The notes below the pieces were generated by a model. The model was not told the DNA's origin. It did not search any database and saw nothing but the letters and a program-made list of their open reading frames with translations. 64,000 nt of DNA, taken from the NCBI RefSeq assembly GCF_013415325.1, contig NZ_JACBYE010000022.1, positions 1 to 64,000 on the forward strand. Reading direction: 5' to 3'. Below, one piece after another: positions 1 through 64,000 of the stretch (positions are counted from its first letter, which is position 1; every line of letters begins with the position of its first letter). This DNA comes from Sanguibacter inulinus. GTDB lineage: Bacteria; Actinomycetota; Actinomycetes; Actinomycetales; Cellulomonadaceae. A program made the position numbers and the translations under genes.

Positions 1-26
1 GTGCTCGGGCGGGGGAGCGGAGGACC

Positions 27-1085
27 TCAGCTCGAGGCTCGCAGCACCAGGACGGGGGCGAGCACGGAGCGGCCTGTCGGGTCCACGACGGGTGGGAGCT
101 CGGTGTCGGACGGGTCGGCGAGGTCCTCCGCCGAGATCGCCCCGAGCGTCACGAGGAGCTCTTCGGTCGCGAGGCGGGCCATCCGGACCACGGGGTTGGC
201 GACCGTCGTGAGGGCGGGGACGGTGTCGTCGGCGACGCCGAGGTCGTCGTAGCCGATGACTGCCACGTCCTCGGGCACCCGGCGCCCGTGCGCGGCGAGC
301 GACTGGAGGGCGCCGCTGGCCATGAGGTCGGAGGCCGCGAAGACGGCGTCGATGGTGGGGTCCTCGGCGAGGATCTGGTCCATCGCCGACGCCCCCGTCG
401 CGATCGTGAAGTCACCGCGGACCACGGGGCCGGGCTCGAGGCCCGCCTCGCGCAGGGCCGCGTGGAAGCCCTCGAGACGGTCTTCGCCCGCGGTCATGTC
501 GCCCGGCCCGGCGATGTGGGCGATGCGCCGGCAGCCGCGCGCGACGAGGTGCTCGGTCGCGATCTTGCCGCCCCCGACATTGTCGACGTCGACGCAGCGC
601 AGCCCCGGGAAAGGGTGGAAGGGGCGGCCGACGAAGACCGCGGGCAGCCGGGACGCCTCGATGGCACCCTCGAGGCCGTCCTTGCGGTGGTGGGAGACGA
701 CGATCGCCCCGTCGACGTGCCCGTTGCGCAGGTACTGCGCGATCCGCCCGGCGGACTCGTCGAGCTTGGCGATGAGCAGCACGAGCTGGAGGTCGGAGTT
801 CTTCAGCACAGAGTTCATGCCGCGCAGCGTCGCTGCGAAGAACGGGTCGTTGAGGAATCTCTCGTCGGGCTCGGGGACGACGAGCGCGACAGAGTTGGTG
901 CGGCGGGTGACGAGCGACCTCGCCGCCCGGTTCGGGACGAACCCGAGCCGGGCGACGGCGTCGTCGACGGCGGCCTGCGCCTCGGCGGAGACCCGTGAGC
1001 CGCCGTTGATCGCTCGTGATGCTGTCGAGCGTGACACCCCGGCGGCCAGGGCCACCTCTTCGAGCGTCGGGACCTGCATGCTCAT
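27..1085 (-). CDS. cebR: LacI-family repressor, CebR/CelR-like
   Basis: Transcriptional repressor of 352 residues. An N-terminal LacI-type helix-turn-helix (about residues 5-27, with VSRSTASRAING) is followed by a periplasmic-binding-protein-like effector domain that fills the usual LacI length. It is the last gene of the co-directional run cebE-cebF-cebG-bglC-cebR and begins 48 bases after the bglC stop. AGGAG sits 5 bases before the chosen ATG; a second ATG two codons further in is possible. The two 14-base boxes in the cebE promoter match the known CelR/CebR operator of Thermobifida and Streptomyces, so control by cellobiose or cello-oligosaccharides is inferred, with autoregulation by readthrough. 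The effector itself cannot be read from the sequence. Confidence 0.88.
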   Translation of the reverse strand: MSMQVPTLEEVALAAGVSRSTASRAINGGSRVSAEAQAAVDDAVARLGFVPNRAARSLVTRRTNSVALVVPEPDERFLNDPFFAATLRGMNSVLKNSDLQLVLLIAKLDESAGRIAQYLRNGHVDGAIVVSHHRKDGLEGAIEASRLPAVFVGRPFHPFPGLRCVDVDNVGGGKIATEHLVARGCRRIAHIAGPGDMTAGEDRLEGFHAALREAGLEPGPVVRGDFTIATGASAMDQILAEDPTIDAVFAASDLMASGALQSLAAHGRRVPEDVAVIGYDDLGVADDTVPALTTVANPVVRMARLATEELLVTLGAISAEDLADPSDTELPPVVDPTGRSVLAPVLVLRASS

Positions 1086-1133
1086 CGGATCTCCTCGTGG
1101 GGCGTGGGCCCCGGTGCTGTGGTGCGCTGCGCC

Positions 1134-2617
<1,484 letters not shown>

Positions 2618-2621
<4 letters not shown>

Positions 2622-3529
2622 CCCTTGACAGCTCCTTGCATGATGCCGGCGACCAGCTGGCGGCCCGCGAAGAGGAAGACGAAGATCAGCGGCAGCGTCG
2701 AGAGCAGCACACCGGCCATGATGAGCGAGTAGTCCTGGAAGTAGTTCGCCTGGAGCTGCTGGATCACCATGGGCAGGGTCGGGTTGGACCCGTTGAGGAT
2801 GATGAACGGCCAGAAGAACGCCGTCCAGCTGCCGATGAAGGTGAAGAGCGCGAGCATCGCTGCGGCGGGACGGGCTGCCGGCATGGCGACGTGCCAGAAC
2901 GTGCGGATCATCGACGCGCCGTCCATGCGGGCCGCCTCGATGAGCTCGAAGGGCAGGGCGTTCTCGAGGTACTGGGTCATCCAGAACACACCGAAGGCTG
3001 TCACCATGCCGGGCACGATCACGGCGATCAGCTTGCCGGACCAGCCGATCTCGGACATGACGATGAACAGCGGGACGATGCCGAGCTGGGTCGGGATCGC
3101 CATGGTCGCGATGACGAAGACGAGCAGCGGGCCACGGCCGCGGAAGCGCAGCTTCGCGAAGGAGTAGCCGGCGAGCGTCGAGAAGACCACGACCGACAGC
3201 GACTGCAGGACGGCCACGATCATCGAGTTCACGAAGCCCTTGAGGAGCGGGATGTTCGACTCGAAGACGCGGGAGAAGTTCTCGAAGAGGTTGCCCTGCG
3301 GGATGAGGCTGGGGATCGGGTTCTGCGAGATCGTCAGCTGGTCGGAGGACCCGAGCAGGAACACGTAGAGCAGCGGGTAGACGGACACGAGCAGCACGAT
3401 GCCGAGCAGCGTGTACGTGATCCACCCGGGGCGGCGGTCGGCTCCGCCGACCTTGTTGCGGCGCCGCTTGGCGGCGCTGCGAGCAGCGCCCTTGCCGGCG
3501 GTCTGGGCGATGACAGGGACCGAGCTCAT
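2618..3529 (-). CDS. cebG: Sugar ABC transporter permease, CebG (MalG type)
   Basis: Inner-membrane permease of 303 residues with a short basic N terminus and about six transmembrane helices. The EAA loop that docks the ATPase is visible as EAARMDGASM followed by a conserved proline. It forms a heterodimer with CebF and would take up cello-oligosaccharides delivered by CebE. The ATG at 3529 overlaps the cebF stop by four bases, and its own stop overlaps the bglC start by four, so the three genes are translationally coupled. No ATPase gene lies in the operon. In Streptomyces a shared MsiK-type ATPase energises this transporter, and the same is inferred here. Confidence 0.92.
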
Positions 3530-4662
3530 CGCGTCCTCCCGGTGGTCGTGGTGCCGTTGTCGGGCAGGTCGTCTGACTGTGTGGTCGGGTCGGCTGCGGC
3601 CGGCACGCCGACGCCCGTGGGGGCGAGGGGTGCTGTCGGTGCCGGGGGCGTGGGGGGTGCCTCGCGCAGCGACTTCTTCTTCGCGCGGGCCACCGCCCGG
3701 GTGCCCGAGGACGAGATCCGCCGGGTGATGAGGAAGTTGAGGATGCCGATCACCACGATGAGCAGGAAGAGGATCCATGCGACCGCGGCGGCGCGGCCGA
3801 AGCTCTTCTGGTTGCCCCAGCCGAGCTCGTAGATGTACATGGTGAGCGTCATCCACTGACGGTCCGCTCCACCCATGCCGGAGGGGTCGAACATGCGCGG
3901 CTCGTCGAAGATCTGCAGACCGCCGATGGTCGAGGTGATGACCACGAAGATGATGGTCGCGCGCAGCTGCGGCACGGTGACCGAGAAGAACTGGCGCAGG
4001 CGCCCGGCGCCGTCGATGATCGCGGCCTCGTAGAGCTCGCGCGGCACGGCCTGCATGGCCGCGAGGAAGATGAGGGTGTTGTAGCCGGTCCAGCGGAAGT
4101 TCACCATCGTGGCGATCGCGAAGTGGCTGGGGAGGATCTCGGCGTGCCAGCGGACCGGGTCGACGCCGATGATGTCCAGGACCGCGTTGATCGTGCCGGA
4201 CTGGTCGGCGAAGAGGCGACCGAAGATCAGGCCGACGGCGACGGGGGCGACCACGTAGGGGAGCAGCACGCCCATGCGCCAGAAGGTCTTCGCGCGGATG
4301 TTCGCGTCGAGCAGCGCGGCGAGGATGATCGCGATGATCACCTGCGGCACCGAGGACAGCAGGAAGATCGAGAAGGTGTTGCGCAGCGCCTTCCAGAAGT
4401 TCGGCTGGTGGAGCACGTCCACGTAGTTCTGCAGGCCCACCATCTCGCCCTGCCCGATGAGCAGGTTCCAGTCGTGGACCGAGACCCACGCTGTGTAGAC
4501 CAGCGGGAACAGACCGGTGATCGCGAAGAGGACGAAGAACGGAGAGATGTACAGGTACGGGGAGAGCTTCACATCCCACTTGCCGCGCTTCTGACGGAAG
4601 GCGATCCGACGGGGTGTGCGCTCCTCGTCGGTCGAGGGCTTGGGTGGGGACAGGACAGCCAT
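3526..4662 (-). CDS. cebF: Sugar ABC transporter permease, CebF (MalF type)
   Basis: Permease of 378 residues with about six transmembrane helices and an EAA loop (EAAIIDGAGR...P). It partners CebG. The N terminus is hydrophilic (about 35 residues). The C terminus carries an unusually long tail of about 60 residues, rich in Pro, Ala and Thr, which makes the protein longer than a typical MalF-like permease of about 300 residues. The start at 4662 lies 128 bases downstream of the cebE stop, and that gap holds a very strong hairpin (4714-4765), so this gene is probably expressed below cebE. It overlaps cebG by four bases. Confidence 0.92.
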   Translation of the reverse strand: MAVLSPPKPSTDEERTPRRIAFRQKRGKWDVKLSPYLYISPFFVLFAITGLFPLVYTAWVSVHDWNLLIGQGEMVGLQNYVDVLHQPNFWKALRNTFSIFLLSSVPQVIIAIILAALLDANIRAKTFWRMGVLLPYVVAPVAVGLIFGRLFADQSGTINAVLDIIGVDPVRWHAEILPSHFAIATMVNFRWTGYNTLIFLAAMQAVPRELYEAAIIDGAGRLRQFFSVTVPQLRATIIFVVITSTIGGLQIFDEPRMFDPSGMGGADRQWMTLTMYIYELGWGNQKSFGRAAAVAWILFLLIVVIGILNFLITRRISSSGTRAVARAKKKSLREAPPTPPAPTAPLAPTGVGVPAAADPTTQSDDLPDNGTTTTGRTR

Positions 4663-4713
4663 GAGGATCCTTCGGGCAGACGCCGCAGCGGGGCGCGGAT
4701 GAGCAGAGGCGGT

Positions 4714-4765
4714 GCCGCGTCGGGCACGCCGCGCCCCGGGTGGGGCGCGCCGTGCCCGACGCGGC
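4714..4765 (-). terminator. Long stem-loop between cebE and cebF
   Basis: Arms 4714-4728 and 4751-4765 are perfectly complementary. The pairing continues inward after a single C/C mismatch to 4730-4737 with 4742-4749, leaving a four-base loop. No T tract follows. It sits between the binding-protein gene and the permease genes, where such hairpins commonly shield the upstream mRNA or cause partial termination so that the binding protein is made in excess. Confidence 0.75.
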
Positions 4766-4790
4766 GGTCAGGCGCGGTGGTGCAGCGAGG

Positions 4791-6107
4791 TCAGAAGCCC
4801 AGGTTGCTGAAGTCGCTCAGAGCCTGGTCCCATGCCTCGTCGGCCTTCTGGGTCTGCTCGATGTCGACGCGCTTCAGGGCGTCGCCGACGGCCTGGTTGA
4901 TCGCGAAGTAGTTCTGGCCCTTGAACGGCGGGACCGGGTTGACGGCGTTGGAGCGGTTGATGAAGATCTCGCCGACGGGTGCGTCGTTGAAGAAGTCGTT
5001 CGTCGCCGAGGTGAGGGTCTCGTCGTCGTATGCCGCGACCTGGCTCGGGAAGGTGCCCGCGTTGGCGAAGGCCTTGATCTGCTGCTCAGGGGCGGTCAGC
5101 CACAGAGCGAGCTTCTTGGCCTCTTCGACGTTCTTGCCGGACTTCGGGACGGTCAGGAAGGACCCGCCCCAGTTGCCGCCGCCGCCGGGGAAGACGTCAG
5201 CGACGTCCCAGCCGTCGACGCCGCCCGCGCGCTCTTCGACCGGACCGGTCATCCAGGCGGGGCAGAGCATCGTCGCGAAGCCGGCGTTCTGGAACGCAGC
5301 GTCCCAGTCGGGGCTCCACTGGTCGAGGTGCGCCGAGAGCTCAGGGGCGACCTCGAGGATCGAGTCGTAGAAGCCCTTGATCTCGGTGTTCGACGCGAGG
5401 TCCTTCGGCTCGCCCGTGGAGGGGTCCTCGTAGGCTGCCTCGACCTGGCCGACCATGCCCTGCATGATCGCGTTGCTCGAGTCGTACCAGGCGGAGTCGC
5501 TCGCTGCGGTGAAGGTCTTGCCCGCTGCGAAGTAGTCGTCCCAGGTGGCGTCCTCGCCACCGAGGAGCTCGGCGACAGCGGCGCGGTCGGTCGGCAGACC
5601 GGCGGCCTCGAAGAGGTCGGAGCGGTAGCAGATGCCGGCCGGCCCGATGTCCGTGCCGAGGCCGATGAGCGTGCCGTCCGAGGCCGTGCCCTGCTTGAGC
5701 TTCCAGTCGACGTAGCGACCCTCGACCTCAGGGTCGGACAGGTCGGCGAAGGCCGAGGAGACCATGTCGAGCTCAGGCATCCAGTCGACCTCGATGCCCT
5801 CGATGTCGGCGAGGCCGTCACCGCCGGCGGCGAGCTTCGTCGTGAGGTTGGAGCGAGCGTCCTCGGTCTTGGCAGCCTTGGTCTGCTTGACGACGACGTT
5901 CGGGTTGGCGGCCGTGTACTCCGCGAGGAGCTCGTCGGTGTAGCCGAAGTTGTTGAAGGTGGCGACGGTCAGCTCGATCTTGCCGTCCGCGTTGGTCGAC
6001 GAGCCGCTGGCCTCGTCGTCGCTGGAGCAAGCCGAGAGCGCGAGCGCCATGATCGAGGCGCCGGCCACCACGGAGGTGAGGCGACGCGAACGAGGGGTGC
6101 TGAACAT
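4791..6107 (-). CDS. cebE: Cellobiose/cello-oligosaccharide-binding lipoprotein, CebE-like
   Basis: Extracellular solute-binding protein of 438 residues. A basic start, a hydrophobic stretch and the lipobox LSAC (Cys27) mark a lipoprotein signal peptide, followed by an acidic Ser-rich linker. The mature part has the family 1 sugar-binding fold and contains stretches typical of CebE proteins (IGLGTDIGP, CYRSDLFEAAGLPTDR). The ATG at 6107 is preferred over upstream codons because it gives the complete signal peptide and has GGAG about 10 bases upstream. It is the first gene of the operon and lies downstream of a promoter with two CelR-type operators. Ligand choice is inferred from the bglC/cebR context. 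Confidence 0.92.
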   Translation of the reverse strand: MFSTPRSRRLTSVVAGASIMALALSACSSDDEASGSSTNADGKIELTVATFNNFGYTDELLAEYTAANPNVVVKQTKAAKTEDARSNLTTKLAAGGDGLADIEGIEVDWMPELDMVSSAFADLSDPEVEGRYVDWKLKQGTASDGTLIGLGTDIGPAGICYRSDLFEAAGLPTDRAAVAELLGGEDATWDDYFAAGKTFTAASDSAWYDSSNAIMQGMVGQVEAAYEDPSTGEPKDLASNTEIKGFYDSILEVAPELSAHLDQWSPDWDAAFQNAGFATMLCPAWMTGPVEERAGGVDGWDVADVFPGGGGNWGGSFLTVPKSGKNVEEAKKLALWLTAPEQQIKAFANAGTFPSQVAAYDDETLTSATNDFFNDAPVGEIFINRSNAVNPVPPFKGQNYFAINQAVGDALKRVDIEQTQKADEAWDQALSDFSNLGF

Positions 6108-6226
6108 AGGTGAAGACTCCTTTGTCCACGGTCCGGCTGCGGTGCCGTCCGTGCGTGTGAAGGACTGTCGGACTCCCCGGTGAGGGGTGACCGTCGAACC
6201 TGCATGTGGAGGAGGTAGCCCGCCTG

Positions 6227-6240
6227 TGGGAACGCTCCCA
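6227..6240. promoter_or_regulatory. CelR/CebR operator 2
   Basis: TGGGAACGCTCCCA differs at one base from the 14-base perfect palindrome TGGGAGCGCTCCCA known as the operator of Thermobifida CelR and Streptomyces CebR. Read with the promoter at 6254-6282 it falls just downstream of the expected transcription start, a position where bound repressor blocks elongation or initiation. Confidence 0.85.
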
Positions 6241-6253
6241 TGCGTCACGGATG

Positions 6254-6282
6254 ATCATGGTGGGATCGCTCCCACACGTCAA
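6254..6282 (-). promoter_or_regulatory. cebE promoter
   Basis: On the minus strand TTGACG (6282-6277) and CATGAT (6259-6254) are separated by exactly 17 bases, a good sigma-70-type promoter for a high-GC genome. The spacer is filled by CelR box 1 (6261-6274), and box 2 begins about 13 bases beyond the -10 element. The predicted start near 6247 gives a leader of about 140 bases before cebE. Confidence 0.65.
6261..6274. promoter_or_regulatory. CelR/CebR operator 1
   Basis: TGGGATCGCTCCCA, one base from the perfect CelR/CebR palindrome. It lies wholly between the -35 and -10 hexamers of the cebE promoter, so repressor and RNA polymerase cannot bind together. Its left edge is 34 bases from that of the second box. 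Confidence 0.87.
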
Positions 6283-6415
6283 TGCCCAGTCGGGGTGAGA
6301 GCGGTTCCAAGGGCACTCGAAAGTGCATAGTCGCAGGTCAGAGCATTGCCGACCGCGTGGAAGGTTGCTGAATCGTTATCGGGTGACCGGTTCGGACGGT
6401 GCCCAGACGCACGAG

Positions 6416-6441
6416 AGGGCCGCCCTCGAGAGGGCGGCCCT
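6416..6441 (-). terminator. Terminator after the DUF2505 gene
   Basis: Perfect 11-bp stem (6416-6426 with 6431-6441) and a CGAG loop, 39 bases beyond the stop at 6480. It also separates that gene from the cebE promoter region. No long T run, as is usual in GC-rich actinobacteria. Confidence 0.75.
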
Positions 6442-6479
6442 GGCTCCGGGGAGGCGGTCGTCGTCGACCGCCTGACGAG

Positions 6480-6992
6480 TCAGTCCTGCGGGTGGGTCGC
6501 GATCCAGTCGGAGGCCGTCGCGGCCTCGGCTGTGAGGGCCTGGCGGATGGCCTCGGCGGCAGCCTTCTCGATGCTCGCCCCGAAGAGCGGGACAGGGGAC
6601 TTGATCTCGCCCTCGTAGGTCATGGTCGAGCCTCCGGCAGCGGGCACCAGGGTGATCGACCCCGTCATGCGCACGGGCGCGCCGGTGATCTCGACCGAGA
6701 CCGTGCCGAAGCGACGCCCGTCGGCCCCCTCGGTCGGCTCGGCCCACGCCTCGGTCTGGCGGATCTCGAGCTCGGACCCCACGAAGGAGCGCGCCTGCGC
6801 AGGGATCTGGTCGCTCGGGATCACCCTGCGGACCGCCGACGTGTAGCTGCCGTCGGTGCCCGAGGTCACGTCGACTGTGAGCACCTTCGACCCGGCCTGC
6901 GCCGCCTTGTGGCGGATGAACTCGGGGTCGTTGACCAGCCGGACCGCGGCGTCGGTCGGCAGGGGAAGGTCCAGGGTGATGCTCGTGCGCAT
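6480..6992 (-). CDS. DUF2505 family protein
   Basis: Protein of 170 residues with no signal peptide or membrane segment. The pattern (alternating beta strands, an N-terminal TLDLPLPTDA stretch with FIRHKAAQAG, and a C-terminal part ending SDWIATHP) fits DUF2505, an actinobacterial family related to START-like SRPBCC folds. No enzyme activity is known for it. The ATG at 6992 is chosen because AAGGAG lies upstream at a normal distance; an ATG 11 codons earlier lacks such a site. It is transcribed away from the PdtaS-like kinase gene and ends at a clear terminator. Family assignment is fairly sure; function is unknown. Confidence 0.75.
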   Translation of the reverse strand: MRTSITLDLPLPTDAAVRLVNDPEFIRHKAAQAGSKVLTVDVTSGTDGSYTSAVRRVIPSDQIPAQARSFVGSELEIRQTEAWAEPTEGADGRRFGTVSVEITGAPVRMTGSITLVPAAGGSTMTYEGEIKSPVPLFGASIEKAAAEAIRQALTAEAATASDWIATHPQD

Positions 6993-7135
6993 GGGTCGTG
7001 CTCCTTCGCCGTGACGGGTGAGCACGAGCCTACCGAACGGTGCGCCCGGGTGTACGTCTGCCGATGTGGGGACGAGGTGCGCGGGCGAGCACGTCCGGAC
7101 GACGCGCGGGGCGCTCGCCCGCGTAGGCTTCCTCT

Positions 7136-8617
7136 GTGTCGACCATGAGCAACCTCGTGTCCAAGTACAGCGCGCTCGACCCTGCGGACGCCGAGTGGCT
7201 CCACCTGCTGGTGGGTGACTGGCAGCTCATCTCCGACCTGGCCTTCGCCGACCTCGTGCTGTGGCTGCCGACGACCGACGGCGGTTTCGTGGCCGTGTCC
7301 CAGTGCCGACCGAGCACAGGCGCGACGGTCCACCACGACGACATCGTCGGGTCCTTCGCGCCGGGCGGGCTGCTGCCCCAGCTGGAGCGTGCCCTCACGG
7401 AGGAGCGCACGCAGCGCTCGCGCGAGCCCCGGTGGTTCGGCACCTACGCGGTCCGCGAGGAGGTCGTCCCGGTCCTGCACGAGGGTCGACCGATCGCTGT
7501 CGTCGCCCGGCAGACCAACCTCGGCAGCGGGCGCACCCCCAGCCGTCTCGAGCTCAACTACGTCGAGGCCGCCGACGACCTCATGAACATGGTGACGACC
7601 GGCGAGTTCCCCTCGCCCGACGGTGCGACGGGCCCGCGGCGGGGTGCACCACGCGTGGGTGACGGGCTCATCCGCCTCAACTCCGAGGGCGAGGTGCTCT
7701 ACGCGAGCCCGAACGCGCTCAGCTGCTTCCACAGGCTCGGGGTGATCGGTGCCCTCGTGGGCGAGTCGCTCATCGAGGTGACGACCGAGCTCGTCGAGCA
7801 CCAGGTGCCCGTGGACGAGTCCATGCCGCTCGTGCTCATGGGGCGGGCTCCGTGGCGCACCGAGGTCGACTCGCACGGGGTGTGCCTCTCGGTGCGCTCG
7901 GTCCCGCTGACGGAGAACGGCCAGCGCATCGGCGCTGTCCTCATGTGCCGCGACGTGTCCGAGCTCCGCAGGCGTGAGCGCGAGCTCATCACCAAGGACG
8001 CGACGATCCGCGAGATCCACCACCGCGTGAAGAACAACCTGCAGACCGTCGCGGCGCTGCTGCGTCTCCAGGCGCGTCGCATGACCGTGCCCGAGGCCAA
8101 GGAGGCTCTCGAAGAGGCCATGCGCCGTGTGGCGACCATCGCCCTCGTGCACGACTCGCTCTCGCAGACCCTCGACGAAGAGGTCGAGTTCGACGACATG
8201 ATGGGGCGTGCGCTGCGCCTCACGGCCGACGTCGCCTCGGCCGACGTGAGCGTGCGCACGGTGCAGACGGGGACCTTCGGCATGGTGCCCGCGCAGGACG
8301 CCACGGCCCTCGCGCTGATCCTCACCGAGCTGGTGACCAACGCCGTCGAGCACGGGCTGTCGGCAGCCGGTGGAGGCACCGTCGAGGTCAGGGCGGAGCG
8401 GGACGGGGCGCACCTGTCGGTCACGGTCGAGGACGACGGCGTCGGCATGGGTGAGGGCAAGGGGCCGTCGGGTGGCCTCGGGACCCAGATCGTCAAGACC
8501 CTCGTCACCAACGAGCTCCAGGGCACGATCGAGTGGGAGCCCCGCGAGGGTGGCGGGACGATCGTCGCCGTCGCCGTCGTCCTCCGCGGCGTCACGACCC
8601 ATGACCCGACGGCCTGA
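7136..8617 (+). CDS. pdtaS: PdtaS-like sensor histidine kinase
   Basis: Cytosolic sensor kinase of 493 residues without transmembrane helices. The N-terminal GAF-like domain opens with a sequence typical of PdtaS (SALDPADAEWLHLLVGDWQ). It is followed by a PAS-like domain, a HisKA_2 dimerisation domain with the phospho-acceptor in EIHHRVKNNLQT, and an ATPase domain with N box ELVTNAVEHG, G1 DDGVGM and G2 GGLGTQI. In mycobacteria PdtaS phosphorylates the antiterminator PdtaR. No PdtaR-like gene is adjacent here. The GTG start at 7136 keeps the family N terminus; an ATG three codons later is possible. Confidence 0.88.
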   Translation: MSTMSNLVSKYSALDPADAEWLHLLVGDWQLISDLAFADLVLWLPTTDGGFVAVSQCRPSTGATVHHDDIVGSFAPGGLLPQLERALTEERTQRSREPRWFGTYAVREEVVPVLHEGRPIAVVARQTNLGSGRTPSRLELNYVEAADDLMNMVTTGEFPSPDGATGPRRGAPRVGDGLIRLNSEGEVLYASPNALSCFHRLGVIGALVGESLIEVTTELVEHQVPVDESMPLVLMGRAPWRTEVDSHGVCLSVRSVPLTENGQRIGAVLMCRDVSELRRRERELITKDATIREIHHRVKNNLQTVAALLRLQARRMTVPEAKEALEEAMRRVATIALVHDSLSQTLDEEVEFDDMMGRALRLTADVASADVSVRTVQTGTFGMVPAQDATALALILTELVTNAVEHGLSAAGGGTVEVRAERDGAHLSVTVEDDGVGMGEGKGPSGGLGTQIVKTLVTNELQGTIEWEPREGGGTIVAVAVVLRGVTTHDPTA

Positions 8618-8745
8618 CAACGGGCCGGGACGGACCGACGGACCGCACCACCTGACCTGACCGGACCGCAGGCCTCGCCGGACTCGCCTGACTGGGCCCG
8701 TCTGATCACGCTGCCCTGACCACCCGGCCCCACCCTCGCACCCGC

Positions 8746-8890
8746 GAGGTCGTCTGCTCCACGGCGAGGTCGTACGGACACGCCAGAATCGAGTCCGGGA
8801 CGGCCTGATCCGGCGTGTCCGTACGACCTCGGTGGAATCTGTGCGACCTCGGCGGTGACCGTACGACCTCGGTAGAGCGCGAGCGACCTC
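8746..8890. repeat. Mirrored array of 20-bp repeats
   Basis: Two inverted cores (GAGGTCGT at 8746 and 8766) and four forward cores (CGACCTC ending at 8830, 8850, 8870 and 8890) all fall on an exact 20-bp period. The innermost pair forms a 19-bp perfect inverted repeat, 8766-8784 with 8812-8830, around a 27-base centre. The second pair (8746-8753 and 8843-8850) mirrors about the same centre. It lies in the gap between the pdtaS and whiB1 ends, a 393-base stretch with no convincing gene. It could be a binding-site array or a family of intergenic repeats. Confidence 0.8.
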
Positions 8891-8929
8891 GACGGGGGGA
8901 GGGGGAGGCGTGCGCCGGTGGGGATGCAG

Positions 8930-8964
8930 CGAGGCCCGGGTCCCTGGGCGGGATCCGGGCCTCG
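8930..8964 (-). terminator. Terminator after whiB1
   Basis: Ten-base stem (8930-8939 with 8955-8964), loop of 15 bases, 47 bases past the whiB1 stop. The arms are GC-only apart from two A-T pairs. Confidence 0.65.
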
Positions 8965-9010
8965 TGGTTCAGCGGGTGGTGCTCAGTCTGCGGTGCGGCT
9001 CAGCGTGACG

Positions 9011-9259
9011 TCAGCTGGCGCGGCGGGCGCGGGCCGTGCGGCGCTTGAGGGCGCGGCGCTCGTCCTCGGACAGGCCTCCCCAGACGCCGGCGTCCTGGCC
9101 GGACTCGATGGCCCACTTGAGGCAGGTGTCGACGACGGGGCAGCGACGGCAGACGGCCTTCGCCTCGTCGATCTGGAGGATCGCGGGACCTGTGTTGCCG
9201 ATGGGGAAGAACAGCTCAGGGTCTTCGTCGAGACAGGATGCGCGGTGACGCCAATCCAT
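9011..9259 (-). CDS. whiB1: WhiB-family iron-sulfur regulator, WhiB1 type
   Basis: Transcription regulator of 82 residues that binds a [4Fe-4S] cluster through four cysteines: C9, C37, C40 and C46 (CRRCPVVDTC). The GVWGG turn (residues 58-62) and a basic C-terminal tail for DNA binding follow. The beginning MDWRH and the total length are those of WhiB1, which in mycobacteria is essential and loses DNA silence or activity on reaction with nitric oxide. The ATG at 9259 has AGGAG five bases upstream; the open frame to 9367 is an N-terminal extension without WhiB homology. It is monocistronic, with a hairpin terminator downstream and a long 331-base upstream region. Confidence 0.95.
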   Translation of the reverse strand: MDWRHRASCLDEDPELFFPIGNTGPAILQIDEAKAVCRRCPVVDTCLKWAIESGQDAGVWGGLSEDERRALKRRTARARRAS

Positions 9260-9590
9260 GAGAACTCCTAGGCAGGGGCGAGCCGGCCCAGGGGAGGGCG
9301 CGGCAAAGGGAGAGGGTGGCTTGTGACTGCTGGTAACCAGTTCACACCTCAACCATCCCCGGCACAAGGGTTACCAGGAGGTTTCTATTGCGTGACGACT
9401 GAGGTCTTGATCACATTTTTGGTCAGCCGCACTCGCCAGGTGAGTTATAAGCACGCTCGACGGCGCTGGTCAAGGGTGATCTTGGGCCGATTCGCGAGGA
9501 TCGGCACGCTCTGCGCGCTGTGACGTCGGATCCAGGACCAAGGACAGGGTCGAGAGCACTGTGATCTATCCGCTATCGTCTGGAGCACTT
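9260..9590. promoter_or_regulatory. whiB1 upstream region
   Basis: Gene-free stretch between divergent whiB1 and a membrane-protein gene. It contains the near-palindrome CTGGTAACCAG (9330-9340) flanked by GTGA and TCAC, and a second half-copy GGTTACCAG at 9369-9377. These may be regulator sites for whiB1, but no known consensus is matched exactly. Its right end (TATCGT at 9574-9579) resembles a -10 element for the next gene. Confidence 0.4.
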
Positions 9591-10061
9591 ATGACTTCCT
9601 CAGGTTTCTCCCAGCCGTCTGAGCCCACGCCCGAGCGTCGGGGCGCCCTCGGCCGCTGGTTCGAGGTGCGTCGTCACCCCGCGGTCTGGGCCACGTCTGC
9701 CCTCCTCGCCCTCGAAGGTCTGGCGCTCGTCGTCTTCGCGGTGATCGGCGCCCTCGACTTCCTCCCCGGGCGGGACAGGGTCGTCTCGGTCGCGATCGCC
9801 CTCACCCTGTCGTGCGCGGCAGGGGCCTGGCTGATGCTCGCAGCCGCCTACGGGGTGTCCGTGGGACGGTCCTGGGTGCGGGGTCCCGTCATCACCGTGC
9901 AGGTGCTGACGGGGCTGGTCGGTGTGAGCTTCCTCCAGGGCGGCACGACGGGCCTCGGTCTGGCGCTCGTCGTCGTCGCGGTCCTCGGTCTGGTCGGGCT
10001 GCTCTCCGGTCCGGTCTCCAGCTTCACCGGTCGTCGCACCTACGACCTCGACCAGGACTGA
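9591..10061 (+). CDS. Small four-helix membrane protein, unknown function
   Basis: Protein of 156 residues. A hydrophilic N terminus of about 35 residues precedes four hydrophobic segments (starting near WATSALLALEG, VVSVAIALTLS, VITVQVLTG and LGLALVVVAVLG); the last ends close to the C terminus. No family is recognised. The ATG at 9591 is preferred over the GTG at 9561 because TGGAG lies just upstream and the -10-like TATCGT is only a dozen bases away, so the extra ten codons would be untranscribed. It stands alone between whiB1 and the ABC exporter and shares a two-way terminator with the latter. Confidence 0.65.
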   Translation: MTSSGFSQPSEPTPERRGALGRWFEVRRHPAVWATSALLALEGLALVVFAVIGALDFLPGRDRVVSVAIALTLSCAAGAWLMLAAAYGVSVGRSWVRGPVITVQVLTGLVGVSFLQGGTTGLGLALVVVAVLGLVGLLSGPVSSFTGRRTYDLDQD

Positions 10062-10123
10062 GCCGGCGCGGTTCGCGCCTGCCCCCACCGGCACCTGACG
10101 AGCGCCTGCGGCAGCCACCCTGA

Positions 10124-10164
10124 CGCAGAGGGCGGGCAGACGTGGTGCCTGCCCGCCCTCTGCG
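10124..10164. terminator. Two-way terminator
   Basis: Perfect 16-bp stem (10124-10139 with 10149-10164) and a nine-base loop between the convergent membrane-protein gene (ends 10061) and ABC permease gene (ends 10177). Confidence 0.85.
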
Positions 10165-10176
10165 GTGCTGCCGACC

Positions 10177-12788
10177 TCAGTCGACGGCCAGTGCCTCGAC
10201 CGGCGAGGTCTTCGCCGCCGAGCGTCCGGGGACGATCGACGCGAGCAGGCCTGCCGCGACGGCGACCAGGACGACGAGCCCGAGCGTCCCGAAGGGAACC
10301 GTGAGCGACACGTCGGCGAAGCCGCCGAGGACCACCAACGACCCGACCCACCCGTAGAGCAGCCCGAGGGCGACCCCGAGGACCGCGCCGACCCCGGCGA
10401 TGAGCATGCCCTCCTGCGCGAGCGTCGAGCGCAGCTGGCGCTTGCTCAGCCCGATGGCCCGGAGCGTGGCCGACTCGCGTCGTCGCTCGAGGACCGACAG
10501 GGAGAGCGTGTTCGCCACCCCGATGAGGGCGATCACCACGGCGATGGCCAGGAGGCCGACGACCACCGCGAGGATGGTGTCGATCGCCTGCTGCATCGTG
10601 GCCCGCTCGACGGCGGCACCTGCCACGCCGACCGAGGTCCCCGACACCGCGTCGCGGATCTCGTTGACCGTGCTGCCGGCGTCGTCGAGGTCGGTGACCT
10701 TGACCCAGACCGAGGTCGGTGCCGTCGACGAGACGATCTGCTCGCCGACGCTCGAGTCGACGACGACGTTCATGCCGGAGATGTCTCCGACCACCGCGTC
10801 GAGCGTGACCTCTCCACGGTCCCCCTCGAGGGTGATCGTGGAGGAGCCCTGGAGGAAGTAGTCGGCGTAGTTCTCCGAGACCACGGCGTGCGTGGCGTCG
10901 AGACCGTCGAGGATCGACGGGTCGCGCAGCGCGCCCCGGGCAGAGGCCGGGTCCACGACCTGCACGGTCTCGTCCTCGGCCACCGAGCCGTTCGACTCGG
11001 TCCGCACCAGGACCTCGGTGATCGGTGCCACGGCGGCCACCTCGTCGAGGCTGGACACCTCGGAGATCAGCGTGGGGGAGAGGGGCTCCACGTCGGTGCC
11101 CGCCGACCAGGCCTGTCCCTGGACCTGCACGTCGACGTTGTAGGTGCCGTCGAGGGTCGAGCTGAGAGAGCCACGCGCCGTCGAGGCGCCGACGGACATC
11201 ATCGCAACCAGGGTCACGCCGATGAGCAGCGCGCTGCTCGTCGCCGCGGTGCGGCGCGGGTTCCGGGTGATGTTGGCGGCGGCGAGCTGGGTGCTCGGCC
11301 CTGCGGACGAGAGCATCCGACCGACCGCGCCGACGATCTTCGGCACCCAGAACACGGCACCGAGCAGGACCCCCACGAAGGAGGTTGCCCCGCCCAGGAC
11401 GCCGGCCAGCAGCCCGACCTCGACCTGCCCGTTCTGGCTGGCAGCCACGCCGCCGACCACGAGGAGCGCGCCGCCGAGCACGAGGAGCAGGGTGAAGACG
11501 AGACGGACCCGTCCGCCGCCGGCTGTCGCGCTCGGTGCCTCGGAGGGGCGCAGCGCCTCGAGGGGTGCGACACGGGTCGCGGCCCGCGCGGGGACGAGGC
11601 TGGCGAGGACAGTCACGAGGGTGCCGACCACGAGCGGCCAGACCACGGCGGCGACTGAGAAGGAGATACGGCTGGGGACCGGGATGTCGAGGTCGACCCG
11701 ACCGAGCACCATGACCGCGATCTGCACGAAGGCAGACCCGACGGCCAGCCCGATCGCCGACGAGACCAGACCGAGGGTCGCGGCCTCGAGGACGACCGAC
11801 TGACGCAGCTGGGACTTCTTGGCGCCGACGCAGCGCAGCAGCGCGAGCGTCCGGGTCCGCTGGGCGACGATCACCTGGAAGGTGTTCGAGATGACGAGGG
11901 CCGCGACGAGCAGTGCGATCGCCGCGAAGGAGAGGATCGTCAGGGTGAAGACCTGCTGGTCCCCGGTGACGGCGTTGATCGAGCTCTCGGCGGCAGCGTC
12001 CTTGGTCTCCACCGTCATGCCCTGGTCGGCGACGACGGCCTGGATCGCGCTGCTCACCGCCGACTCGTCGGCGCCTGCCTCGAGCAGCACGGCGATGTCG
12101 ACGTGCATGGGGTCGGAGTCGGGCCAACGACGGTCCGTGAAGGTGTCCGCGGTCACCACAGCAGCCCCGCCCTGCATCGCGTAGGCCTTGAAGGGGTCGT
12201 CGACGATCCCGCTGACGGTGAGCGTCGTCTCGACAGGCTCGTCGGACGCGGTCGTGCTCTCGCCGTCGACGGCTGACGTGCTCTCGACGGCCGAGGGCCC
12301 CCACGAGAGGTCCGTGAGCGTGTCGCCGGGAGCCACGCCGAGGAGCTCGGCGGCGTCCGCGGGGAGCGCGATCTCCTCGCTCGACGCCGGGAAGGTGCCG
12401 GACACGAGAGTGAGGGGCTGGAGCTTCGGCGACGAGGGCACGGCGATGGTGGCCTGGTAGAGGCTCCGGGCGCCGTTCTGGAGCTGGAGGTAGGTCGACT
12501 CGACCGGGTCTGCAGCCTCGACGCCGTCGATCTGGCGCATCTGGTCGAGCTGGGCCTCGTCGGCCGCGAACGACGTCGCGTCGCCGTAGCCGCCTGCCCC
12601 GCTCGCCGCGCGCACCACGAGCTCGGCCTGCCCGTACTGGGCGGCGACCGAGTCGTAGCTGGCGCGCTTGAGCACGTCGGAGGCGAGGAGGGTGGCGGCC
12701 ACGAAGGCCGTGCCGATCGCGATCGCGACACCGGCGGCAGCGAGCCGCCCGATGCTGCGTCGCATCTGGGCGAAGGTGAGGGCGAACA

Positions 12789-12789
<1 letters not shown>
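10177..12789 (-). CDS. FtsX/MacB-type ABC transporter permease
   Basis: Large permease of 870 residues in the FtsX family. It has an N-terminal helix, a large extracellular domain (about residues 45-280), three helices, a fourth, a second extracellular domain (about 510-720) and three more helices, giving the duplicated FtsX arrangement. The C-terminal region holds the hallmark stretch ERRRESATLRAIGLSKRQLR. Such proteins with a cognate ATPase export or mechanotransmit rather than import. The start overlaps the ATPase stop by one base. With the two-component genes upstream, the set looks like an envelope-stress or antimicrobial-peptide export module. The substrate is unknown. Confidence 0.9.
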
Positions 12790-13616
<827 letters not shown>

Positions 13617-13828
13617 GAGATGTCTCCTGGTGGCGGGGGAACGATGGACGTCGGGAGCGGACGCGCTCCGAGGAGCGCACGAGCTGGGGAACCCGCCCCC
13701 GACGTGATCACCACGCTAGTTCTGGGGCCTCGCCCGCTGCGTCGGGCCGAGGGCTGGTCTTGCCCTGCCCGCTGTCATCCCCCGGGCGGACCTGTGACGA
13801 CGTCCGAGCCGTCCGCGGACGGACCGGG

Positions 13829-14542
13829 CTACTCGCCTGGACGGACCAGACCGGTCTCGTAGGCGGTGACCACGGCCTGCACCCTGTCGCGAGCACCCAG
13901 CTTGGCCAAGATCCTGCCGACGTGCGTCTTGACCGTCGCCTCGGCGACGAACAGGTCCGAGGCGATCTCCTGGTTCGCGCGGCCTCGCGCCATGAGCACG
14001 AGGACCTCGCGCTCGCGGTCGGTGAGGCTGTCGACGGCCGAGGCCTTGCCCGAGTCGGCGAGCTGCTCTGCCGGGAGGGTCGTCACGAGCCTGTCGAGCA
14101 GCCGGCGTGTGGTCGAGGGGGCGATGACGGCGTCGCCCGAGTGGACGGTGCGGATGGCCGCGAGCATCTCCTCGGGCGGGGCGTCCTTGAGCAGGAACCC
14201 GCTCGCCCCGGAGCGGATCGCCTCGAGGGCGTACTCGTCGAGGTCGAAGGTCGTCAGCACGATGATGCGCGGAGCCGTGTCGGGGTGCGCGGCCCACAGC
14301 GCTGTCAGCTGGGCCGTCGCGACGAGCCCGTCCATGGTCGGCATCCGGATGTCCATGAGCACCACGTCGACGGGGTGGTCGGTCAGCAGGCGGACCGCCT
14401 GGGCGCCGTCACCGGCCTCGACCACGACCTCGAGGTCGGGCTGAGAGTCGATCACCATGCGGAACCCGGCCCTGAGGAGCTGCTGGTCGTCGACGATCGC
14501 GACGCGGATGTGCGGTGAGGCGTCGGGCAGGGCGGTCGTCAT
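13829..14542 (-). CDS. NarL/LuxR-type response regulator
   Basis: Response regulator of 237 residues. The receiver domain has the acidic pocket IVDDQ, phospho-acceptor D64 (VVLMDIRMP) and the conserved Lys in LKDAPPEE. The C-terminal LuxR helix-turn-helix begins LTDREREVLVLMARG and has the ANQEIA...TVKTHVGRIL recognition region. Its ATG overlaps the stop of the histidine kinase gene by four bases, so the two are co-translated. The ABC exporter genes lie downstream on the same strand and are the likely targets. Confidence 0.93.
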   Translation of the reverse strand: MTTALPDASPHIRVAIVDDQQLLRAGFRMVIDSQPDLEVVVEAGDGAQAVRLLTDHPVDVVLMDIRMPTMDGLVATAQLTALWAAHPDTAPRIIVLTTFDLDEYALEAIRSGASGFLLKDAPPEEMLAAIRTVHSGDAVIAPSTTRRLLDRLVTTLPAEQLADSGKASAVDSLTDREREVLVLMARGRANQEIASDLFVAEATVKTHVGRILAKLGARDRVQAVVTAYETGLVRPGE

Positions 14543-15798
14543 GGTGCGGAGAGCTCCTCGGTACGTGGCTCGGGCAGCGGAAGGTCAAGCATCACACGGA
14601 AGCCGCCGCCGGGGCGTGGTCCCGAGGTCACGGTCCCCCCGAACATCGCGGCGCGCTCGCGCATGCCGAGCAGTCCTTGACCGGCGCCGTCGCTGTCGGC
14701 CGAGGCGCCGCGCCCGTCGTCGTCGATCTCGACCTTGACGCTGCGGCGTTCCCACGTCACCACGACGGTCACCGAGGGGTCCGGCCCTGCGTGCTTGAGG
14801 ATGTTCGTCAGCGCTTCCTGGCAGATCCTGTACAGCGTCAGGCCCGTGCCCGGGGGCAGCGTCCTGGCGACGCCCATGCGGACGAGCGAGACCCGCATCC
14901 CCGAGGCGCGCACCTGCTCGACGAGGGCTGTGATGTCTCCTGCGGCAGGTTGCGGTGTGCGCTCGGCGGCCCCGCCGTTGCCCCGCTCGTCGTCGGGCTC
15001 GTCGCGGAGCACGCCGAGGAGCCTGCGCATGTCGGCGAGGGCTGCGCGACCGGTCTCGCTGATGGTCCCGAGGGTGCGGGTGGCGGCCTCCGGGTCGGCC
15101 GTGGCCGCGTAGCGCCCGCCGTCGGCCTGGGCGATCATCACCGAGAGGGAGTGGGCGACGATGTCGTGCATCTCGCGGGCGATGCGCGAGCGCTCGGCGG
15201 CTGTCGCGATGCGGGCCTGCTGGTCACGCTCGACCTCGAGGCTGCGGGTCCTGTCACGCAGCGCGATGAGGGTCTCCCGACGGGCGCGGCGCACGAGCCC
15301 GAAGGCCCAGGTCGCGACGAAGAGCAGCCCCACGAAGATGACCGACAGGATCATGCCGAAGATCGTGTTCCCGGCGCCGCTCTGCAGGCCGAGCATGGCC
15401 CCCAGCAGCGCCGAGCCGAGGAGACCTGTCGCGATGGCGACGAGGTGCGCCCAGCGCGGGCCGTAGACGGTGACGGAGAACAGGGCCACGAGGACGAAGA
15501 AGTTGGCCGGCAGCACGAGAGGCATGCCGAGCAGCATCTGGACGAGGGTGGCGGTGTAGACGAGGGTCACGGAGAGCACCGGCCGGGTACGGCGCACAGC
15601 CAGCGGCCCCACGGTCAGCAGCGCGAAGAGCGCGAGGACGGGTGCGGTCCCCACGGTGCCGAGCCCGTAGTCGATGTACCCGGAGGACATGGCCGTCGAC
15701 AGCGGCACGACGACGAGCAGCGTGAGCAGGGTCCCGACGACGTCGACCTGCGCGCGGTGCTCTTCGGCCCAGCGGCCTGCCCTGTCGTACCAGTTCAT
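14539..15798 (-). CDS. HisKA_3 sensor histidine kinase
   Basis: Membrane sensor kinase of 419 residues. About five N-terminal transmembrane helices within the first 175 residues leave little extracellular loop, a form common in kinases that sense membrane state or an associated transporter. The HisKA_3 domain has its phospho-acceptor in REMHDIVAHSLS, and the ATPase domain shows EALTNILKHAG, DDDGRGA and GQGLLGMRERA. It is the sensor partner of the overlapping response-regulator gene. The signal is unknown. Confidence 0.92.
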   Translation of the reverse strand: MNWYDRAGRWAEEHRAQVDVVGTLLTLLVVVPLSTAMSSGYIDYGLGTVGTAPVLALFALLTVGPLAVRRTRPVLSVTLVYTATLVQMLLGMPLVLPANFFVLVALFSVTVYGPRWAHLVAIATGLLGSALLGAMLGLQSGAGNTIFGMILSVIFVGLLFVATWAFGLVRRARRETLIALRDRTRSLEVERDQQARIATAAERSRIAREMHDIVAHSLSVMIAQADGGRYAATADPEAATRTLGTISETGRAALADMRRLLGVLRDEPDDERGNGGAAERTPQPAAGDITALVEQVRASGMRVSLVRMGVARTLPPGTGLTLYRICQEALTNILKHAGPDPSVTVVVTWERRSVKVEIDDDGRGASADSDGAGQGLLGMRERAAMFGGTVTSGPRPGGGFRVMLDLPLPEPRTEELSAP

Positions 15799-16055
15799 GG
15801 GGGACAGCCTAGAGAGGCCTCGGGGGGAGCGGCGTCAGCCCCAGGGCGGAGCCCCGGCGCCGCGAGCGCCCCTGCGGGCTGACGGCGTCCGCGGGGCACG
15901 GCCGGTCTCGCGGCGGCACGCCTGACCTGCGGCGCTCTGACCCGGCGGCCCCTGGTGCCGGAGCCGCGACGGCCGACGCGATGTGTGATGCACTCGCCCA
16001 GGGCACGCGCGAACTTCATCACCCGCAGGGGGCTTTCATGACCTAGCATGGGCGA

Positions 16056-16739
16056 ATGACCCACGTACTTCTGGCTGAGGACGACCCGGCCATTGCCGAA
16101 CCTTTGGCGCGCGCCCTCTCACGTGAGGGATACAACGTGGTCGTGCAAGGAACAGGTCAAGGCGCGATCGACAACGCGTCTGTCGCCGACCTGGTCGTGC
16201 TCGACCTCGGGCTCCCGGACATGGACGGACTCGAGGTCGCCCGTGCGATCCGCGGTCTCGGCCTGACCACCCCCGTGCTCGTCCTCACCGCCCGTGCCGA
16301 CGAGGTCGACCTCGTCGTCGGTCTCGACGCCGGTGCCGACGACTACGTCACCAAGCCCTTCAGGCTCGCCGAGCTGCTCGCCCGCGTCCGCGCGCTGCTG
16401 CGTCGCACCCACGGCGACCCGACCGAGGCCGAAGAGCTCCACGCGCAGGACGTCAAGGTCGACGTCGCCGCGCACCGTGCCTTCCAGGGCGAGCGCGAGC
16501 TCCACCTGACCACCAAGGAGTTCGAGCTGCTCCGCGTGCTCGTCCAGGGCGCTGGCACCGTCGTCGTCCGCGACGCGCTCATGCGCGAGGTCTGGGGCTC
16601 GGAGCCGATCGGCTCGACCAAGACCCTCGACATGCACGTGTCCTGGCTGCGCCGCAAGCTCGGTGACGACGCCAACTCGCCGCGCTACATCACCACGGTG
16701 CGCGGCCTCGGCTTCAGGTTCGAGAACGGCGAGGGCTGA
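16056..16739 (+). CDS. OmpR/PhoB-type response regulator
   Basis: Response regulator of 227 residues with receiver acidic pair EDD (residues 8-10), phospho-acceptor D50 (VVLDLGLPD) and KPF. The C-terminal winged helix contains LTTKEFELLRVL and ends with YITTVRGLGFRFE, the PhoB-family finish. The downstream gene is its cognate kinase, separated by 79 bases that can fold into a strong hairpin. The regulon cannot be deduced; the neighbours on the far side are GtrA and purine genes. Confidence 0.93.
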   Translation: MTHVLLAEDDPAIAEPLARALSREGYNVVVQGTGQGAIDNASVADLVVLDLGLPDMDGLEVARAIRGLGLTTPVLVLTARADEVDLVVGLDAGADDYVTKPFRLAELLARVRALLRRTHGDPTEAEELHAQDVKVDVAAHRAFQGERELHLTTKEFELLRVLVQGAGTVVVRDALMREVWGSEPIGSTKTLDMHVSWLRRKLGDDANSPRYITTVRGLGFRFENGEG

Positions 16740-16759
16740 GCCCTCCCGCTGGTTGACGC

Positions 16760-16801
16760 GGGTCCGTCAGCGCCCGGCCACCCCGGTGCGCCGACGGACC
16801 C
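16760..16801 (+). terminator. Stem-loop between response regulator and kinase
   Basis: Outer arms 16760-16768 and 16793-16801 pair perfectly, continuing inward after one mismatch with GCGC/GCGC. It may lower expression of the kinase relative to the regulator. Confidence 0.5.
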
Positions 16802-16818
16802 CATGAGCGAGGACTGAC

Positions 16819-18144
16819 ATGCGACGTCGAGTACTGATGGCCACGGTGTCTGCCGTGGCTGTCGCCGTCATCCTGCTCGGGCTCCCGCTCGCGCTCATCG
16901 GCGCGACCCTCGTGCGCGACAACGAGATCCGCTCGCTCCAGGCCCGCACCTCCGAGCTCGGACGCTCGATCGAGAACCGTCTGGCGCGCGACGAGCAGAT
17001 CACCCCCGACCTCCTCGAGCGCTACGTCGGCGGGGACGACGGCAACCTCACGGGCTACGTGCAGGTGTTCGGTGTGGGCGACAAGATCACCGCCGGCGAA
17101 CCCATCGAGGGCCGCACCGAGTCGCGGCCGATCCGCACGCAGTCCAACTGGATCGTGCAGATCGAGGTGTCGACCTGGGCGCTCTACCTGCGCAGCGCGC
17201 AGGTGGTGGTCCTCGTGGTCGCCGCAGCCGTCGTGGCCTTCGGTGCCGGGATCGTCATGGCCGTCTGGCAGGCGAACCGCCTCTCCGCGCCCCTCGTCTA
17301 TCTCGCGGCCTCCGCCGAGCAGCTCGGCTCGGGTCAGGTGCGCCCGCGCATCGAGCCGTCGGGTGTCGAGGAGATCGACCTCGTCGCCGCCGAGCTCGGC
17401 CGCAGCTCCGACCGGATGGCCGGTCGGCTCGCCGCCGAGCGGCAGTTCGCCTCCGACGCCTCCCACCAGCTCCGCACCCCGCTCACAGCGCTGTCGATGC
17501 GCCTCGAGGAGATCGCCATGGCGGCCCCCGAGAACCCCGAGGTGCAGGAAGAAGCACGGATCTCCCTCGAGCAGGTCGAGCGCCTCGTCCGGGTCGTCGA
17601 CGACCTGCTCTCCCGCTCGCGCACCTCGGGCGGGACGACCGAGGCCGTGCACCTCGTCGAGGTGCTCCAGCAGCAGGAGGAGGAGTGGGGCCCGACCTTC
17701 GAGGCTCAGGGCCGCAGGCTCGTCATCGACGTGTCGGACGAGATCCACGTCCTGGCGACCCCCGGGGCCCTCGCCCAGGTGCTCGCCACCCTCATCGAGA
17801 ACTCTCTCAAGCACGGTGGCGGGACCACGACGGTACGCGCCAAGCAGTCGGGTCCGAGCAAGGCGATGGTCATCACGGTGACCGACGAGGGCCCCGGTGT
17901 GCCCGACGACCTCGCACCACGGATCTTCGAGCGCGAGGTCACGTCCGGAAAGGGCACAGGGCTCGGGCTCGCGCTCGCCCGCGATCTCGCGGCGGCGGAC
18001 GGCGGGCGCCTCGAGCTCACGCAGCGTCAGCCGCCGATCTTCTCGGTGTTCCTCGCCGGGGTCCCGCGGACCATGAACCCCGACGTCGTGATCCCGCGGG
18101 GTGTCGCGATCTCGAGCAGCTCTAAGCGCCGGCGGTCTTGGTAG
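16819..18144 (+). CDS. HisKA sensor histidine kinase
   Basis: Membrane kinase of 441 residues. It has a transmembrane helix near residues 8-30, an extracellular segment of about 100 residues, a second helix (VVVLVVAAAVVAFGAG), a HAMP linker, a HisKA domain with phospho-acceptor in DASHQLRTPL, and an ATPase domain with N box ENSLKHG, G1 DEGPGV and G2 GTGLGLALA. It pairs with the response regulator just upstream. The 3' end overlaps the convergent GtrA gene by 23 bases, and the last 15 or so residues (ISSSSKRRR) lie in that overlap and look like a non-family tail. Confidence 0.92.
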   Translation: MRRRVLMATVSAVAVAVILLGLPLALIGATLVRDNEIRSLQARTSELGRSIENRLARDEQITPDLLERYVGGDDGNLTGYVQVFGVGDKITAGEPIEGRTESRPIRTQSNWIVQIEVSTWALYLRSAQVVVLVVAAAVVAFGAGIVMAVWQANRLSAPLVYLAASAEQLGSGQVRPRIEPSGVEEIDLVAAELGRSSDRMAGRLAAERQFASDASHQLRTPLTALSMRLEEIAMAAPENPEVQEEARISLEQVERLVRVVDDLLSRSRTSGGTTEAVHLVEVLQQQEEEWGPTFEAQGRRLVIDVSDEIHVLATPGALAQVLATLIENSLKHGGGTTTVRAKQSGPSKAMVITVTDEGPGVPDDLAPRIFEREVTSGKGTGLGLALARDLAAADGGRLELTQRQPPIFSVFLAGVPRTMNPDVVIPRGVAISSSSKRRRSW

Positions 18145-18748
18145 CCCCCGCGGGCTTCGCCGTGAAGACGAAGGTCCTGTACGCCAGGTAGCGGAACACC
18201 ATGCCGAGGACCAGCCCGACGCCGTTGGCGGAGATGTTGTCCGCGAGCGGGGAGCGCAGGTCGAGCACGTAGTGGGAGAACCACAGGCAGCCCAGGGCGA
18301 TCCCCATGCCACCGATGTTGACGACCACGAAGCCGATGAACTCGCGGAGCTGCGTCTGGGTCTTGCGGTCTGAGAAGGTCCAGTACCTGTTGCCGAGCCA
18401 CGCGACGATCGTGGCGACAGCGACCGAGAGCACCTTCGCGGTCAGCGGCTTGTCGGCGAGCAGGTCGCCCGGGCCGAAGCGCAAGAGGTTGAACAGACCC
18501 GTGTCGACGACGAAGGCGACCCCGCCGACGGTCCCGAAGCGCAGCAGCTCTGCGGCCCGCGCGACGAGCGCGCTGCGCCGTGACCTGCGAGGCTCGAGGG
18601 CGGGGACCTGTGACGCTGCCTCCGGGTCGGAAGGCTCGGTGCGCCCCGCGGGGGGAGCCGAGGGCGCGCGGCCCTCGGGCGCGGCGGCTGGTCCGTCCGG
18701 GTCCGGGGATCCCGCCGGCGACGTGGCCTGACGGACGTGCGAGGTCAT
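18122..18748 (-). CDS. GtrA-family membrane protein
   Basis: Protein of 208 residues: a Pro/Ser-rich cytoplasmic N terminus of about 65 residues and then a GtrA domain with four transmembrane helices (LLRFGTVGGVAFVVDTGLF; WLGNRYWTFSD is the family signature; FRYLAYRTFVF closes it). GtrA proteins are thought to flip or present polyprenol-phosphate-linked sugars for cell-surface glycosylation. The ATG at 18748 is chosen over one 11 codons upstream because TACTCT, a possible -10 element, lies just upstream, suggesting a leaderless or very short leader. The neighbourhood gtrA-purK-purE is widely conserved in actinobacteria. Confidence 0.85.
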   Translation of the reverse strand: MTSHVRQATSPAGSPDPDGPAAAPEGRAPSAPPAGRTEPSDPEAASQVPALEPRRSRRSALVARAAELLRFGTVGGVAFVVDTGLFNLLRFGPGDLLADKPLTAKVLSVAVATIVAWLGNRYWTFSDRKTQTQLREFIGFVVVNIGGMGIALGCLWFSHYVLDLRSPLADNISANGVGLVLGMVFRYLAYRTFVFTAKPAGATKTAGA

Positions 18749-18832
18749 CGTGGAAGAGTATCCCGGAAGCCTGCCGTCCACCTGTGCGACAGCCGAGGAC
18801 TCGGGTGCCGGTGTCGACTAGGGTGGTCTCTC

Positions 18833-20017
18833 GTGGCAGCTCCGGTGATCTCAGTAGTTGGTGGCGGGCAGCTTGCCCGGATGATGGCCCCTGCGGCGGC
18901 AGAGCTCGGGGTGCACCTGCGGGTGCTCGTCGAGGACCCTGCGTCGAGCGCGGCCCAGGTGGTGGTCGACGCCCCGGTGGGTGTCGCCTCGGACGAGTCC
19001 GCGCTGCGCGCACTGGTCGTCGGCGCCGACGTCCTGACCTTCGAGCACGAGCACGTGCCCAACGAGCTGCTGCGCGAGATCGTCGCCGCGGGCACCCCCG
19101 TGCACCCCGGCCCAGACGCCCTCGTCCAGGCCCAGGACAAGATCGTCATGCGACGGCGGATCGCCGAGCTCGGTGCGCCGTGCCCACGCTGGCTCGAGCT
19201 CCCGCGCGAGGAGAGCGCCGCCCGCGCGGCCCTCGACGCCTTCATCTCTCAAGGGGGCGGCGGCGAGGTCGTCGTCAAGACGTCCCGCGGCGGGTACGAC
19301 GGCAAGGGGGTGCGGGTCGTGGCCTCGGCCGACGCCGTGGCCGACTGGTTCGCGGCTGTCGCCATCGGTGGACCGACGCTGCTCGTCGAGGAGAAGGTGC
19401 CCTTCACCCGTGAGCTCGCCGTGCTGGTCGCCCGGCGTCCGAGCGGCGAGGCCCGCACCTGGCCCGTCGTCGAGTCCGTCCAGCGGGACGGGGTCTGCTC
19501 CGAGGTGGTCGCACCGGCCCCGGGCCTCACGCCCGCAGAGGCAGACCGCGCCCGCGCCGTCGCGCTGAGCATCGCCGAGGGGCTCGACGTCACCGGCGTC
19601 CTGGCCGTCGAGATGTTCGAGGTCCGCACGGGCCCCGACGCCGAGCCGGCGCTCGTCGTCAACGAGCTCGCCATGCGCCCGCACAACTCTGGGCACTGGA
19701 CGATCGACGGATCGGTCACCAGCCAGTTCGAGCAGCACCTGCGCGCGGTGCTCGACCTCCCGCTCGGCGAGACCGCTGCCACGGCCCCGTGGACCGTCAT
19801 GGCCAATGTGCTCGGCAGCGCGCTCGGTGACGTCACCGATGCCCTGCCCGCCGTGCTGGCTGCCTTCCCCGACGCGCGGGTGAACCTCTACGGCAAGCAG
19901 GTGCGGCCCGGCCGCAAGCTCGGCCACGTGAACGTCAGCGGCGCGGACCTCGACGAGGTCCGTCGGCGCGCCGTCGCCGCGGCGGCGATGCTGCGCGGAG
20001 AGACGCTGCCCGGCTGA
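18833..20017 (+). CDS. purK: N5-carboxyaminoimidazole ribonucleotide synthase
   Basis: ATP-grasp enzyme of 394 residues that uses ATP and bicarbonate to carboxylate aminoimidazole ribonucleotide in purine synthesis, feeding PurE encoded next to it. The N-terminal GGGQLARMM nucleotide-binding loop, the TFEHEHVP segment, the [15 protein letters not shown]-grasp loop and the [12 protein letters not shown] region are all present. GTG at 18833 is chosen because the domain starts within a few residues of it. TAGGGT ending nine bases before it suggests a leaderless transcript. The open frame upstream to 18737 is not part of the family. Confidence 0.95.
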
Positions 20018-20075
20018 CGCCTCGGCACGACCAGCACGTCAGCACCAGACCAGCACCGTCCCTGAGGAGAATCGC

Positions 20076-20606
20076 ATGAGCAACCCCGTCGTCGGCATCG
20101 TCATGGGCTCCGACTCCGACTGGCCTGTCATGCAGGCCGCAGCCGACGCGCTCGCCGAGCTCGGTGTCGAGGTCGAGGTCGACGTCGTGTCCGCCCACCG
20201 CATGCCGACCGAGATGATCGACTACGGCCGCGAGGCCGCCGGACGCGGTCTGCGCGCCATCATCGCCGGCGCCGGGGGAGCTGCCCACCTGCCCGGCATG
20301 CTGGCCGCGGTGACGCCTCTGCCGGTGATCGGCGTGCCTGTCCCGCTCGCCTACCTCGACGGCATGGACTCGCTGCTGTCGATCGTGCAGATGCCGGCCG
20401 GGGTCCCCGTCGCGACGGTGTCGATCGGCGGGGCGCGCAACGCCGGTCTGCTGGCGGCCCGCATCCTCGCGAGCGCGACCGACGACGAGTCTCTCGCGCT
20501 GCGCGAGCGGATGGTCGCCTTCCAGGCCGCGCTGAGCGAGCAGGCCAAGGAGAAGGGCGCGCGCCTGCGCGCCGGGCGTGACAGGCGGACCGGCTTCAGC
20601 GTCTGA
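20076..20606 (+). CDS. purE: N5-carboxyaminoimidazole ribonucleotide mutase
   Basis: PurE class I mutase of 176 residues, converting N5-CAIR to CAIR. Signatures are [10 protein letters not shown] near the N terminus, VVSAHRMP with the catalytic His, and [11 protein letters not shown]. The gene follows purK after 58 bases on the same strand with GAGGAG before its ATG, so both are probably co-transcribed. Length is normal. Confidence 0.96.
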
Positions 20607-20635
20607 CGCTCCTCCACCGAACCTCAGGCTCTGCG

Positions 20636-20674
20636 AGCGGGCCTGGTCCGAGGTCGACCCGGACCGGGCCCGCT
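20636..20674. terminator. Two-way terminator after purE and an LCP gene
   Basis: Fifteen-base stem with one G-T pair (20636-20650 with 20660-20674) and a nine-base loop between the convergent purE and LCP genes. Confidence 0.8.
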
Positions 20675-20699
20675 GACGCGTCGTGCGACGTGTCGGTGC

Positions 20700-22268
20700 T
20701 CAGGACTGTGGCATGCCGCCGACGGGACCTGGCGGCAGCGTCCCGTCCTGGATGTCCTTCCAGAACTGCGGGCTGAGGTCTGGGTCGAGCAGCACCGTCG
20801 AACCCACGTTGCCGGGACGGTAGTCGATCGTCGAGATCGGCGGGGTCCCGGTGATGCCGTCGGCCCCGTTCGCGCTCCGGAAGGCGAGCGCGAGCTTGCC
20901 GATGTCGATGATCCCCGTCCCGTCGTCGACGGTGACAGCCCCGAGTCCGGCGTCGATCAGCGCGGTCTGCATGGTCGGCTTCACGACGATCGACTTGTCC
21001 TGGAGCTTGGCGCTCACCGCAGAGATGAGCTGGCGCTGGCGCTCGGCGCGTCCGATGTCGCCCTGCGGGTCTGAGTAGCGCATCCGCGAGAACGCGATCG
21101 CGGTCTTGCCGTCGGCGACGTGGCACCCGGCGGCCCAGACGAGCTCGCTCTTGGGGTCGTCCACGTCGTAGTCCAGGCAGAGCTCGACGCCACCGACGGC
21201 GTCGACGATCTGCTCGATGCCGGCGAGCCCGACCTCGACGTAGTGGTCGATCGTCAGCCCCGTCATGCCCTCGACGGTCTGGACGAGCAGGGGAGCCCCG
21301 CCCCACGAGTACGCCGAGTTGAGCTTGCTGGGTGAGAAACCGGGGATCTCGGCGTAGGAGTCGCGCGGCAGGCTGATGAGCGCCGACGGGCCGGAGTCCG
21401 GGACGTGCAGGACCATGATCGTGTCGGTGCGGGCGCCCTCGGTGCCGTCGTCGTACACACCGCCGTCGGCCCGCGAGTCGGACCCTGCGAGCAGGTAGGT
21501 GGTGCCGGGGGTGTTCGCCGCGCCCGAGAGGGCCTCGACGTGGCTGATCTTGCCGTTGGCCCAGATCATCAGGCCGACAGGCCAGGCGATCACCAGGATC
21601 AGGAGGAGCGCGAGGGCGAGGGGGATGATCCGCCGCCAGCGCGGTCGGGTGCCGCCGCGCTTCGCGGCCCCGAGAGGAGCCGCACCTGGAGGGGTGGCAC
21701 CCGGGGGACGGCCGCCGGGAGGTCTGCCGCCGGGGGCCGGGTGCCGCGCCGGGGTGGTCGTCGGTCGAGCGGAGCCGGGGCGTGCTGACGCGGGCCGGGA
21801 CCCTGCCTGAGCCGAGGACGAGACCTTCCGGGCCACCGCAGGGAGCTGGGGAGAGCTGGTGCGTGCGGCACCGGTCGCCCCGGGTCGGGCCGTGCGGGAT
21901 GCCGGGGCGTAGGAGACGGGTGTGCCCGTGCCGCTCGTGGGGGTCCGGCTCGCGGCGGCCACCCCTGCGCCGTCGGCGTCACGGGCGGGTCGGCTCGTGG
22001 GGCGCGCCGGCGGGATGGTCGCAGGGCGCGACGGGGACGACGGCTCTGGCGGGCGCGGCACCCGCGCGGGAACCCGGCCCGAGGCCCCGGGGCGCGGCGC
22101 GTTGGTGCTCAGTGGTGCCCGCGGCGCCACGGGCGCTGGGGAGAGCGGCTGCTCGCCGGAGTCCGGGACCTCGATCGCGGCGTCACGGACCGACGGGCGC
22201 GTGGGGCGTCCGGACTGCGGTGTGAAGCTCGGCGGCGGTGTGCGCCTGGGCGTGGGGTCGGGTGACAT
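20700..22268 (-). CDS. LytR-CpsA-Psr family cell-wall glycopolymer ligase
   Basis: Protein of 522 residues. A very long cytoplasmic N terminus (about 195 residues, rich in Pro, Ala, Arg and Ser) precedes one transmembrane helix (IPLALALLLILVIAWPVGLMIW) and an extracellular LCP domain. LCP landmarks are LLAGSDSR, ISLPRDSY, the AYSWGG stretch and FSRMRYSD. LCP enzymes move polyprenyl-pyrophosphate-linked polymers onto peptidoglycan, which suits the polysaccharide genes downstream. The disordered N terminus is longer than in most family members and may be a phosphorylation or docking region. Confidence 0.92.
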   Translation of the reverse strand: MSPDPTPRRTPPPSFTPQSGRPTRPSVRDAAIEVPDSGEQPLSPAPVAPRAPLSTNAPRPGASGRVPARVPRPPEPSSPSRPATIPPARPTSRPARDADGAGVAAASRTPTSGTGTPVSYAPASRTARPGATGAARTSSPQLPAVARKVSSSAQAGSRPASARPGSARPTTTPARHPAPGGRPPGGRPPGATPPGAAPLGAAKRGGTRPRWRRIIPLALALLLILVIAWPVGLMIWANGKISHVEALSGAANTPGTTYLLAGSDSRADGGVYDDGTEGARTDTIMVLHVPDSGPSALISLPRDSYAEIPGFSPSKLNSAYSWGGAPLLVQTVEGMTGLTIDHYVEVGLAGIEQIVDAVGGVELCLDYDVDDPKSELVWAAGCHVADGKTAIAFSRMRYSDPQGDIGRAERQRQLISAVSAKLQDKSIVVKPTMQTALIDAGLGAVTVDDGTGIIDIGKLALAFRSANGADGITGTPPISTIDYRPGNVGSTVLLDPDLSPQFWKDIQDGTLPPGPVGGMPQS

Positions 22269-22437
22269 GCGGTTCCAGGTCAGAGGTTCCGGAGGGCGGA
22301 CGGGCCAGCAGCGCGCCCGTCGTGCCCGGCGAGGGGAGTCGTGCTCATGGAACCACGAGCATGTGTGCGGCGCGCGTCAGTGCGGCCGTGTCGGCGGTGG
22401 AGCGGCACGCCGGTCCTGCGGGCGAGCACGTCCGCCG

Positions 22438-23637
22438 TCACGGTGCGGGCACCGCCTGGTCGGCTGTGCCGTCCAGGACGACATCGGTACCCTCCTCGAC
22501 CGGAGCCTCGGTCGGGTCGGGGTCTTCGATCGGCTGGTCGTTGCGCAGGCGCTCCCAGACGTCCTCGGCACCCGAGGTGAAGATCACGCGGTTCTTGTTC
22601 GTCGGTGCGTCGGCGAGCGGCGGCGTCATGAAGGTGATGTTGTCCATGTTCACGCCCTTGAGCGACAGCGCCAGACCAGCGAGGTTCTGGAGCGAGCTGA
22701 ACTCCGGGCTCGCGGAGAGCGACGACGTCGCGGCGTTGAGGAACTGGAGCAGCTTGGGCGTGTCCGTGAGCAGGTTCTGCCCCAGGACCGCAGCTGACAT
22801 CGCAGTCAGCAGGTCTTGCTGACGCTCGATGCGCTTGAGGTCGGAGCCGTCCAGCCCTGCGCCCTTGCGTGCACGCGCCAGACCGAGAGCCTGGGTCCCG
22901 TTGAGGGTCTGCGGTCCGGCCTCGAGCACGAGGTCGGCCTGCGGGGCGTCGATCGGCTCGTCGATGGTGATGGGCACCCCGCCGAGAGCGTCGACCATCG
23001 AGACGAACCCCGCGAAGTCCACCACGACGAACCCGTCGATGAACGTGCCGGAGAACTTCTCGACGGTGAGGATCGTGCAGGTGGCCGCGGAGGCGAGATC
23101 CTGGCCCTTGTCCCACCCGTAGGCGAAGGCGCTGTTAAACATGGCCCCGCGCTGGGCGGGTACCGTGCCGTTCGTCGTCTGGCACTCGGGGGTGTCGACG
23201 AGGGTGTCGCGGGGGATCGAGATGACCTCCACGCGGGTCCGGTCACCAGAGATGTGCAGGATCATGGTCGTGTCGGACCGCATCCCTGGCGCCTCACCCC
23301 CGAGGCTCGCGTTCTCGCCGCTGCGGTCGTCCGAGCCGATCAGCAGGATGTTGACGGGCGCGTTGGCGTACGGGTCGTCAGGGTCCGGGGTCGGGGGTGC
23401 CGGGCGCTCGGCCTCCGCGAGGAGGTCTTCCGTGTCGACCTGCGTGATGTTGTTCTGCATCTTGTAGTAGACCGTTCCGGCGGCCGTCGCGGCGAAGGCG
23501 AAGACTCCGGTGAGGGTGAGGGCGACAACCTTCGCGACCCTGTGGCGCCGGAACGACACCGCGTGCGCGGGCTGGACGCGCGAGACGTGCTGCTGGCTGC
23601 GTCGGGTCGCGCGCTCGGGCGCATCAGATGAGGTCAC
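22438..23637 (-). CDS. LytR-CpsA-Psr family cell-wall glycopolymer ligase
   Basis: Protein of 399 residues with a short basic cytoplasmic N terminus, one transmembrane helix (VVALTLTGVFAFAATAAGTVYY) and an LCP domain. Landmarks are LLIGSDDRSGE, ISIPRDTLVD, FNSAFAYGWDKG and LARARKGAGLDGSD with the phosphate-binding arginines. The acidic C-terminal tail has no known function. GTG at 23637 has AGGATG upstream. A closely similar but truncated and frameshifted copy lies immediately upstream on the same strand (23802-24648), so this gene is the intact member of a tandem duplication. Confidence 0.92.
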   Translation of the reverse strand: MTSSDAPERATRRSQQHVSRVQPAHAVSFRRHRVAKVVALTLTGVFAFAATAAGTVYYKMQNNITQVDTEDLLAEAERPAPPTPDPDDPYANAPVNILLIGSDDRSGENASLGGEAPGMRSDTTMILHISGDRTRVEVISIPRDTLVDTPECQTTNGTVPAQRGAMFNSAFAYGWDKGQDLASAATCTILTVEKFSGTFIDGFVVVDFAGFVSMVDALGGVPITIDEPIDAPQADLVLEAGPQTLNGTQALGLARARKGAGLDGSDLKRIERQQDLLTAMSAAVLGQNLLTDTPKLLQFLNAATSSLSASPEFSSLQNLAGLALSLKGVNMDNITFMTPPLADAPTNKNRVIFTSGAEDVWERLRNDQPIEDPDPTEAPVEEGTDVVLDGTADQAVPAP

Positions 23638-23801
23638 GATCAGTCATCCTAGGGGGCACCGTGTCGGGGCCGGGGAAGCCCCAGCGTCAGGTGGGTGGAG
23701 GGATTGTGGAGACAGCTTCCCCACGGCTGAGCCAGAGAATACGGGAGCGGAGGCCTGGTCCAGGGCTGATCGAGGAGGGTCGGTACCAGGCGCGACCACT
23801 T

Positions 23802-24648
23802 TCACCCGGCCCGTCCGTCGACAGGCAGGTCTAGCCGGAGACGGTCCCAGACGGCGTCGGCGGCCCCCTGTGAAGACGACCCGGTTCTTGTTGCTGGGCG
23901 CACGGGCCACCTCAGGCGTCAGGACGACGACGTCGTCTGCCGCGACCTCGTTGAGCGACATCGCGATACCTGCGAGGTCCTGCAGGGAGCTGAGCCCGGG
24001 GCTCGCGGACAGCGACGACGTCGCGGCGTCGAGGAACCTCAGCAGCCGTGGTGCGTCTGTCAGGAGGTCCTGCTCGACGAGCCGCGCGGTCATCGCGTCG
24101 ACGAGATCGTGCTGCCGGTCGATACGCCGGAGGTCGGAGCCGTCGAGACCCGCACCTGAACGAGCGCGGGCGAGGCCCAGGGCCTGGCGGCCGTCGAGCA
24201 CCTGAGGGCCGGCAGGGAGGAGCAGGTCGGCCTCGGGTGCGTCGATGGCCTGGTCGAGGGTGATCGGCACGCCCTCGAGGGCGTCGACCATCGCGACGAA
24301 GCCCGCGAAGTCGACGACGACGAACCCGTCCATCCGGACCCCGGAGACGGCCTCGGCCGCACGGACCGTGCACGCCGCGGCGGACTCGAGGTCTTGTCCT
24401 CGGTCCCATCCGAAGGCGAAGGCACTGTTGAACATGACGCCCGACCTGGCGGGGATCTCGCCGTGGGTGGTCGGGCAGGCGGGGACGTCGACGAGCGTGT
24501 CGCGCGGTATCGACACGACGTCGACGCGGGTCCTGTCGCCGGACAGGTGGACGAGCATCGTCGTGTCCGAGCGCATGCCGGGACTCTCGCCCCCGAGCGC
24601 GGCGTTCTCTCCGCTGCGGTCGTCGGAGGCGATGACGAGGAAGGTCAC
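23802..24648 (-). pseudogene. Decayed LCP-family copy (frameshifted, N-terminally truncated)
   Basis: Closely similar to the next LCP protein from LVIASDDRSGE onward: IPRDTLVD, FNSAFAFGWDRG, LARARSGAGLDGSD and NKNRVVFTG all align. The cytoplasmic and transmembrane part is missing: the first usable start is a GTG at 24648, right before the LCP domain, and the upstream DNA belongs to the DUF2304 gene. Near the 3' end a run of five C (23864-23868) carries one base too many. Dropping one base restores the homologous sequence AADAVWDRLR and a stop at 23802, whereas as it stands the frame runs to 23644 with unrelated sequence. Without a membrane anchor or signal peptide it cannot reach its substrate. 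The frameshift could be a sequencing error, but the missing N terminus could not. Confidence 0.8.
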
Positions 24649-24661
24649 CGGAGTCCTGGGG

Positions 24662-25108
24662 TCAGGACGGTGGAGGTGGCGTGGAGGAGGATGCGGACGC
24701 GGGTGAAGGTGAGGTCGAAGAGGGAGGCTCGCCTGGTGCGGAGGTGCAGCCGTGGTCGCCGAGGTGCTCGGCGCGGGCCTCGGACAGGGTCAGCTCACGG
24801 GTGAGCAACGTGATGCTCCGCGACATCTGGTTCATCCGTCGATGGCTGGTCGCGATGTAGCTGAGGAAGGCGATGACCAGGCCGTAGAGCAGGAGGTCGG
24901 TCCCTCGCCCGACGCCGACGAGGTTCGCGGCTCTCGAGAGCCACACGGGGAACACGATCGACAGCACGGCGGCGAGGACGAATGCCAGCAGGGCCAGCCG
25001 GCGGATCGCCTGGTGGCGCGCGCCAGCGGTCGAGCGGGTGAGCAGAGCCGCGACCACTCCTACGGAGAGCAGCAGGATCAGCTGGATGAGCATCGATTGT
25101 CCGCCCAT
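24662..25108 (-). CDS. DUF2304 membrane protein
   Basis: Protein of 148 residues with three hydrophobic helices (MLIQLILLLSVGVVAALL; LALLAFVLAAVLSIVF; DLLLYGLVIAFLSYIA) followed by a coiled segment (MNQMSRSITLLTRELTLSEA), the DUF2304 layout. The last 35 residues are a low-complexity Ser/Pro tail, possibly an accidental extension left by the deletion that truncated the neighbouring LCP gene. ATG at 25108 has GGAG upstream. DUF2304 genes often accompany a family 2 glycosyltransferase, as here (55 bases upstream), and may supply its membrane anchor. No enzymatic role is known. Confidence 0.8.
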   Translation of the reverse strand: MGGQSMLIQLILLLSVGVVAALLTRSTAGARHQAIRRLALLAFVLAAVLSIVFPVWLSRAANLVGVGRGTDLLLYGLVIAFLSYIATSHRRMNQMSRSITLLTRELTLSEARAEHLGDHGCTSAPGEPPSSTSPSPASASSSTPPPPS

Positions 25109-25163
25109 GAGACTCCTTCGGTCGGGTCGGGAGGGTGCAGGTCCGTGCGGGGTTCGGGGGCCT

Positions 25164-25874
25164 CTACTTGAAGAGGAGGTCGACGAGGATGTTGACCGAG
25201 TTCCAGATCGACTGCCCCTTCCCGCGCGAGTAGTCGGTGTACAGGACGTGGACGGGATGCTCGCGCCATGGGAGGCCGGTCCGTCCCAGCTGCAGCACGA
25301 TCTCGCTCGCGTGGGCCATGCGGTCCTGACGGAGGTCGACCTTCTTCGCCGCGTCGACCCGCATGGCCCGCAGCCCGTTGTGCGCGTCGGTCAACCGCAT
25401 GCCGGTGCTCTGCTTGGTGAACCACACCGCGAAGGTCAGCACGACCTTCTTGACCAGACCCGGCTTCGTCCGTCCGTCGAGGAACCTGGAACCGAAGACG
25501 ATCGCGGTCTCGCCCGAGGCGATGAGGTCGACCATGTCTGCGGCGTCCTGCACCTGGTGCTGACCGTCGGCGTCGAAGGTGACCAGCGCGCGGACGCCGG
25601 GCTGCTGGCAGACGAAGGAGATGCCGGTCTGCAACGCGGCCCCCTGCCCGAGGTTGACTGCGTGGCTGAGGACCGTCGCGCCTGCCGCGCGCGCCGCAGC
25701 CGCGGAGCCGTCGGTGCTCCCGTCGTCGACGCAGACGATGTTCGGGAAGGTCGGCAGTGCCCCGGCGACGACGTCGGCGACGACGGTGGCCTCGTTGTAG
25801 AGGGGGATGACGAGCCATGCGTCCTCGTAGCGACGGAGGACTGGCGCGACGAGGTCCGCGGGGGCTTCCTGCAT
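25164..25874 (-). CDS. Family 2 glycosyltransferase, polyprenol-phosphate sugar synthase-like
   Basis: GT-A fold enzyme of 236 residues: LVIPLYNEATVV at the start, VDDGSTDGSA, NLGQGAALQTG, the metal-binding TFDADGQHQ, and DAHNGLRAM. This matches dolichyl/undecaprenyl-phosphate mannosyl- or glucosyltransferases (DPM1-like), which make lipid-phosphate sugars for extracytoplasmic glycosylation. Unlike many bacterial relatives it has no C-terminal transmembrane helices, so the DUF2304 protein encoded next may hold it at the membrane. The start at 25874 is chosen because the family N terminus begins a few residues later; the frame is open to 26135, but that extension overlaps the divergent promoter and gene. 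Confidence 0.88.
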   Translation of the reverse strand: MQEAPADLVAPVLRRYEDAWLVIPLYNEATVVADVVAGALPTFPNIVCVDDGSTDGSAAAARAAGATVLSHAVNLGQGAALQTGISFVCQQPGVRALVTFDADGQHQVQDAADMVDLIASGETAIVFGSRFLDGRTKPGLVKKVVLTFAVWFTKQSTGMRLTDAHNGLRAMRVDAAKKVDLRQDRMAHASEIVLQLGRTGLPWREHPVHVLYTDYSRGKGQSIWNSVNILVDLLFK

Positions 25875-25962
25875 GGCACCAGTCTCCCACCCGATCTCCG
25901 ATAGGCTCACGACGCGCGTGAACAGCACTCGCGCTCCATTCCTGGACAGACGGGGACTATGT

Positions 25963-26559
25963 ATGGCGACCAAGATCCTGGCTACCGCAGACGTCGACGA
26001 GACGGCGGTGATCGGAGACGGTTCGCAGGTCTGGCACCTCGCACAGGTGCGTGACGGTGTCGTCCTCGGAGAACGGTGCGTCGTCGGACGTGGTGCGTAC
26101 ATCGGTTCCGGGGTCCAGGTGGGCTCCGACTGCAAGATCCAGAACTACGCGCTGGTCTACGAGCCTGCGACGCTGGCAGACGGTGTGTTCGTCGGCCCGG
26201 CCGCAGTCCTGACGAACGACCAGTACCCCCGGGCCGTCAACCCTGACGGTTCCATCAAGGACACGTCGGACTGGCACGCCGTCGGCGTTGACGTCGGGAC
26301 GGGTGCGTCCATCGGGGCCCGGGCCGTCTGCGTCGCCCCGCTGCGCATCGGCGCGTGGGCTACGGTGGCCGCCGGAGCCGTCGTGACGCGGGACGTCCCC
26401 GACTTCGCGATCGTGGCGGGTGTCCCTGCCAAGCGGCGCGGCTGGGTCGGGCACGCCGGCCACCCCCTGGTCGAGGACGGCGACGGACGATGGTCCTGCC
26501 CCGTCACCGGACGTGTGTACCAGGCTGTCGAGGACGAGACATTGAGAGAGGTCGTGTGA
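25963..26559 (+). CDS. Hexapeptide-repeat N-acetyltransferase, WbpD/WlbB-like
   Basis: Left-handed beta-helix acyltransferase of 198 residues. Repeated hexapeptides run from VIGDGSQVWHLAQVRDG to AGAVVTRDVPDFAIVAG. The stretch KIQNYALVYEPATLADGVF and the finish GVPAKRRGW are typical of WbpD/WlbB, which acetylates the 3-amino group of UDP-GlcNAc3NA. The next two genes, an aminotransferase and an oxidoreductase, are the two preceding steps, and all three overlap by one base (TGATG). ATG at 25963 is used; codons further upstream fall in the divergent promoter region (TAGGCT at 25902). Specificity is inferred. Confidence 0.85.
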   Translation: MATKILATADVDETAVIGDGSQVWHLAQVRDGVVLGERCVVGRGAYIGSGVQVGSDCKIQNYALVYEPATLADGVFVGPAAVLTNDQYPRAVNPDGSIKDTSDWHAVGVDVGTGASIGARAVCVAPLRIGAWATVAAGAVVTRDVPDFAIVAGVPAKRRGWVGHAGHPLVEDGDGRWSCPVTGRVYQAVEDETLREVV

Positions 26560-27671
26560 TGGTGAGCCTTCAGTTCATCCCAGCAGCAAAGCCGATCATC
26601 GGGGACGACGAGCGGGCCGCGGTCGACCGTGTGCTGCTCTCGGGCATGGTCGCCCAGGGCCCCGAGGTCAAGGCCTTCGAGGTGGAGTTCGCCGACAGGC
26701 TCGTGGGCGGACGCCAGTGCGTCGCCGTCAACTCCGGCACCTCCGGACTCCACCTCGGCCTTCTCGCCGCAGGGGTCGGCCCGGGCGACGAGGTCATCGT
26801 CCCGTCCTTCACCTTCGCCGCGACGGGCAACTCTGTCGCGCTGACCGGAGCGACCCCGGTGTTCGCGGACATCGACCCGGTCTCCTTCTGCCTCGACCCC
26901 GCCTCGGTGCGCGCGTCGATCACGGAGCGCACCAAGGCGATCATGCCCGTGCACCTCTACGGGCACCCGGCCGCGATGGACGAGCTGCGCGTGATCGCGG
27001 ACGAGCACGGCATCGCGCTGTACGAGGACGCGGCCCAGGCGCACGGTGCGCAGCTGCACGGGACGCCCGTGGGCGCCTTCGGCGACTTCGCGATGTTCAG
27101 CCTGTACCCGACCAAGAACATGACCTCGGGCGAGGGTGGCATGGTCTCGTGCGCGAGCGACGAGATCGCGCGGAACGTCCGCCTGCTGCGCAACCAGGGC
27201 ATGGAGACGCAGTACGCGAACGAGGTCGTCGGGTTCAACGCACGCATGACCGACCTGCACGCGGCGATCGGCCGCGTCCAGCTGACCAAGGTCGAGGGCT
27301 GGACGGCTCAGCGCCAGGCCAACGCCGCGCACCTCGACGCCGGTCTCGCCGGGCTCGAGGGGGTCACCGTGCCGACGGTCCGCGAGGGTGCCGTGCACGT
27401 CTACCACCAGTACACGATCCGCGTCGCAGAGGACCGCGACCGCATCGTCACCGCGCTGCGCGAGGAGCACCAGGTCGGCTCGGGCGTCTACTACCCGATC
27501 CCCAACCACCGCCTCCCCTCCCTCGCGCACTTCGCGCCCGGGCTCGACCTGCCGCAGACCGAAGAGGCGGCCCAGCAGGTCATCTCGCTCCCCGTGCACC
27601 CTTCGTTGACGGACGCAGACCTCGAGCGCGTCGTCGCCGCGGTCACCGCGACGGTCAAGGCGGGCTCCTGA
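26559..27671 (+). CDS. DegT/DnrJ/EryC1 PLP aminotransferase, WbpE/WlbC-like
   Basis: Sugar aminotransferase of 370 residues. Landmarks are GPEVKAFE near the N terminus, NSGTSGLHL, VIVPSFTFAAT, EDAAQAHGA, and the PLP-binding lysine in YPTKNMTSGEGG. It should transfer an amino group to a 3-keto (or 4-keto) nucleotide sugar using glutamate. Flanked by a WbpD-like acetyltransferase and a Gfo/Idh oxidoreductase, it is best read as the C3 aminotransferase of the UDP-GlcNAc3NAcA route. Its ATG overlaps the upstream stop by one base, and its stop overlaps the next start likewise. Confidence 0.88.
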   Translation: MVSLQFIPAAKPIIGDDERAAVDRVLLSGMVAQGPEVKAFEVEFADRLVGGRQCVAVNSGTSGLHLGLLAAGVGPGDEVIVPSFTFAATGNSVALTGATPVFADIDPVSFCLDPASVRASITERTKAIMPVHLYGHPAAMDELRVIADEHGIALYEDAAQAHGAQLHGTPVGAFGDFAMFSLYPTKNMTSGEGGMVSCASDEIARNVRLLRNQGMETQYANEVVGFNARMTDLHAAIGRVQLTKVEGWTAQRQANAAHLDAGLAGLEGVTVPTVREGAVHVYHQYTIRVAEDRDRIVTALREEHQVGSGVYYPIPNHRLPSLAHFAPGLDLPQTEEAAQQVISLPVHPSLTDADLERVVAAVTATVKAGS

Positions 27672-28669
27672 TGAGCGCACAGCGCACGCTGCGCGCAGGG
27701 CTCATCGGCCTGGGCGCGATGGGGCGTCACCACGCCCGTGTGCTGCGCGAGACCGAGGGCGTCGACCTCGTCGCTGTCGCCGACCCGGCGGGCGACCCGC
27801 ACGGCGTGGCCGGCGGCCTCGAGGTGCTGCCCCACATCCAGTCGCTGATCGCGGCGGGCATCGACACGGCTGTCGTGGCCGTGCCGACGGTCTACCACGA
27901 GGACATCGCCCTGGCGCTCGCCGCGGCGGGTGTGCACACGCTCATCGAGAAGCCGATCGCCAGCACCGGGGAGGCCGGGCAGCGGATCGTCGACGCCTTC
28001 GTCTCGGCAGGGCTGGTCGGTGCCGTCGGGCACATCGAACGCTTCAACCCCGCGCTCCAGGAGCTCCGCAAGCGGCTCGCTGCGGGCGAGCTCGGGGCGA
28101 TCTACCAGATCGTCACCCGCCGTCAGGGCCCGTTCCCTGCCCGCATCGCCGACGTGGGCGTCGTCAAGGACCTCGCCACGCACGACATCGACCTCACCGC
28201 CTGGGTCGCGCAGAGCACCTACGCGTCGATCTCGGCCCAGACCGCTCACCGCAGCGGACGCGAGTTCGAGGACATGGTGCTCGCGACAGGGCGCCTGGCC
28301 AACGGTGTGATCGTCAACCACACGGTCAACTGGCTCTCCCCGATGAAGGAGCGGGTCACCGTGGTCACCGGTGAGCGCGGCGCCTTCGTCGTGGACACCG
28401 GCAGCGCCGACCTGACCTTCTACGCCAACGGCACCATCGCCACGGCCTGGGACTCGATCGCGGCGTTCCGCGGTGTCTCCGAGGGGGACGTCGTGCGCTT
28501 CGCGCTGCACAAGCGTGAGCCGCTGCGTGTGGAGCACGAGGCTTTCCGGGATGCCGTCCTGGGCATCCGACAGGACGTCGTCACGCTCGAAGAAGGCCTC
28601 CAGACCCTGCGTGTCGCCGAGGCGATGGTCGAGTCGGCCCGCACTGGGCAGAGCATCGACCTTGGGTAG
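27671..28669 (+). CDS. Gfo/Idh/MocA oxidoreductase, WbpB/WlbA-like
   Basis: NAD(P)-dependent oxidoreductase of 332 residues. The Rossmann start is LIGLGAMGRHHARVL, EKPIA is the conserved EKP motif, and KDLATHDIDL carries the catalytic-site Asp/His region. In the WbpA-B-E-D scheme this enzyme oxidises C3 of UDP-GlcNAcA to give the substrate for the aminotransferase encoded just upstream. The order acetyltransferase-aminotransferase-oxidase with one-base overlaps supports joint action. An inositol- or other sugar-dehydrogenase role is possible from family membership alone. Confidence 0.86.
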   Translation: MSAQRTLRAGLIGLGAMGRHHARVLRETEGVDLVAVADPAGDPHGVAGGLEVLPHIQSLIAAGIDTAVVAVPTVYHEDIALALAAAGVHTLIEKPIASTGEAGQRIVDAFVSAGLVGAVGHIERFNPALQELRKRLAAGELGAIYQIVTRRQGPFPARIADVGVVKDLATHDIDLTAWVAQSTYASISAQTAHRSGREFEDMVLATGRLANGVIVNHTVNWLSPMKERVTVVTGERGAFVVDTGSADLTFYANGTIATAWDSIAAFRGVSEGDVVRFALHKREPLRVEHEAFRDAVLGIRQDVVTLEEGLQTLRVAEAMVESARTGQSIDLG

Positions 28670-29894
28670 ACGGCACACAGACAGACGACGTCCGCACGTC
28701 GTGCTCGCGAGCAGGATCTTCGCTCCCGAGCCGGCGGCGGCGTCGTTCCGGCTGTGGGCGCTGACCGGAGCGCTGCGCCGTCTCGGGGCGACGGTCTCGG
28801 TCCTGACGGTCCGGCCCACCGACGCCGTGGCGCGGTCCGCGCCCTCGGGCCCAGGGGTCGACCTGCCCGACGGCGTCACGCTGTCTCGCTGGCCCGTGCT
28901 GCGTGATGCCTCAGGTGTGGTGCGCGGCTACGTGCAGTACATGAGCTTCGACCTGCCGCTGGTCCTGCGCCTGCTCGTCGCGCGACGCCCTGACGTCGTG
29001 GTGAGCGAGCCGCCGCCCACGACAGGCGTCGTCGTGCGCGCGGTCTGCGCGCTGCGCCGCGTCCCCTACGTCTACTACGCGGCGGACGTCTGGTCCGACG
29101 CAGCCGCCAGCACCGGCGCGCCTCGCGTGGTCGTCCGGCTGCTCACGGCTCTCGAGGGCTGGGCGCTGCGGGGTACCCGTGCGACCGTCGCCGTGTCCGA
29201 GGGCGTGGCCGACAGGCTGCGGGTGCTCGGCGTCGAAGACTCCCGGATCACTGTGGTGCGCAACGGCATCGACACCGAGGTCTTCACCCCGGACGGGCCC
29301 GTCGAGCCGCAGGCCGACGGTGCGCCCTACCTGCTGTACGCCGGGACCGCCTCGGAGTGGCAGGGGGCCGAGATCTTCGTCGACGCCCTCGCCCGCGTCC
29401 GCCAGACGGTCCCTGACGCCCGTGTGGTGTTCCTCGGTCAGGGCAGCGCGTGGCCCGCGATGCGAGAGGCAGCCGAGGCGCTCGGTCTGGGGCCGGAGAG
29501 CACCGGCGCCGTGTCCTTCGTCGAGGCCGCGCCACCCGAGGGCGCCGCCGCGTGGCTCCGAGGAGCGCACGGTGCGCTCGTGAGCCTGCGCCCTGGCCAG
29601 GGCTACGACTTCGCCTTCCCGACCAAGGTCTTCGCGGCCGTCGCCTGCGGGACCCCTGTGCTGTACGCCGGACCTGGGCCGGCGGGACCCGTCATCAGCG
29701 AGAACCGGCTCGGTACCGTCACCGGGTACGACGTCGAGGAGGTTGCTGCGGCGATGACGGCGATGCTCGTCGCGGGAGGTCCGGACGCTGGCACCCGGCG
29801 GCGTCTTGGAGAGTGGGTCCGGAGCAACGCGTCGTCCGAGAGGGCCGGCGACCTCGCAGCCGCCGTCGTACGGTCTGCGACCCGTCCCGACTGA
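28662..29894 (+). CDS. Family 4 glycosyltransferase
   Basis: GT-B glycosyltransferase of 410 residues from the likely TTG start. The N-terminal VLASRIFAPEPAAASFRLW, the middle VYYAADVWSDAAA, the donor-domain opening PYLLYAGTASEWQGAE, and PTKVFAAVACGTPV match GT4 enzymes that extend lipid-linked oligosaccharides. The start is uncertain: TTG at 28662 overlaps the upstream stop by eight bases and keeps a basic lead-in, while GTG at 28701 would remove the first 13 residues and begin right at the domain. Neither has a strong ribosome site, so translation probably depends on coupling to the upstream gene. Confidence 0.85.
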   Translation: MGRRHTDRRRPHVVLASRIFAPEPAAASFRLWALTGALRRLGATVSVLTVRPTDAVARSAPSGPGVDLPDGVTLSRWPVLRDASGVVRGYVQYMSFDLPLVLRLLVARRPDVVVSEPPPTTGVVVRAVCALRRVPYVYYAADVWSDAAASTGAPRVVVRLLTALEGWALRGTRATVAVSEGVADRLRVLGVEDSRITVVRNGIDTEVFTPDGPVEPQADGAPYLLYAGTASEWQGAEIFVDALARVRQTVPDARVVFLGQGSAWPAMREAAEALGLGPESTGAVSFVEAAPPEGAAAWLRGAHGALVSLRPGQGYDFAFPTKVFAAVACGTPVLYAGPGPAGPVISENRLGTVTGYDVEEVAAAMTAMLVAGGPDAGTRRRLGEWVRSNASSERAGDLAAAVVRSATRPD

Positions 29895-30024
29895 GCGGCG
29901 TGTGACCATGGTGGGGCTCCGACCGTGCCTCGACGGCCTCCGTCGCAGCGTCTGGTCGACGGCCGGACGTCCCACCTGACAGCGAGCCCCGGCCACCAGC
30001 CCTCACCCGAAGGACCCCAGCACA

Positions 30025-31833
30025 GTGAAACTCATCTGGCGCACCCTGCAGGACGTGCTGCCTCTGCTGCCGGCGAAGGCGCGACGCTTCCTGGGGTTCT
30101 ACGTGGTCGCCACGAGCGCTCTCGCGCTCCTCGACATCGCCGCGCTCGGTCTGCTCGCGATCACCCTCGCGGCGATGGTCGACACCGACGGCTCGGGGAT
30201 CCCGCTGCCCCTGGTCGGCGAGATCCAGCGCGACTCTGTCGTCTGGGTGCTCGCAGCGATCTCGTTGCTCATCGTGCTCAAGGGAGTTGTCGCTGTAGCG
30301 CTCCAGTGGGTCGCGACACGTCGCTTCGCCGTCTACGAGCTCGAGATCGGGGACCAGCTCTTCGACGCCTACATCCGTGCGCCGTGGACAGAGCGGCTCA
30401 AGCGCAACACCGCGCAGCTCGTCCGGCTCGCCGACGTCGGGATCGCCAACGCGACCTCGGGGTTCTTGCTCCCGGTGTCGACGCTCCCGTCGCTCGTGAC
30501 GACCTTCCTCGCGGTCCTGACGATGCTCATCATCGTCCAGCCGCTCACCGCCGGGATCACGTTGCTGTACCTCGGCGTCATCGCCGGGACGCTGTACTTC
30601 GGGGTGTCCAAGCGTGCGCTGATCGCCGGACGTGTCAACCGGGACTACTCCTTCAGGGTCGCGAGCCTCATGACCGAGATGGTCGGCGCCCTCAAGGAGA
30701 TCACCCTGCGGGGGCAGGCTCCCGAGGTGGCTCGGGTGGTGCACTCGAACAGGCTGCACACGACGCGGGCCCGCTCGAACCTCTCGTTCCTCGGCGGGCT
30801 CCCGCGCTACGTGCTCGAGGCTGCGCTCGTCGGGGGCTTCCTGCTCATCGGAGCGGTGACCTACGCGACCGGCGGCGAGGCCGCAGCCATCAGTGCTGTG
30901 GCCTTCTTCGGCGTCGCCGGTTTCCGCATGGTCCCAGCGCTCACGGCCTTCCAGGCCGTGGTCACCCAGACCGCCTCGACGATCCCGCACGTCCGGGCTG
31001 TCATCAACGACATCACCGCGTCGAAGTCCTACATCGAGAACGCCGAGCGGGTCGGCAAGGACCCGATCGCCGAGCAGCCGCTGAGCCTCGACCTGCGCGG
31101 TGTCCAGTTCACCTACCCGGGCTCGAGCACCCCAGCGGTCACCGGGGTCGACCTGTCCCTGCCGATGGGCAGCTCGCTCGCCCTCGTCGGTTCGTCAGGC
31201 TCGGGCAAGACGACCCTCGTGGACATCCTGCTCGGTCTGCTCGTCCCGTCGGAGGGGGAGATCGAGCTCGACGGCGAGCCGCTCGAGAACGTCCTCGCAG
31301 CCTGGCGCTCGCGCGTGGGATACGTGCCGCAGGACGTGTCGCTCTTCGACGCGAGCGTCGCGCAGAACGTCGCCCTGACGTGGACCGAGGACTACGACCG
31401 CGAGCGGGTGCGGGACGCGCTGCGCCGTGCCCAGCTGCTCGACGTGATCGAGGCCCGTGAGGGAGGTCTCGACGCGCGTATCGGCGACCGGGGCATGGCG
31501 CTCTCGGGAGGGCAGCGCCAGCGCATCGGTATCGCGCGGGCGCTCTACGTCGACCCGCTCGTGCTCGTCATGGACGAGGCGACGAGCGCGCTCGACACCA
31601 AGACGGAGTCGGACGTGTCGCAGGCCATCGCCGAGCTGGCGGGGGAGATCACGGTGATCTCGGTCGCCCACAGGCTCTCGACGATCCGGACCAGCCAGCA
31701 GGTGTGCTTCATGAAAGACGGGCGGATCGTCGCCCGGGGGACCTTCGACGAGCTCGTCGCTGCGGTCCCTGAGTTCGCAGCCCAGGCGGCTCTCGCCGGG
31801 CTGGCCGGAGAGGTCGGCGGAGGGATCCTGTGA
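30025..31833 (+). CDS. ABC transporter with fused membrane and ATPase domains (MsbA/PglK-like)
   Basis: Half-transporter of 602 residues: six transmembrane helices in the first 320 residues, then an ATPase with Walker A GSSGSGKTT, signature LSGGQRQRIGIARAL, Walker B VLVMDEATSALD and H-loop VAHRLS. Heading five glycosyltransferase genes, it is most likely a flippase for lipid-linked oligosaccharide, as PglK is in Campylobacter protein glycosylation; a peptide or lipid exporter cannot be excluded. The GTG at 30025 follows AGGA. It starts a run of six genes each overlapping the next by four bases, through 37897. Confidence 0.88.
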   Translation: MKLIWRTLQDVLPLLPAKARRFLGFYVVATSALALLDIAALGLLAITLAAMVDTDGSGIPLPLVGEIQRDSVVWVLAAISLLIVLKGVVAVALQWVATRRFAVYELEIGDQLFDAYIRAPWTERLKRNTAQLVRLADVGIANATSGFLLPVSTLPSLVTTFLAVLTMLIIVQPLTAGITLLYLGVIAGTLYFGVSKRALIAGRVNRDYSFRVASLMTEMVGALKEITLRGQAPEVARVVHSNRLHTTRARSNLSFLGGLPRYVLEAALVGGFLLIGAVTYATGGEAAAISAVAFFGVAGFRMVPALTAFQAVVTQTASTIPHVRAVINDITASKSYIENAERVGKDPIAEQPLSLDLRGVQFTYPGSSTPAVTGVDLSLPMGSSLALVGSSGSGKTTLVDILLGLLVPSEGEIELDGEPLENVLAAWRSRVGYVPQDVSLFDASVAQNVALTWTEDYDRERVRDALRRAQLLDVIEAREGGLDARIGDRGMALSGGQRQRIGIARALYVDPLVLVMDEATSALDTKTESDVSQAIAELAGEITVISVAHRLSTIRTSQQVCFMKDGRIVARGTFDELVAAVPEFAAQAALAGLAGEVGGGIL

Positions 31834-33314
31834 GGCTCGAGAACCTGCGCCAGCTGCCGAGCGTCGACGGGCGCGCCCCGCGCGTCGCGCTGCTCGTCTA
31901 CAACGACTTCTCGGTCGACACCCGGGTGCTCAAGACGGCGTACAGCTACGCCGCTGCCGGCGCTCAGGTGCGGGTCGTGGCCTTCGGGACCTTCGAGGGG
32001 ATGGAGCCAGGCCTGACCGTGCTCGACGGCGGGATCGAGGTCGAGCGGCTGCCCCTGGTCGAGCTCGACCACACGCTGCCACGGTTGGGCAGCACGGCTC
32101 GCCAGGTCGTGGCGCGTGCCCGCGGTGCTCTCCGTCGAGGCTCCCGAGGATCGGCGACGGCCGGGCCGACCGCTCCGACGACCAGCGACGCGCGGTCTGA
32201 GGCGACCGCTCAGACCCGCAACCCTCAGGACGGTGACCTCGGTCCGTCGGCAGGGTCGACGACCCACGGCACGCCGCGCTCGACGCCCGCCGTCCCCGCC
32301 GGTCTCAAGGCACGGGTGGTCGGCCTGTGGATGCGGATGCACTACACGGTCCGGCTGGGGTCCTTCCAGCTGCGTGCGGTCCGGTCTCTGCGGCGCTGGC
32401 GCCCAGACCTCGTCCACGCCAACGACGCCGACACCCTGCTCCCCGCGTGGCTCGCCGGTCGATCCCTCGGGACGCCGTACATCTTCGACGCGCATGAGAT
32501 CTGGACCGCGCGTGTCAAGACGGGTTCCCGGCCGGTGGCTCGTCGGTGGGAGGCCTGGGTCGAGAAGCGGCTCGCCCCGCGTGCGTCCGGGGTGACGACG
32601 GTGTCGGGCAGCATCGTCGACTGGCTCCACCGTGAGCTCAGGCTCGCGGCAGCCCCGACCCTCGTGCGGAACGTCCCGGTGGGACCGGCGCCCGTGGTCT
32701 CGGACCCCGCGGCGACGGGTCGCCTGCGCGAGCTCGCCGGGCTCGGCGCCGATACGCGGGTCGTGGCCTACTGCGGTGCCGTGACGATCAACCGCGGGAT
32801 CGAGCAGACCCTCGACGCTCTCGAGCTGCTCGACCCCTCGACGCACCTCGTGCTCCTCGGACGCGGATCTCAGGCCTACAGGGCGGTGCTCGACGCCCGG
32901 GTGGCCGCGGCGGGACTGGAAGACAGGGTGCACTTCGTCGGCATCGTGCCGTCGGACGAGGTCCCCGCGACCTTGCGCGACGCCGACGCCTCCGTGATCT
33001 TCAGCCGCCCCGTGACGCTCAACCAGCGGTTCAGCCTGCCCAACAAGCTCTTCGAGTCGATCCACGCGGGGCTGCCCGTCGCTGCGTCGGACCTGCCGGA
33101 CATCGCCTCGGTGGTGAGTGCGACGGGTGCAGGTCAGGTCTTCGACATCGACGACGCGCAGACCACCGCCGACGCGATCGCCGCCGTCATCGCGGACGCC
33201 GGCACGTACCGCGCGGCCTCGGCGGCCGCTGCCCGGACCCTTACCTGGCAGAACGAGGTCGACGGGCTCCTCCGCCTGGCCGTCGCGGCGCTCGAGCGCC
33301 CGGGCCGGTCGTGA
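31830..33314 (+). CDS. Family 4 glycosyltransferase
   Basis: GT-B enzyme of 494 residues, longer than usual because a low-complexity Arg/Ser/Thr/Pro insert (about residues 95-155) splits the N-terminal domain. Core landmarks are LLVYNDFSVDTRVLK, VHANDADTLLPA, YIFDAHEIWTARVK, YCGAVTINRGIEQ and SLPNKLFESIHAGLPV. Start GTG at 31830 overlaps the ABC gene stop (GTGA). The opening resembles that of the tandem enzymes at 35619 and 36767, so these three may belong to one expanded group. Sugar specificity unknown. Confidence 0.87.
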   Translation: MRLENLRQLPSVDGRAPRVALLVYNDFSVDTRVLKTAYSYAAAGAQVRVVAFGTFEGMEPGLTVLDGGIEVERLPLVELDHTLPRLGSTARQVVARARGALRRGSRGSATAGPTAPTTSDARSEATAQTRNPQDGDLGPSAGSTTHGTPRSTPAVPAGLKARVVGLWMRMHYTVRLGSFQLRAVRSLRRWRPDLVHANDADTLLPAWLAGRSLGTPYIFDAHEIWTARVKTGSRPVARRWEAWVEKRLAPRASGVTTVSGSIVDWLHRELRLAAAPTLVRNVPVGPAPVVSDPAATGRLRELAGLGADTRVVAYCGAVTINRGIEQTLDALELLDPSTHLVLLGRGSQAYRAVLDARVAAAGLEDRVHFVGIVPSDEVPATLRDADASVIFSRPVTLNQRFSLPNKLFESIHAGLPVAASDLPDIASVVSATGAGQVFDIDDAQTTADAIAAVIADAGTYRAASAAAARTLTWQNEVDGLLRLAVAALERPGRS

Positions 33315-34447
33315 CCGCTCGGCTCGTGGCGGCCGGGGGCTTCGACGCTGCGGGAGCACCGACCCCGCTCGTCGACGTCGTCGTCGCGCTGCACGACCTC
33401 AGCAGACCCGTGGCCCGGACCGTCCGGTCGGTCTTCGCGCTGCCCGGGGACGAGGTCGTCCCGGACGGGCGTCTGCGCGTCACTGTCGCGTGCCACGAGC
33501 TCGACGCGTCCGAGGTCGCCGCCGTGCTCCCCGAAGACCTCCGTGGCTCCGTGCGCCTGCTCGAGGTGCGCGACGGTCTCGGCAGCCCGTCAGGTCCGTA
33601 CAACGCGGGGATCGACGCGGCGACGGCGCCCTACGTGACGATCATCGGCTCGGACGACTTCTTCGAGCCCGGTGCGCTGCTGGCCTGGCGCGCCCGCGCC
33701 GAGGAGTCGGGCGCCGAGATGGTCCTCGCCCGGATGACGATGCAGGGCGGGGCGCCCATCAACACCCCGCGGGTCCGTCCCCGCCGGACGACCCGGCTGG
33801 ACGCCGTCAAGGACCGGATGGCCTACCGCACGGCCCCGCTCGGGCTCATGCGTCGGGAGTCGCTCAGCGACCTCGGGCTGCGTCTCGACGAGGGCATGAA
33901 GGTGGGCGGAGACATCGCGTTCACCGTGCGTCTGTGGGACCTCGCCGAGCGTATCGACCTCGCGTGGGACGACCCGGCGTACGTGGTGGGCGTCGACGCC
34001 CAGACGCGCGTGACCACGACGGTCCGCCCGCTCGCGGTGTCGTTGGCGCCCTACACGGCGCTGCTGGCCCGTGACTGGTTCGCCAGGCTCCCACGGGCGT
34101 ACCAGCGTGCTGTCGCGATCAAGGTGCTGCGCATCCACGTGCTCGACAACGTCGGGCGGCGCGACGCGGTCGACCTCTGGGCTGACGGCGAGGCCGACTA
34201 CCTGCGCGACGTCGTGAGCAGCCTCGTCGCCGTCGCCCCGCGGGTGCTGCGCCCCTTCTCGGCCGCGGACCGGCTGGTCCTCGACGCCTGCCTCGACCCG
34301 GCCTCGACCCCGCAGTCGCTCGTCGCCGCTGCGGCGGCCCGCACACGCGCGGGTCGGGTCGCGCGCCTGCTGCCGCCCGGGGTGCTCGGTGCTCTCGACC
34401 GTGAGAGCACGCTGCGCTACTACGTCGCCGACAGGTTCTGGCGATGA
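33311..34447 (+). CDS. Family 2 glycosyltransferase with C-terminal helical extension
   Basis: Protein of 378 residues. The GT-A half shows VDVVVALHDLSRPVARTV, PYNAGIDAAT and IIGSDDFFEPGAL, where SDD replaces the usual DXD metal site, then MKVGGDIAFTVRLW. A C-terminal part of about 150 residues, rich in Arg, Leu and Ala, is predicted helical and is not part of the GT2 core. The protein at 41447 has the same architecture and shares many motifs, so the two are paralogues. GTG start overlaps the upstream stop by four bases. Donor and acceptor unknown. Confidence 0.8.
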   Translation: MTARLVAAGGFDAAGAPTPLVDVVVALHDLSRPVARTVRSVFALPGDEVVPDGRLRVTVACHELDASEVAAVLPEDLRGSVRLLEVRDGLGSPSGPYNAGIDAATAPYVTIIGSDDFFEPGALLAWRARAEESGAEMVLARMTMQGGAPINTPRVRPRRTTRLDAVKDRMAYRTAPLGLMRRESLSDLGLRLDEGMKVGGDIAFTVRLWDLAERIDLAWDDPAYVVGVDAQTRVTTTVRPLAVSLAPYTALLARDWFARLPRAYQRAVAIKVLRIHVLDNVGRRDAVDLWADGEADYLRDVVSSLVAVAPRVLRPFSAADRLVLDACLDPASTPQSLVAAAAARTRAGRVARLLPPGVLGALDRESTLRYYVADRFWR

Positions 34448-35622
34448 CGCGGGTCGCGGTCACGACGGGACCCGTGCGGATCCCACCGACCTATTTCGTG
34501 GTCAACCACCTGCTGCACATGCCTGACGTCGACGGGCGGCTGTTCGCGCTCTCGGCCGAGGTCGACGACCCTGCTGTCGAGCCGCTCGTGGAGACCTCGA
34601 CCCCCTACGGGGTCCCGGGCCTGCGGGGGAGCGCGGCGGCCTTCGCGGCGGTGCGCCGCCAGCGCCGCGCGGTGCGAGACTTCGCCCCGGACCTGGTGCA
34701 CCAGCACTTCGGCACGTGGAGCCTCGCGGGCTCCGGCGCCGCCCGCGACCTGGGCTTGCCCTTCGTGGCGACACTCCACGGCTACGACGTGTTCCGCCGG
34801 TCCGATGCAGTCCGAGACTTCTGGACCTGGGTGACGGCCCGCAACCTGCGTACCTGCGGGGAGCGGGCCACCACCTTGCTGGCCGTGAGCGGGTGGCTCG
34901 CGGGGGAGGCGGTGCGCCGCGGCTATCCGGCCGAGAAGATCGAGGTCCACTACCAGGGCGTCGACACCGACTTCTTCACCCCGGCCGGCCCCGACGCCGC
35001 CGAGCCTCTCGGGGCGACCGGCGGCGAACGGCGCCACGATGGGCGCGACGACCTCCCCGAGGTGCTGTTCCTCGGAGCTCTCGAGCGGCGCAAGGGTGTG
35101 GCTGACGCGATCGAGGCGTCGGTCGAGCTCGCGCGCAGCGTCCCGCACAGGCTCCGGGTGGTCGGCGCCGGGTCTCAGGAGGCTCTCGTGCGCGCGGCCG
35201 CCGCCGAGCACCCGCACATCGCCCTCGAGGGGATGCGAGACCGCGCCGGCGTCCGCGACGCCATGCGCCGGGCGGACGTGTTCGTCCTGCCCACGCAGCA
35301 GGACGGTGAGTGGCGCGAGGCAGCAGGTCTGGTGACGCTCGAGGCCCAGGCCTGCGGTGTGCCTGTCGTGGTCTACGCGAGCGGCGGCGCTCCCGAGATG
35401 CTCGACGACGGGACGACGGGGACTCTCGTCCCCGAGCGTGACACCCACGCGCTCGCCGGTGCCGTCGGCGACATCTTGCGTCTGGCGGCCACCGATCGGC
35501 GGCGCCTGTCCCGCGCCGCGCGCGACTTCACCGTGGCACGCCGCAGCATCCGCAGCAGCGCAGCCGAGCTCTCCGAGCGCTACGCCTCCCTCACCCGCCG
35601 ATCTCGGACGGAGTCACCGTGA
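34444..35622 (+). CDS. Family 4 glycosyltransferase
   Basis: GT-B enzyme of 392 residues. Landmarks are LVHQHFGTWSLAGSGAAR, ATLHGYDVFRR, VHYQGVDTDFFTP, VLFLGALERRKGV and the donor-binding EAAGLVTLEAQACGVPVV. The YQGVDTDFF pattern is common in colanic-acid-type and other exopolysaccharide GT4 enzymes. The ATG overlaps the previous stop (ATGA), and the GTG of the next gene overlaps its own stop. Confidence 0.87.
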   Translation: MTRVAVTTGPVRIPPTYFVVNHLLHMPDVDGRLFALSAEVDDPAVEPLVETSTPYGVPGLRGSAAAFAAVRRQRRAVRDFAPDLVHQHFGTWSLAGSGAARDLGLPFVATLHGYDVFRRSDAVRDFWTWVTARNLRTCGERATTLLAVSGWLAGEAVRRGYPAEKIEVHYQGVDTDFFTPAGPDAAEPLGATGGERRHDGRDDLPEVLFLGALERRKGVADAIEASVELARSVPHRLRVVGAGSQEALVRAAAAEHPHIALEGMRDRAGVRDAMRRADVFVLPTQQDGEWREAAGLVTLEAQACGVPVVVYASGGAPEMLDDGTTGTLVPERDTHALAGAVGDILRLAATDRRRLSRAARDFTVARRSIRSSAAELSERYASLTRRSRTESP

Positions 35623-36770
35623 CCCGAGCCACTCTGCTCGTCCTGTCCTTCTCGCCGATCGTCGCGGACGCCCGGGTGCTCAAGCAGGTCGAGCTCTTCA
35701 AGGACCGCTACGACGTGACGACCTGCGGCTTCGGGCCGGCTCCTGCGGGCGTGGTCGACCATGTCGAGGTCCCTGCTGGGCTCTCGGCGACCGACGTCGA
35801 CGGCAGGCTCATCACCGCCCGCTGGTACAGCAGGGCGTACTGGTCGACGTCTGCGGTCGCGTGGGCACGCCGGTCGCTGCGCGGCAGGCGCTTCGACGTC
35901 GTGCTCGCCAACGACGTCGAGGCGGTCCCCGTCGCTGTGGGCCTCGCGCCGACCTACGGCGTGCACGCCGACCTGCACGAGTACGCACCGGCCCAGCACG
36001 ACGAGAACGCGGCGTGGAAGAAGCGGATCGCGCCGTACAAGGCGTGGATCTGCCGCCGGTACGTCACGCGTGCGGCGTCGGTCACCACGGTGGCCGACGG
36101 CATCGCGGCCGAGTACCGGCGGGTCTTCGGCGTCGAGCCAGGTGTCGTGACCAACGCGGCGCCGTTCCACGACCTCCAGCCCGGCGCTGTGCCAGCACCT
36201 GAGGAGGGCCCGCTCAGGCTCGTCCACAGTGGTGTCGCGCAGCGCAAGAGGCGGCTCGACCTGCTGGTCGACGCCGTGCACGCGACACCGGCCGACGTGA
36301 CGCTCGACCTGTTCCTCATGCCGAACGACCCCGCGCACCTGCTCGAGCTGCGCGAGCGCGCCGCCGCCGACCCTCGCGGGCGCGTCAGGTTCCACGAGCC
36401 CGTCGCCTACGCGCAGCTGGTCGAGACTCTCAACCGCTACGACGTGGGGCTCGCCGTGTTCCCCTTCGTCAACTTCAACATCCGGTGGTCGCTGCCCAAC
36501 AAGCTCTTCGACTACGTGCAGGCGCGGCTCGGGGTGGTCGTAGGGCCGTCGCCCGAGATGGCGGGACGCGTCGAGCAGTGGGGGGTGGGGGTCGTGTCGC
36601 CCGACTTCTCGGTCGAGTCGCTCACGGAGGTGCTCACGTCCCTCGACCGCGAGACGGTCCGAGGACTCAAGGAGTCGGCGCACGCCCGCGCCCGAGAGCT
36701 CTCGGCCGAGATCGAGGTCGCCGGGTGGGAGCGTGCTGTCGACGCGCTCGTCGAGGGAGGTGCCGCATGA
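35619..36770 (+). CDS. Family 4-like glycosyltransferase, tandem copy 1
   Basis: Protein of 383 residues with GT-B character: LVLSFSPIVADARVLKQV opening, VHADLHEYAPAQ, VTRAASVTTVADGIA, VTNAAPFHDL, RLVHSGVAQRKRRLD and SLPNKLFDYVQARLGVVVGPSPEMA in the donor domain. It is clearly homologous to the next gene along the whole length, a tandem duplication with strong divergence. GTG at 35619 overlaps the preceding stop by four bases. It may add successive sugars together with its paralogue. Confidence 0.85.
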   Translation: MTRATLLVLSFSPIVADARVLKQVELFKDRYDVTTCGFGPAPAGVVDHVEVPAGLSATDVDGRLITARWYSRAYWSTSAVAWARRSLRGRRFDVVLANDVEAVPVAVGLAPTYGVHADLHEYAPAQHDENAAWKKRIAPYKAWICRRYVTRAASVTTVADGIAAEYRRVFGVEPGVVTNAAPFHDLQPGAVPAPEEGPLRLVHSGVAQRKRRLDLLVDAVHATPADVTLDLFLMPNDPAHLLELRERAAADPRGRVRFHEPVAYAQLVETLNRYDVGLAVFPFVNFNIRWSLPNKLFDYVQARLGVVVGPSPEMAGRVEQWGVGVVSPDFSVESLTEVLTSLDRETVRGLKESAHARARELSAEIEVAGWERAVDALVEGGAA

Positions 36771-37897
36771 GCCGCCCGTCCCTGCTCATCCTGTCCTTCT
36801 CGCCGATCGCCGACGACGCGCGCGTCCTCAAGCAGGTGCGGCTCTTCGCCGACCGCTACGACGTGACGACCTGCGGCTACGGCCCGGCACCCGAGGGGGT
36901 CGTCGAGCACCACGAGGTCCCGGCCGGCCTGCTGGCCTGGCGCAAAGACCCGCGGTGGTTGCTGGCCCGGCAGTACTCGCGCGTGTACTGGGGCAACGCT
37001 GCTGTCGCCTACGCACGCAGCGTGCTCCCCGTGGGGGAGTTCGACGCTGTGCTCGCCGACGACGTCGACACGGTCCCGCTCGCCCTGTCGCTCGAGCCAC
37101 GACGAGGGGTGCACGCCGACCTGCACGAGTACGCCCCCGGGCAGAACAGCGAGCTGCCGCGCTGGCGCTGGTTCGTCGCGCCGTACATCCGGTGGATCTG
37201 CCGGAGGTTCGTGTCGAGGGCGGCGTCGGTGACGACGGTCGGGCAGGGCATCGCGGAGCGGTACACGAGGGAGTTCGGGTTCCCCGTCGGCGTCGTGACG
37301 AACGCCGCGCCGTACGCGGAGCTCGCCCCGGGTGTCGTGGGTTCGCCCGTCAGGCTGGTCCACTCGGGCAACGCGCAGCGCAACAGGCACCTCGAGGTGA
37401 TGATCGACGGCGTCGAGCAGTCCACGACGCCCGTGACGCTCGACCTGCTGCTCATGCCCAACGACGAGGCCTACCGCGACGAGCTCCGTGCGCGGTGCGC
37501 GGGGTCGACGCGTGTGCGGGTGCTCGACCCTGTCCCGTACCGCGACCTGGTGCGGACGCTCAACGGCTACGACATCGGGGTCTTCGTGCTCCCGCCGGTC
37601 AACGTCAACTACGAGTGGACTCTGCCGAACAAGTTCTTCGACTACGTCCAGGCCCGGCTCGGCGTGATCGTCGGACCCAGCCCAGAGATGGCTCGCGAGG
37701 TCGAGGCACGAGGCTTCGGTGCGGTGACGGCTGACTTCACCGCGGCGGGGTTCGCCGCGGTGCTGGACGGGCTCTCGCCTGCCGCCGTGGGGCGGTGGCG
37801 GCAGGCGTCCGCCACGAGTGCGCGGGAGCTCTCGGCCGAGGTCCAGTCTCAGGGGTGGACCGACGCCGTCGAGAGGCTCCTGCAGGGACCCTCGTAG
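36767..37897 (+). CDS. Family 4-like glycosyltransferase, tandem copy 2
   Basis: Protein of 376 residues, paralogue of the preceding one: LILSFSPIADDARVLKQV, VHADLHEYAPGQ, VTNAAPYAEL, RLVHSGNAQRNRHLE and TLPNKFFDYVQARLGVIVGPSPEMA occupy matching positions. ATG at 36767 overlaps the previous stop (ATGA); the open frame further upstream is a shadow. Last gene of the six-gene overlapping operon that begins with the ABC transporter; a hairpin follows. Confidence 0.85.
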   Translation: MSRPSLLILSFSPIADDARVLKQVRLFADRYDVTTCGYGPAPEGVVEHHEVPAGLLAWRKDPRWLLARQYSRVYWGNAAVAYARSVLPVGEFDAVLADDVDTVPLALSLEPRRGVHADLHEYAPGQNSELPRWRWFVAPYIRWICRRFVSRAASVTTVGQGIAERYTREFGFPVGVVTNAAPYAELAPGVVGSPVRLVHSGNAQRNRHLEVMIDGVEQSTTPVTLDLLLMPNDEAYRDELRARCAGSTRVRVLDPVPYRDLVRTLNGYDIGVFVLPPVNVNYEWTLPNKFFDYVQARLGVIVGPSPEMAREVEARGFGAVTADFTAAGFAAVLDGLSPAAVGRWRQASATSARELSAEVQSQGWTDAVERLLQGPS

Positions 37898-37955
37898 CAG
37901 TGTCTCTCTGAGAGCTCCGCCGGGCAGATGCTCCCCATCAAGAGGTAGAGCTGCC

Positions 37956-37988
37956 CCGGTGCGCCCGCCCGGCGGCTAGGCGCACCGG
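37956..37988. terminator. Two-way terminator after the glycosyltransferase operon
   Basis: Ten-base perfect stem (37956-37965 with 37979-37988), loop of 13, located between the convergent glycosyltransferase (ends 37897) and M15 peptidase (ends 37996) genes. Confidence 0.75.
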
Positions 37989-37995
37989 GAGAGCG

Positions 37996-38889
37996 TCAGG
38001 CGGAGAGGGACTTCTTGATCTCCGCGAAGCCCGCGAGCATCTCCTTGCGCAGGTCGGCGACCTCCGACAGACCGGCGGCCTGGGGAGCAGTGCCGTTGCT
38101 CAGGCGCATCTTGATGTGCATGAGCATCTCGCCGAAGGTCGAGGTGCCCGTCGGCTTCACGCCCCAGATGTCGGAGACCAGCCCGAGGACGGTGGTCTTC
38201 GTGTCGGCGATCTCCTGGCGGATCGAGACGTCCTTGCCGCCGCGGCTGACCGGCCCGGTCTGCGCACGTGCCGTCGAGGCGTCGGACTGGATCGCCTTGA
38301 TGCGGCTGAAGATGTCGCCGTCGAACTTGACGCCCTCCACGCCGGGGGTGAGCAGGTCGAGGATGGTGGTGAGCTGTGCTGCCTGTGCGGGTGTCATGTC
38401 GTCCTCCTCGGACGTAGGTGGGGTGGTTGTGGTGCCTTCGTACTCGAAGTGCCAGGCTTCTTCGCGGCCGCCGCCCTGGCGGGCCCACGGGGGGTGGATC
38501 CATCCGTGGGCGGGGCCGTTGGCGACCATCCAGACGTGCTGGGCGGTGCCGAAGCTGTTGATGCCTCCGCCGAGGTCGACCGCGAGGGCCCACCCGTGGT
38601 TGGAGGTGCCGGGCACGGCTGCCAGGCCTGGGCCCTTGGTCTCGTAGAGGTGCTGCTGCGCGGCGAGGGTCCGGTACGAGTCGGTGATCGAGATGCTGGT
38701 CCCGAACCTGGCGCGGTAGGCCTGGTTGAGCGACTCGAACGCTGCGGCAGCGTCGCTGCGCAGACGGTGTCCTGGTGCCCAGCTCAGCGTGGTGAGCGCT
38801 GAGAGCGGGATGTTCCCGTTGCTGTGGCCGCCCCAGGGTCCTGCTGCCGCGAGGACGGCTGTCGCCGCGGCTCTGTGGAGATCGTTCAT
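37996..38889 (-). CDS. M15-family D-Ala-D-Ala carboxypeptidase/endolysin-like protein
   Basis: Protein of 297 residues without a signal peptide. The first 150 residues are an M15 (VanY/phage endolysin) domain with zinc ligands H98 and D105 in SNHGWALAVD and H147 in WHFEY. A TTTTPPTSEEDD linker leads to a C-terminal region of about 140 residues that begins MTPAQAAQL and looks helical; it may bind the cell wall or multimerise. The lack of a signal peptide and this domain order resemble actinophage endolysins rather than housekeeping carboxypeptidases. It is a lone gene, opposite in direction to the neighbouring glycosyltransferase operon, with no phage genes nearby. Confidence 0.85.
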   Translation of the reverse strand: MNDLHRAAATAVLAAAGPWGGHSNGNIPLSALTTLSWAPGHRLRSDAAAAFESLNQAYRARFGTSISITDSYRTLAAQQHLYETKGPGLAAVPGTSNHGWALAVDLGGGINSFGTAQHVWMVANGPAHGWIHPPWARQGGGREEAWHFEYEGTTTTPPTSEEDDMTPAQAAQLTTILDLLTPGVEGVKFDGDIFSRIKAIQSDASTARAQTGPVSRGGKDVSIRQEIADTKTTVLGLVSDIWGVKPTGTSTFGEMLMHIKMRLSNGTAPQAAGLSEVADLRKEMLAGFAEIKKSLSA

Positions 38890-39014
38890 CTCACTCCTTC
38901 AGGTGTGGGTGCCGGTGGTGGTCCCACCGGCTCTGACTCCTGAATCATGTCGAACATGCGTTCGAAGTCCGAGGCCCTACTTCGGCCCTGCGACCGGGGC
39001 TGGTCCGGGGACGA

Positions 39015-39052
39015 CAGACGCCCCGCAGCCGGCGTGGGCTGCAGGGCGTCTG
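39015..39052 (-). terminator. Terminator after the UDP-GlcNAc 2-epimerase gene
   Basis: Sixteen-base stem with one mismatch (39015-39030 with 39037-39052) and a six-base loop, about 110 bases beyond the stop at 39162. The rest of the 272-base gap shows no gene. Confidence 0.7.
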
Positions 39053-39161
39053 GTTGCGAGATCGACGGGGCCGACGGAGCCGACAGGGTCGCGAGGTCTC
39101 CGAGGAGGTGACGGAACGCCAGGTCGGGTGATGCGGCGACGCCGGCGAAGAGACCTGAAGG

Positions 39162-40232
39162 TCAGCCGTGCGTACGGCGCAGCAGCTCGTCGACGACTCG
39201 CTCCGCCGCATGCCCGTCGCCGTACGGCGTCTCGTCGGTCGGCGTCGGCGCGGGCCGCTGGACGCCCGCGAGGATCTCCTCCGCGGTGATCGCCAGCACG
39301 TTCCACCCGAGGTCGACGGTCTCGACCCACTCGGTCTCCGTGCGGACCGTGGTGCACGGGACGCGCAGCAGGAAGGCCTCCTTCTGCAGGCCGCCCGAGT
39401 CGGTGACGACACCCGCGCTCGACATGGTCGCCGCGAGCAGCTCCGGGTAGGGGAGCGGGGCGTGCAGGCGGACCGAGCCGCCGGACCAGTCGATGCCGAA
39501 GGACTCGGAACGGGCCACGAGCCGCGGGTGCGCGAGCAGCACGACAGGCTTGTCGAGCGCCTTGAGGCTGCGCGCGATCTCCGCGAGACGCTCGGGGTCG
39601 TCGGTGCTCTCGGCGCGGTGGATCGTCGCGACGTAGTACTCGCCGGCCTCGACGCCGGCGCTCGCGAGCACCGAGGCAGGGGCACCGGTGAGCGAGTCGC
39701 GCACCGTGTGCAGGACGTCGGTCATCACGTCACCGACCACGATGGTCCGCTCGGCGAGACCTTCAGCGGCCAGGTGCTGGCGTGCGACCTCGGTCGGGGC
39801 CAGCAGCACGTCGGCGGCGTGGTCGGTCAGCACACGGTTGTGCTCTTCGGGCATCGCGCGGTTGAAAGACCTCAGCCCGGCCTCGAGGTGCGCGACGGGC
39901 AGGTGCATCTTCACGGCAGACAGCGTCCCGGCGAGCGTCGAGTTGGTGTCTCCGTAGACGAGCACCCAGTCGGGGCGTGCCTCCTCGAGCACGGCGTCCA
40001 TCGCCGAGAGGATCGCACCCGTCTGCTGGCCGTGCGAGCCCGACCCGGCGCCGAGGTGCACGTCAGGTGCCGGGATGCCGAGGTCCGTGAAGAACACGTC
40101 CGAGAGCATGGGGTCGTAGTGCTGACCGGTGTGCACGATCACGTGCTCCACGCCGCGCGCGGCCGCAGCGTGCGCGATCGGGGCGAGCTTGACGAACTGC
40201 GGACGGGCACCGACGACGGAGAGGATCTTCAC
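39162..40232 (-). CDS. wecB: UDP-N-acetylglucosamine 2-epimerase (non-hydrolysing), WecB/WbpI-like
   Basis: Cytoplasmic epimerase of 356 residues: VVGARPQFVKLAPI at the start, VHTGQHYDPMLSDVFF, VYGDTNSTLAG, HLEAGLRSFNR, PEEHNRVLTDH and DSGGLQKEA. It interconverts UDP-GlcNAc and UDP-ManNAc or, if WbpI-like, UDP-GlcNAc3NAcA and UDP-ManNAc3NAcA. A nucleotide-sugar dehydrogenase gene lies 2.6 kb away, and the WbpD-E-B-type trio at 25963-28669 makes the second reading attractive. It is divergent from the next glycosyltransferase gene across 93 bases. A distinct second 2-epimerase (CapG type) is encoded at 55113. Confidence 0.9.
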   Translation of the reverse strand: MKILSVVGARPQFVKLAPIAHAAAARGVEHVIVHTGQHYDPMLSDVFFTDLGIPAPDVHLGAGSGSHGQQTGAILSAMDAVLEEARPDWVLVYGDTNSTLAGTLSAVKMHLPVAHLEAGLRSFNRAMPEEHNRVLTDHAADVLLAPTEVARQHLAAEGLAERTIVVGDVMTDVLHTVRDSLTGAPASVLASAGVEAGEYYVATIHRAESTDDPERLAEIARSLKALDKPVVLLAHPRLVARSESFGIDWSGGSVRLHAPLPYPELLAATMSSAGVVTDSGGLQKEAFLLRVPCTTVRTETEWVETVDLGWNVLAITAEEILAGVQRPAPTPTDETPYGDGHAAERVVDELLRRTHG

Positions 40233-40325
40233 GGTCGACGAGTCTACGCAGGGGCCTTCCCCGTACCCGCGCCGACCGACGCGCGACGGGCTCTAGCAAC
40301 CGAGCCCGCTGGTAGCGTCGCCGAC

Positions 40326-41450
40326 GTGAAGATCCTCGCCGTGACGACCTGGTTCCCCAGCGACGCCTCCCCGACCATGGGCACCTTCGTCGACAAGGAC
40401 GTCCGGGCGATCGCCCGGCACGACGACGTCGAGGTCGTGCACCTCGTCGCACCGCACCTGGCCGACCGCTCGACCGTCGAGGCCGGCGGCGCCGACACTG
40501 TCGACCGCGACGGGATCACCGTCCGCAGGTTCGTCATGTCGCCCCAGCGCCCGGACCAGGTGGCAGCCGCCCGGCGTGCCCTCGACCCGATGATCGACCG
40601 CGCAGACCTCGTCCACACGATGGCGTTCCCCACGCTCCTGCCGTTCACGGTCCGGCGTCCAGACCGCCCCTGGGTGCACACCGAGCACTGGTCCGGTCTG
40701 ACCACCCCCTCCACGCTGCCTCGCGCGTGGCGGCTCGCGCTCCCAGGGCTCAAGCAGCTGCTGCGCCGCCCCGACGTCGTCACCGCGGTCTGCGACTATC
40801 TCGCGCGACCTGTCCGCGCTGTGCGGCGAGGACCGACGTCCCTCGTGCCCTGCATCGTCCCGCCCGTCGACGACCTAGCACCGCGACGGCCGCTCGAAGG
40901 GCGACCGCTCGAGCTCGTCGGGGTCGGCGGGCTCGTCGACCGCAAGGACCCGCTGCTGGCCGTCCAGGTGGTCGCGGAGCTCGGGCGCCGCGGTCTCGCC
41001 TCGCGGCTCACCTGGGCAGGCAGCGGACCTCTGCGCGAGGACGTGCTGGCGCTCGCGGCCAGCCTGGGGGTCTCCGACCAGGTGACCCTCCTCGGGTCGG
41101 TCGACACAGCCGGCGTCGGCGCAGCCCTCGACGCCGCCGACCTGTTCTTCCTCCCGACCAAGGCGGACAACTTCTGCGTCTCGGCCGCGGAGGCGCTCGT
41201 GCACGGTCGCCCCGTGGTCGTCGGGGCGACGGGTGGCCAGGGCGAGTACATCGAGCCGCACGTCGGAGCGCTCGTCGCGGAGCAGACCGTCGACGCCTAC
41301 GCCTCGACAGTCCAGCGGGTAGCGGAAGTGACGGCCGGTCTGAGCGCCGAGGACATCGCCGGGACGATCGGCGACAGGTTCTCCGCCGAGGCCGTCCAGC
41401 GCGGCTACACCGACGCGTACGCGCTCGCGGTCCAGGAGCGCAGCCGATGA
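40326..41450 (+). CDS. Family 4 glycosyltransferase
   Basis: GT-B enzyme of 374 residues: ILAVTTWFPSDASPTMGTFV at the N terminus (typical of the WcaL/exopolysaccharide GT4 group), PWVHTEHWSGL, LVGVGGLVDRKDPLLAVQVV, and FFLPTKADNFCVSAAEAL before the C terminus. GTG at 40326 begins the family homology; TAGCGT seven bases upstream looks like a -10 element, suggesting a leaderless mRNA. Its stop overlaps the next ATG by four bases. Confidence 0.87.
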   Translation: MKILAVTTWFPSDASPTMGTFVDKDVRAIARHDDVEVVHLVAPHLADRSTVEAGGADTVDRDGITVRRFVMSPQRPDQVAAARRALDPMIDRADLVHTMAFPTLLPFTVRRPDRPWVHTEHWSGLTTPSTLPRAWRLALPGLKQLLRRPDVVTAVCDYLARPVRAVRRGPTSLVPCIVPPVDDLAPRRPLEGRPLELVGVGGLVDRKDPLLAVQVVAELGRRGLASRLTWAGSGPLREDVLALAASLGVSDQVTLLGSVDTAGVGAALDAADLFFLPTKADNFCVSAAEALVHGRPVVVGATGGQGEYIEPHVGALVAEQTVDAYASTVQRVAEVTAGLSAEDIAGTIGDRFSAEAVQRGYTDAYALAVQERSR

Positions 41451-42586
41451 GCCCGACAGAGCCTTCGAGCCCGGACGATGCGAGCACAGCCGACGGCACA
41501 GAGCCAGTGGTCGACCTCGTGATCGCTGTGCACACCGCACAGCGCCCCGTCGCCAGGGCCGTGACGTCGGTCCTCGACTGCCGCACGCCGGTCCGGGTCA
41601 CGGTCGTCGCTCACCACGTGGAACCAGCGCTCATCCAGGCGAACCTGGAGCCCGTGGTCGTGCCACCCTGGTCGAGCGTGCGGGTGCTCGCGCTGAGCGA
41701 TGGCACCCGGAGCCCGGCCGGGCCGTTCAACCTCGGGCTCGACGCCGCGACCGCGCCCTTCGTGGCCGTCATGGGGTCGGACGACAGGCTCGCCCCGGGG
41801 GCCCTGGACTCGTGGGTCGCCCTCCAGAGGCGCACCGGAGCGGCCGTCGTCGTCGCGCGGCTCGCCCACGCCGGGGCCGATGGGGCCGGGACGGGTGCCG
41901 TCGTCCCCACGCCTCCGGCGAGACCCTTCCGCAGCACAGGGCTCGACGGTGTGCGGGACCGCCTCAGCTACAGGTCCGCACCGCTCGGGCTGATCGAGCG
42001 AGCGACCCTCGACCGCCTCGCCCTGCGCTTCACGCCGGGGCTCGAGGTCGGCGAGGACGTCGAGGTCGTGACCCGGCTCTGGTTCAGCGGCGCCCCGATC
42101 GCCTTCGACAGGCGCGGCCCGGCCTACCTCGTCCAGGACGATGCCGGTGACCGGATCACCTACGTCTCCCGGCCCGTGGCAGACGAGCTCGAGTTCGTGC
42201 TGCGGATCGTGCAGGCCGACTGGTTCCACGGCTACACGGCGAGGCAACGGGCTGCGGTCTGCACGAAGATGCTGCGCATCCACGTGTTCGGCGTCCTCGG
42301 CAACCGCGAGGCGGAGTTCTGGGACCGTGCCGAGCGGGCGGCGCTGGCCCGCGTCGCGAGGGCTGTCCTCGACGCTGCCCCTGGGTGCGAAGCCGTCCTG
42401 TCGCGGGCTGACAGGGCAGTCCTCGACGCGGTCCTCGACGTGTCTGTCCCCGTCGACGAGATGCTCGCTCGCGGGCGTGCCCGGCGTCGCCACGGTCGCC
42501 CGGCGACGCTCGTCCCGCGGGACCTGCGCAGGATCGCGGCGCGCGAGGCGCCGATCCGGCTCATGGCGGCGTCGGTCCTCGTCTGA
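41447..42586 (+). CDS. Family 2 glycosyltransferase with C-terminal helical extension
   Basis: Protein of 379 residues, paralogue of the one at 33311. VDLVIAVHTAQRPVARAV, PFNLGLDAATAPFVAVMGSDDRLAPGAL, SYRSAPLGLIERATL and EVGEDVEVVTRLW align with the corresponding parts, including SDD in place of DXD and the helical C-terminal part with TKMLRIHVFGVLGNREA. ATG at 41447 overlaps the previous stop (ATGA). The pairing of a GT4 gene with this GT2 type occurs in both copies of the arrangement. Specificity unknown. Confidence 0.8.
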   Translation: MSPTEPSSPDDASTADGTEPVVDLVIAVHTAQRPVARAVTSVLDCRTPVRVTVVAHHVEPALIQANLEPVVVPPWSSVRVLALSDGTRSPAGPFNLGLDAATAPFVAVMGSDDRLAPGALDSWVALQRRTGAAVVVARLAHAGADGAGTGAVVPTPPARPFRSTGLDGVRDRLSYRSAPLGLIERATLDRLALRFTPGLEVGEDVEVVTRLWFSGAPIAFDRRGPAYLVQDDAGDRITYVSRPVADELEFVLRIVQADWFHGYTARQRAAVCTKMLRIHVFGVLGNREAEFWDRAERAALARVARAVLDAAPGCEAVLSRADRAVLDAVLDVSVPVDEMLARGRARRRHGRPATLVPRDLRRIAAREAPIRLMAASVLV

Positions 42587-42789
42587 GCCGACGCGACCAG
42601 GGAGTCGCCCCCTGCGATGATGTCGCCGTTGCAGACGACGCTCGCGCCCGGGGGGCCGCGGCCCTGGGGAGCCCTGCAGACCCGGGAGTCCGCAGGCCCG
42701 ATGATGCCCGGAGGGTGTGCAGCAGTATCCTGCTGGGAGCCCTGCCGCCATCCTGCGCGGGGCCAAGCCGCTCGTCGTGAGGATGTTGC

Positions 42790-44091
42790 ATGCGCATCGC
42801 AGTTGTCGCCCTGGGCAAGATCGGTCTCCCGCTGGCCGTCCAGTTCGCCGACCAGGGGCACGACGTCATCGGTGTCGACGTCAACCAGACCGTGGTCGAC
42901 CTGGTCAACGCCGGGACCGAGCCGTTCCCGGGCGAGGCGCACCTCGCCGAGAAGCTCGCCGAGCTGGTGCCCTCCGGTCGTCTGCGCGCCACCACGGACT
43001 ACGCCGACGCTATCCCCGGTGCTGACGCCGTGGTGCTCGTGGTGCCGCTGTTCGTCGACGAGGCGACCGCAGCGCCCGACTTCGGCTGGATGGACGCCGC
43101 CACTCGGTCGCTCGCCGCGCACCTCACCGCCGGCACGCTCGTCTCCTACGAGACGACCTTGCCTGTCGGGGTGACCCGGGGCCGCTGGAAGCCGATGCTC
43201 GAGGAGGGCTCCGGGCTCACCGAGGGCACGGACTTCCACCTCGTGTTCTCGCCGGAGCGCGTGCTCACCGGACGGGTCTTCGCCGACCTGCGCAAGTACC
43301 CCAAGCTCATCGGCGGGCTCAGCGAAGAGGGTGCGCGCCGCGCACGCGAGTTCTACGAGGCGGTCCTGACCTTCGACGAGCGCCCCGACCTCCCTCGCGC
43401 CAACGGCGTCTGGGACCTCGGGTCGGCCGAGGCCGCCGAGATGGCCAAGCTCGCCGAGACGACCTACCGCGACGTCAACATCGGGCTGGCCAACCAGTTC
43501 GGAGCCTTCGCCGAGAAGGTCGGCATCGACGTGTACTCCGTCATCGACGCGTGCAACTCGCAGCCTTTCAGCCACATCCACCGTCCGGGGATCGCGGTCG
43601 GTGGGCACTGCATCCCGGTGTACCCGCGCCTGTACCTCTCGGTCGACCCCGACGCGTCGATCGTCCGGGAGGCCCGTGCGGTCAACGCCGCGGTGCCCGA
43701 GCGTGTCGTCGCCCAGGCAGAGAGCCTGCTCGGGTCGCTCGACGGGCTGCGCGTCGTCGTCCTCGGCGCCGCGTACCGCGGCGGTGTGAAGGAGACCGCG
43801 TTCTCCGGCATCTTCGCGACGGTCGACTCCCTCCGCGACCGGGGTGCCCGGGTCGTGGTCCACGACCCGCTGTACAGCGACGAGGAGCTCGTCGCGCTCG
43901 GCTTCGACGCGTACCACTACGGAGAGGCCGCCGACGTGGCGATCGTCCAGGCCGACCACGCCGAGTACACGACCCTGACGCCCGTGCAGGTCCCGGGGCT
44001 GCGGCTCCTCGTCGACGGACGCCGGTCGACCGACGCCGCGTTGTGGACGGGTGTGCCCCGCATCGTCATCGGGACCGGGGTCCCAGCTTGA
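42790..44091 (+). CDS. UDP-N-acetyl-hexosamine 6-dehydrogenase (WbpA/WecC type)
   Basis: Nucleotide-sugar dehydrogenase of 433 residues: N-terminal Rossmann IAVVALGKIGLPLAVQFA, VSYETTLPVGVTRG, SPERVLTGRVF, the central helix with AEMAKLAETTYRDVNI, and the catalytic cysteine in VGGHCIPVYP. It performs the two-step NAD oxidation of C6 to a uronate. With the WecB-like epimerase it could make UDP-ManNAcA; with the WbpB-E-D trio it would be the first step (UDP-GlcNAcA). The ATG at 42790 has GAGG upstream, and TATCCT at 42730 in the 203-base leader region may be its -10 element. Confidence 0.87.
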   Translation: MRIAVVALGKIGLPLAVQFADQGHDVIGVDVNQTVVDLVNAGTEPFPGEAHLAEKLAELVPSGRLRATTDYADAIPGADAVVLVVPLFVDEATAAPDFGWMDAATRSLAAHLTAGTLVSYETTLPVGVTRGRWKPMLEEGSGLTEGTDFHLVFSPERVLTGRVFADLRKYPKLIGGLSEEGARRAREFYEAVLTFDERPDLPRANGVWDLGSAEAAEMAKLAETTYRDVNIGLANQFGAFAEKVGIDVYSVIDACNSQPFSHIHRPGIAVGGHCIPVYPRLYLSVDPDASIVREARAVNAAVPERVVAQAESLLGSLDGLRVVVLGAAYRGGVKETAFSGIFATVDSLRDRGARVVVHDPLYSDEELVALGFDAYHYGEAADVAIVQADHAEYTTLTPVQVPGLRLLVDGRRSTDAALWTGVPRIVIGTGVPA

Positions 44092-45047
44092 GCGAGCGAC
44101 CTCGTGTCAGCGTCGTCCTCGTCGCGTACAACCGGCGCGACCTGCTCATCGCGGCCCTAGATGCTCTAGCGGCGCAGTCTCGACCGGCCGACGAGGTCGT
44201 CGTGCTCGACAACAGCTCGGACGATGACTCCGCCTGTGTCGCGGCCGAGCACCCGGTCGGAGCACGCGTGATCACTCTCGACCGCAACACCGGCGGTGCC
44301 GGCGGGTTCGCCGCAGGCATGGCGGCCGCGCTCGACGTGCCGACCGAGCGGGCCCCCGACTGGGTGTGGCTCATGGACGACGACACGATCCCCACCCCAG
44401 ACGCCCTCGCCGAGCTGCTCCGGGCCGTTGACTCGTACGAAGGGCCAGTCGCGCTGCTCGGCAGCCGTGTGGTGTGGCACGACGGGCGCGACCACCCGAT
44501 GAACACCCCGCGGAAGCGACCGCGCGTGTCGACCGAGCTCATGGACGTCGCAGACCGTGCCGGGGCGCGCCCCGTCCGGTCGTCGTCCTTCGTCTCGATG
44601 CTCGTCAACACGAAGGCCGTCCGGTACCACGGGCTGCCGATCGCGGACTACTTCATCTGGAACGACGACTTCGAGTACTCGTGCCGCCTGCTGCGCCACG
44701 GGACCGGCCTCTACGTCCCGGGCAGCGTCGTCGAGCACCGGACGAAGACCTTCGGAGCGACAGACGCCGACCCCGGCCCCCGGTTCTACTACGAGGTCCG
44801 CAACAAGATCTGGATGATCACGCGGTCGACGGCGCTCTCCGGGCCGGAACGCATCCTCTACTCGGGAGCTGCCGTCCGCCGGTGGGTCCGGACCTTCGGC
44901 CGGTCGACCCAGCGCGGTGTGCTCGCCCGGGCGGCTCTCCAGGGTCTGCGAGACGGTGTGCTGAAGGCACCCCGGAGCACCACCGTGGTGCTGTCGGGCC
45001 TCCCGGTCTCCGGCGCAGTCGCGAGACTCCAGGGTCGGCGACCGTGA
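44088..45047 (+). CDS. Family 2 glycosyltransferase, GlfT/rhamnosyltransferase-like
   Basis: GT-A enzyme of 319 residues: VSVVLVAYNRRDLL, VVLDNSSDDD, NTGGAGGFAAGM, the acidic cluster WLMDDDTIPTPDAL, and the acceptor-side FIWNDDFEYSCRL. The VWLMDDD and NDDFEY motifs are typical of galactofuranosyl- and rhamnosyltransferases of actinobacterial cell-wall polymers. TTG at 44088 is the only in-frame start near the homology and overlaps the dehydrogenase stop by four bases (TTGA). Confidence 0.85.
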   Translation: MSERPRVSVVLVAYNRRDLLIAALDALAAQSRPADEVVVLDNSSDDDSACVAAEHPVGARVITLDRNTGGAGGFAAGMAAALDVPTERAPDWVWLMDDDTIPTPDALAELLRAVDSYEGPVALLGSRVVWHDGRDHPMNTPRKRPRVSTELMDVADRAGARPVRSSSFVSMLVNTKAVRYHGLPIADYFIWNDDFEYSCRLLRHGTGLYVPGSVVEHRTKTFGATDADPGPRFYYEVRNKIWMITRSTALSGPERILYSGAAVRRWVRTFGRSTQRGVLARAALQGLRDGVLKAPRSTTVVLSGLPVSGAVARLQGRRP

Positions 45048-45880
45048 CCGCAGCGGGCGCCGCACCCTTCTCCGTCCTCCTGCCGGTCTACGCGGGCGAC
45101 CGCCCCGAGTACCTCAGGCGGGCGTATGACTCTGTGACGGTCGAGCAGACCCTGCGGCCGGCGGAGGTCGTCATCGTGAGAGACGGTCCCGTCGGCGAGG
45201 CGATGCGCCAGGAGCTGCTCGCGGCCGCCGGGTCGCCCGTGGTCCCGACCCGCGTGGTCGAGCTCCCCGAGAACGTCGGGCTCGCGGGGGCGCTCGAGGC
45301 CGGGCTCGCCGAGTGCTCGCACGAGATCGTCGCCCGGATGGACGCAGACGACATCTCACGGCCGGGACGGTTCGCCGCACAGGTGCCTCTCGTGGAGGCA
45401 GGGCTGGACATCGTCGGGTCGGCGATCCAGGAGTTCGAGGACGAGCACGAACCAGGCCTGGTCCGGGTCCCGCCTGTCGGGGCGGAGGAGATCCAGCAGC
45501 GCGCACGCTTCGTGTCGCCCTTCAACCATCCGACGGTGGTGTACCGCCGCGGTGCCGTCGCGGACGCGGGCGGCTACCAGGACCTCGCCCTCATGGAGGA
45601 CTACTGGCTCTTCGCGCGGATGCTGCTCGCCGGAGCCGCTCCGGCGAACCTCGCCGAGCCCCTCGTCCTCTACCGCATCGGCGCCGGCGCGTATGCTCGT
45701 CGTGGCGGACGGGGCATCCTCCGGTCCGAGCTCGGTCTGCAACGCCGTCTGCTCTCGGTCGGATTCCTCACCCGCACCCAGTATCTGCGCAACTGCGCGA
45801 TCAGGGGGATCTACAGACTCGTACCAGAGTCGATCCGCAAGACCGGTTACCGGGCGTTCGTCCGGCGGGGGCCCGGGTAG
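45044..45880 (+). CDS. Family 2 glycosyltransferase
   Basis: GT-A enzyme of 278 residues: FSVLLPVYAGDRPEYL, PENVGLAGALEAGL, the metal site RMDADDISRPGRF, and FNHPTVVYRRGAV with MEDYWLFARML. This is the EpsE/amylovoran-type GT2 group of exopolysaccharide clusters. GTG at 45044 overlaps the preceding stop by four bases. The basic C terminus (SIRKTGYRAFVRR) may touch the membrane. Confidence 0.87.
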   Translation: MTAAGAAPFSVLLPVYAGDRPEYLRRAYDSVTVEQTLRPAEVVIVRDGPVGEAMRQELLAAAGSPVVPTRVVELPENVGLAGALEAGLAECSHEIVARMDADDISRPGRFAAQVPLVEAGLDIVGSAIQEFEDEHEPGLVRVPPVGAEEIQQRARFVSPFNHPTVVYRRGAVADAGGYQDLALMEDYWLFARMLLAGAAPANLAEPLVLYRIGAGAYARRGGRGILRSELGLQRRLLSVGFLTRTQYLRNCAIRGIYRLVPESIRKTGYRAFVRRGPG

Positions 45881-45917
45881 CTGCGCATCGGCGGAACAGA
45901 GCCCGGAGAATCGACCA

Positions 45918-48014
45918 GTGACCGACCCCGCTGCCACTGCCCAGCGTCCAGAGGCCCGCGCAGGCCGTGAGAAGCCAGGCTTCCGAGCGGACATCGAAGG
46001 CCTGCGGGCCGTCGCGATAGTCCTCGTCGCGGTCTACCACGTCTGGGTCGGGCGGGTCTCCGGCGGTGTCGACGTGTTCCTCATGGTGTCGGGGTTCTTC
46101 GTCGGTGCGTCTGTCGTCCGGTCGTACGCGCAACGACGGCCACCCTCGCTCCTGCCGTACTACCGCCGCGTGCTCGGACGGCTCGTCCCACCTGCGGCGA
46201 TCGTCCTGGTAGCCGTCGTCGTGAGCACCTGGCTGGTGCTCCCGAGGACACGCATGTCCGACACGGCCGAGCAGGCCCTCGCCTCCTTGTTCTACGTCGA
46301 GAACTGGTACCTGGCGACGACCGGCCAGGCCTACGGTGCGGCGGACGTCTCGCAGAGCATGACGCAGCACTTCTGGTCGTTGTCCGTCCAGGGGCAGATC
46401 TTCCTCGCGCTGCCGCTCGTGCTCCTCGTGCTGACCCTCGTGCTCGGCCGCAGGGCGACCCCCAAGGTCTACCTCGGTGTCGTCATCGGGCTCTTCGCCC
46501 TGTCCTTCGCGTACGCGGCCTACATCACTGCGGTCGACCAGGCCTCTGCCTACTACGACACCGGAGCACGGCTCTGGGAGTACCTGGCGGGGACGCTCCT
46601 CGCCTTCGTGATCGTCACCCGTCCCGTCCGGGACATGGCCTTCTGGCTCCGGTCCGTCCTCTCGGCGGCCGGGCTCACGCTCATCGTCGCCACGGGTGTG
46701 CTGGTCGATGGTGGGGCGGTGTTCCCCGGGCCTCTGACCTTGCTCCCGCTGCTCGGGGCGGCAGGCATCATCCTCGGCGGCGCAGGAGAGCGACCTACGG
46801 CTGTCGGCGCCGTCCTGTCGTCGCGCCCGCTCGTGACCGCCGGGGCGTATGCCTACCACTTCTACCTCTGGCACTGGCCCGTGCTCGTGCTGGTCGTCGC
46901 TCTGCGCGACGGGCGGTCTCCGGGCTGGTTGGCCGGGGCAGGTGTTCTCGTGCTCTCTGCGGCGCTGGCCTGGGCGACTCGGGAAGGCCTCTCCTGGCGG
47001 GCGAGGGGTCCAGAGGGCCGAGGTGTCCCGCAGGGCGCTGGTGGGCGCCGCAGGTGGAGGCCTGCCCGACTCACCACGGCCCTCGTCGTTGGCACGGCGA
47101 GCTTCGTCTTCGTCGTCGGCGCTGCCGGGGGTTGGTTGGCGCACATGGCGGCCGAGCGCCGTGCCGTTCTCGGAGGAGGCACGATCGACGCGCAGGTGTA
47201 CCCGGGCGCCCTGACGAGGCTCGACCCCGTGCTCTGGCCGACCGAGGCTGACGTCGCGCCGTTCCCCGACGCTGTCGTCGCGCGGGAGGACTGGCCAGCC
47301 AGCGATCGAGAAGGGTGTGCCGCAGGGCCCGACGAGAGCAGGCTCTTCTCGTGCACCTTCGGCAGCGAGGGCGGTGCGCTCTCCGTCGCTCTCGTCGGAG
47401 GGTCGCACTCCGTGAACTTCCTGCCCGCCGTCGACGCCGTCGCAGCAGCACGAGACGTCGAGGTCCAGACGTACTTCAAGCAGGGCTGCCCCGTGCAGTT
47501 CTTCGGCGAGGACGACGACCGAGAGGAAGAGTCCTCCTGCGATGTCTGGTCGCGCAAGGTGGTCCAGGAGGTGATCGACTCGGGCGTCGATGCCGTGATG
47601 CTCACGGGAACCCGTCCGGTGGCGGGGGACGCGGACGGCGACGAGGTCCCGGTCTCCTACCGGGCTGCCTGGGACGAGCTGTTCGACAACGAGGTCATGG
47701 TCATAGCGATCCGCGACAACCCCTGGTTGCCCTTCGACGGAGCCGAGTGCGTCGAAGCAGACGGAGCCACCGAGTGCACGGTCCCGAGAGACGAGGTGCT
47801 GTCGACGCCCGACCCGCTCAGCGAGCTCGCCGAGAGCATCGACCTCCTCTACGCCCTAGACCTCAGCGACTCCTTCTGCGACGACCTCACCTGCTACACC
47901 GTGATCGGGAACGTCCAGGCGTACATCGACAGCAACCACCTGACCGCGACCTTCGGACGCACGCTCTCGACACCGCTCGACGAGACGTGGGGGAGGGCTA
48001 CGGGGTGGTGGTGA
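45918..48014 (+). CDS. OafA-type O-acyltransferase with C-terminal SGNH domain
   Basis: Membrane protein of 698 residues. The N-terminal acyltransferase_3 domain starts FRADIEGLRAVAIVLVAVYH, with the family's conserved Arg and His, and spans about ten helices. After a final helix (residues about 385-405) an extracellular SGNH domain follows: LVGGSHSVNFLP holds the nucleophile Ser block and DSNHLT the catalytic Asp/His near the C terminus. Together they pass acetyl groups from cytosolic acetyl-CoA to an exported polysaccharide, like OafB-type proteins. GTG at 45918 is chosen at the start of homology; the frame is open upstream but overlaps the glycosyltransferase gene. Confidence 0.9.
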   Translation: MTDPAATAQRPEARAGREKPGFRADIEGLRAVAIVLVAVYHVWVGRVSGGVDVFLMVSGFFVGASVVRSYAQRRPPSLLPYYRRVLGRLVPPAAIVLVAVVVSTWLVLPRTRMSDTAEQALASLFYVENWYLATTGQAYGAADVSQSMTQHFWSLSVQGQIFLALPLVLLVLTLVLGRRATPKVYLGVVIGLFALSFAYAAYITAVDQASAYYDTGARLWEYLAGTLLAFVIVTRPVRDMAFWLRSVLSAAGLTLIVATGVLVDGGAVFPGPLTLLPLLGAAGIILGGAGERPTAVGAVLSSRPLVTAGAYAYHFYLWHWPVLVLVVALRDGRSPGWLAGAGVLVLSAALAWATREGLSWRARGPEGRGVPQGAGGRRRWRPARLTTALVVGTASFVFVVGAAGGWLAHMAAERRAVLGGGTIDAQVYPGALTRLDPVLWPTEADVAPFPDAVVAREDWPASDREGCAAGPDESRLFSCTFGSEGGALSVALVGGSHSVNFLPAVDAVAAARDVEVQTYFKQGCPVQFFGEDDDREEESSCDVWSRKVVQEVIDSGVDAVMLTGTRPVAGDADGDEVPVSYRAAWDELFDNEVMVIAIRDNPWLPFDGAECVEADGATECTVPRDEVLSTPDPLSELAESIDLLYALDLSDSFCDDLTCYTVIGNVQAYIDSNHLTATFGRTLSTPLDETWGRATGWW

Positions 48015-48139
48015 GAGACCTCTGGACCAACGAAGAACGTCCTCGGGGCAGAGCCGACAGTGCGCCGGCACACCATCGCGTAGGATCGGCAAATTGCCGG
48101 CAGAGGACTCGTCGGTCGAGCAGATCAGGAGGAAATGCG

Positions 48140-48210
48140 ATGGAAGGACCGTGGACGGTATGAGAGACCTGCGCGTCGGCACTGAGTTCTCAGTGCGTCG
48201 TGAACGGTGA
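48140..48210 (+). promoter_or_regulatory. Two tiny coupled ORFs leading into the polymerase gene
   Basis: A perfect AGGAGG (48127-48132) precedes ATG 48140, which opens a 7-codon ORF (MEGPWTV). Its stop overlaps ATG 48160 (ATGA), opening a 16-codon ORF (MRDLRVGTEFSVRRER). That stop in turn overlaps the GTG start of the polymerase gene at 48207 (GTGA). The polymerase start has no ribosome site of its own, so it is probably reached by ribosomes passed along this chain. TAGGAT at 48081 could be the -10 element of this unit. Confidence 0.6.
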
Positions 48211-49499
48211 GCCTGAGTCGACCGGGCCTGGCCGAGCGCGCCCGACACGTGGGACCGCGCCGCGACACGACTCGCAGCATCCGCCAGCCCGCAGATACAG
48301 GATCATTACGCGGATGGGTGTGGTCCTCGCTCGTGGCGATCGGGTTCTTCCTTCTCTCGCATCCTCGCGAGCTGTTCCCGAGTCTCACAGAATCACTCTG
48401 GCGGCTGGCCGCTCTGAGCCTCGTGGTCGTGGTTCTCGATCTCCGACGTGTGAAGTTCCCTGCGGTTCCGTGGACCGTCGCAGCCTTCCTGGGGATCTGT
48501 CTTGCGAGCGCGCTCTGGTCCGTAGAACCGTCGGACACGCTTCGGGCAGTGCGTCTGTACTGCTTGATCGCCGTCTTCGCCTGCCTGGCGGTGGCGAACT
48601 CGACGGTGCAGACTCTCGTCCGTGGGATCGTGTGGGGTGCCCTCCTCGTGGCGGGAGCGACCTTCTGGACGTTGTGGTTGCAGGAGACGGGGGCGCAGGT
48701 GCCGAATGCCGCAACCCCGGTGGCAGGTTTCCACGGCAATCGGAACGTGATCTCGTACACGTTGGTCCTAGGGATCTGCGCTCTCCTCTGCTTCCAGGCA
48801 AGGGGGCTCTTTGCGCGGGTCCGGTGGACGATGGCATTCGCGTCGATGGTCTTCCTGCTCCTGACGACCCGGTCCGGGACGGGCATCGTCGCGGCCGTCG
48901 TCCTACCTGTCGCGGCCGTGATGCTGACCGCCGCACGGCGATGGGACCCCTTCGGGAGCAAGTGGGCGAAGATGGCGGCATACGCTGTCGTGGTCGCCTC
49001 CGCCGCGGCGGCGCTTGCGACGCTTAGCAGCGTGGCCGCGCTGCTCGGGAGGCGATCAGATCTTTCGGGGCGAGGACCGCTGTGGGACGCCATCGTGGAG
49101 GTCTGGTCGCAGTCGCCCTGGGGAGGCTATGGCTTCGGTGCCGTGTGGAGCTACTCCTGGTTCTCCGCCAGCCCAAGCGCCGTGAAGGCGCAGATCGACC
49201 AGCTGTCAGGGCAGAGGCTCGCGCACGGCCACAGCATCTTGTTCGACCTTCTTCCTCAGCTCGGAGTGCTGGGAGTCGTCGCCGTGGTCGCCATCTTCGC
49301 CCTGTCAGGTCGGTGGATCTTCACACCCGTGGACGACACTGAGTACAGCGCGGCGAGGTGGGGGTTGCTGGGTGTGCTCGGTGTGGCCCTATCCGGCTTC
49401 ACCGAGCCGATGCTCGCCGTGCCGGTCGGGTGGTTCGTCGTGGTCTCGGCGGCGGCGGCCACCCAACGCATCGGCCGACGCAGAGCCGTCGGCGGCTGA
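48207..49499 (+). CDS. O-antigen ligase/polymerase family membrane protein (Wzy-like)
   Basis: Integral membrane protein of 430 residues with about eleven hydrophobic helices. The Wzy_C/WaaL-type region is recognisable by SGRGPLWDAIVEVW, the large outer loop, and GHSILFDLLPQLGVLG. It would polymerise or ligate lipid-linked repeats outside the membrane. GTG at 48207 lacks a Shine-Dalgarno site and overlaps the stop of a 16-codon ORF, part of a chain of short ORFs beginning with a perfect AGGAGG. The N-terminal 35 residues are hydrophilic. Base composition is visibly more A/T-containing than in the neighbouring glycosyltransferase genes. Confidence 0.85.
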   Translation: MSLSRPGLAERARHVGPRRDTTRSIRQPADTGSLRGWVWSSLVAIGFFLLSHPRELFPSLTESLWRLAALSLVVVVLDLRRVKFPAVPWTVAAFLGICLASALWSVEPSDTLRAVRLYCLIAVFACLAVANSTVQTLVRGIVWGALLVAGATFWTLWLQETGAQVPNAATPVAGFHGNRNVISYTLVLGICALLCFQARGLFARVRWTMAFASMVFLLLTTRSGTGIVAAVVLPVAAVMLTAARRWDPFGSKWAKMAAYAVVVASAAAALATLSSVAALLGRRSDLSGRGPLWDAIVEVWSQSPWGGYGFGAVWSYSWFSASPSAVKAQIDQLSGQRLAHGHSILFDLLPQLGVLGVVAVVAIFALSGRWIFTPVDDTEYSAARWGLLGVLGVALSGFTEPMLAVPVGWFVVVSAAAATQRIGRRRAVGG

Positions 49500-49546
49500 G
49501 TGGACCTCGGCTCGCGCTCCCGTGCAGCCGGGCGAGAAAACTGCCC

Positions 49547-50437
49547 TCACCAGCCGGAGAAGAGCCTGTACAGGCGGGACCTCAGGGCGTGGACACGCGG
49601 ACCGCTGGACGAGAAGGCCCGAAGCCTCTCCACGAGCGGTGCCGATCCGAGGCGGAGGATTGCCAGGCCTCGTCCGTCGACGCGCAGAGCCTCCAGCTGT
49701 TCGCGGACACGGAATCGCTGCTCTTCTTCGCGGCTGAGCGAAAATCTGGAACTTTCGCGGATGAGCCGATACGGGAGCATGCGCCGGTGCAAGGATTGAG
49801 TCATCTTGTCGAACGGGAGATGGCGAGGGTTCGAGTTGTGAGCATGAATCCGATAGTTGAGGACCACATGCCCTGAAGAGCGGACCGTCTGAGCCAGATG
49901 ATCGATCACTAGGGCGATCCAGATATCCTCTGCTACCAGGCTCTCGTCGATGGGGAAGACGCTGTCGGCCAGTTCTCGGCGCATGATGACGGTGCCCCCC
50001 GAGCGGTTCCCGGTGTCCTTTCGCGGAAGGACCATGCCGTCGAATTTGGGATTGGTCGAGAAGGTCTTGAGCCTGAAGAACGCGGCATCGGCCGGGGTTC
50101 CCTCGGCCGCGCCGTCGAGGACGTCGAGCCGGTGCTCCAGCGAGTCTGGCGGTACGATGTCGTCCCCTCCGAGGAGCACCACAGCCCCCCCCGAGCTCTC
50201 GGCGTACGCACGGTTGAAGGCTCCGACCTTCCCGAGTTTCTCTCCCTCGGCGATGATGACCACCCGCGGGTCCGAACCCGCTGCCGCTCGCGCTCGCGCC
50301 ACGGTGTCGTCCGTCGAGCCGTCGTCCACTATGACGAGCTCGAGGTCCTCGTGCGTCTGAGCGAGGACACTGGCGATCATGTCTGCCACGTAGAGCGACT
50401 CGTTATAGACAGCGGTGAGGATGGAGATGGTGGTCAT
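49547..50437 (-). CDS. Family 2 glycosyltransferase
   Basis: GT-A enzyme of 296 residues: ISILTAVYNESLYVADMI, VIVDDGSTDDTV, KLGKVGAFNRAYAES, and LLGGDDIVPPDSL, where GGDD takes the place of the DXD metal motif; VAEDIWIALVID is the acceptor-side acidic segment. The C terminus is basic and Arg-rich. The gene runs against its neighbours, starting at 50437 in a divergent arrangement with the flippase gene. Donor unknown. Confidence 0.85.
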   Translation of the reverse strand: MTTISILTAVYNESLYVADMIASVLAQTHEDLELVIVDDGSTDDTVARARAAAGSDPRVVIIAEGEKLGKVGAFNRAYAESSGGAVVLLGGDDIVPPDSLEHRLDVLDGAAEGTPADAAFFRLKTFSTNPKFDGMVLPRKDTGNRSGGTVIMRRELADSVFPIDESLVAEDIWIALVIDHLAQTVRSSGHVVLNYRIHAHNSNPRHLPFDKMTQSLHRRMLPYRLIRESSRFSLSREEEQRFRVREQLEALRVDGRGLAILRLGSAPLVERLRAFSSSGPRVHALRSRLYRLFSGW

Positions 50438-51004
50438 GGGCGATCGTCTGCTCTCTGCGAGTGTCTGGTCTGGACGTTTCGGCCCTGACAGAGACTACCC
50501 GAATCGGCGTCCAGCCCACGGCCCAGAAGGGCCCGGTTCCCGAGGACCGGGTCCACGGCGGCGGGTAGCGCCTTGTGCGATACTTCACCGCGGAAGGCTG
50601 CGGGTGGCAGACGGAGTGCTGGCGGGTCGGACTGTCCGCGGATCGGAGTGTGCGATCGACGACGGGCATCATTCCTCTGCTGCGACCCCGCGATGGACGG
50701 CCGCTCAGCGGTAGCCATGTGGCGTCGGATCCTGGCGGGGAACGAGCGGTATGGGCCGAAACCCTCGTGAACGCGCAGGTATCATTTTCACGTGCGCGGT
50801 GTCCGCGATCTTTACGGACCTTCAGTCGAGCGAGGCGAGGGTTCGCTGTCGGCAGGGTTTGTCAAAGCGCGGACGTGCCGCCAGAACTATTGTGGGAGAC
50901 GAGGGGCGTTGTGTATTTCGTGTTCATTGTAGATCTCGGGTGCGAGGAGTGACGGTCCTGGGTGAGAGCCCGTCGAGCGCGGCGGATGAGGAAGGCGGTG
51001 TCTC
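50438..51004. other. Intergenic stretch before the flippase gene
   Basis: This 567-base gap between the divergent glycosyltransferase and flippase genes contains several short ORFs (for example 50575-50952 and 50751-51008), but their predicted proteins are Arg/Cys-rich, mutually overlapping and match nothing I know. It is richer in A/T than the surroundings and ends with GAGGAAGG before the flippase GTG. Probably a promoter region plus decayed sequence. Confidence 0.5.
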
Positions 51005-52306
51005 GTGAAGCGAGCCGCAGTTGGGAAGAAGATCTCTGGCGTCGCTCGGGCGTCGCTCTCGATCACCGCTGGGGTGGGTGCAGGCCAGCTGATCCTCATT
51101 GCCATCTCTCCGGTCCTGACACGACTGTTCACTCCGCAAGAGTTCGGCCACTACACGATCCTGATATCTGTGATCGCCGTGATGTCAGTCGCGGCGACGC
51201 TCCGGTTCGAAGCTGCGATCCCACTGGCCATGACCGCCGAAGACGCTCTCGGGGTCGCGCGGGCCGGCGTCGCCTCGACGCTCTTCTTCTCCTTCCTCGT
51301 GATCCCGATTCTGATCGCGGTGGAGCTGGTCATCCCCTGGAAGCTCCTCCCGGACGGAGGCGGAGCGCAGCTCTGGGTCTTGGTTCCCGCTGTGATCGCG
51401 TTCGGGTTGTACGAGCTAGGTACTCAGTTTGCCATCCGGCGCCAACGGTATGGTGCCGTTGGAGCGAGAAGCTTGATCCAGAGTGGAGGGACTGCGCTGG
51501 GTCAGCTGAGTTTCGGTGTACTGGGTGTGGGGTCGGGCTTGATCTGGGGTCAGATTCTCGGGAAGCTGCTGGCAGTCGGGTTCCTCGCTCCACTCGTGCG
51601 TACTGAGTCGCGTGATCTCGGGCGGGTGCCAAAATTGCGGGAAATCTTCAAGAAGTACAAGCGCTTTCCGCTCTTTCTCGCGCCTTCCTCGTTGTTTAAC
51701 GTCCTGGGGACCCAGGCGCCCTATCTGATGATCGGCGCTGTCTTCGGCGCTCCGGCGATCGGCTTCTTGGGGCTGATCCAGCGCCTGGTTGCGGCACCCC
51801 AGGCGCTGGTGGGTCAGGCAATTGGACAGGTCTACGTGGGGGAGGCTGCTGCGCGCCTCCGGGGTGGCGCAGGGGACAGCCGCAGACCATTCGTGCGGGC
51901 GACGTCCTGGCTCGTCATCATTGCCTTGCCCATCGGTGTCGGGATGGCGTTGATTCCTGGATCTCTGCTCGGCGCCATCTTTGGCACCGAGTGGGAAGGC
52001 GCCTCTGCATATCTGAGTGCTTTCGCTCCGGCGTTCGTTGCGCAGTTCGTCGTCGCTCCGGTCTCTCAGACACTGATCATCGCCGGCCGTCAGCGGCTGC
52101 AGCTCATGTGGGACGTCTCACGGGTGATCATCGTTTCCTCCGCGATCATCGCTGTGCATGCCTACGGCGGCTCTGCTGTCGACGCAACGTGGGCCTTCAG
52201 CATCGCGTCGGTGATGTGCTATGGGGCCCTCTGGTTCCTCTGTCTGGCTGCCGCCTCCAGGCCCGTCGCCGACTCGTCAGAGGACGAACGACCACGGCAG
52301 AACTGA
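51005..52306 (+). CDS. wzx: Polysaccharide flippase, Wzx-like (MOP superfamily)
   Basis: Membrane protein of 433 residues with about twelve helices in the polysaccharide-transporter pattern: ASLSITAGVGAGQLILIAISPVLTRLFTPQEFG at the N terminus contains the typical 'TRLFTPEEFG'-like turn, and PLFLAPSSLFNVLG lies between the two halves. It would flip undecaprenyl-pyrophosphate-linked repeat units to the outer face. GTG at 51005 follows GAGGAAGG at a good distance. It is followed 158 bases later by a second Wzy-like gene, giving the usual wzx-wzy pairing. Confidence 0.88.
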   Translation: MKRAAVGKKISGVARASLSITAGVGAGQLILIAISPVLTRLFTPQEFGHYTILISVIAVMSVAATLRFEAAIPLAMTAEDALGVARAGVASTLFFSFLVIPILIAVELVIPWKLLPDGGGAQLWVLVPAVIAFGLYELGTQFAIRRQRYGAVGARSLIQSGGTALGQLSFGVLGVGSGLIWGQILGKLLAVGFLAPLVRTESRDLGRVPKLREIFKKYKRFPLFLAPSSLFNVLGTQAPYLMIGAVFGAPAIGFLGLIQRLVAAPQALVGQAIGQVYVGEAAARLRGGAGDSRRPFVRATSWLVIIALPIGVGMALIPGSLLGAIFGTEWEGASAYLSAFAPAFVAQFVVAPVSQTLIIAGRQRLQLMWDVSRVIIVSSAIIAVHAYGGSAVDATWAFSIASVMCYGALWFLCLAAASRPVADSSEDERPRQN

Positions 52307-52464
52307 GTAGCTCCGTCCTCGAGGTCGTCAGTCTGCAGGGTGTCGGCGTCGTGGTCGGACCCGGGATGTAGGGGCCGCCTGTCCGCAACCGCCTGCCTGC
52401 CGGGCTGGCTCGCACGGTGGCACCTTCTCGGCTGCCCTACAGTGGGTCCCGTACCATTGCCTCT

Positions 52465-53643
52465 ATGCGATCCATCCACCTACAGGCCTTGACGACGCGA
52501 GACCGGGTGCTTCGATCATTGGTGATCATTATCCTCCTGCTCGGAGGGTTGCTCCCAGAGTTCATGGGCCTCAATGTGGTCGTAGCGGCTGCGGTCGTGG
52601 CGGCGCCACTGGTGGTCTATGACCTGTGGCGCGCCTTGCCGAGGGTGCACGAGGTGATCTATATCGTCGTGCCTGTCTTCGGAATCTTCGCAGCGCATGC
52701 GATCTTCGTCGCTCCTGGCGCCGACTACGGTGTCGAGAAACTGCTGAAATTCGTCACTCTGACGTTGGCCACCGCCATGTCTGCATGCCTTCTGCGTGAC
52801 GAAGAGAGTGTCTCGATCTTCGCGAAGACGTGGGTGCTGTATTCTTCGTTGCTCTCCGTGATGGCTCTTTTCGAGTACAGCGGGAGCGGGCGGGCCGGCG
52901 GGTTCGACTCAAGTCCGATCTGGCTGGCTCGAGCCCTCGTAGCGGCCGCCCTGATGGTCCTCTGGTTCTGGCGGACGCGCGTCTACAGTCGGTGGGCTTG
53001 TATTCCTGTGATCGTGTTGCTGCTCGCGGGGGCTTTTGTGACGGGTTCGCGCGGACCTGTGCTCGGATTTGCGGTCGGTTGCGTGGTGCTGGCCTTCCTG
53101 GGGCGTTCGGGCAGGGGCTTTCGCCTGCTCCTGCTGTTCGGGGTCGCCGCAGTCGGCGTCGCGATGATGCGGCTCCTCCCGATCTTCTCGCAGAGCAGAC
53201 TGACTAATCCGGACTCGGCGAGCGCGTCCAACTACTACAGGCGTCTCCTCTGGGAGATCACACCCCCAGTAGTCGTCGAACATCCACTAGGGGTGGGTTT
53301 TGGCAACTGGGCCTCCGCTGCTGGTGCTCCAGAGCAGTACAGCTACCCCCACAGCCTTTTCCTGGAGATCGCCAGCGAGCTGGGCATTCCAATCACCATC
53401 GCGTTCGTCTGTCTGATCGCCTATGTGCTAATTTCGCTCTACCGGATTTCGGAGCTGAGCCGGGCCTCGATGCTGATAGTGGTTCTCTTATGCTCGGAAC
53501 TCGTCGCTGTCAACCTCTCGGGAGACCTCAACGCGAGAACGTTCTTCTTCCTTCTGACCTTGGGCTTCCTGGTGTCACGGTGGTACCGAAAGGGCAAGAA
53601 GGGCCTGGGGCGAGGAGAGCATGCCGCAGCTGTCGAGCCATAG
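52465..53643 (+). CDS. wzy: O-antigen polymerase/ligase family membrane protein (Wzy-like)
   Basis: Membrane protein of 392 residues with about ten helices; the Wzy_C region has NYYRRLLWEI, HPLGVGFGNW and YPHSLFLEIASELGIPI. It is unrelated at the motif level to the polymerase at 48207 except for this general family pattern. ATG at 52465 is chosen over GTG 52417 because TACCAT lies seven bases before it, suggesting a leaderless transcript, and because the added 16 residues are not membrane sequence. The 3' end abuts an ISL3 transposase remnant, only four bases away, but the protein ends in a natural basic tail. Confidence 0.83.
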   Translation: MRSIHLQALTTRDRVLRSLVIIILLLGGLLPEFMGLNVVVAAAVVAAPLVVYDLWRALPRVHEVIYIVVPVFGIFAAHAIFVAPGADYGVEKLLKFVTLTLATAMSACLLRDEESVSIFAKTWVLYSSLLSVMALFEYSGSGRAGGFDSSPIWLARALVAAALMVLWFWRTRVYSRWACIPVIVLLLAGAFVTGSRGPVLGFAVGCVVLAFLGRSGRGFRLLLLFGVAAVGVAMMRLLPIFSQSRLTNPDSASASNYYRRLLWEITPPVVVEHPLGVGFGNWASAAGAPEQYSYPHSLFLEIASELGIPITIAFVCLIAYVLISLYRISELSRASMLIVVLLCSELVAVNLSGDLNARTFFFLLTLGFLVSRWYRKGKKGLGRGEHAAAVEP

Positions 53644-53647
53644 GGGC

Positions 53648-54765
53648 TCATCGCAGGCCAGGGTGCAGTCGTGGTCTGAACCTTCCGGTCTCGAGCAGGC
53701 CTCTGGCGTTGTAGTTGGTCAGGTTGCGAAAGCCCAGAGCCGAGCCGCGTAGGTGTTCGAGTCGGCCGTTCATCGCTTCGGTGGGGCCGTTGCTAGTGCC
53801 GGGGCGGTCGAAGTAGGCCAGCACGCGCACGGCCCGCTTGGCCAGGGTTCGCACGAGTGTGCGGAGCCCGGTCAGCACGGCCGGGACGCCGGTGGTGACG
53901 GACTCGCTGAGGCTAGTCATGACCTGCTTTCCGCGGGTGCGGGTGCGGGTCGGGTTCACGGTAGGCGCTGATCATGCGCTGGTAGATGCCCCTGGTGGCC
54001 TCAACCTGGACGTGGTCCTCGGCTGCGAACAGCGTGGTCGGCCGCTGTCGCTGGCGGTCGGTGAGCAGGTCGTGGCCGGTGTGCAGTGTCCGCAGGGCGC
54101 GGTAGAGCGGGTCGCCGGCGCGGTCGCGGTGCCCGTTAAGGCCCTGCTGGTCCCGCTGGCAGTGGTCGAGAGCGTGGCCGGCGAGGCGGACCACGTGGAA
54201 TGGGTCCATGACCGCGACGGCGTCAGGTAGCTCCTCGGCGGTGGCGGTCTTGAAGCCCGAGAACCCATCCATGGCCACGACCTCGACGCCCTTGCGCCAG
54301 GCCTTGAAAGCCTGGTTGGAGCGACCTTCAACCAGGTCCGGCAGCCGTGAGGTTCCGGTCCGGTAGCGGATTGGGGTGAGGCCGATGACCACCGTGACAT
54401 GCGTGTCACCGCGGCGGGTGTGTCGCCAGGCGTGCTCGTCGACGCCGATCACCGCAACGCCGTCGAAGCGGTCCGGGCCCGTCGATGGGGACGCGTCGGC
54501 CCTCGTCCAGGACGGCGTCGTTGACGGTCTTCCAGGACACTCGCTAGGGCCTCTGCGAGCCGCGCGACCGTGAGGTGCTGGACCGCGAGGCCCTCCAGTG
54601 CCCACCGCATCGCCCGCCGGGACAGCCTCGCCCGGGGTCCGGCGGCGCGGCTGGTGTCCTGGCGGCGGACGTGCCCCTACCCCGGCGCACCGACACCGGC
54701 GGACTGTGACCAGCGGCGTCGCGGGTCGCCAGCCCAGCGGTTCGTGCGCCAGCCGTCAGGTCAAC
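53648..54765 (-). pseudogene. Decayed ISL3-family transposase
   Basis: The DDE transposase of an ISL3 insertion sequence can be followed piecewise in different frames: HEPLGWRP near 54750, RQDTSRAAGPRA and LAVQHLTVARLAEAL, then VIGVDEHAWRHTR, VVAMDGFSGFKTAT, VMDPFHVVRLAG, YFDRPGTSNGPTEAMNGRLEHLRG, and the family's C terminus FRPRLHPGLR. At least three frame breaks are visible: near 54690, near 54480, and in a short CCCGCA repeat at about 53935-53955. There are also in-frame deletions (for example after SNQAFKAW). No clear terminal repeats are found on the left. It is inactive. Confidence 0.85.
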
Positions 54766-55112
54766 GTGTCGCGCGGTGAGCCCTCACAGCGGCACCACCA
54801 GCCCCACTGGTCTGCCGCACAACGCGGCAGGCCAGTTCGGCGCGGCCAGGTTCGAGGCGCTGGCCGTCGACCTCAAGGCCGAGCTCATCCAGGCGGCCGA
54901 GCGTGGCCAGGTCAGGGCAGGCGAAGGTAGCGTCAAGCACGTCGAGATCTATCTGCTGGCAGCGTGAGAACTCCCATCCTCGGAAGGCCTCGACGCCTAC
55001 CCGCGGAGCGACGCGCCGTCGCTGCTACATCCTCAAATGCGATGCGCCCGTATAGGTGAGTCATCGAGTACGGGGCCCGCCAGCTCAGCGATTCTGGCCT
55101 GGGAGCGTCCGC
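54766..55112. other. Gene-free stretch between IS remnant and capG
   Basis: Contains one 63-codon plus-strand ORF (54776-54967) with no recognisable family and no ribosome site. It is probably residue of the insertion sequence or of a lost gene. No RNA gene seen. Confidence 0.4.
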
Positions 55113-56252
55113 CTATCCCTCGGTCCGGCGGATTCCAGCGCGCGTCTGATGCGTCGGAGCGGTCGAGAGGATGAAGTTGACCGTGCGCCGTGCTGAGTCG
55201 ACAACCTGGTAGTCGGCCGGGAGCGCAGGGCGACCTTGAGTAGACCACTGCTCGAGAGTCACATGAATCGCACTCAGGATCGACTGACGGCGGACCCCAG
55301 CGAGCACAATCGCTCCGGTGTCGATCGCCTCGGGGCGCTCGATGGCGTCCCTGAGAGTCACTGCCGGGAACCCGAGCATCGTCGACTCTTCGCTGATGGT
55401 GCCGCTGTCTGAGAGGACGCAGCGTGCCGAGAGCTGCAGCGCGTTGTAGTCATGGAAGCCCAAGGGGCGGTGGAAGATCACACCTGCGACCTCGGTGATC
55501 CCCAGGAGGTCGATGCGCTTCTGGGTCCGGGGGTGGGTGGAGAGCAGGACTGGGTGTTCGTAGTGCGTCGCTACCGCGGAGAGCGCTTCGATCGCTGCTG
55601 CGAGCCGTTCGGCGTCGTCGACGTTCTCCTCCCTGTGCAGGCTGGCGAGGAAGTACTTCTGCGGCTTGAGCCCGAGCCGCTCGACAGCGTCGCTGGAGTC
55701 GATCTGCCCTCGGTAGTGGCCGAGCACCTCGTTCATCGGTGACCCGATGTGCATGATCCGGCTCGGGTGCAGACCCTCCGCGAGGAGGTTGCGTCGAGAG
55801 TGCTCGCTGTAGACGAGGTTGTAGTCCGCGACGTGGTCCACCAGGTGACGGTTGATCTCTTCTGGGATGTTCGGGTCGAAGGACCTGTTGCCTGCCTCCA
55901 GGTGGTACACGGGGATCTTCATCCGTCGTGCCATGAGCGCGGCGATGCACGAGTTAGTGTCTCCGAGCACCACGACCGCGTCCGGCTGCTCCTCTCGGAG
56001 CACCTTCTCGGTGTACTTGAGGATGTCACCAAGGACTGCACCGAGGGACGAGGTGTCGGCGTTGAGGAAGTGGTCTGGGCGACGGAGGTCAAGGTCCTCG
56101 AAGAAGACCTCGTTGAGCTCGTAGTCGTAGTTCTGGCCCGTGTGCACGAGGACGTGCTCGGTGTGCTCCTCCAGCGCGGCGATGACGCGCGCAAGACGGA
56201 TGATCTCGGGACGGGTCCCGACGATAGTGACAACTTTCAGGCGGTCTCTCAC
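55113..56252 (-). CDS. capG: UDP-N-acetyl-sugar 2-epimerase, CapG/WbjD-like
   Basis: Non-hydrolysing 2-epimerase of 379 residues: VVTIVGTRPEIIRLARVI, VHTGQNYDYELNEVFF, VLGDTNSCIAALMARR, HLEAGNRSFDPNIPEE and DSGTISEESTMLG. It sits last in a capE-capF-capG run; there CapG converts the product of CapE/CapF to UDP-N-acetyl-L-fucosamine. The start is GTG at 56252, four bases after the capF stop, with GAGGAAG upstream inside capF. The frame is open further upstream but overlaps capF. It is distinct from the WecB-like protein at 39162. Confidence 0.92.
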   Translation of the reverse strand: MRDRLKVVTIVGTRPEIIRLARVIAALEEHTEHVLVHTGQNYDYELNEVFFEDLDLRRPDHFLNADTSSLGAVLGDILKYTEKVLREEQPDAVVVLGDTNSCIAALMARRMKIPVYHLEAGNRSFDPNIPEEINRHLVDHVADYNLVYSEHSRRNLLAEGLHPSRIMHIGSPMNEVLGHYRGQIDSSDAVERLGLKPQKYFLASLHREENVDDAERLAAAIEALSAVATHYEHPVLLSTHPRTQKRIDLLGITEVAGVIFHRPLGFHDYNALQLSARCVLSDSGTISEESTMLGFPAVTLRDAIERPEAIDTGAIVLAGVRRQSILSAIHVTLEQWSTQGRPALPADYQVVDSARRTVNFILSTAPTHQTRAGIRRTEG

Positions 56253-56256
56253 AGGA

Positions 56257-57360
56257 TCAGACTTCCTCAGGGTGCGTGTCGGTGTCCTCGGGGTCGAAGA
56301 TCTCGTTGGCCCAGAACTGCGTGAACAGGACAGTGTCTCCGGTATTCGTGATCTTGTGCGCCCACAGTGTCGGCATGTCGATCGCCACGGGGTTCTCACC
56401 ATCCACCTGGAACGTGCGGACCTCGTCGGTGAGGACCTTCCGCAACGAAATCTTTGCCGTCCCCGCGAGCACCACGAACCGCTCGATCTTGCGGAGGTGG
56501 TGGTGCTGGCCGCGGGTGACCCCGGGCTTGGTCGTCGAGAAGAACGTGTGGCTCTGGCCGCCCATGACGCGGACGGTCTCGGCGAGCGAGCCCCGGTCGT
56601 CTGTGCGTTTGACCAGCGCGATCGGAGTCTGAGAGTCGAAGGCGAAGGAGCGGTACGTGTTGAACAGCTCGACGTCGAAGGAGCCGGACAGAGGTGGGAT
56701 GTCCCCCGCGCGGTAGATCGCGGCGAACCGTTCGATCGTATCTTTGATCTCGATGACTGAGCGGACGTGCGCCCCCTGGGCAGGTCCGGCGTCTGCCGGG
56801 GCCTCCGGGTCGAGGAGGACCGCCGCGGCCTTCTGGGCGTGCAGGAGCGTCAGCGGCTTGTCCTGTGCGACCGTCAGCGCGTCTCCGCGAGCAGCCAGGT
56901 GGCAGAAGGTCGCGACGACCGAGTTGTAGAACGGGACGCCGTGCTCGCCGAAGATGTTCGGGAGCAGGACGTCACGGAAGCGGATACCGAGATCGTCTGC
57001 TGCGGCAGCCAAGATCTCCGCGGCGCGCTGCTTGCCCTCGGCGTAGACCGACCCGTTGCCGACCTGTACAGAGTTGGCGAACGTGAGGGTGCGCGGCACC
57101 TGGGTGGCTGCTCTGAGAGCTGCGACCGCACGCTCCGCCGCACGGACGTTGCCGTCGAGCACCTCTGTGTCCGTACCCCGGTTGACTCCGGCGATGTGGA
57201 TCAGGTGGTCGATGCCGTCGACAGCACCCGCTGCCTGGGTAGCGTCGTAGCCGTCACCCAGCTGGATGCCTGCAGGTGTCTCGCCGTGCAGCGCCCTGGA
57301 CCGGGCGCGCGTGTGCCAACCGAGGAATCCTCGGCTGCCCGTGATGGCTGTGGTCGTCAT
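56257..57360 (-). CDS. capF: CapF-type bifunctional UDP-sugar C3-epimerase/reductase
   Basis: Protein of 367 residues with an N-terminal SDR domain (AITGSRGFLGWHTRA, ANSVQVGNGSVYAEGKQ, NIFGEHGVPFYNSVVATF) and a C-terminal cupin (TRGQHHHLRKIERFVVLAG with metal-binding histidines). CapF carries out C3 epimerisation in the cupin and NADPH reduction of C4 in the SDR domain during UDP-L-FucNAc synthesis. ATG at 57360 overlaps the capE stop (ATGA); three further codons upstream are open but inside capE. Confidence 0.93.
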   Translation of the reverse strand: MTTTAITGSRGFLGWHTRARSRALHGETPAGIQLGDGYDATQAAGAVDGIDHLIHIAGVNRGTDTEVLDGNVRAAERAVAALRAATQVPRTLTFANSVQVGNGSVYAEGKQRAAEILAAAADDLGIRFRDVLLPNIFGEHGVPFYNSVVATFCHLAARGDALTVAQDKPLTLLHAQKAAAVLLDPEAPADAGPAQGAHVRSVIEIKDTIERFAAIYRAGDIPPLSGSFDVELFNTYRSFAFDSQTPIALVKRTDDRGSLAETVRVMGGQSHTFFSTTKPGVTRGQHHHLRKIERFVVLAGTAKISLRKVLTDEVRTFQVDGENPVAIDMPTLWAHKITNTGDTVLFTQFWANEIFDPEDTDTHPEEV

Positions 57361-58400
57361 ACGGGCCATGCCTCCAGCTCGCGCCGGACCTCAGGCAGGG
57401 TCAGCAGCAGATCCTTGACGCCAGCGACGTCGAGGCGTTCCGCGGAGTGGGAGTCGTAGTCGGTCATCGACGGGCTGATCTTCTCGCCCTCGTCGAAGTA
57501 CGGCGCGTAGTTGAGGTCGCGGCTGTCTGCCGGGATGCGGAAGTAGTCCCCGCGGTCCTCTGCCCGGGCGAGCTCTTCACGAGTGGCGAGCGACTCGTAG
57601 AGCTTCTCCGAGTGCCGCGTCCCGATCACCTGGATGTCCGGCCCGGCCCCGAAGAGCTCGGACACCGCGCGAGCGAGATCGCCGACGGTGCAGCTGGCGG
57701 CCTTACGGATGAAGATGTCGCCCTGGACCGCAGACTCGAAGGCGTACTTGACCAGGTCCACCGAGTGGGCCAGCGACATCATGAAGCGGGTCATCAGCGG
57801 ATCGGTCACAGTGATCTTCTTGCCGGCCTTGATCTGGCTGATGAACAGGGGGATGACAGAGCCGCGGGAGTACATGACGTTGCCGTAGCGCACGCACGAC
57901 ACGGTGGTGGACGCATCCCGGTTCTCGAGCCCGTGAGCCTGCGCGACCTTCTCCATCACTGCCTTGGTCATCCCCATCGCGTTGATCGGGTAGACGGCCT
58001 TGTCCGTGCTGAGGCACACGACGGATCGAGCCCCGCTGGCCTCCGCCGCCCGGATCACGTTGGCGCTGCCCATGATGTTCGTCTGGACAGCCTGCATCGG
58101 GAAGAACTCGGCTGACGGGACCTGCTTGAGCGCAGCCGCGTGGAAGACGTGAGTGACGGATCGGGAAGCCGCCAGCACGCTCTCGTAGTCGCGGACGTCA
58201 CCGATGTAATACCTCACCCGCGCATCACCCGTGTCGTGGCGCATGGCGTCCTGCTTGGCTTCGTCGCGGCTGAACACGCGGATCTCGCCATATCCCTCAC
58301 GCAGGAGGTCATGGACCATCGTGCGTCCGAACGAGCCGGTCCCTCCGGTGATGAGGACGGAAGAGTCCGCAGGCTGAATGAGCGTCACGACGAAGTCCAT
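57357..58400 (-). CDS. capE: UDP-N-acetylglucosamine 4,6-dehydratase/5-epimerase, CapE-like
   Basis: Inverting dehydratase of 347 residues. VLITGGTGSFGRTMV binds NADP; FHAAALKQVPSAEFFP and LSTDKAVYPINAMGMTKAVMEK follow, with Met replacing Tyr in the YxxxK position (MGMTK) as is normal in this subfamily. It converts UDP-GlcNAc to the 2-acetamido-2,6-dideoxy-arabino-hexos-4-ulose, the first step to UDP-L-FucNAc. The ATG at 58400 lies within the end of the upstream fusion gene (16-base overlap). Internal GTG codons a few residues later are alternatives. Confidence 0.93.
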   Translation of the reverse strand: MDFVVTLIQPADSSVLITGGTGSFGRTMVHDLLREGYGEIRVFSRDEAKQDAMRHDTGDARVRYYIGDVRDYESVLAASRSVTHVFHAAALKQVPSAEFFPMQAVQTNIMGSANVIRAAEASGARSVVCLSTDKAVYPINAMGMTKAVMEKVAQAHGLENRDASTTVSCVRYGNVMYSRGSVIPLFISQIKAGKKITVTDPLMTRFMMSLAHSVDLVKYAFESAVQGDIFIRKAASCTVGDLARAVSELFGAGPDIQVIGTRHSEKLYESLATREELARAEDRGDYFRIPADSRDLNYAPYFDEGEKISPSMTDYDSHSAERLDVAGVKDLLLTLPEVRRELEAWPV

Positions 58401-60595
58401 TTCTGTGGTCGAGTCTCGCTGGCGCGTTCCAGCAGACGGCCTACCCGGTCGATCCCCGCACCGGAGGCAAATTCTCGTTCATAGTAGTCACGGGCTAGAT
58501 CGCCCATCGATCTCAAGGATTCATGGGAGGTGACCGCGACCTCGCGCAGCCTGTCGGCGAGCGCTGCACGGTCTCCGTGCTCCGTCACGAACCCAGCACC
58601 CGAGTCCTCGACGACGCGAGCAAGATCGCCCGAGGCGATCGCGAGGATAGGTCGAGCGCTCGCCATCGTGGCCTGGAGCTTGCTCGGGAAGCTCACGTTT
58701 CCGAGCGGTGTCGACCTGAGCGAGATCACGTGCAGGTCACCGAGCGCCATCAGGCTGCCGATGTCCGACTTCGCGACGGTCCCGAGGAGGTGGACGTTCC
58801 TCAGGCCTAGAGCGCTGACGCGATCTTCGAGGTCGGCACGAGCCGTGCCGTCGCCCGCTATCAGGCAGGTGAGCGGAAGGTCCTGCAGGTCAGCCATCGC
58901 CTCGACGAGCACGTCGAGCGCCTGTGCGCCACCGATCGCCCCGGCGTAAAGGACGACCCTGTGGTCGTCCGGGACCGGGAAGCCGGTCGACGTCGGACGT
59001 TCACGCGGCACGAAGACGCGTTCGTCTGTCCAGACTGGCGCGTACGTGAGCTTGGCGCGGGGCACCCCTCGCTCCTCCAGCACCTGGCCCACGCTGGGAG
59101 AGATGTAGACGACCTCGGTGCTGAGGCGGTAGCTCAGTTGGCAGACCCAGGAGGCAGCCCCGTGCGCGAGCCGTCCAGGGACGCCCGACGGAGCGAAGCC
59201 CGATGCGAAGAAGCTGTCCGGCCAGAGATCCATCACGTGCAGGACCAGCGGCTTGCGCATGACCAGCCTGAGGAACGCCATCGGGAGGACAACCGTCGGT
59301 GGAGAGTTGTAGACCCACACCACCTCGCAGTCCCGCAGGTACCGCAGCCCCCGCAGGGAGCTCACCGCGAAGGAGACGTAGTTGAGCAGCCGACGCAGAG
59401 CCGAGGCATCGTGACTCGCATAGAGCGGGACGCGTCGTACTCCGACGCCTTCCAGCGTCTCTGTGAGGACACGACGGTTGTCGTAGCCCGGGTAGAGACG
59501 ACCGCTCGGGTAGTTGGGGTAGCCGGTGAGCACCTTCACGTCGTGGCCCCGCGCAACCAGGCCCCGGGCCAGCACTCCAGGGATGGCGGCCGGTCCTGGC
59601 TCAGGGTCGTACCACTGGGACAAGATGCCGGTACGGCGCGGAACGGTCGAGCTCTGCCTGCCGTCACCGATCTCTGCCAGCTCCACGTACGCGTCCTGCC
59701 AGGAGCGCGCCTGTACCGGTCCGTGCCTGTCCAGCCACCCCGGCGTCTGCGACTGCCCGAACCACAGCATCTCGAGCCTGCGAGCATGGGCCAGGACAGA
59801 CGGGCGCACCCTGCCGACCCGCTTCGCCACCCCGACCAGCGCGCGAGCCGTCGTGGCAGGCACCTTGCGCGGCGCGGCCCCGCCACTCAGACCCTGGAGC
59901 AGTGCGCCTGTCGTGACGCCCTCCCAGGGGTGCAGCACGGTCTCGGGTGGCCTGGAGGTCGTGGCGTCGGCGAGGAAGATCGCTGTCGACGCAACATTCT
60001 CTACGAGTACCTGTGGTGTCGGCAGGTTGCCGGGACGCGCCACAGAGGCGAACCGGGATCTCGAGAAGCCGGCGAGCGATCGCGTGAGTGCCCTCCCGGC
60101 GCCGTGGACCGACGTAGGCCTGTAGACGACGAGGTCCACGGACTGAGCCGCGCAGAGGCGGGCCGCAGTCTCTCCGAGGAGCTTCGACGTGCCGTACGGC
60201 GAGGTCGGCTCGACCGGGGACGCCTCGTCGAGGGTGGATGCCGAACCATGCACGGCTGCAGAGCTGATGTGCACCAGCCGGCGGCCAGGGACACGCGCCA
60301 TCGCACGGGTGACCAGTGCCGGGAGCAATGCGTTCGCCCCGAGGAGGTCGTCGTCGAGCTCGGACCCAGGGGACGCCGCACCGGCGGCATTGATCACCGC
60401 CTCGCAGTCGTCGAGCTCGTGCAGAGGATGCTCGCTCAGGGCTGTCTGTGACTCTTCTGCTAGAGCCGTCGGCGTCCGAGATGCGCTCGTCAACCGCGGA
60501 GAGCTGACGACGACGACCTCGTGCCCGTCATGCTCAGCGGCCCGCCGGATGGCCGAGCCGACGAATCCTGTCGCACCGAGCAGCCCAATCCTCAT
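58385..60595 (-). CDS. Fusion of NDP-sugar reductase/epimerase (SDR) and WbuB-type family 4 glycosyltransferase
   Basis: Single open frame of 736 residues. Residues 1 to about 305 form an extended SDR domain: GATGFVG (7-13) for the cofactor, HISSAAVHG, and the catalytic YGTSK (Y134, K138). Residues 324-736 form a complete GT4 enzyme of the WbuB/WbjE group: ILSQWYDPEPGPAA, VLTGYPNYPSGRLYPGY, MDLWPDSFFASG, VLYAGAIGGAQALDVLVEA and FPSKLQATMA. No good start codon or ribosome site exists at the junction (about 59626), so it appears to be a true fusion. WbuB-type enzymes add L-FucNAc, which fits capE-capF-capG downstream. SDR genes next to wecA/wbpL and wbpM usually encode 4-reductases or 4-epimerases (WbpV/WbjF). 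ATG at 60595 overlaps the previous stop by four bases. Confidence 0.85.
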   Translation of the reverse strand: MRIGLLGATGFVGSAIRRAAEHDGHEVVVVSSPRLTSASRTPTALAEESQTALSEHPLHELDDCEAVINAAGAASPGSELDDDLLGANALLPALVTRAMARVPGRRLVHISSAAVHGSASTLDEASPVEPTSPYGTSKLLGETAARLCAAQSVDLVVYRPTSVHGAGRALTRSLAGFSRSRFASVARPGNLPTPQVLVENVASTAIFLADATTSRPPETVLHPWEGVTTGALLQGLSGGAAPRKVPATTARALVGVAKRVGRVRPSVLAHARRLEMLWFGQSQTPGWLDRHGPVQARSWQDAYVELAEIGDGRQSSTVPRRTGILSQWYDPEPGPAAIPGVLARGLVARGHDVKVLTGYPNYPSGRLYPGYDNRRVLTETLEGVGVRRVPLYASHDASALRRLLNYVSFAVSSLRGLRYLRDCEVVWVYNSPPTVVLPMAFLRLVMRKPLVLHVMDLWPDSFFASGFAPSGVPGRLAHGAASWVCQLSYRLSTEVVYISPSVGQVLEERGVPRAKLTYAPVWTDERVFVPRERPTSTGFPVPDDHRVVLYAGAIGGAQALDVLVEAMADLQDLPLTCLIAGDGTARADLEDRVSALGLRNVHLLGTVAKSDIGSLMALGDLHVISLRSTPLGNVSFPSKLQATMASARPILAIASGDLARVVEDSGAGFVTEHGDRAALADRLREVAVTSHESLRSMGDLARDYYEREFASGAGIDRVGRLLERASETRPQKWTSS

Positions 60596-61611
60596 GAGGT
60601 CACCTCGTCCTGGGTCCGTGACGGCGCGACGACCAGTCGCAGCGAGCAGTAGAGGGCGGCGACCACGGCGAGCGCGACCACGGCGACGGGCGGTCCGAGT
60701 GTCCCGTTGCTGGTCATCCATCCGATGAGGCAGCACACGGCGGTGAGCGCGGTGACGGTCCCGGATGACGTGACGTGCGAGCCCGTCTTCTGCTGGACGA
60801 GCTGGTAGACGTGCTCCCGGTGGGCCTGCGCGAGGTTCTCACCTCGCGATGCTCGGATCAGCAGGGTGAGCACCACGTCTGACCCGTAGACGACCAGCGG
60901 GGCGATCGCGACGACCAGGGGGGCTCCCGACACCGCGATCCAGAGGGCCGTGAACCAGACGAAGATGCCGAGGGTGTAGCTGCCGACGTCTCCCAGGAAC
61001 AGCCGCGCGCTGGGGAAGTTCCAGGGGAGGAACCCGAGGAAGGCGCCCGCGCCGCTCAGCGCGAGGACGACGAGCGCAGGCTGGTTGAGCGTCGACCCGA
61101 CCAGCGCGGCGTACACGCCGGTGACGACCGCGTGCTGGGCGGAGATCCCGTTGACGCCATCCATGAAGTTGGCTGCATTGACGTAGAACACCGACGTGAG
61201 CACTGCGGCGACCACGACGAGCGCGGGCACCGGCGCGTCCCACGCGAGGGCGACGGCGACGGCGACCACGACGGCTGCCACCAGCTGCAGCGAGAACCGC
61301 GCGGCGACAGGGAGCCCGCGGACGTCTTCCCACCATCCCAGGAGACCGACACCTGCGACGGCGCAGACCCCGATGATCAAGAGCGGTGCTCCGCGTACCT
61401 CGTCGGGACCGAAGGCGGCCATGGTTCCGGTTACCAGCACCAGCGCCACGAGGACGGCGAGGCCGCCGCCGCGGAGCGTCTCGACGGTGTGTGACGACCG
61501 GTGGTTCACCGCGTCGACCAGGCGGCGTCGGGCCAGGACAGGGCGCAGGGCGGCGGTTGCCGCACACCCGAGGACCGCAGCCGAGAAGAGCACCCCGAGG
61601 GCGAGCGGCAT
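60592..61611 (-). CDS. Polyprenyl-phosphate N-acetylaminosugar-1-phosphate transferase, WecA/WbpL-like
   Basis: Integral membrane enzyme of 339 residues with about ten helices. VDAVNHRSSHTVETLRGGGLAV, the active-site loop NAANFMDGVNGIS, and FLGDVGSYTLG define the MraY/WecA family; HREHVYQ is the cytosolic His motif. It starts the repeat unit by moving a sugar-1-phosphate to undecaprenyl phosphate. Next to a WbpM-type dehydratase and an SDR it may prefer QuiNAc or FucNAc (WbpL type) over GlcNAc. ATG at 61611 overlaps the upstream stop by one base (TGATG). Confidence 0.9.
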   Translation of the reverse strand: MPLALGVLFSAAVLGCAATAALRPVLARRRLVDAVNHRSSHTVETLRGGGLAVLVALVLVTGTMAAFGPDEVRGAPLLIIGVCAVAGVGLLGWWEDVRGLPVAARFSLQLVAAVVVAVAVALAWDAPVPALVVVAAVLTSVFYVNAANFMDGVNGISAQHAVVTGVYAALVGSTLNQPALVVLALSGAGAFLGFLPWNFPSARLFLGDVGSYTLGIFVWFTALWIAVSGAPLVVAIAPLVVYGSDVVLTLLIRASRGENLAQAHREHVYQLVQQKTGSHVTSSGTVTALTAVCCLIGWMTSNGTLGPPVAVVALAVVAALYCSLRLVVAPSRTQDEVTS

Positions 61612-63356
61612 CAGCGCGGTCCCCGTCCGAGACGGTGGTCGCCGAGCTCCGACGGGTCGACGGGGGGCACCTGGACGCAGGAGATGGCTGTGTGCGAGGT
61701 AGTCGAGCGCTCTTCGTCCTCGGAGAACAGCTCCTCGTGCATCTTCTCGCCTGGGCGTAGGCCCGTGAAGACGATCTCGATGTTCTTCTTCGAGTGGAGG
61801 ATCATGCGCCGTGCGACGTCGAGGATCTTGATGGGTGTGCCCATGTCGAGGACCAGCACCTCCCCGGGACCGCCGATCGCTCCTGCCTGGATGACGAGTT
61901 CGCACGCCTCGGGGATCGTCATGAAGTAGCGGGTGATATCCGGGTGGGTCACGGTGACCGGTCCGCCGCTCTCGATCTGCGCGTTGAAGGCGTGCAGCAT
62001 GGACCCTCGTGAGCCGAGGACGTTGCCGAAGCGGACCGACATGTAGTTCCCGACCTCGTCCTGCGCGGCCCAGGCGGTCAGCTGTTCCGCGAGGCGCTTG
62101 GTCTCGCCCAGGACGCTGGTCGGGTCGGCGGCCTTGTCCGTCGAGATGTTGACGAACCGGCTCACGCCGTACTCCTTGGAGAGCTGCAGCATGTTGAGCG
62201 TCCCCAACACATTCGTCTTCCAACCCTCGGCCGGGTACTGCTCCAGCATGGGAAGGTGCTTGAGTGCCGCAGCATGGAAGACGATCTCAGGGCGGTGCGC
62301 CTCGAAGATCGCCCGGAGCGCTTCTTCGTCACGGATGTCGCAGAGCACGAGGTCGGGGGTGTCGAGCAGACCGCGCCCGTAGATCGAGAGCTGGACAGCG
62401 TGCAACGCGGACTCGTCACGGTCGAGCATGACAAGCTCGGCAGGGCCGAACTTGTGGACCTGGCGGGCGAGCTCTGACCCGATCGATCCACCGGCACCGG
62501 TGATGAGGACCTTGCGCCCGGCGACGTAGTCGGCGATCGCGCCAAGATCGGTCGTGACCTGGCGACGGCCGAGCACGTCGGCGATCTCTACCTCCCGGAC
62601 GTCACCGAGGCTCACGCGACCTCCGATGATCTCCGTCACGGGGGGCAGCGACAAGAACTCCATGCCGGCACTCTCTACGGCGTCCTGCACCGCTCCCACG
62701 AACTCGCCTGTCGCGGAGGGGATCGCGAGGATCACGCACTCCGCCTCGAGTGTGACCGCCGCGTCTCTGAGGATGTCTCGGTTGCCGACCACTGGGACGC
62801 CGATGAGCTTGAGGTTCCGCTTGCCAGGGTTGTCGTCGATGAACCCGACGATCCGGTACTCGGAGTCGCGTGACATGAGGACAAGCCTCAGCAGCTGGTA
62901 TCCGGCGTCCCCGGCTCCGTACACCAGGACCGTCTTCTGCGACGTCTTGAGGGTCCCGTGGGTCCTGGTGCGCAGGATCCTGTAGAACCAGCGACCGCCA
63001 GCCGACCCGAAGAGTGCGACGACCGGCACCAGGAACGCGATACCGCGAGGGAGGCTGTCGTCGAAGACCACGAATATGGCCACGCTGACGACGGTCACGG
63101 CCAGCCAGAGTGCGACCAGGCCGAGCATCTCCTCGAAGGAGGCCACGCGGAACCGCCCGCGGTACATCTTCGTCGCGTAGCCGAGCCCGACGAGCAGCGC
63201 AGCGGAGACGACGTAGTAGGTGATCACCGAGGTCCACTGGACGTTGGTGATTACGAAGTCGTACCTGGCTCCGACGACGACGATCGTCGCGATGCCCCAG
63301 CAGAGAACATCCCACGCGGCGAGCGTCGCTCGCCGCACCCCTGGGCGGTAGATCAC
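61611..63356 (-). CDS. WbpM/FlaA1-type membrane UDP-sugar 4,6-dehydratase
   Basis: Protein of 581 residues: four N-terminal transmembrane helices, a CoA-binding-like Rossmann domain (VLVYGAGDAGYQLL), and a catalytic SDR domain (VLITGAGGSIGSEL, FHAAALKHLPMLE, STDKAADPTSVLGETKRLAE). The YxxxK position reads LGETK; large WbpM homologues have Met there, so a Leu is unusual. The product would be the UDP-4-keto-6-deoxy-GlcNAc precursor of QuiNAc or FucNAc. GTG at 63356 has AAAGGA upstream at a good spacing; the frame is open to 63473, but that part overlaps no homology. Confidence 0.9.
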   Translation of the reverse strand: MIYRPGVRRATLAAWDVLCWGIATIVVVGARYDFVITNVQWTSVITYYVVSAALLVGLGYATKMYRGRFRVASFEEMLGLVALWLAVTVVSVAIFVVFDDSLPRGIAFLVPVVALFGSAGGRWFYRILRTRTHGTLKTSQKTVLVYGAGDAGYQLLRLVLMSRDSEYRIVGFIDDNPGKRNLKLIGVPVVGNRDILRDAAVTLEAECVILAIPSATGEFVGAVQDAVESAGMEFLSLPPVTEIIGGRVSLGDVREVEIADVLGRRQVTTDLGAIADYVAGRKVLITGAGGSIGSELARQVHKFGPAELVMLDRDESALHAVQLSIYGRGLLDTPDLVLCDIRDEEALRAIFEAHRPEIVFHAAALKHLPMLEQYPAEGWKTNVLGTLNMLQLSKEYGVSRFVNISTDKAADPTSVLGETKRLAEQLTAWAAQDEVGNYMSVRFGNVLGSRGSMLHAFNAQIESGGPVTVTHPDITRYFMTIPEACELVIQAGAIGGPGEVLVLDMGTPIKILDVARRMILHSKKNIEIVFTGLRPGEKMHEELFSEDEERSTTSHTAISCVQVPPVDPSELGDHRLGRGPR

Positions 63357-63415
63357 GAGGGCATCCTTTGGTGTTGGTCGTACGTGGTGGAGCAGGTCGG
63401 GGGTGTGCGGAGACG

Positions 63416-64000
<585 letters not shown>

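Follow-up and report, generated by a model that had tools for sequence, protein, structure and literature searches.

A putative two-step ribosome landing pad of overlapping mini-ORFs ahead of a Wzy-like polymerase gene in Sanguibacter inulinus

We analyzed a window of 64,000 nucleotides from Sanguibacter inulinus (contig NZ_JACBYE010000022.1, positions 1 to 64,000), in which a pair of mini-ORFs precedes a Wzy_C polymerase gene. Judging from its sequence, and with moderate confidence, we interpret this pair as a lineage-specific ribosome landing pad that feeds the polymerase. The initial annotation had described a perfect AGGAGG ahead of a 7-codon ORF, four-base overlaps joining that ORF to a 16-codon ORF and the latter to the GTG of a Wzy-like gene, and the lack of a ribosome site for that gene. 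Each of these elements is present in the sequence (Table 1). The stop of mini-ORF 1 and the start of mini-ORF 2 share ATGA, and the stop of mini-ORF 2 and the polymerase start share GTGA. Upstream of GTG 48207, where the sequence reads CTCAGTGCGTCGTGAACG, no SD-like word lies at a useful distance. The downstream gene matches Pfam PF04932 (Wzy_C) with an E value of 3.6e-13 and 50 bits, against a gathering score of 31.7.

Landing pads are characterized by an upstream ORF that has an SD and a properly spaced start of its own, by a stop located approximately −4 to +3 nt from the next start, and by a downstream gene that lacks its own SD. Here, ATG 48140 stands 7 nt past AGGAGG, both junctions are at −4, and the polymerase gene is without an SD. 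A second ATG (48135) lies 2 nt past AGGAGG, and the 16-codon ORF that it opens stops at 48185 and is uncoupled.

Table 1. Positions in the window of the polymerase gene, its leader and the preceding gene
Feature	Position	Strand	Remarks
Preceding gene, acyltransferase-3 + SGNH protein	45918-48014	+	Native to the genus
−10 promoter element, TAGGAT	48081-48086	+	Predicted transcription start about 48091-48094
Near-perfect palindrome, CGGCAAATTGCCG	48087-48099		Straddles predicted transcription start
Perfect Shine-Dalgarno (SD), AGGAGG	48127-48132	+	Spacer AAATGCG, 7 nt, then ATG 48140
Mini-ORF 1, 7 codons, MEGPWTV	48140-48163	+	SD-led; TGA stop 48161-48163
Mini-ORF 2, 16 codons, MRDLRVGTEFSVRRER	48160-48210	+	Without own SD; ATG 48160, TGA 48208-48210
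Hairpin GCACUGA-GUUC-UCAGUGC, 7-bp stem	48179-48196	+	Inside mini-ORF 2; ends about 10 nt before polymerase GTG
Wzy_C (O-antigen ligase/polymerase-like) membrane protein, 430 aa	48207-49499	+	GTG start without SD

In the proposed relay, the transcript would begin near 48093 and the ribosome would enter at AGGAGG. After translating 7 codons, it would terminate at the UGA within AUGA and reinitiate one base back. The next 16 codons would be read through the hairpin, which the ribosome would melt, and termination at the UGA within GUGA would then be followed by reinitiation at the SD-less polymerase GUG. We infer both the translation of the mini-ORFs and the reinitiation from this arrangement. 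The two peptides would be throw-away products without function of their own; codon use is non-coding-like in both mini-ORFs, as expected of such peptides. Two hops in series would cause a loss of efficiency, which counts against the relay.

The promoter was assigned by reference to the genome's own start regions. TANNNT hexamers, of which TAGGNT is a frequent form, peak 6 to 8 nt upstream of start codons (113 of 1,184 genes). This spike is the signature of leaderless transcripts and identifies the −10 element of the genome. In leadered genes, TANNNT forms a hump at about 34 to 62 nt. TAGGAT fits the −10 element and stands 53 nt from the first ATG (48140). Transcription is therefore predicted from near 48093, at an ordinary leader distance to AGGAGG and ATG 48140. 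Together with its flanking bases, this hexamer can be aligned to the homologous leader in a congener, designated G002, and none of 1000 shuffles gave an alignment as good. The only sizeable ORF on the predicted transcript is the polymerase gene.

Two other features near the predicted start were considered. The palindrome CGGCAAATTGCCG could be an operator placed over it. Nothing points to an operator shared across the genome, however: a second exact copy of the palindrome does not occur there, and matches with two mismatches are at control level. A leaderless start at TTG 48094, 7 nt past TAGGAT and opening a 38-codon ORF that ends at the polymerase start, was rejected because TTG never occurs among the leaderless-type starts of this genome, which are ATG (61) or GTG (52). 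Note that TANNNT occurs exactly 6 to 8 nt before ATG or GTG in about 10% of called genes in a 1.45-Mb sample, and leaderless transcripts thus appear to be abundant in this genome.

To estimate base rates, a simple home-made caller based on codon use and SDs was applied to 1.45 Mb of this genome and gave 1,200 genes. NTGA is found at the start of 570 of these genes. Considering ORFs of up to 60 codons, one or more mini-ORFs with a four-base overlap precede 350 genes, and a two-link chain precedes 80. Under a stricter definition (ORFs of up to 40 codons within 150 nt upstream; 1,183 genes), one-link genes number 307 compared with 254 in dinucleotide shuffles, and two-link genes 50 compared with 34 expected from the shuffles. 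The polymerase gene is the only one of the 1,183 whose two-link chain is led by a 6-base SD (1 observed, 0.27 expected). When the SD-led ATG and the GTGA at the polymerase start were held fixed and the 64 intervening nt were shuffled, the same two-hop relay arose in 22% of shuffles. The number of links is uninformative because frame arithmetic permits only two (or five) hops over 64 nt. Mini-ORFs ending on a gene start make up 15 of 23 SD-led and 413 of 867 SD-less cases (p = 0.14), giving no sign that such relays are favored genome-wide. Due to their frequency in the gene sample and in the shuffles, the overlaps are not evidence of selection. The informative parts are the SD and the promoter.

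These base rates bear directly on whether the chain is incidental. In that case, which we regard as doubtful, the polymerase would be initiated directly at GTG 48207 (or farther inside the gene, at GTG 48318) without an SD, and the AGGAGG-led ORF would be a remnant whose translation has no consequence. Two-link chains of −4 overlaps precede 4-7% of genes here, 22% of the shuffles regenerate the relay, and an SD is missing from many genes in the genome: 394 of 1,200 called starts are SD-less, a number that in part reflects leaderless or miscalled genes. Consequently, GTG 48207 may not need a relay. GTG 48318, moreover, aligns with an ATG of G002. However, an incidental chain leaves a strong SD and a promoter with no other gene to serve, and the hairpin is located where 30S subunits initiating at GTG 48207 would land. 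This hairpin has a folding energy of −10.8 kcal/mol (local z −2.8), and a perfect stem of at least 7 bp within the 40 nt upstream is found at only 21 of 1,184 starts. The variant using GTG 48318 also has to accommodate the residues just before it, which resemble those of G002 (G..RG); coding therefore probably begins farther upstream.

Homologues of the polymerase were sought in 222 genomes of the family, six of which gave a match, that of the window included. A close homologue (51% identity) is present in only one genome, G002, of the same genus, where it follows a glycosyltransferase gene with no acyltransferase gene between. The stretch from promoter to SD aligns with that of G002 (0 of 1000 shuffles as good), and for the part between the −10 element and the SD (48087-48133) 8 of 1000 shuffles were as good; AGGAGG aligns with GGAG. 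A GTG located 7 nt behind this GGAG (position 1387 of the L003 reverse complement) is in frame with a polymerase ORF of 448 aa. The SD-proximal start of G002 is thus already in frame with the polymerase, and a relay is unnecessary there. Within 1343-1465 of the L003 reverse complement, that polymerase ORF also contains an internal ATGA (1462) with which out-of-frame mini-ORFs overlap through their stop; given the base rates, this is probably due to chance. More distant polymerase homologues (33-34% identity) occur in G182 and G180, where TAGGAT-7 nt-ATG and TAACAT-6 nt-GTG, respectively, stand directly at in-frame polymerase starts that look leaderless.

The promoter and SD are thus shared with G002 and probably ancestral, and the relay is probably lineage-specific. 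Conservation of both overlaps in relatives, suggested as a check by the initial annotation, is absent from the three with a readable polymerase start (G002, G180 and G182). The relay motif, allowing up to 3 mismatches, was not found in the other five congeners, and conservation of the mini-ORF peptides was not detectable in the comparison with G002. Plasmids yielded no nucleotide relatives. A protein search with the polymerase returned no named relatives, and one with the acyltransferase returned Antribacter, Cellulosimicrobium and Microbacterium at 40-47% identity. Neither the shuffles nor the comparison with G002, G180 and G182 give any sign of selection for the relay. The mechanism does not need conservation, so this only lowers confidence in it.

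How the landing pad could have arisen is suggested by the comparison with G002. In the ancestral state, the polymerase start was probably served directly by this promoter and SD, a situation seen in G002. The N-terminal stretch, which is not conserved, would then have changed so that the SD-led start fell out of frame, and overlaps of a type that chance makes common in this GC-rich genome would hold the ribosome on course to the polymerase. The SD-led start and the first membrane helix lie 178 nt apart here and 165 nt apart in G002. The net one-base shift is consistent with an origin through frame drift, with the caveat that the stretch is not alignable. We infer this evolutionary order with little firmness, because it draws on one congener only and because the two leaders cannot be aligned past the start codon. 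More tentatively still, frame drift between the ancestral SD and start and a fast-evolving polymerase may have made a two-step relay that is now obligatory for expression, with coupling rescuing the shifted N-terminus.

The same one-base difference in length, together with the in-frame SD-proximal start of G002, would be explained if the 5′ end of the polymerase gene were broken, that is, if indels (real or assembly errors) had shifted an N-terminus once continuous from ATG 48140 and thereby impaired expression. We consider this improbable. At least two independent indels would be required, because ATG 48140 opens a frame that closes at 48161 and the polymerase frame does not open until past 48203, and the gene body is intact over 430 codons. 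A single indel or assembly error is excluded by this frame arithmetic.

The initial annotation had offered the chain as a translational relay or a leader-peptide attenuator. The relay is plausible, given the promoter, the SD, the −4 overlaps, the SD-less polymerase start and the hairpin inside mini-ORF 2. The attenuator reading is not supported. A regulated switch acting by leader-peptide attenuation or stalling, with an amino acid or stress as its signal and the level of polymerase as its output, would make use of the two leader peptides, and Arg accounts for 5 of the 16 residues of the second peptide, with one Trp in the first. However, neither MEGPWTV nor MRDLRVGTEFSVRRER contains a regulatory codon run, no terminator was found within 48000-48207, and there is no space for one between the consecutive ORFs because they overlap; attenuation has been argued to need about 40 bp or more (PMC4833913). 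Folding of the whole leader gave no more structure than in shuffles, a search of Rfam gave no family at gathering score (a single chance-level match, E 0.82, fell below its gathering score), and the chain of overlaps is not conserved in the relatives compared. We therefore consider such a switch very improbable. The further suggestion, that chain length is set through the level of polymerase, is speculative, with nothing seen in its support.

The role of the polymerase itself is uncertain, given a second Wzy_C gene in the cluster (52417-53643). Several features of the neighborhood were also recorded. Across 48207-53643, G+C is 63-66%, down from about 71%, and codon use is unlike that of the genome; this segment includes a GT2 gene, a flippase-like gene and the second Wzy_C gene, and has the appearance of a polysaccharide island that was acquired or is evolving fast. 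A piece of an ISL3-type transposase (53913-54605) follows the second Wzy_C gene. Two UDP-GlcNAc 2-epimerase-family genes on the minus strand (39162-40232 and 55113-56252) flank the polysaccharide cluster. In another genome, G003, a homologue of the acyltransferase gene (67-73% DNA identity) is followed instead by a UDP-GlcNAc 2-epimerase-like gene.

A direct actinobacterial precedent counts in favor of the landing pad. PPE2 of M. tuberculosis has no SD, is preceded by a uORF that is SD-led, out of frame and joined to it by an AUGA overlap, and depends on translation of that uORF, for which a termination-reinitiation landing pad has been proposed (PMC11260477). The uPPE2-PPE2 system differs in having one uORF rather than two, in lying behind a B12 riboswitch, and in having been proven by reporters. 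The −4 spacing is among the most efficient for coupling, and some uORFs solely deliver ribosomes (PMC12548453). Leader genes of the ribosome-feeding kind, short unannotated ORFs that would raise initiation of the next gene through reinitiation, are proposed to occur frequently among Actinobacteria; that survey counted non-overlapping leaders only and found a peak at 10-11 bp spacing (PMC4833913). E. coli iraD likewise has a short uORF translationally coupled to the downstream gene, but CsrA represses iraD via this uORF (PMC5574718), and no such regulator is indicated for the polymerase. Gene pairs overlapping by −4 nt (PMC6728339; PMC12548453) share ATGA/GTGA junctions and termination-reinitiation, but join full-length genes, whereas here two mini-ORFs stand in series. 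The arrangement is plausibly a known, ordinary kind of translational coupling.

Mini-ORF overlaps of the ATGA/GTGA type are too common in such genomes to serve on their own as evidence of regulation. If the relay works, a GC-rich genome, in which TGA stops often fall on NTG starts, would tolerate upstream frame drift by handing the ribosome over at short overlaps. Such a relay would also help to account for the many actinobacterial starts that appear to lack an SD.
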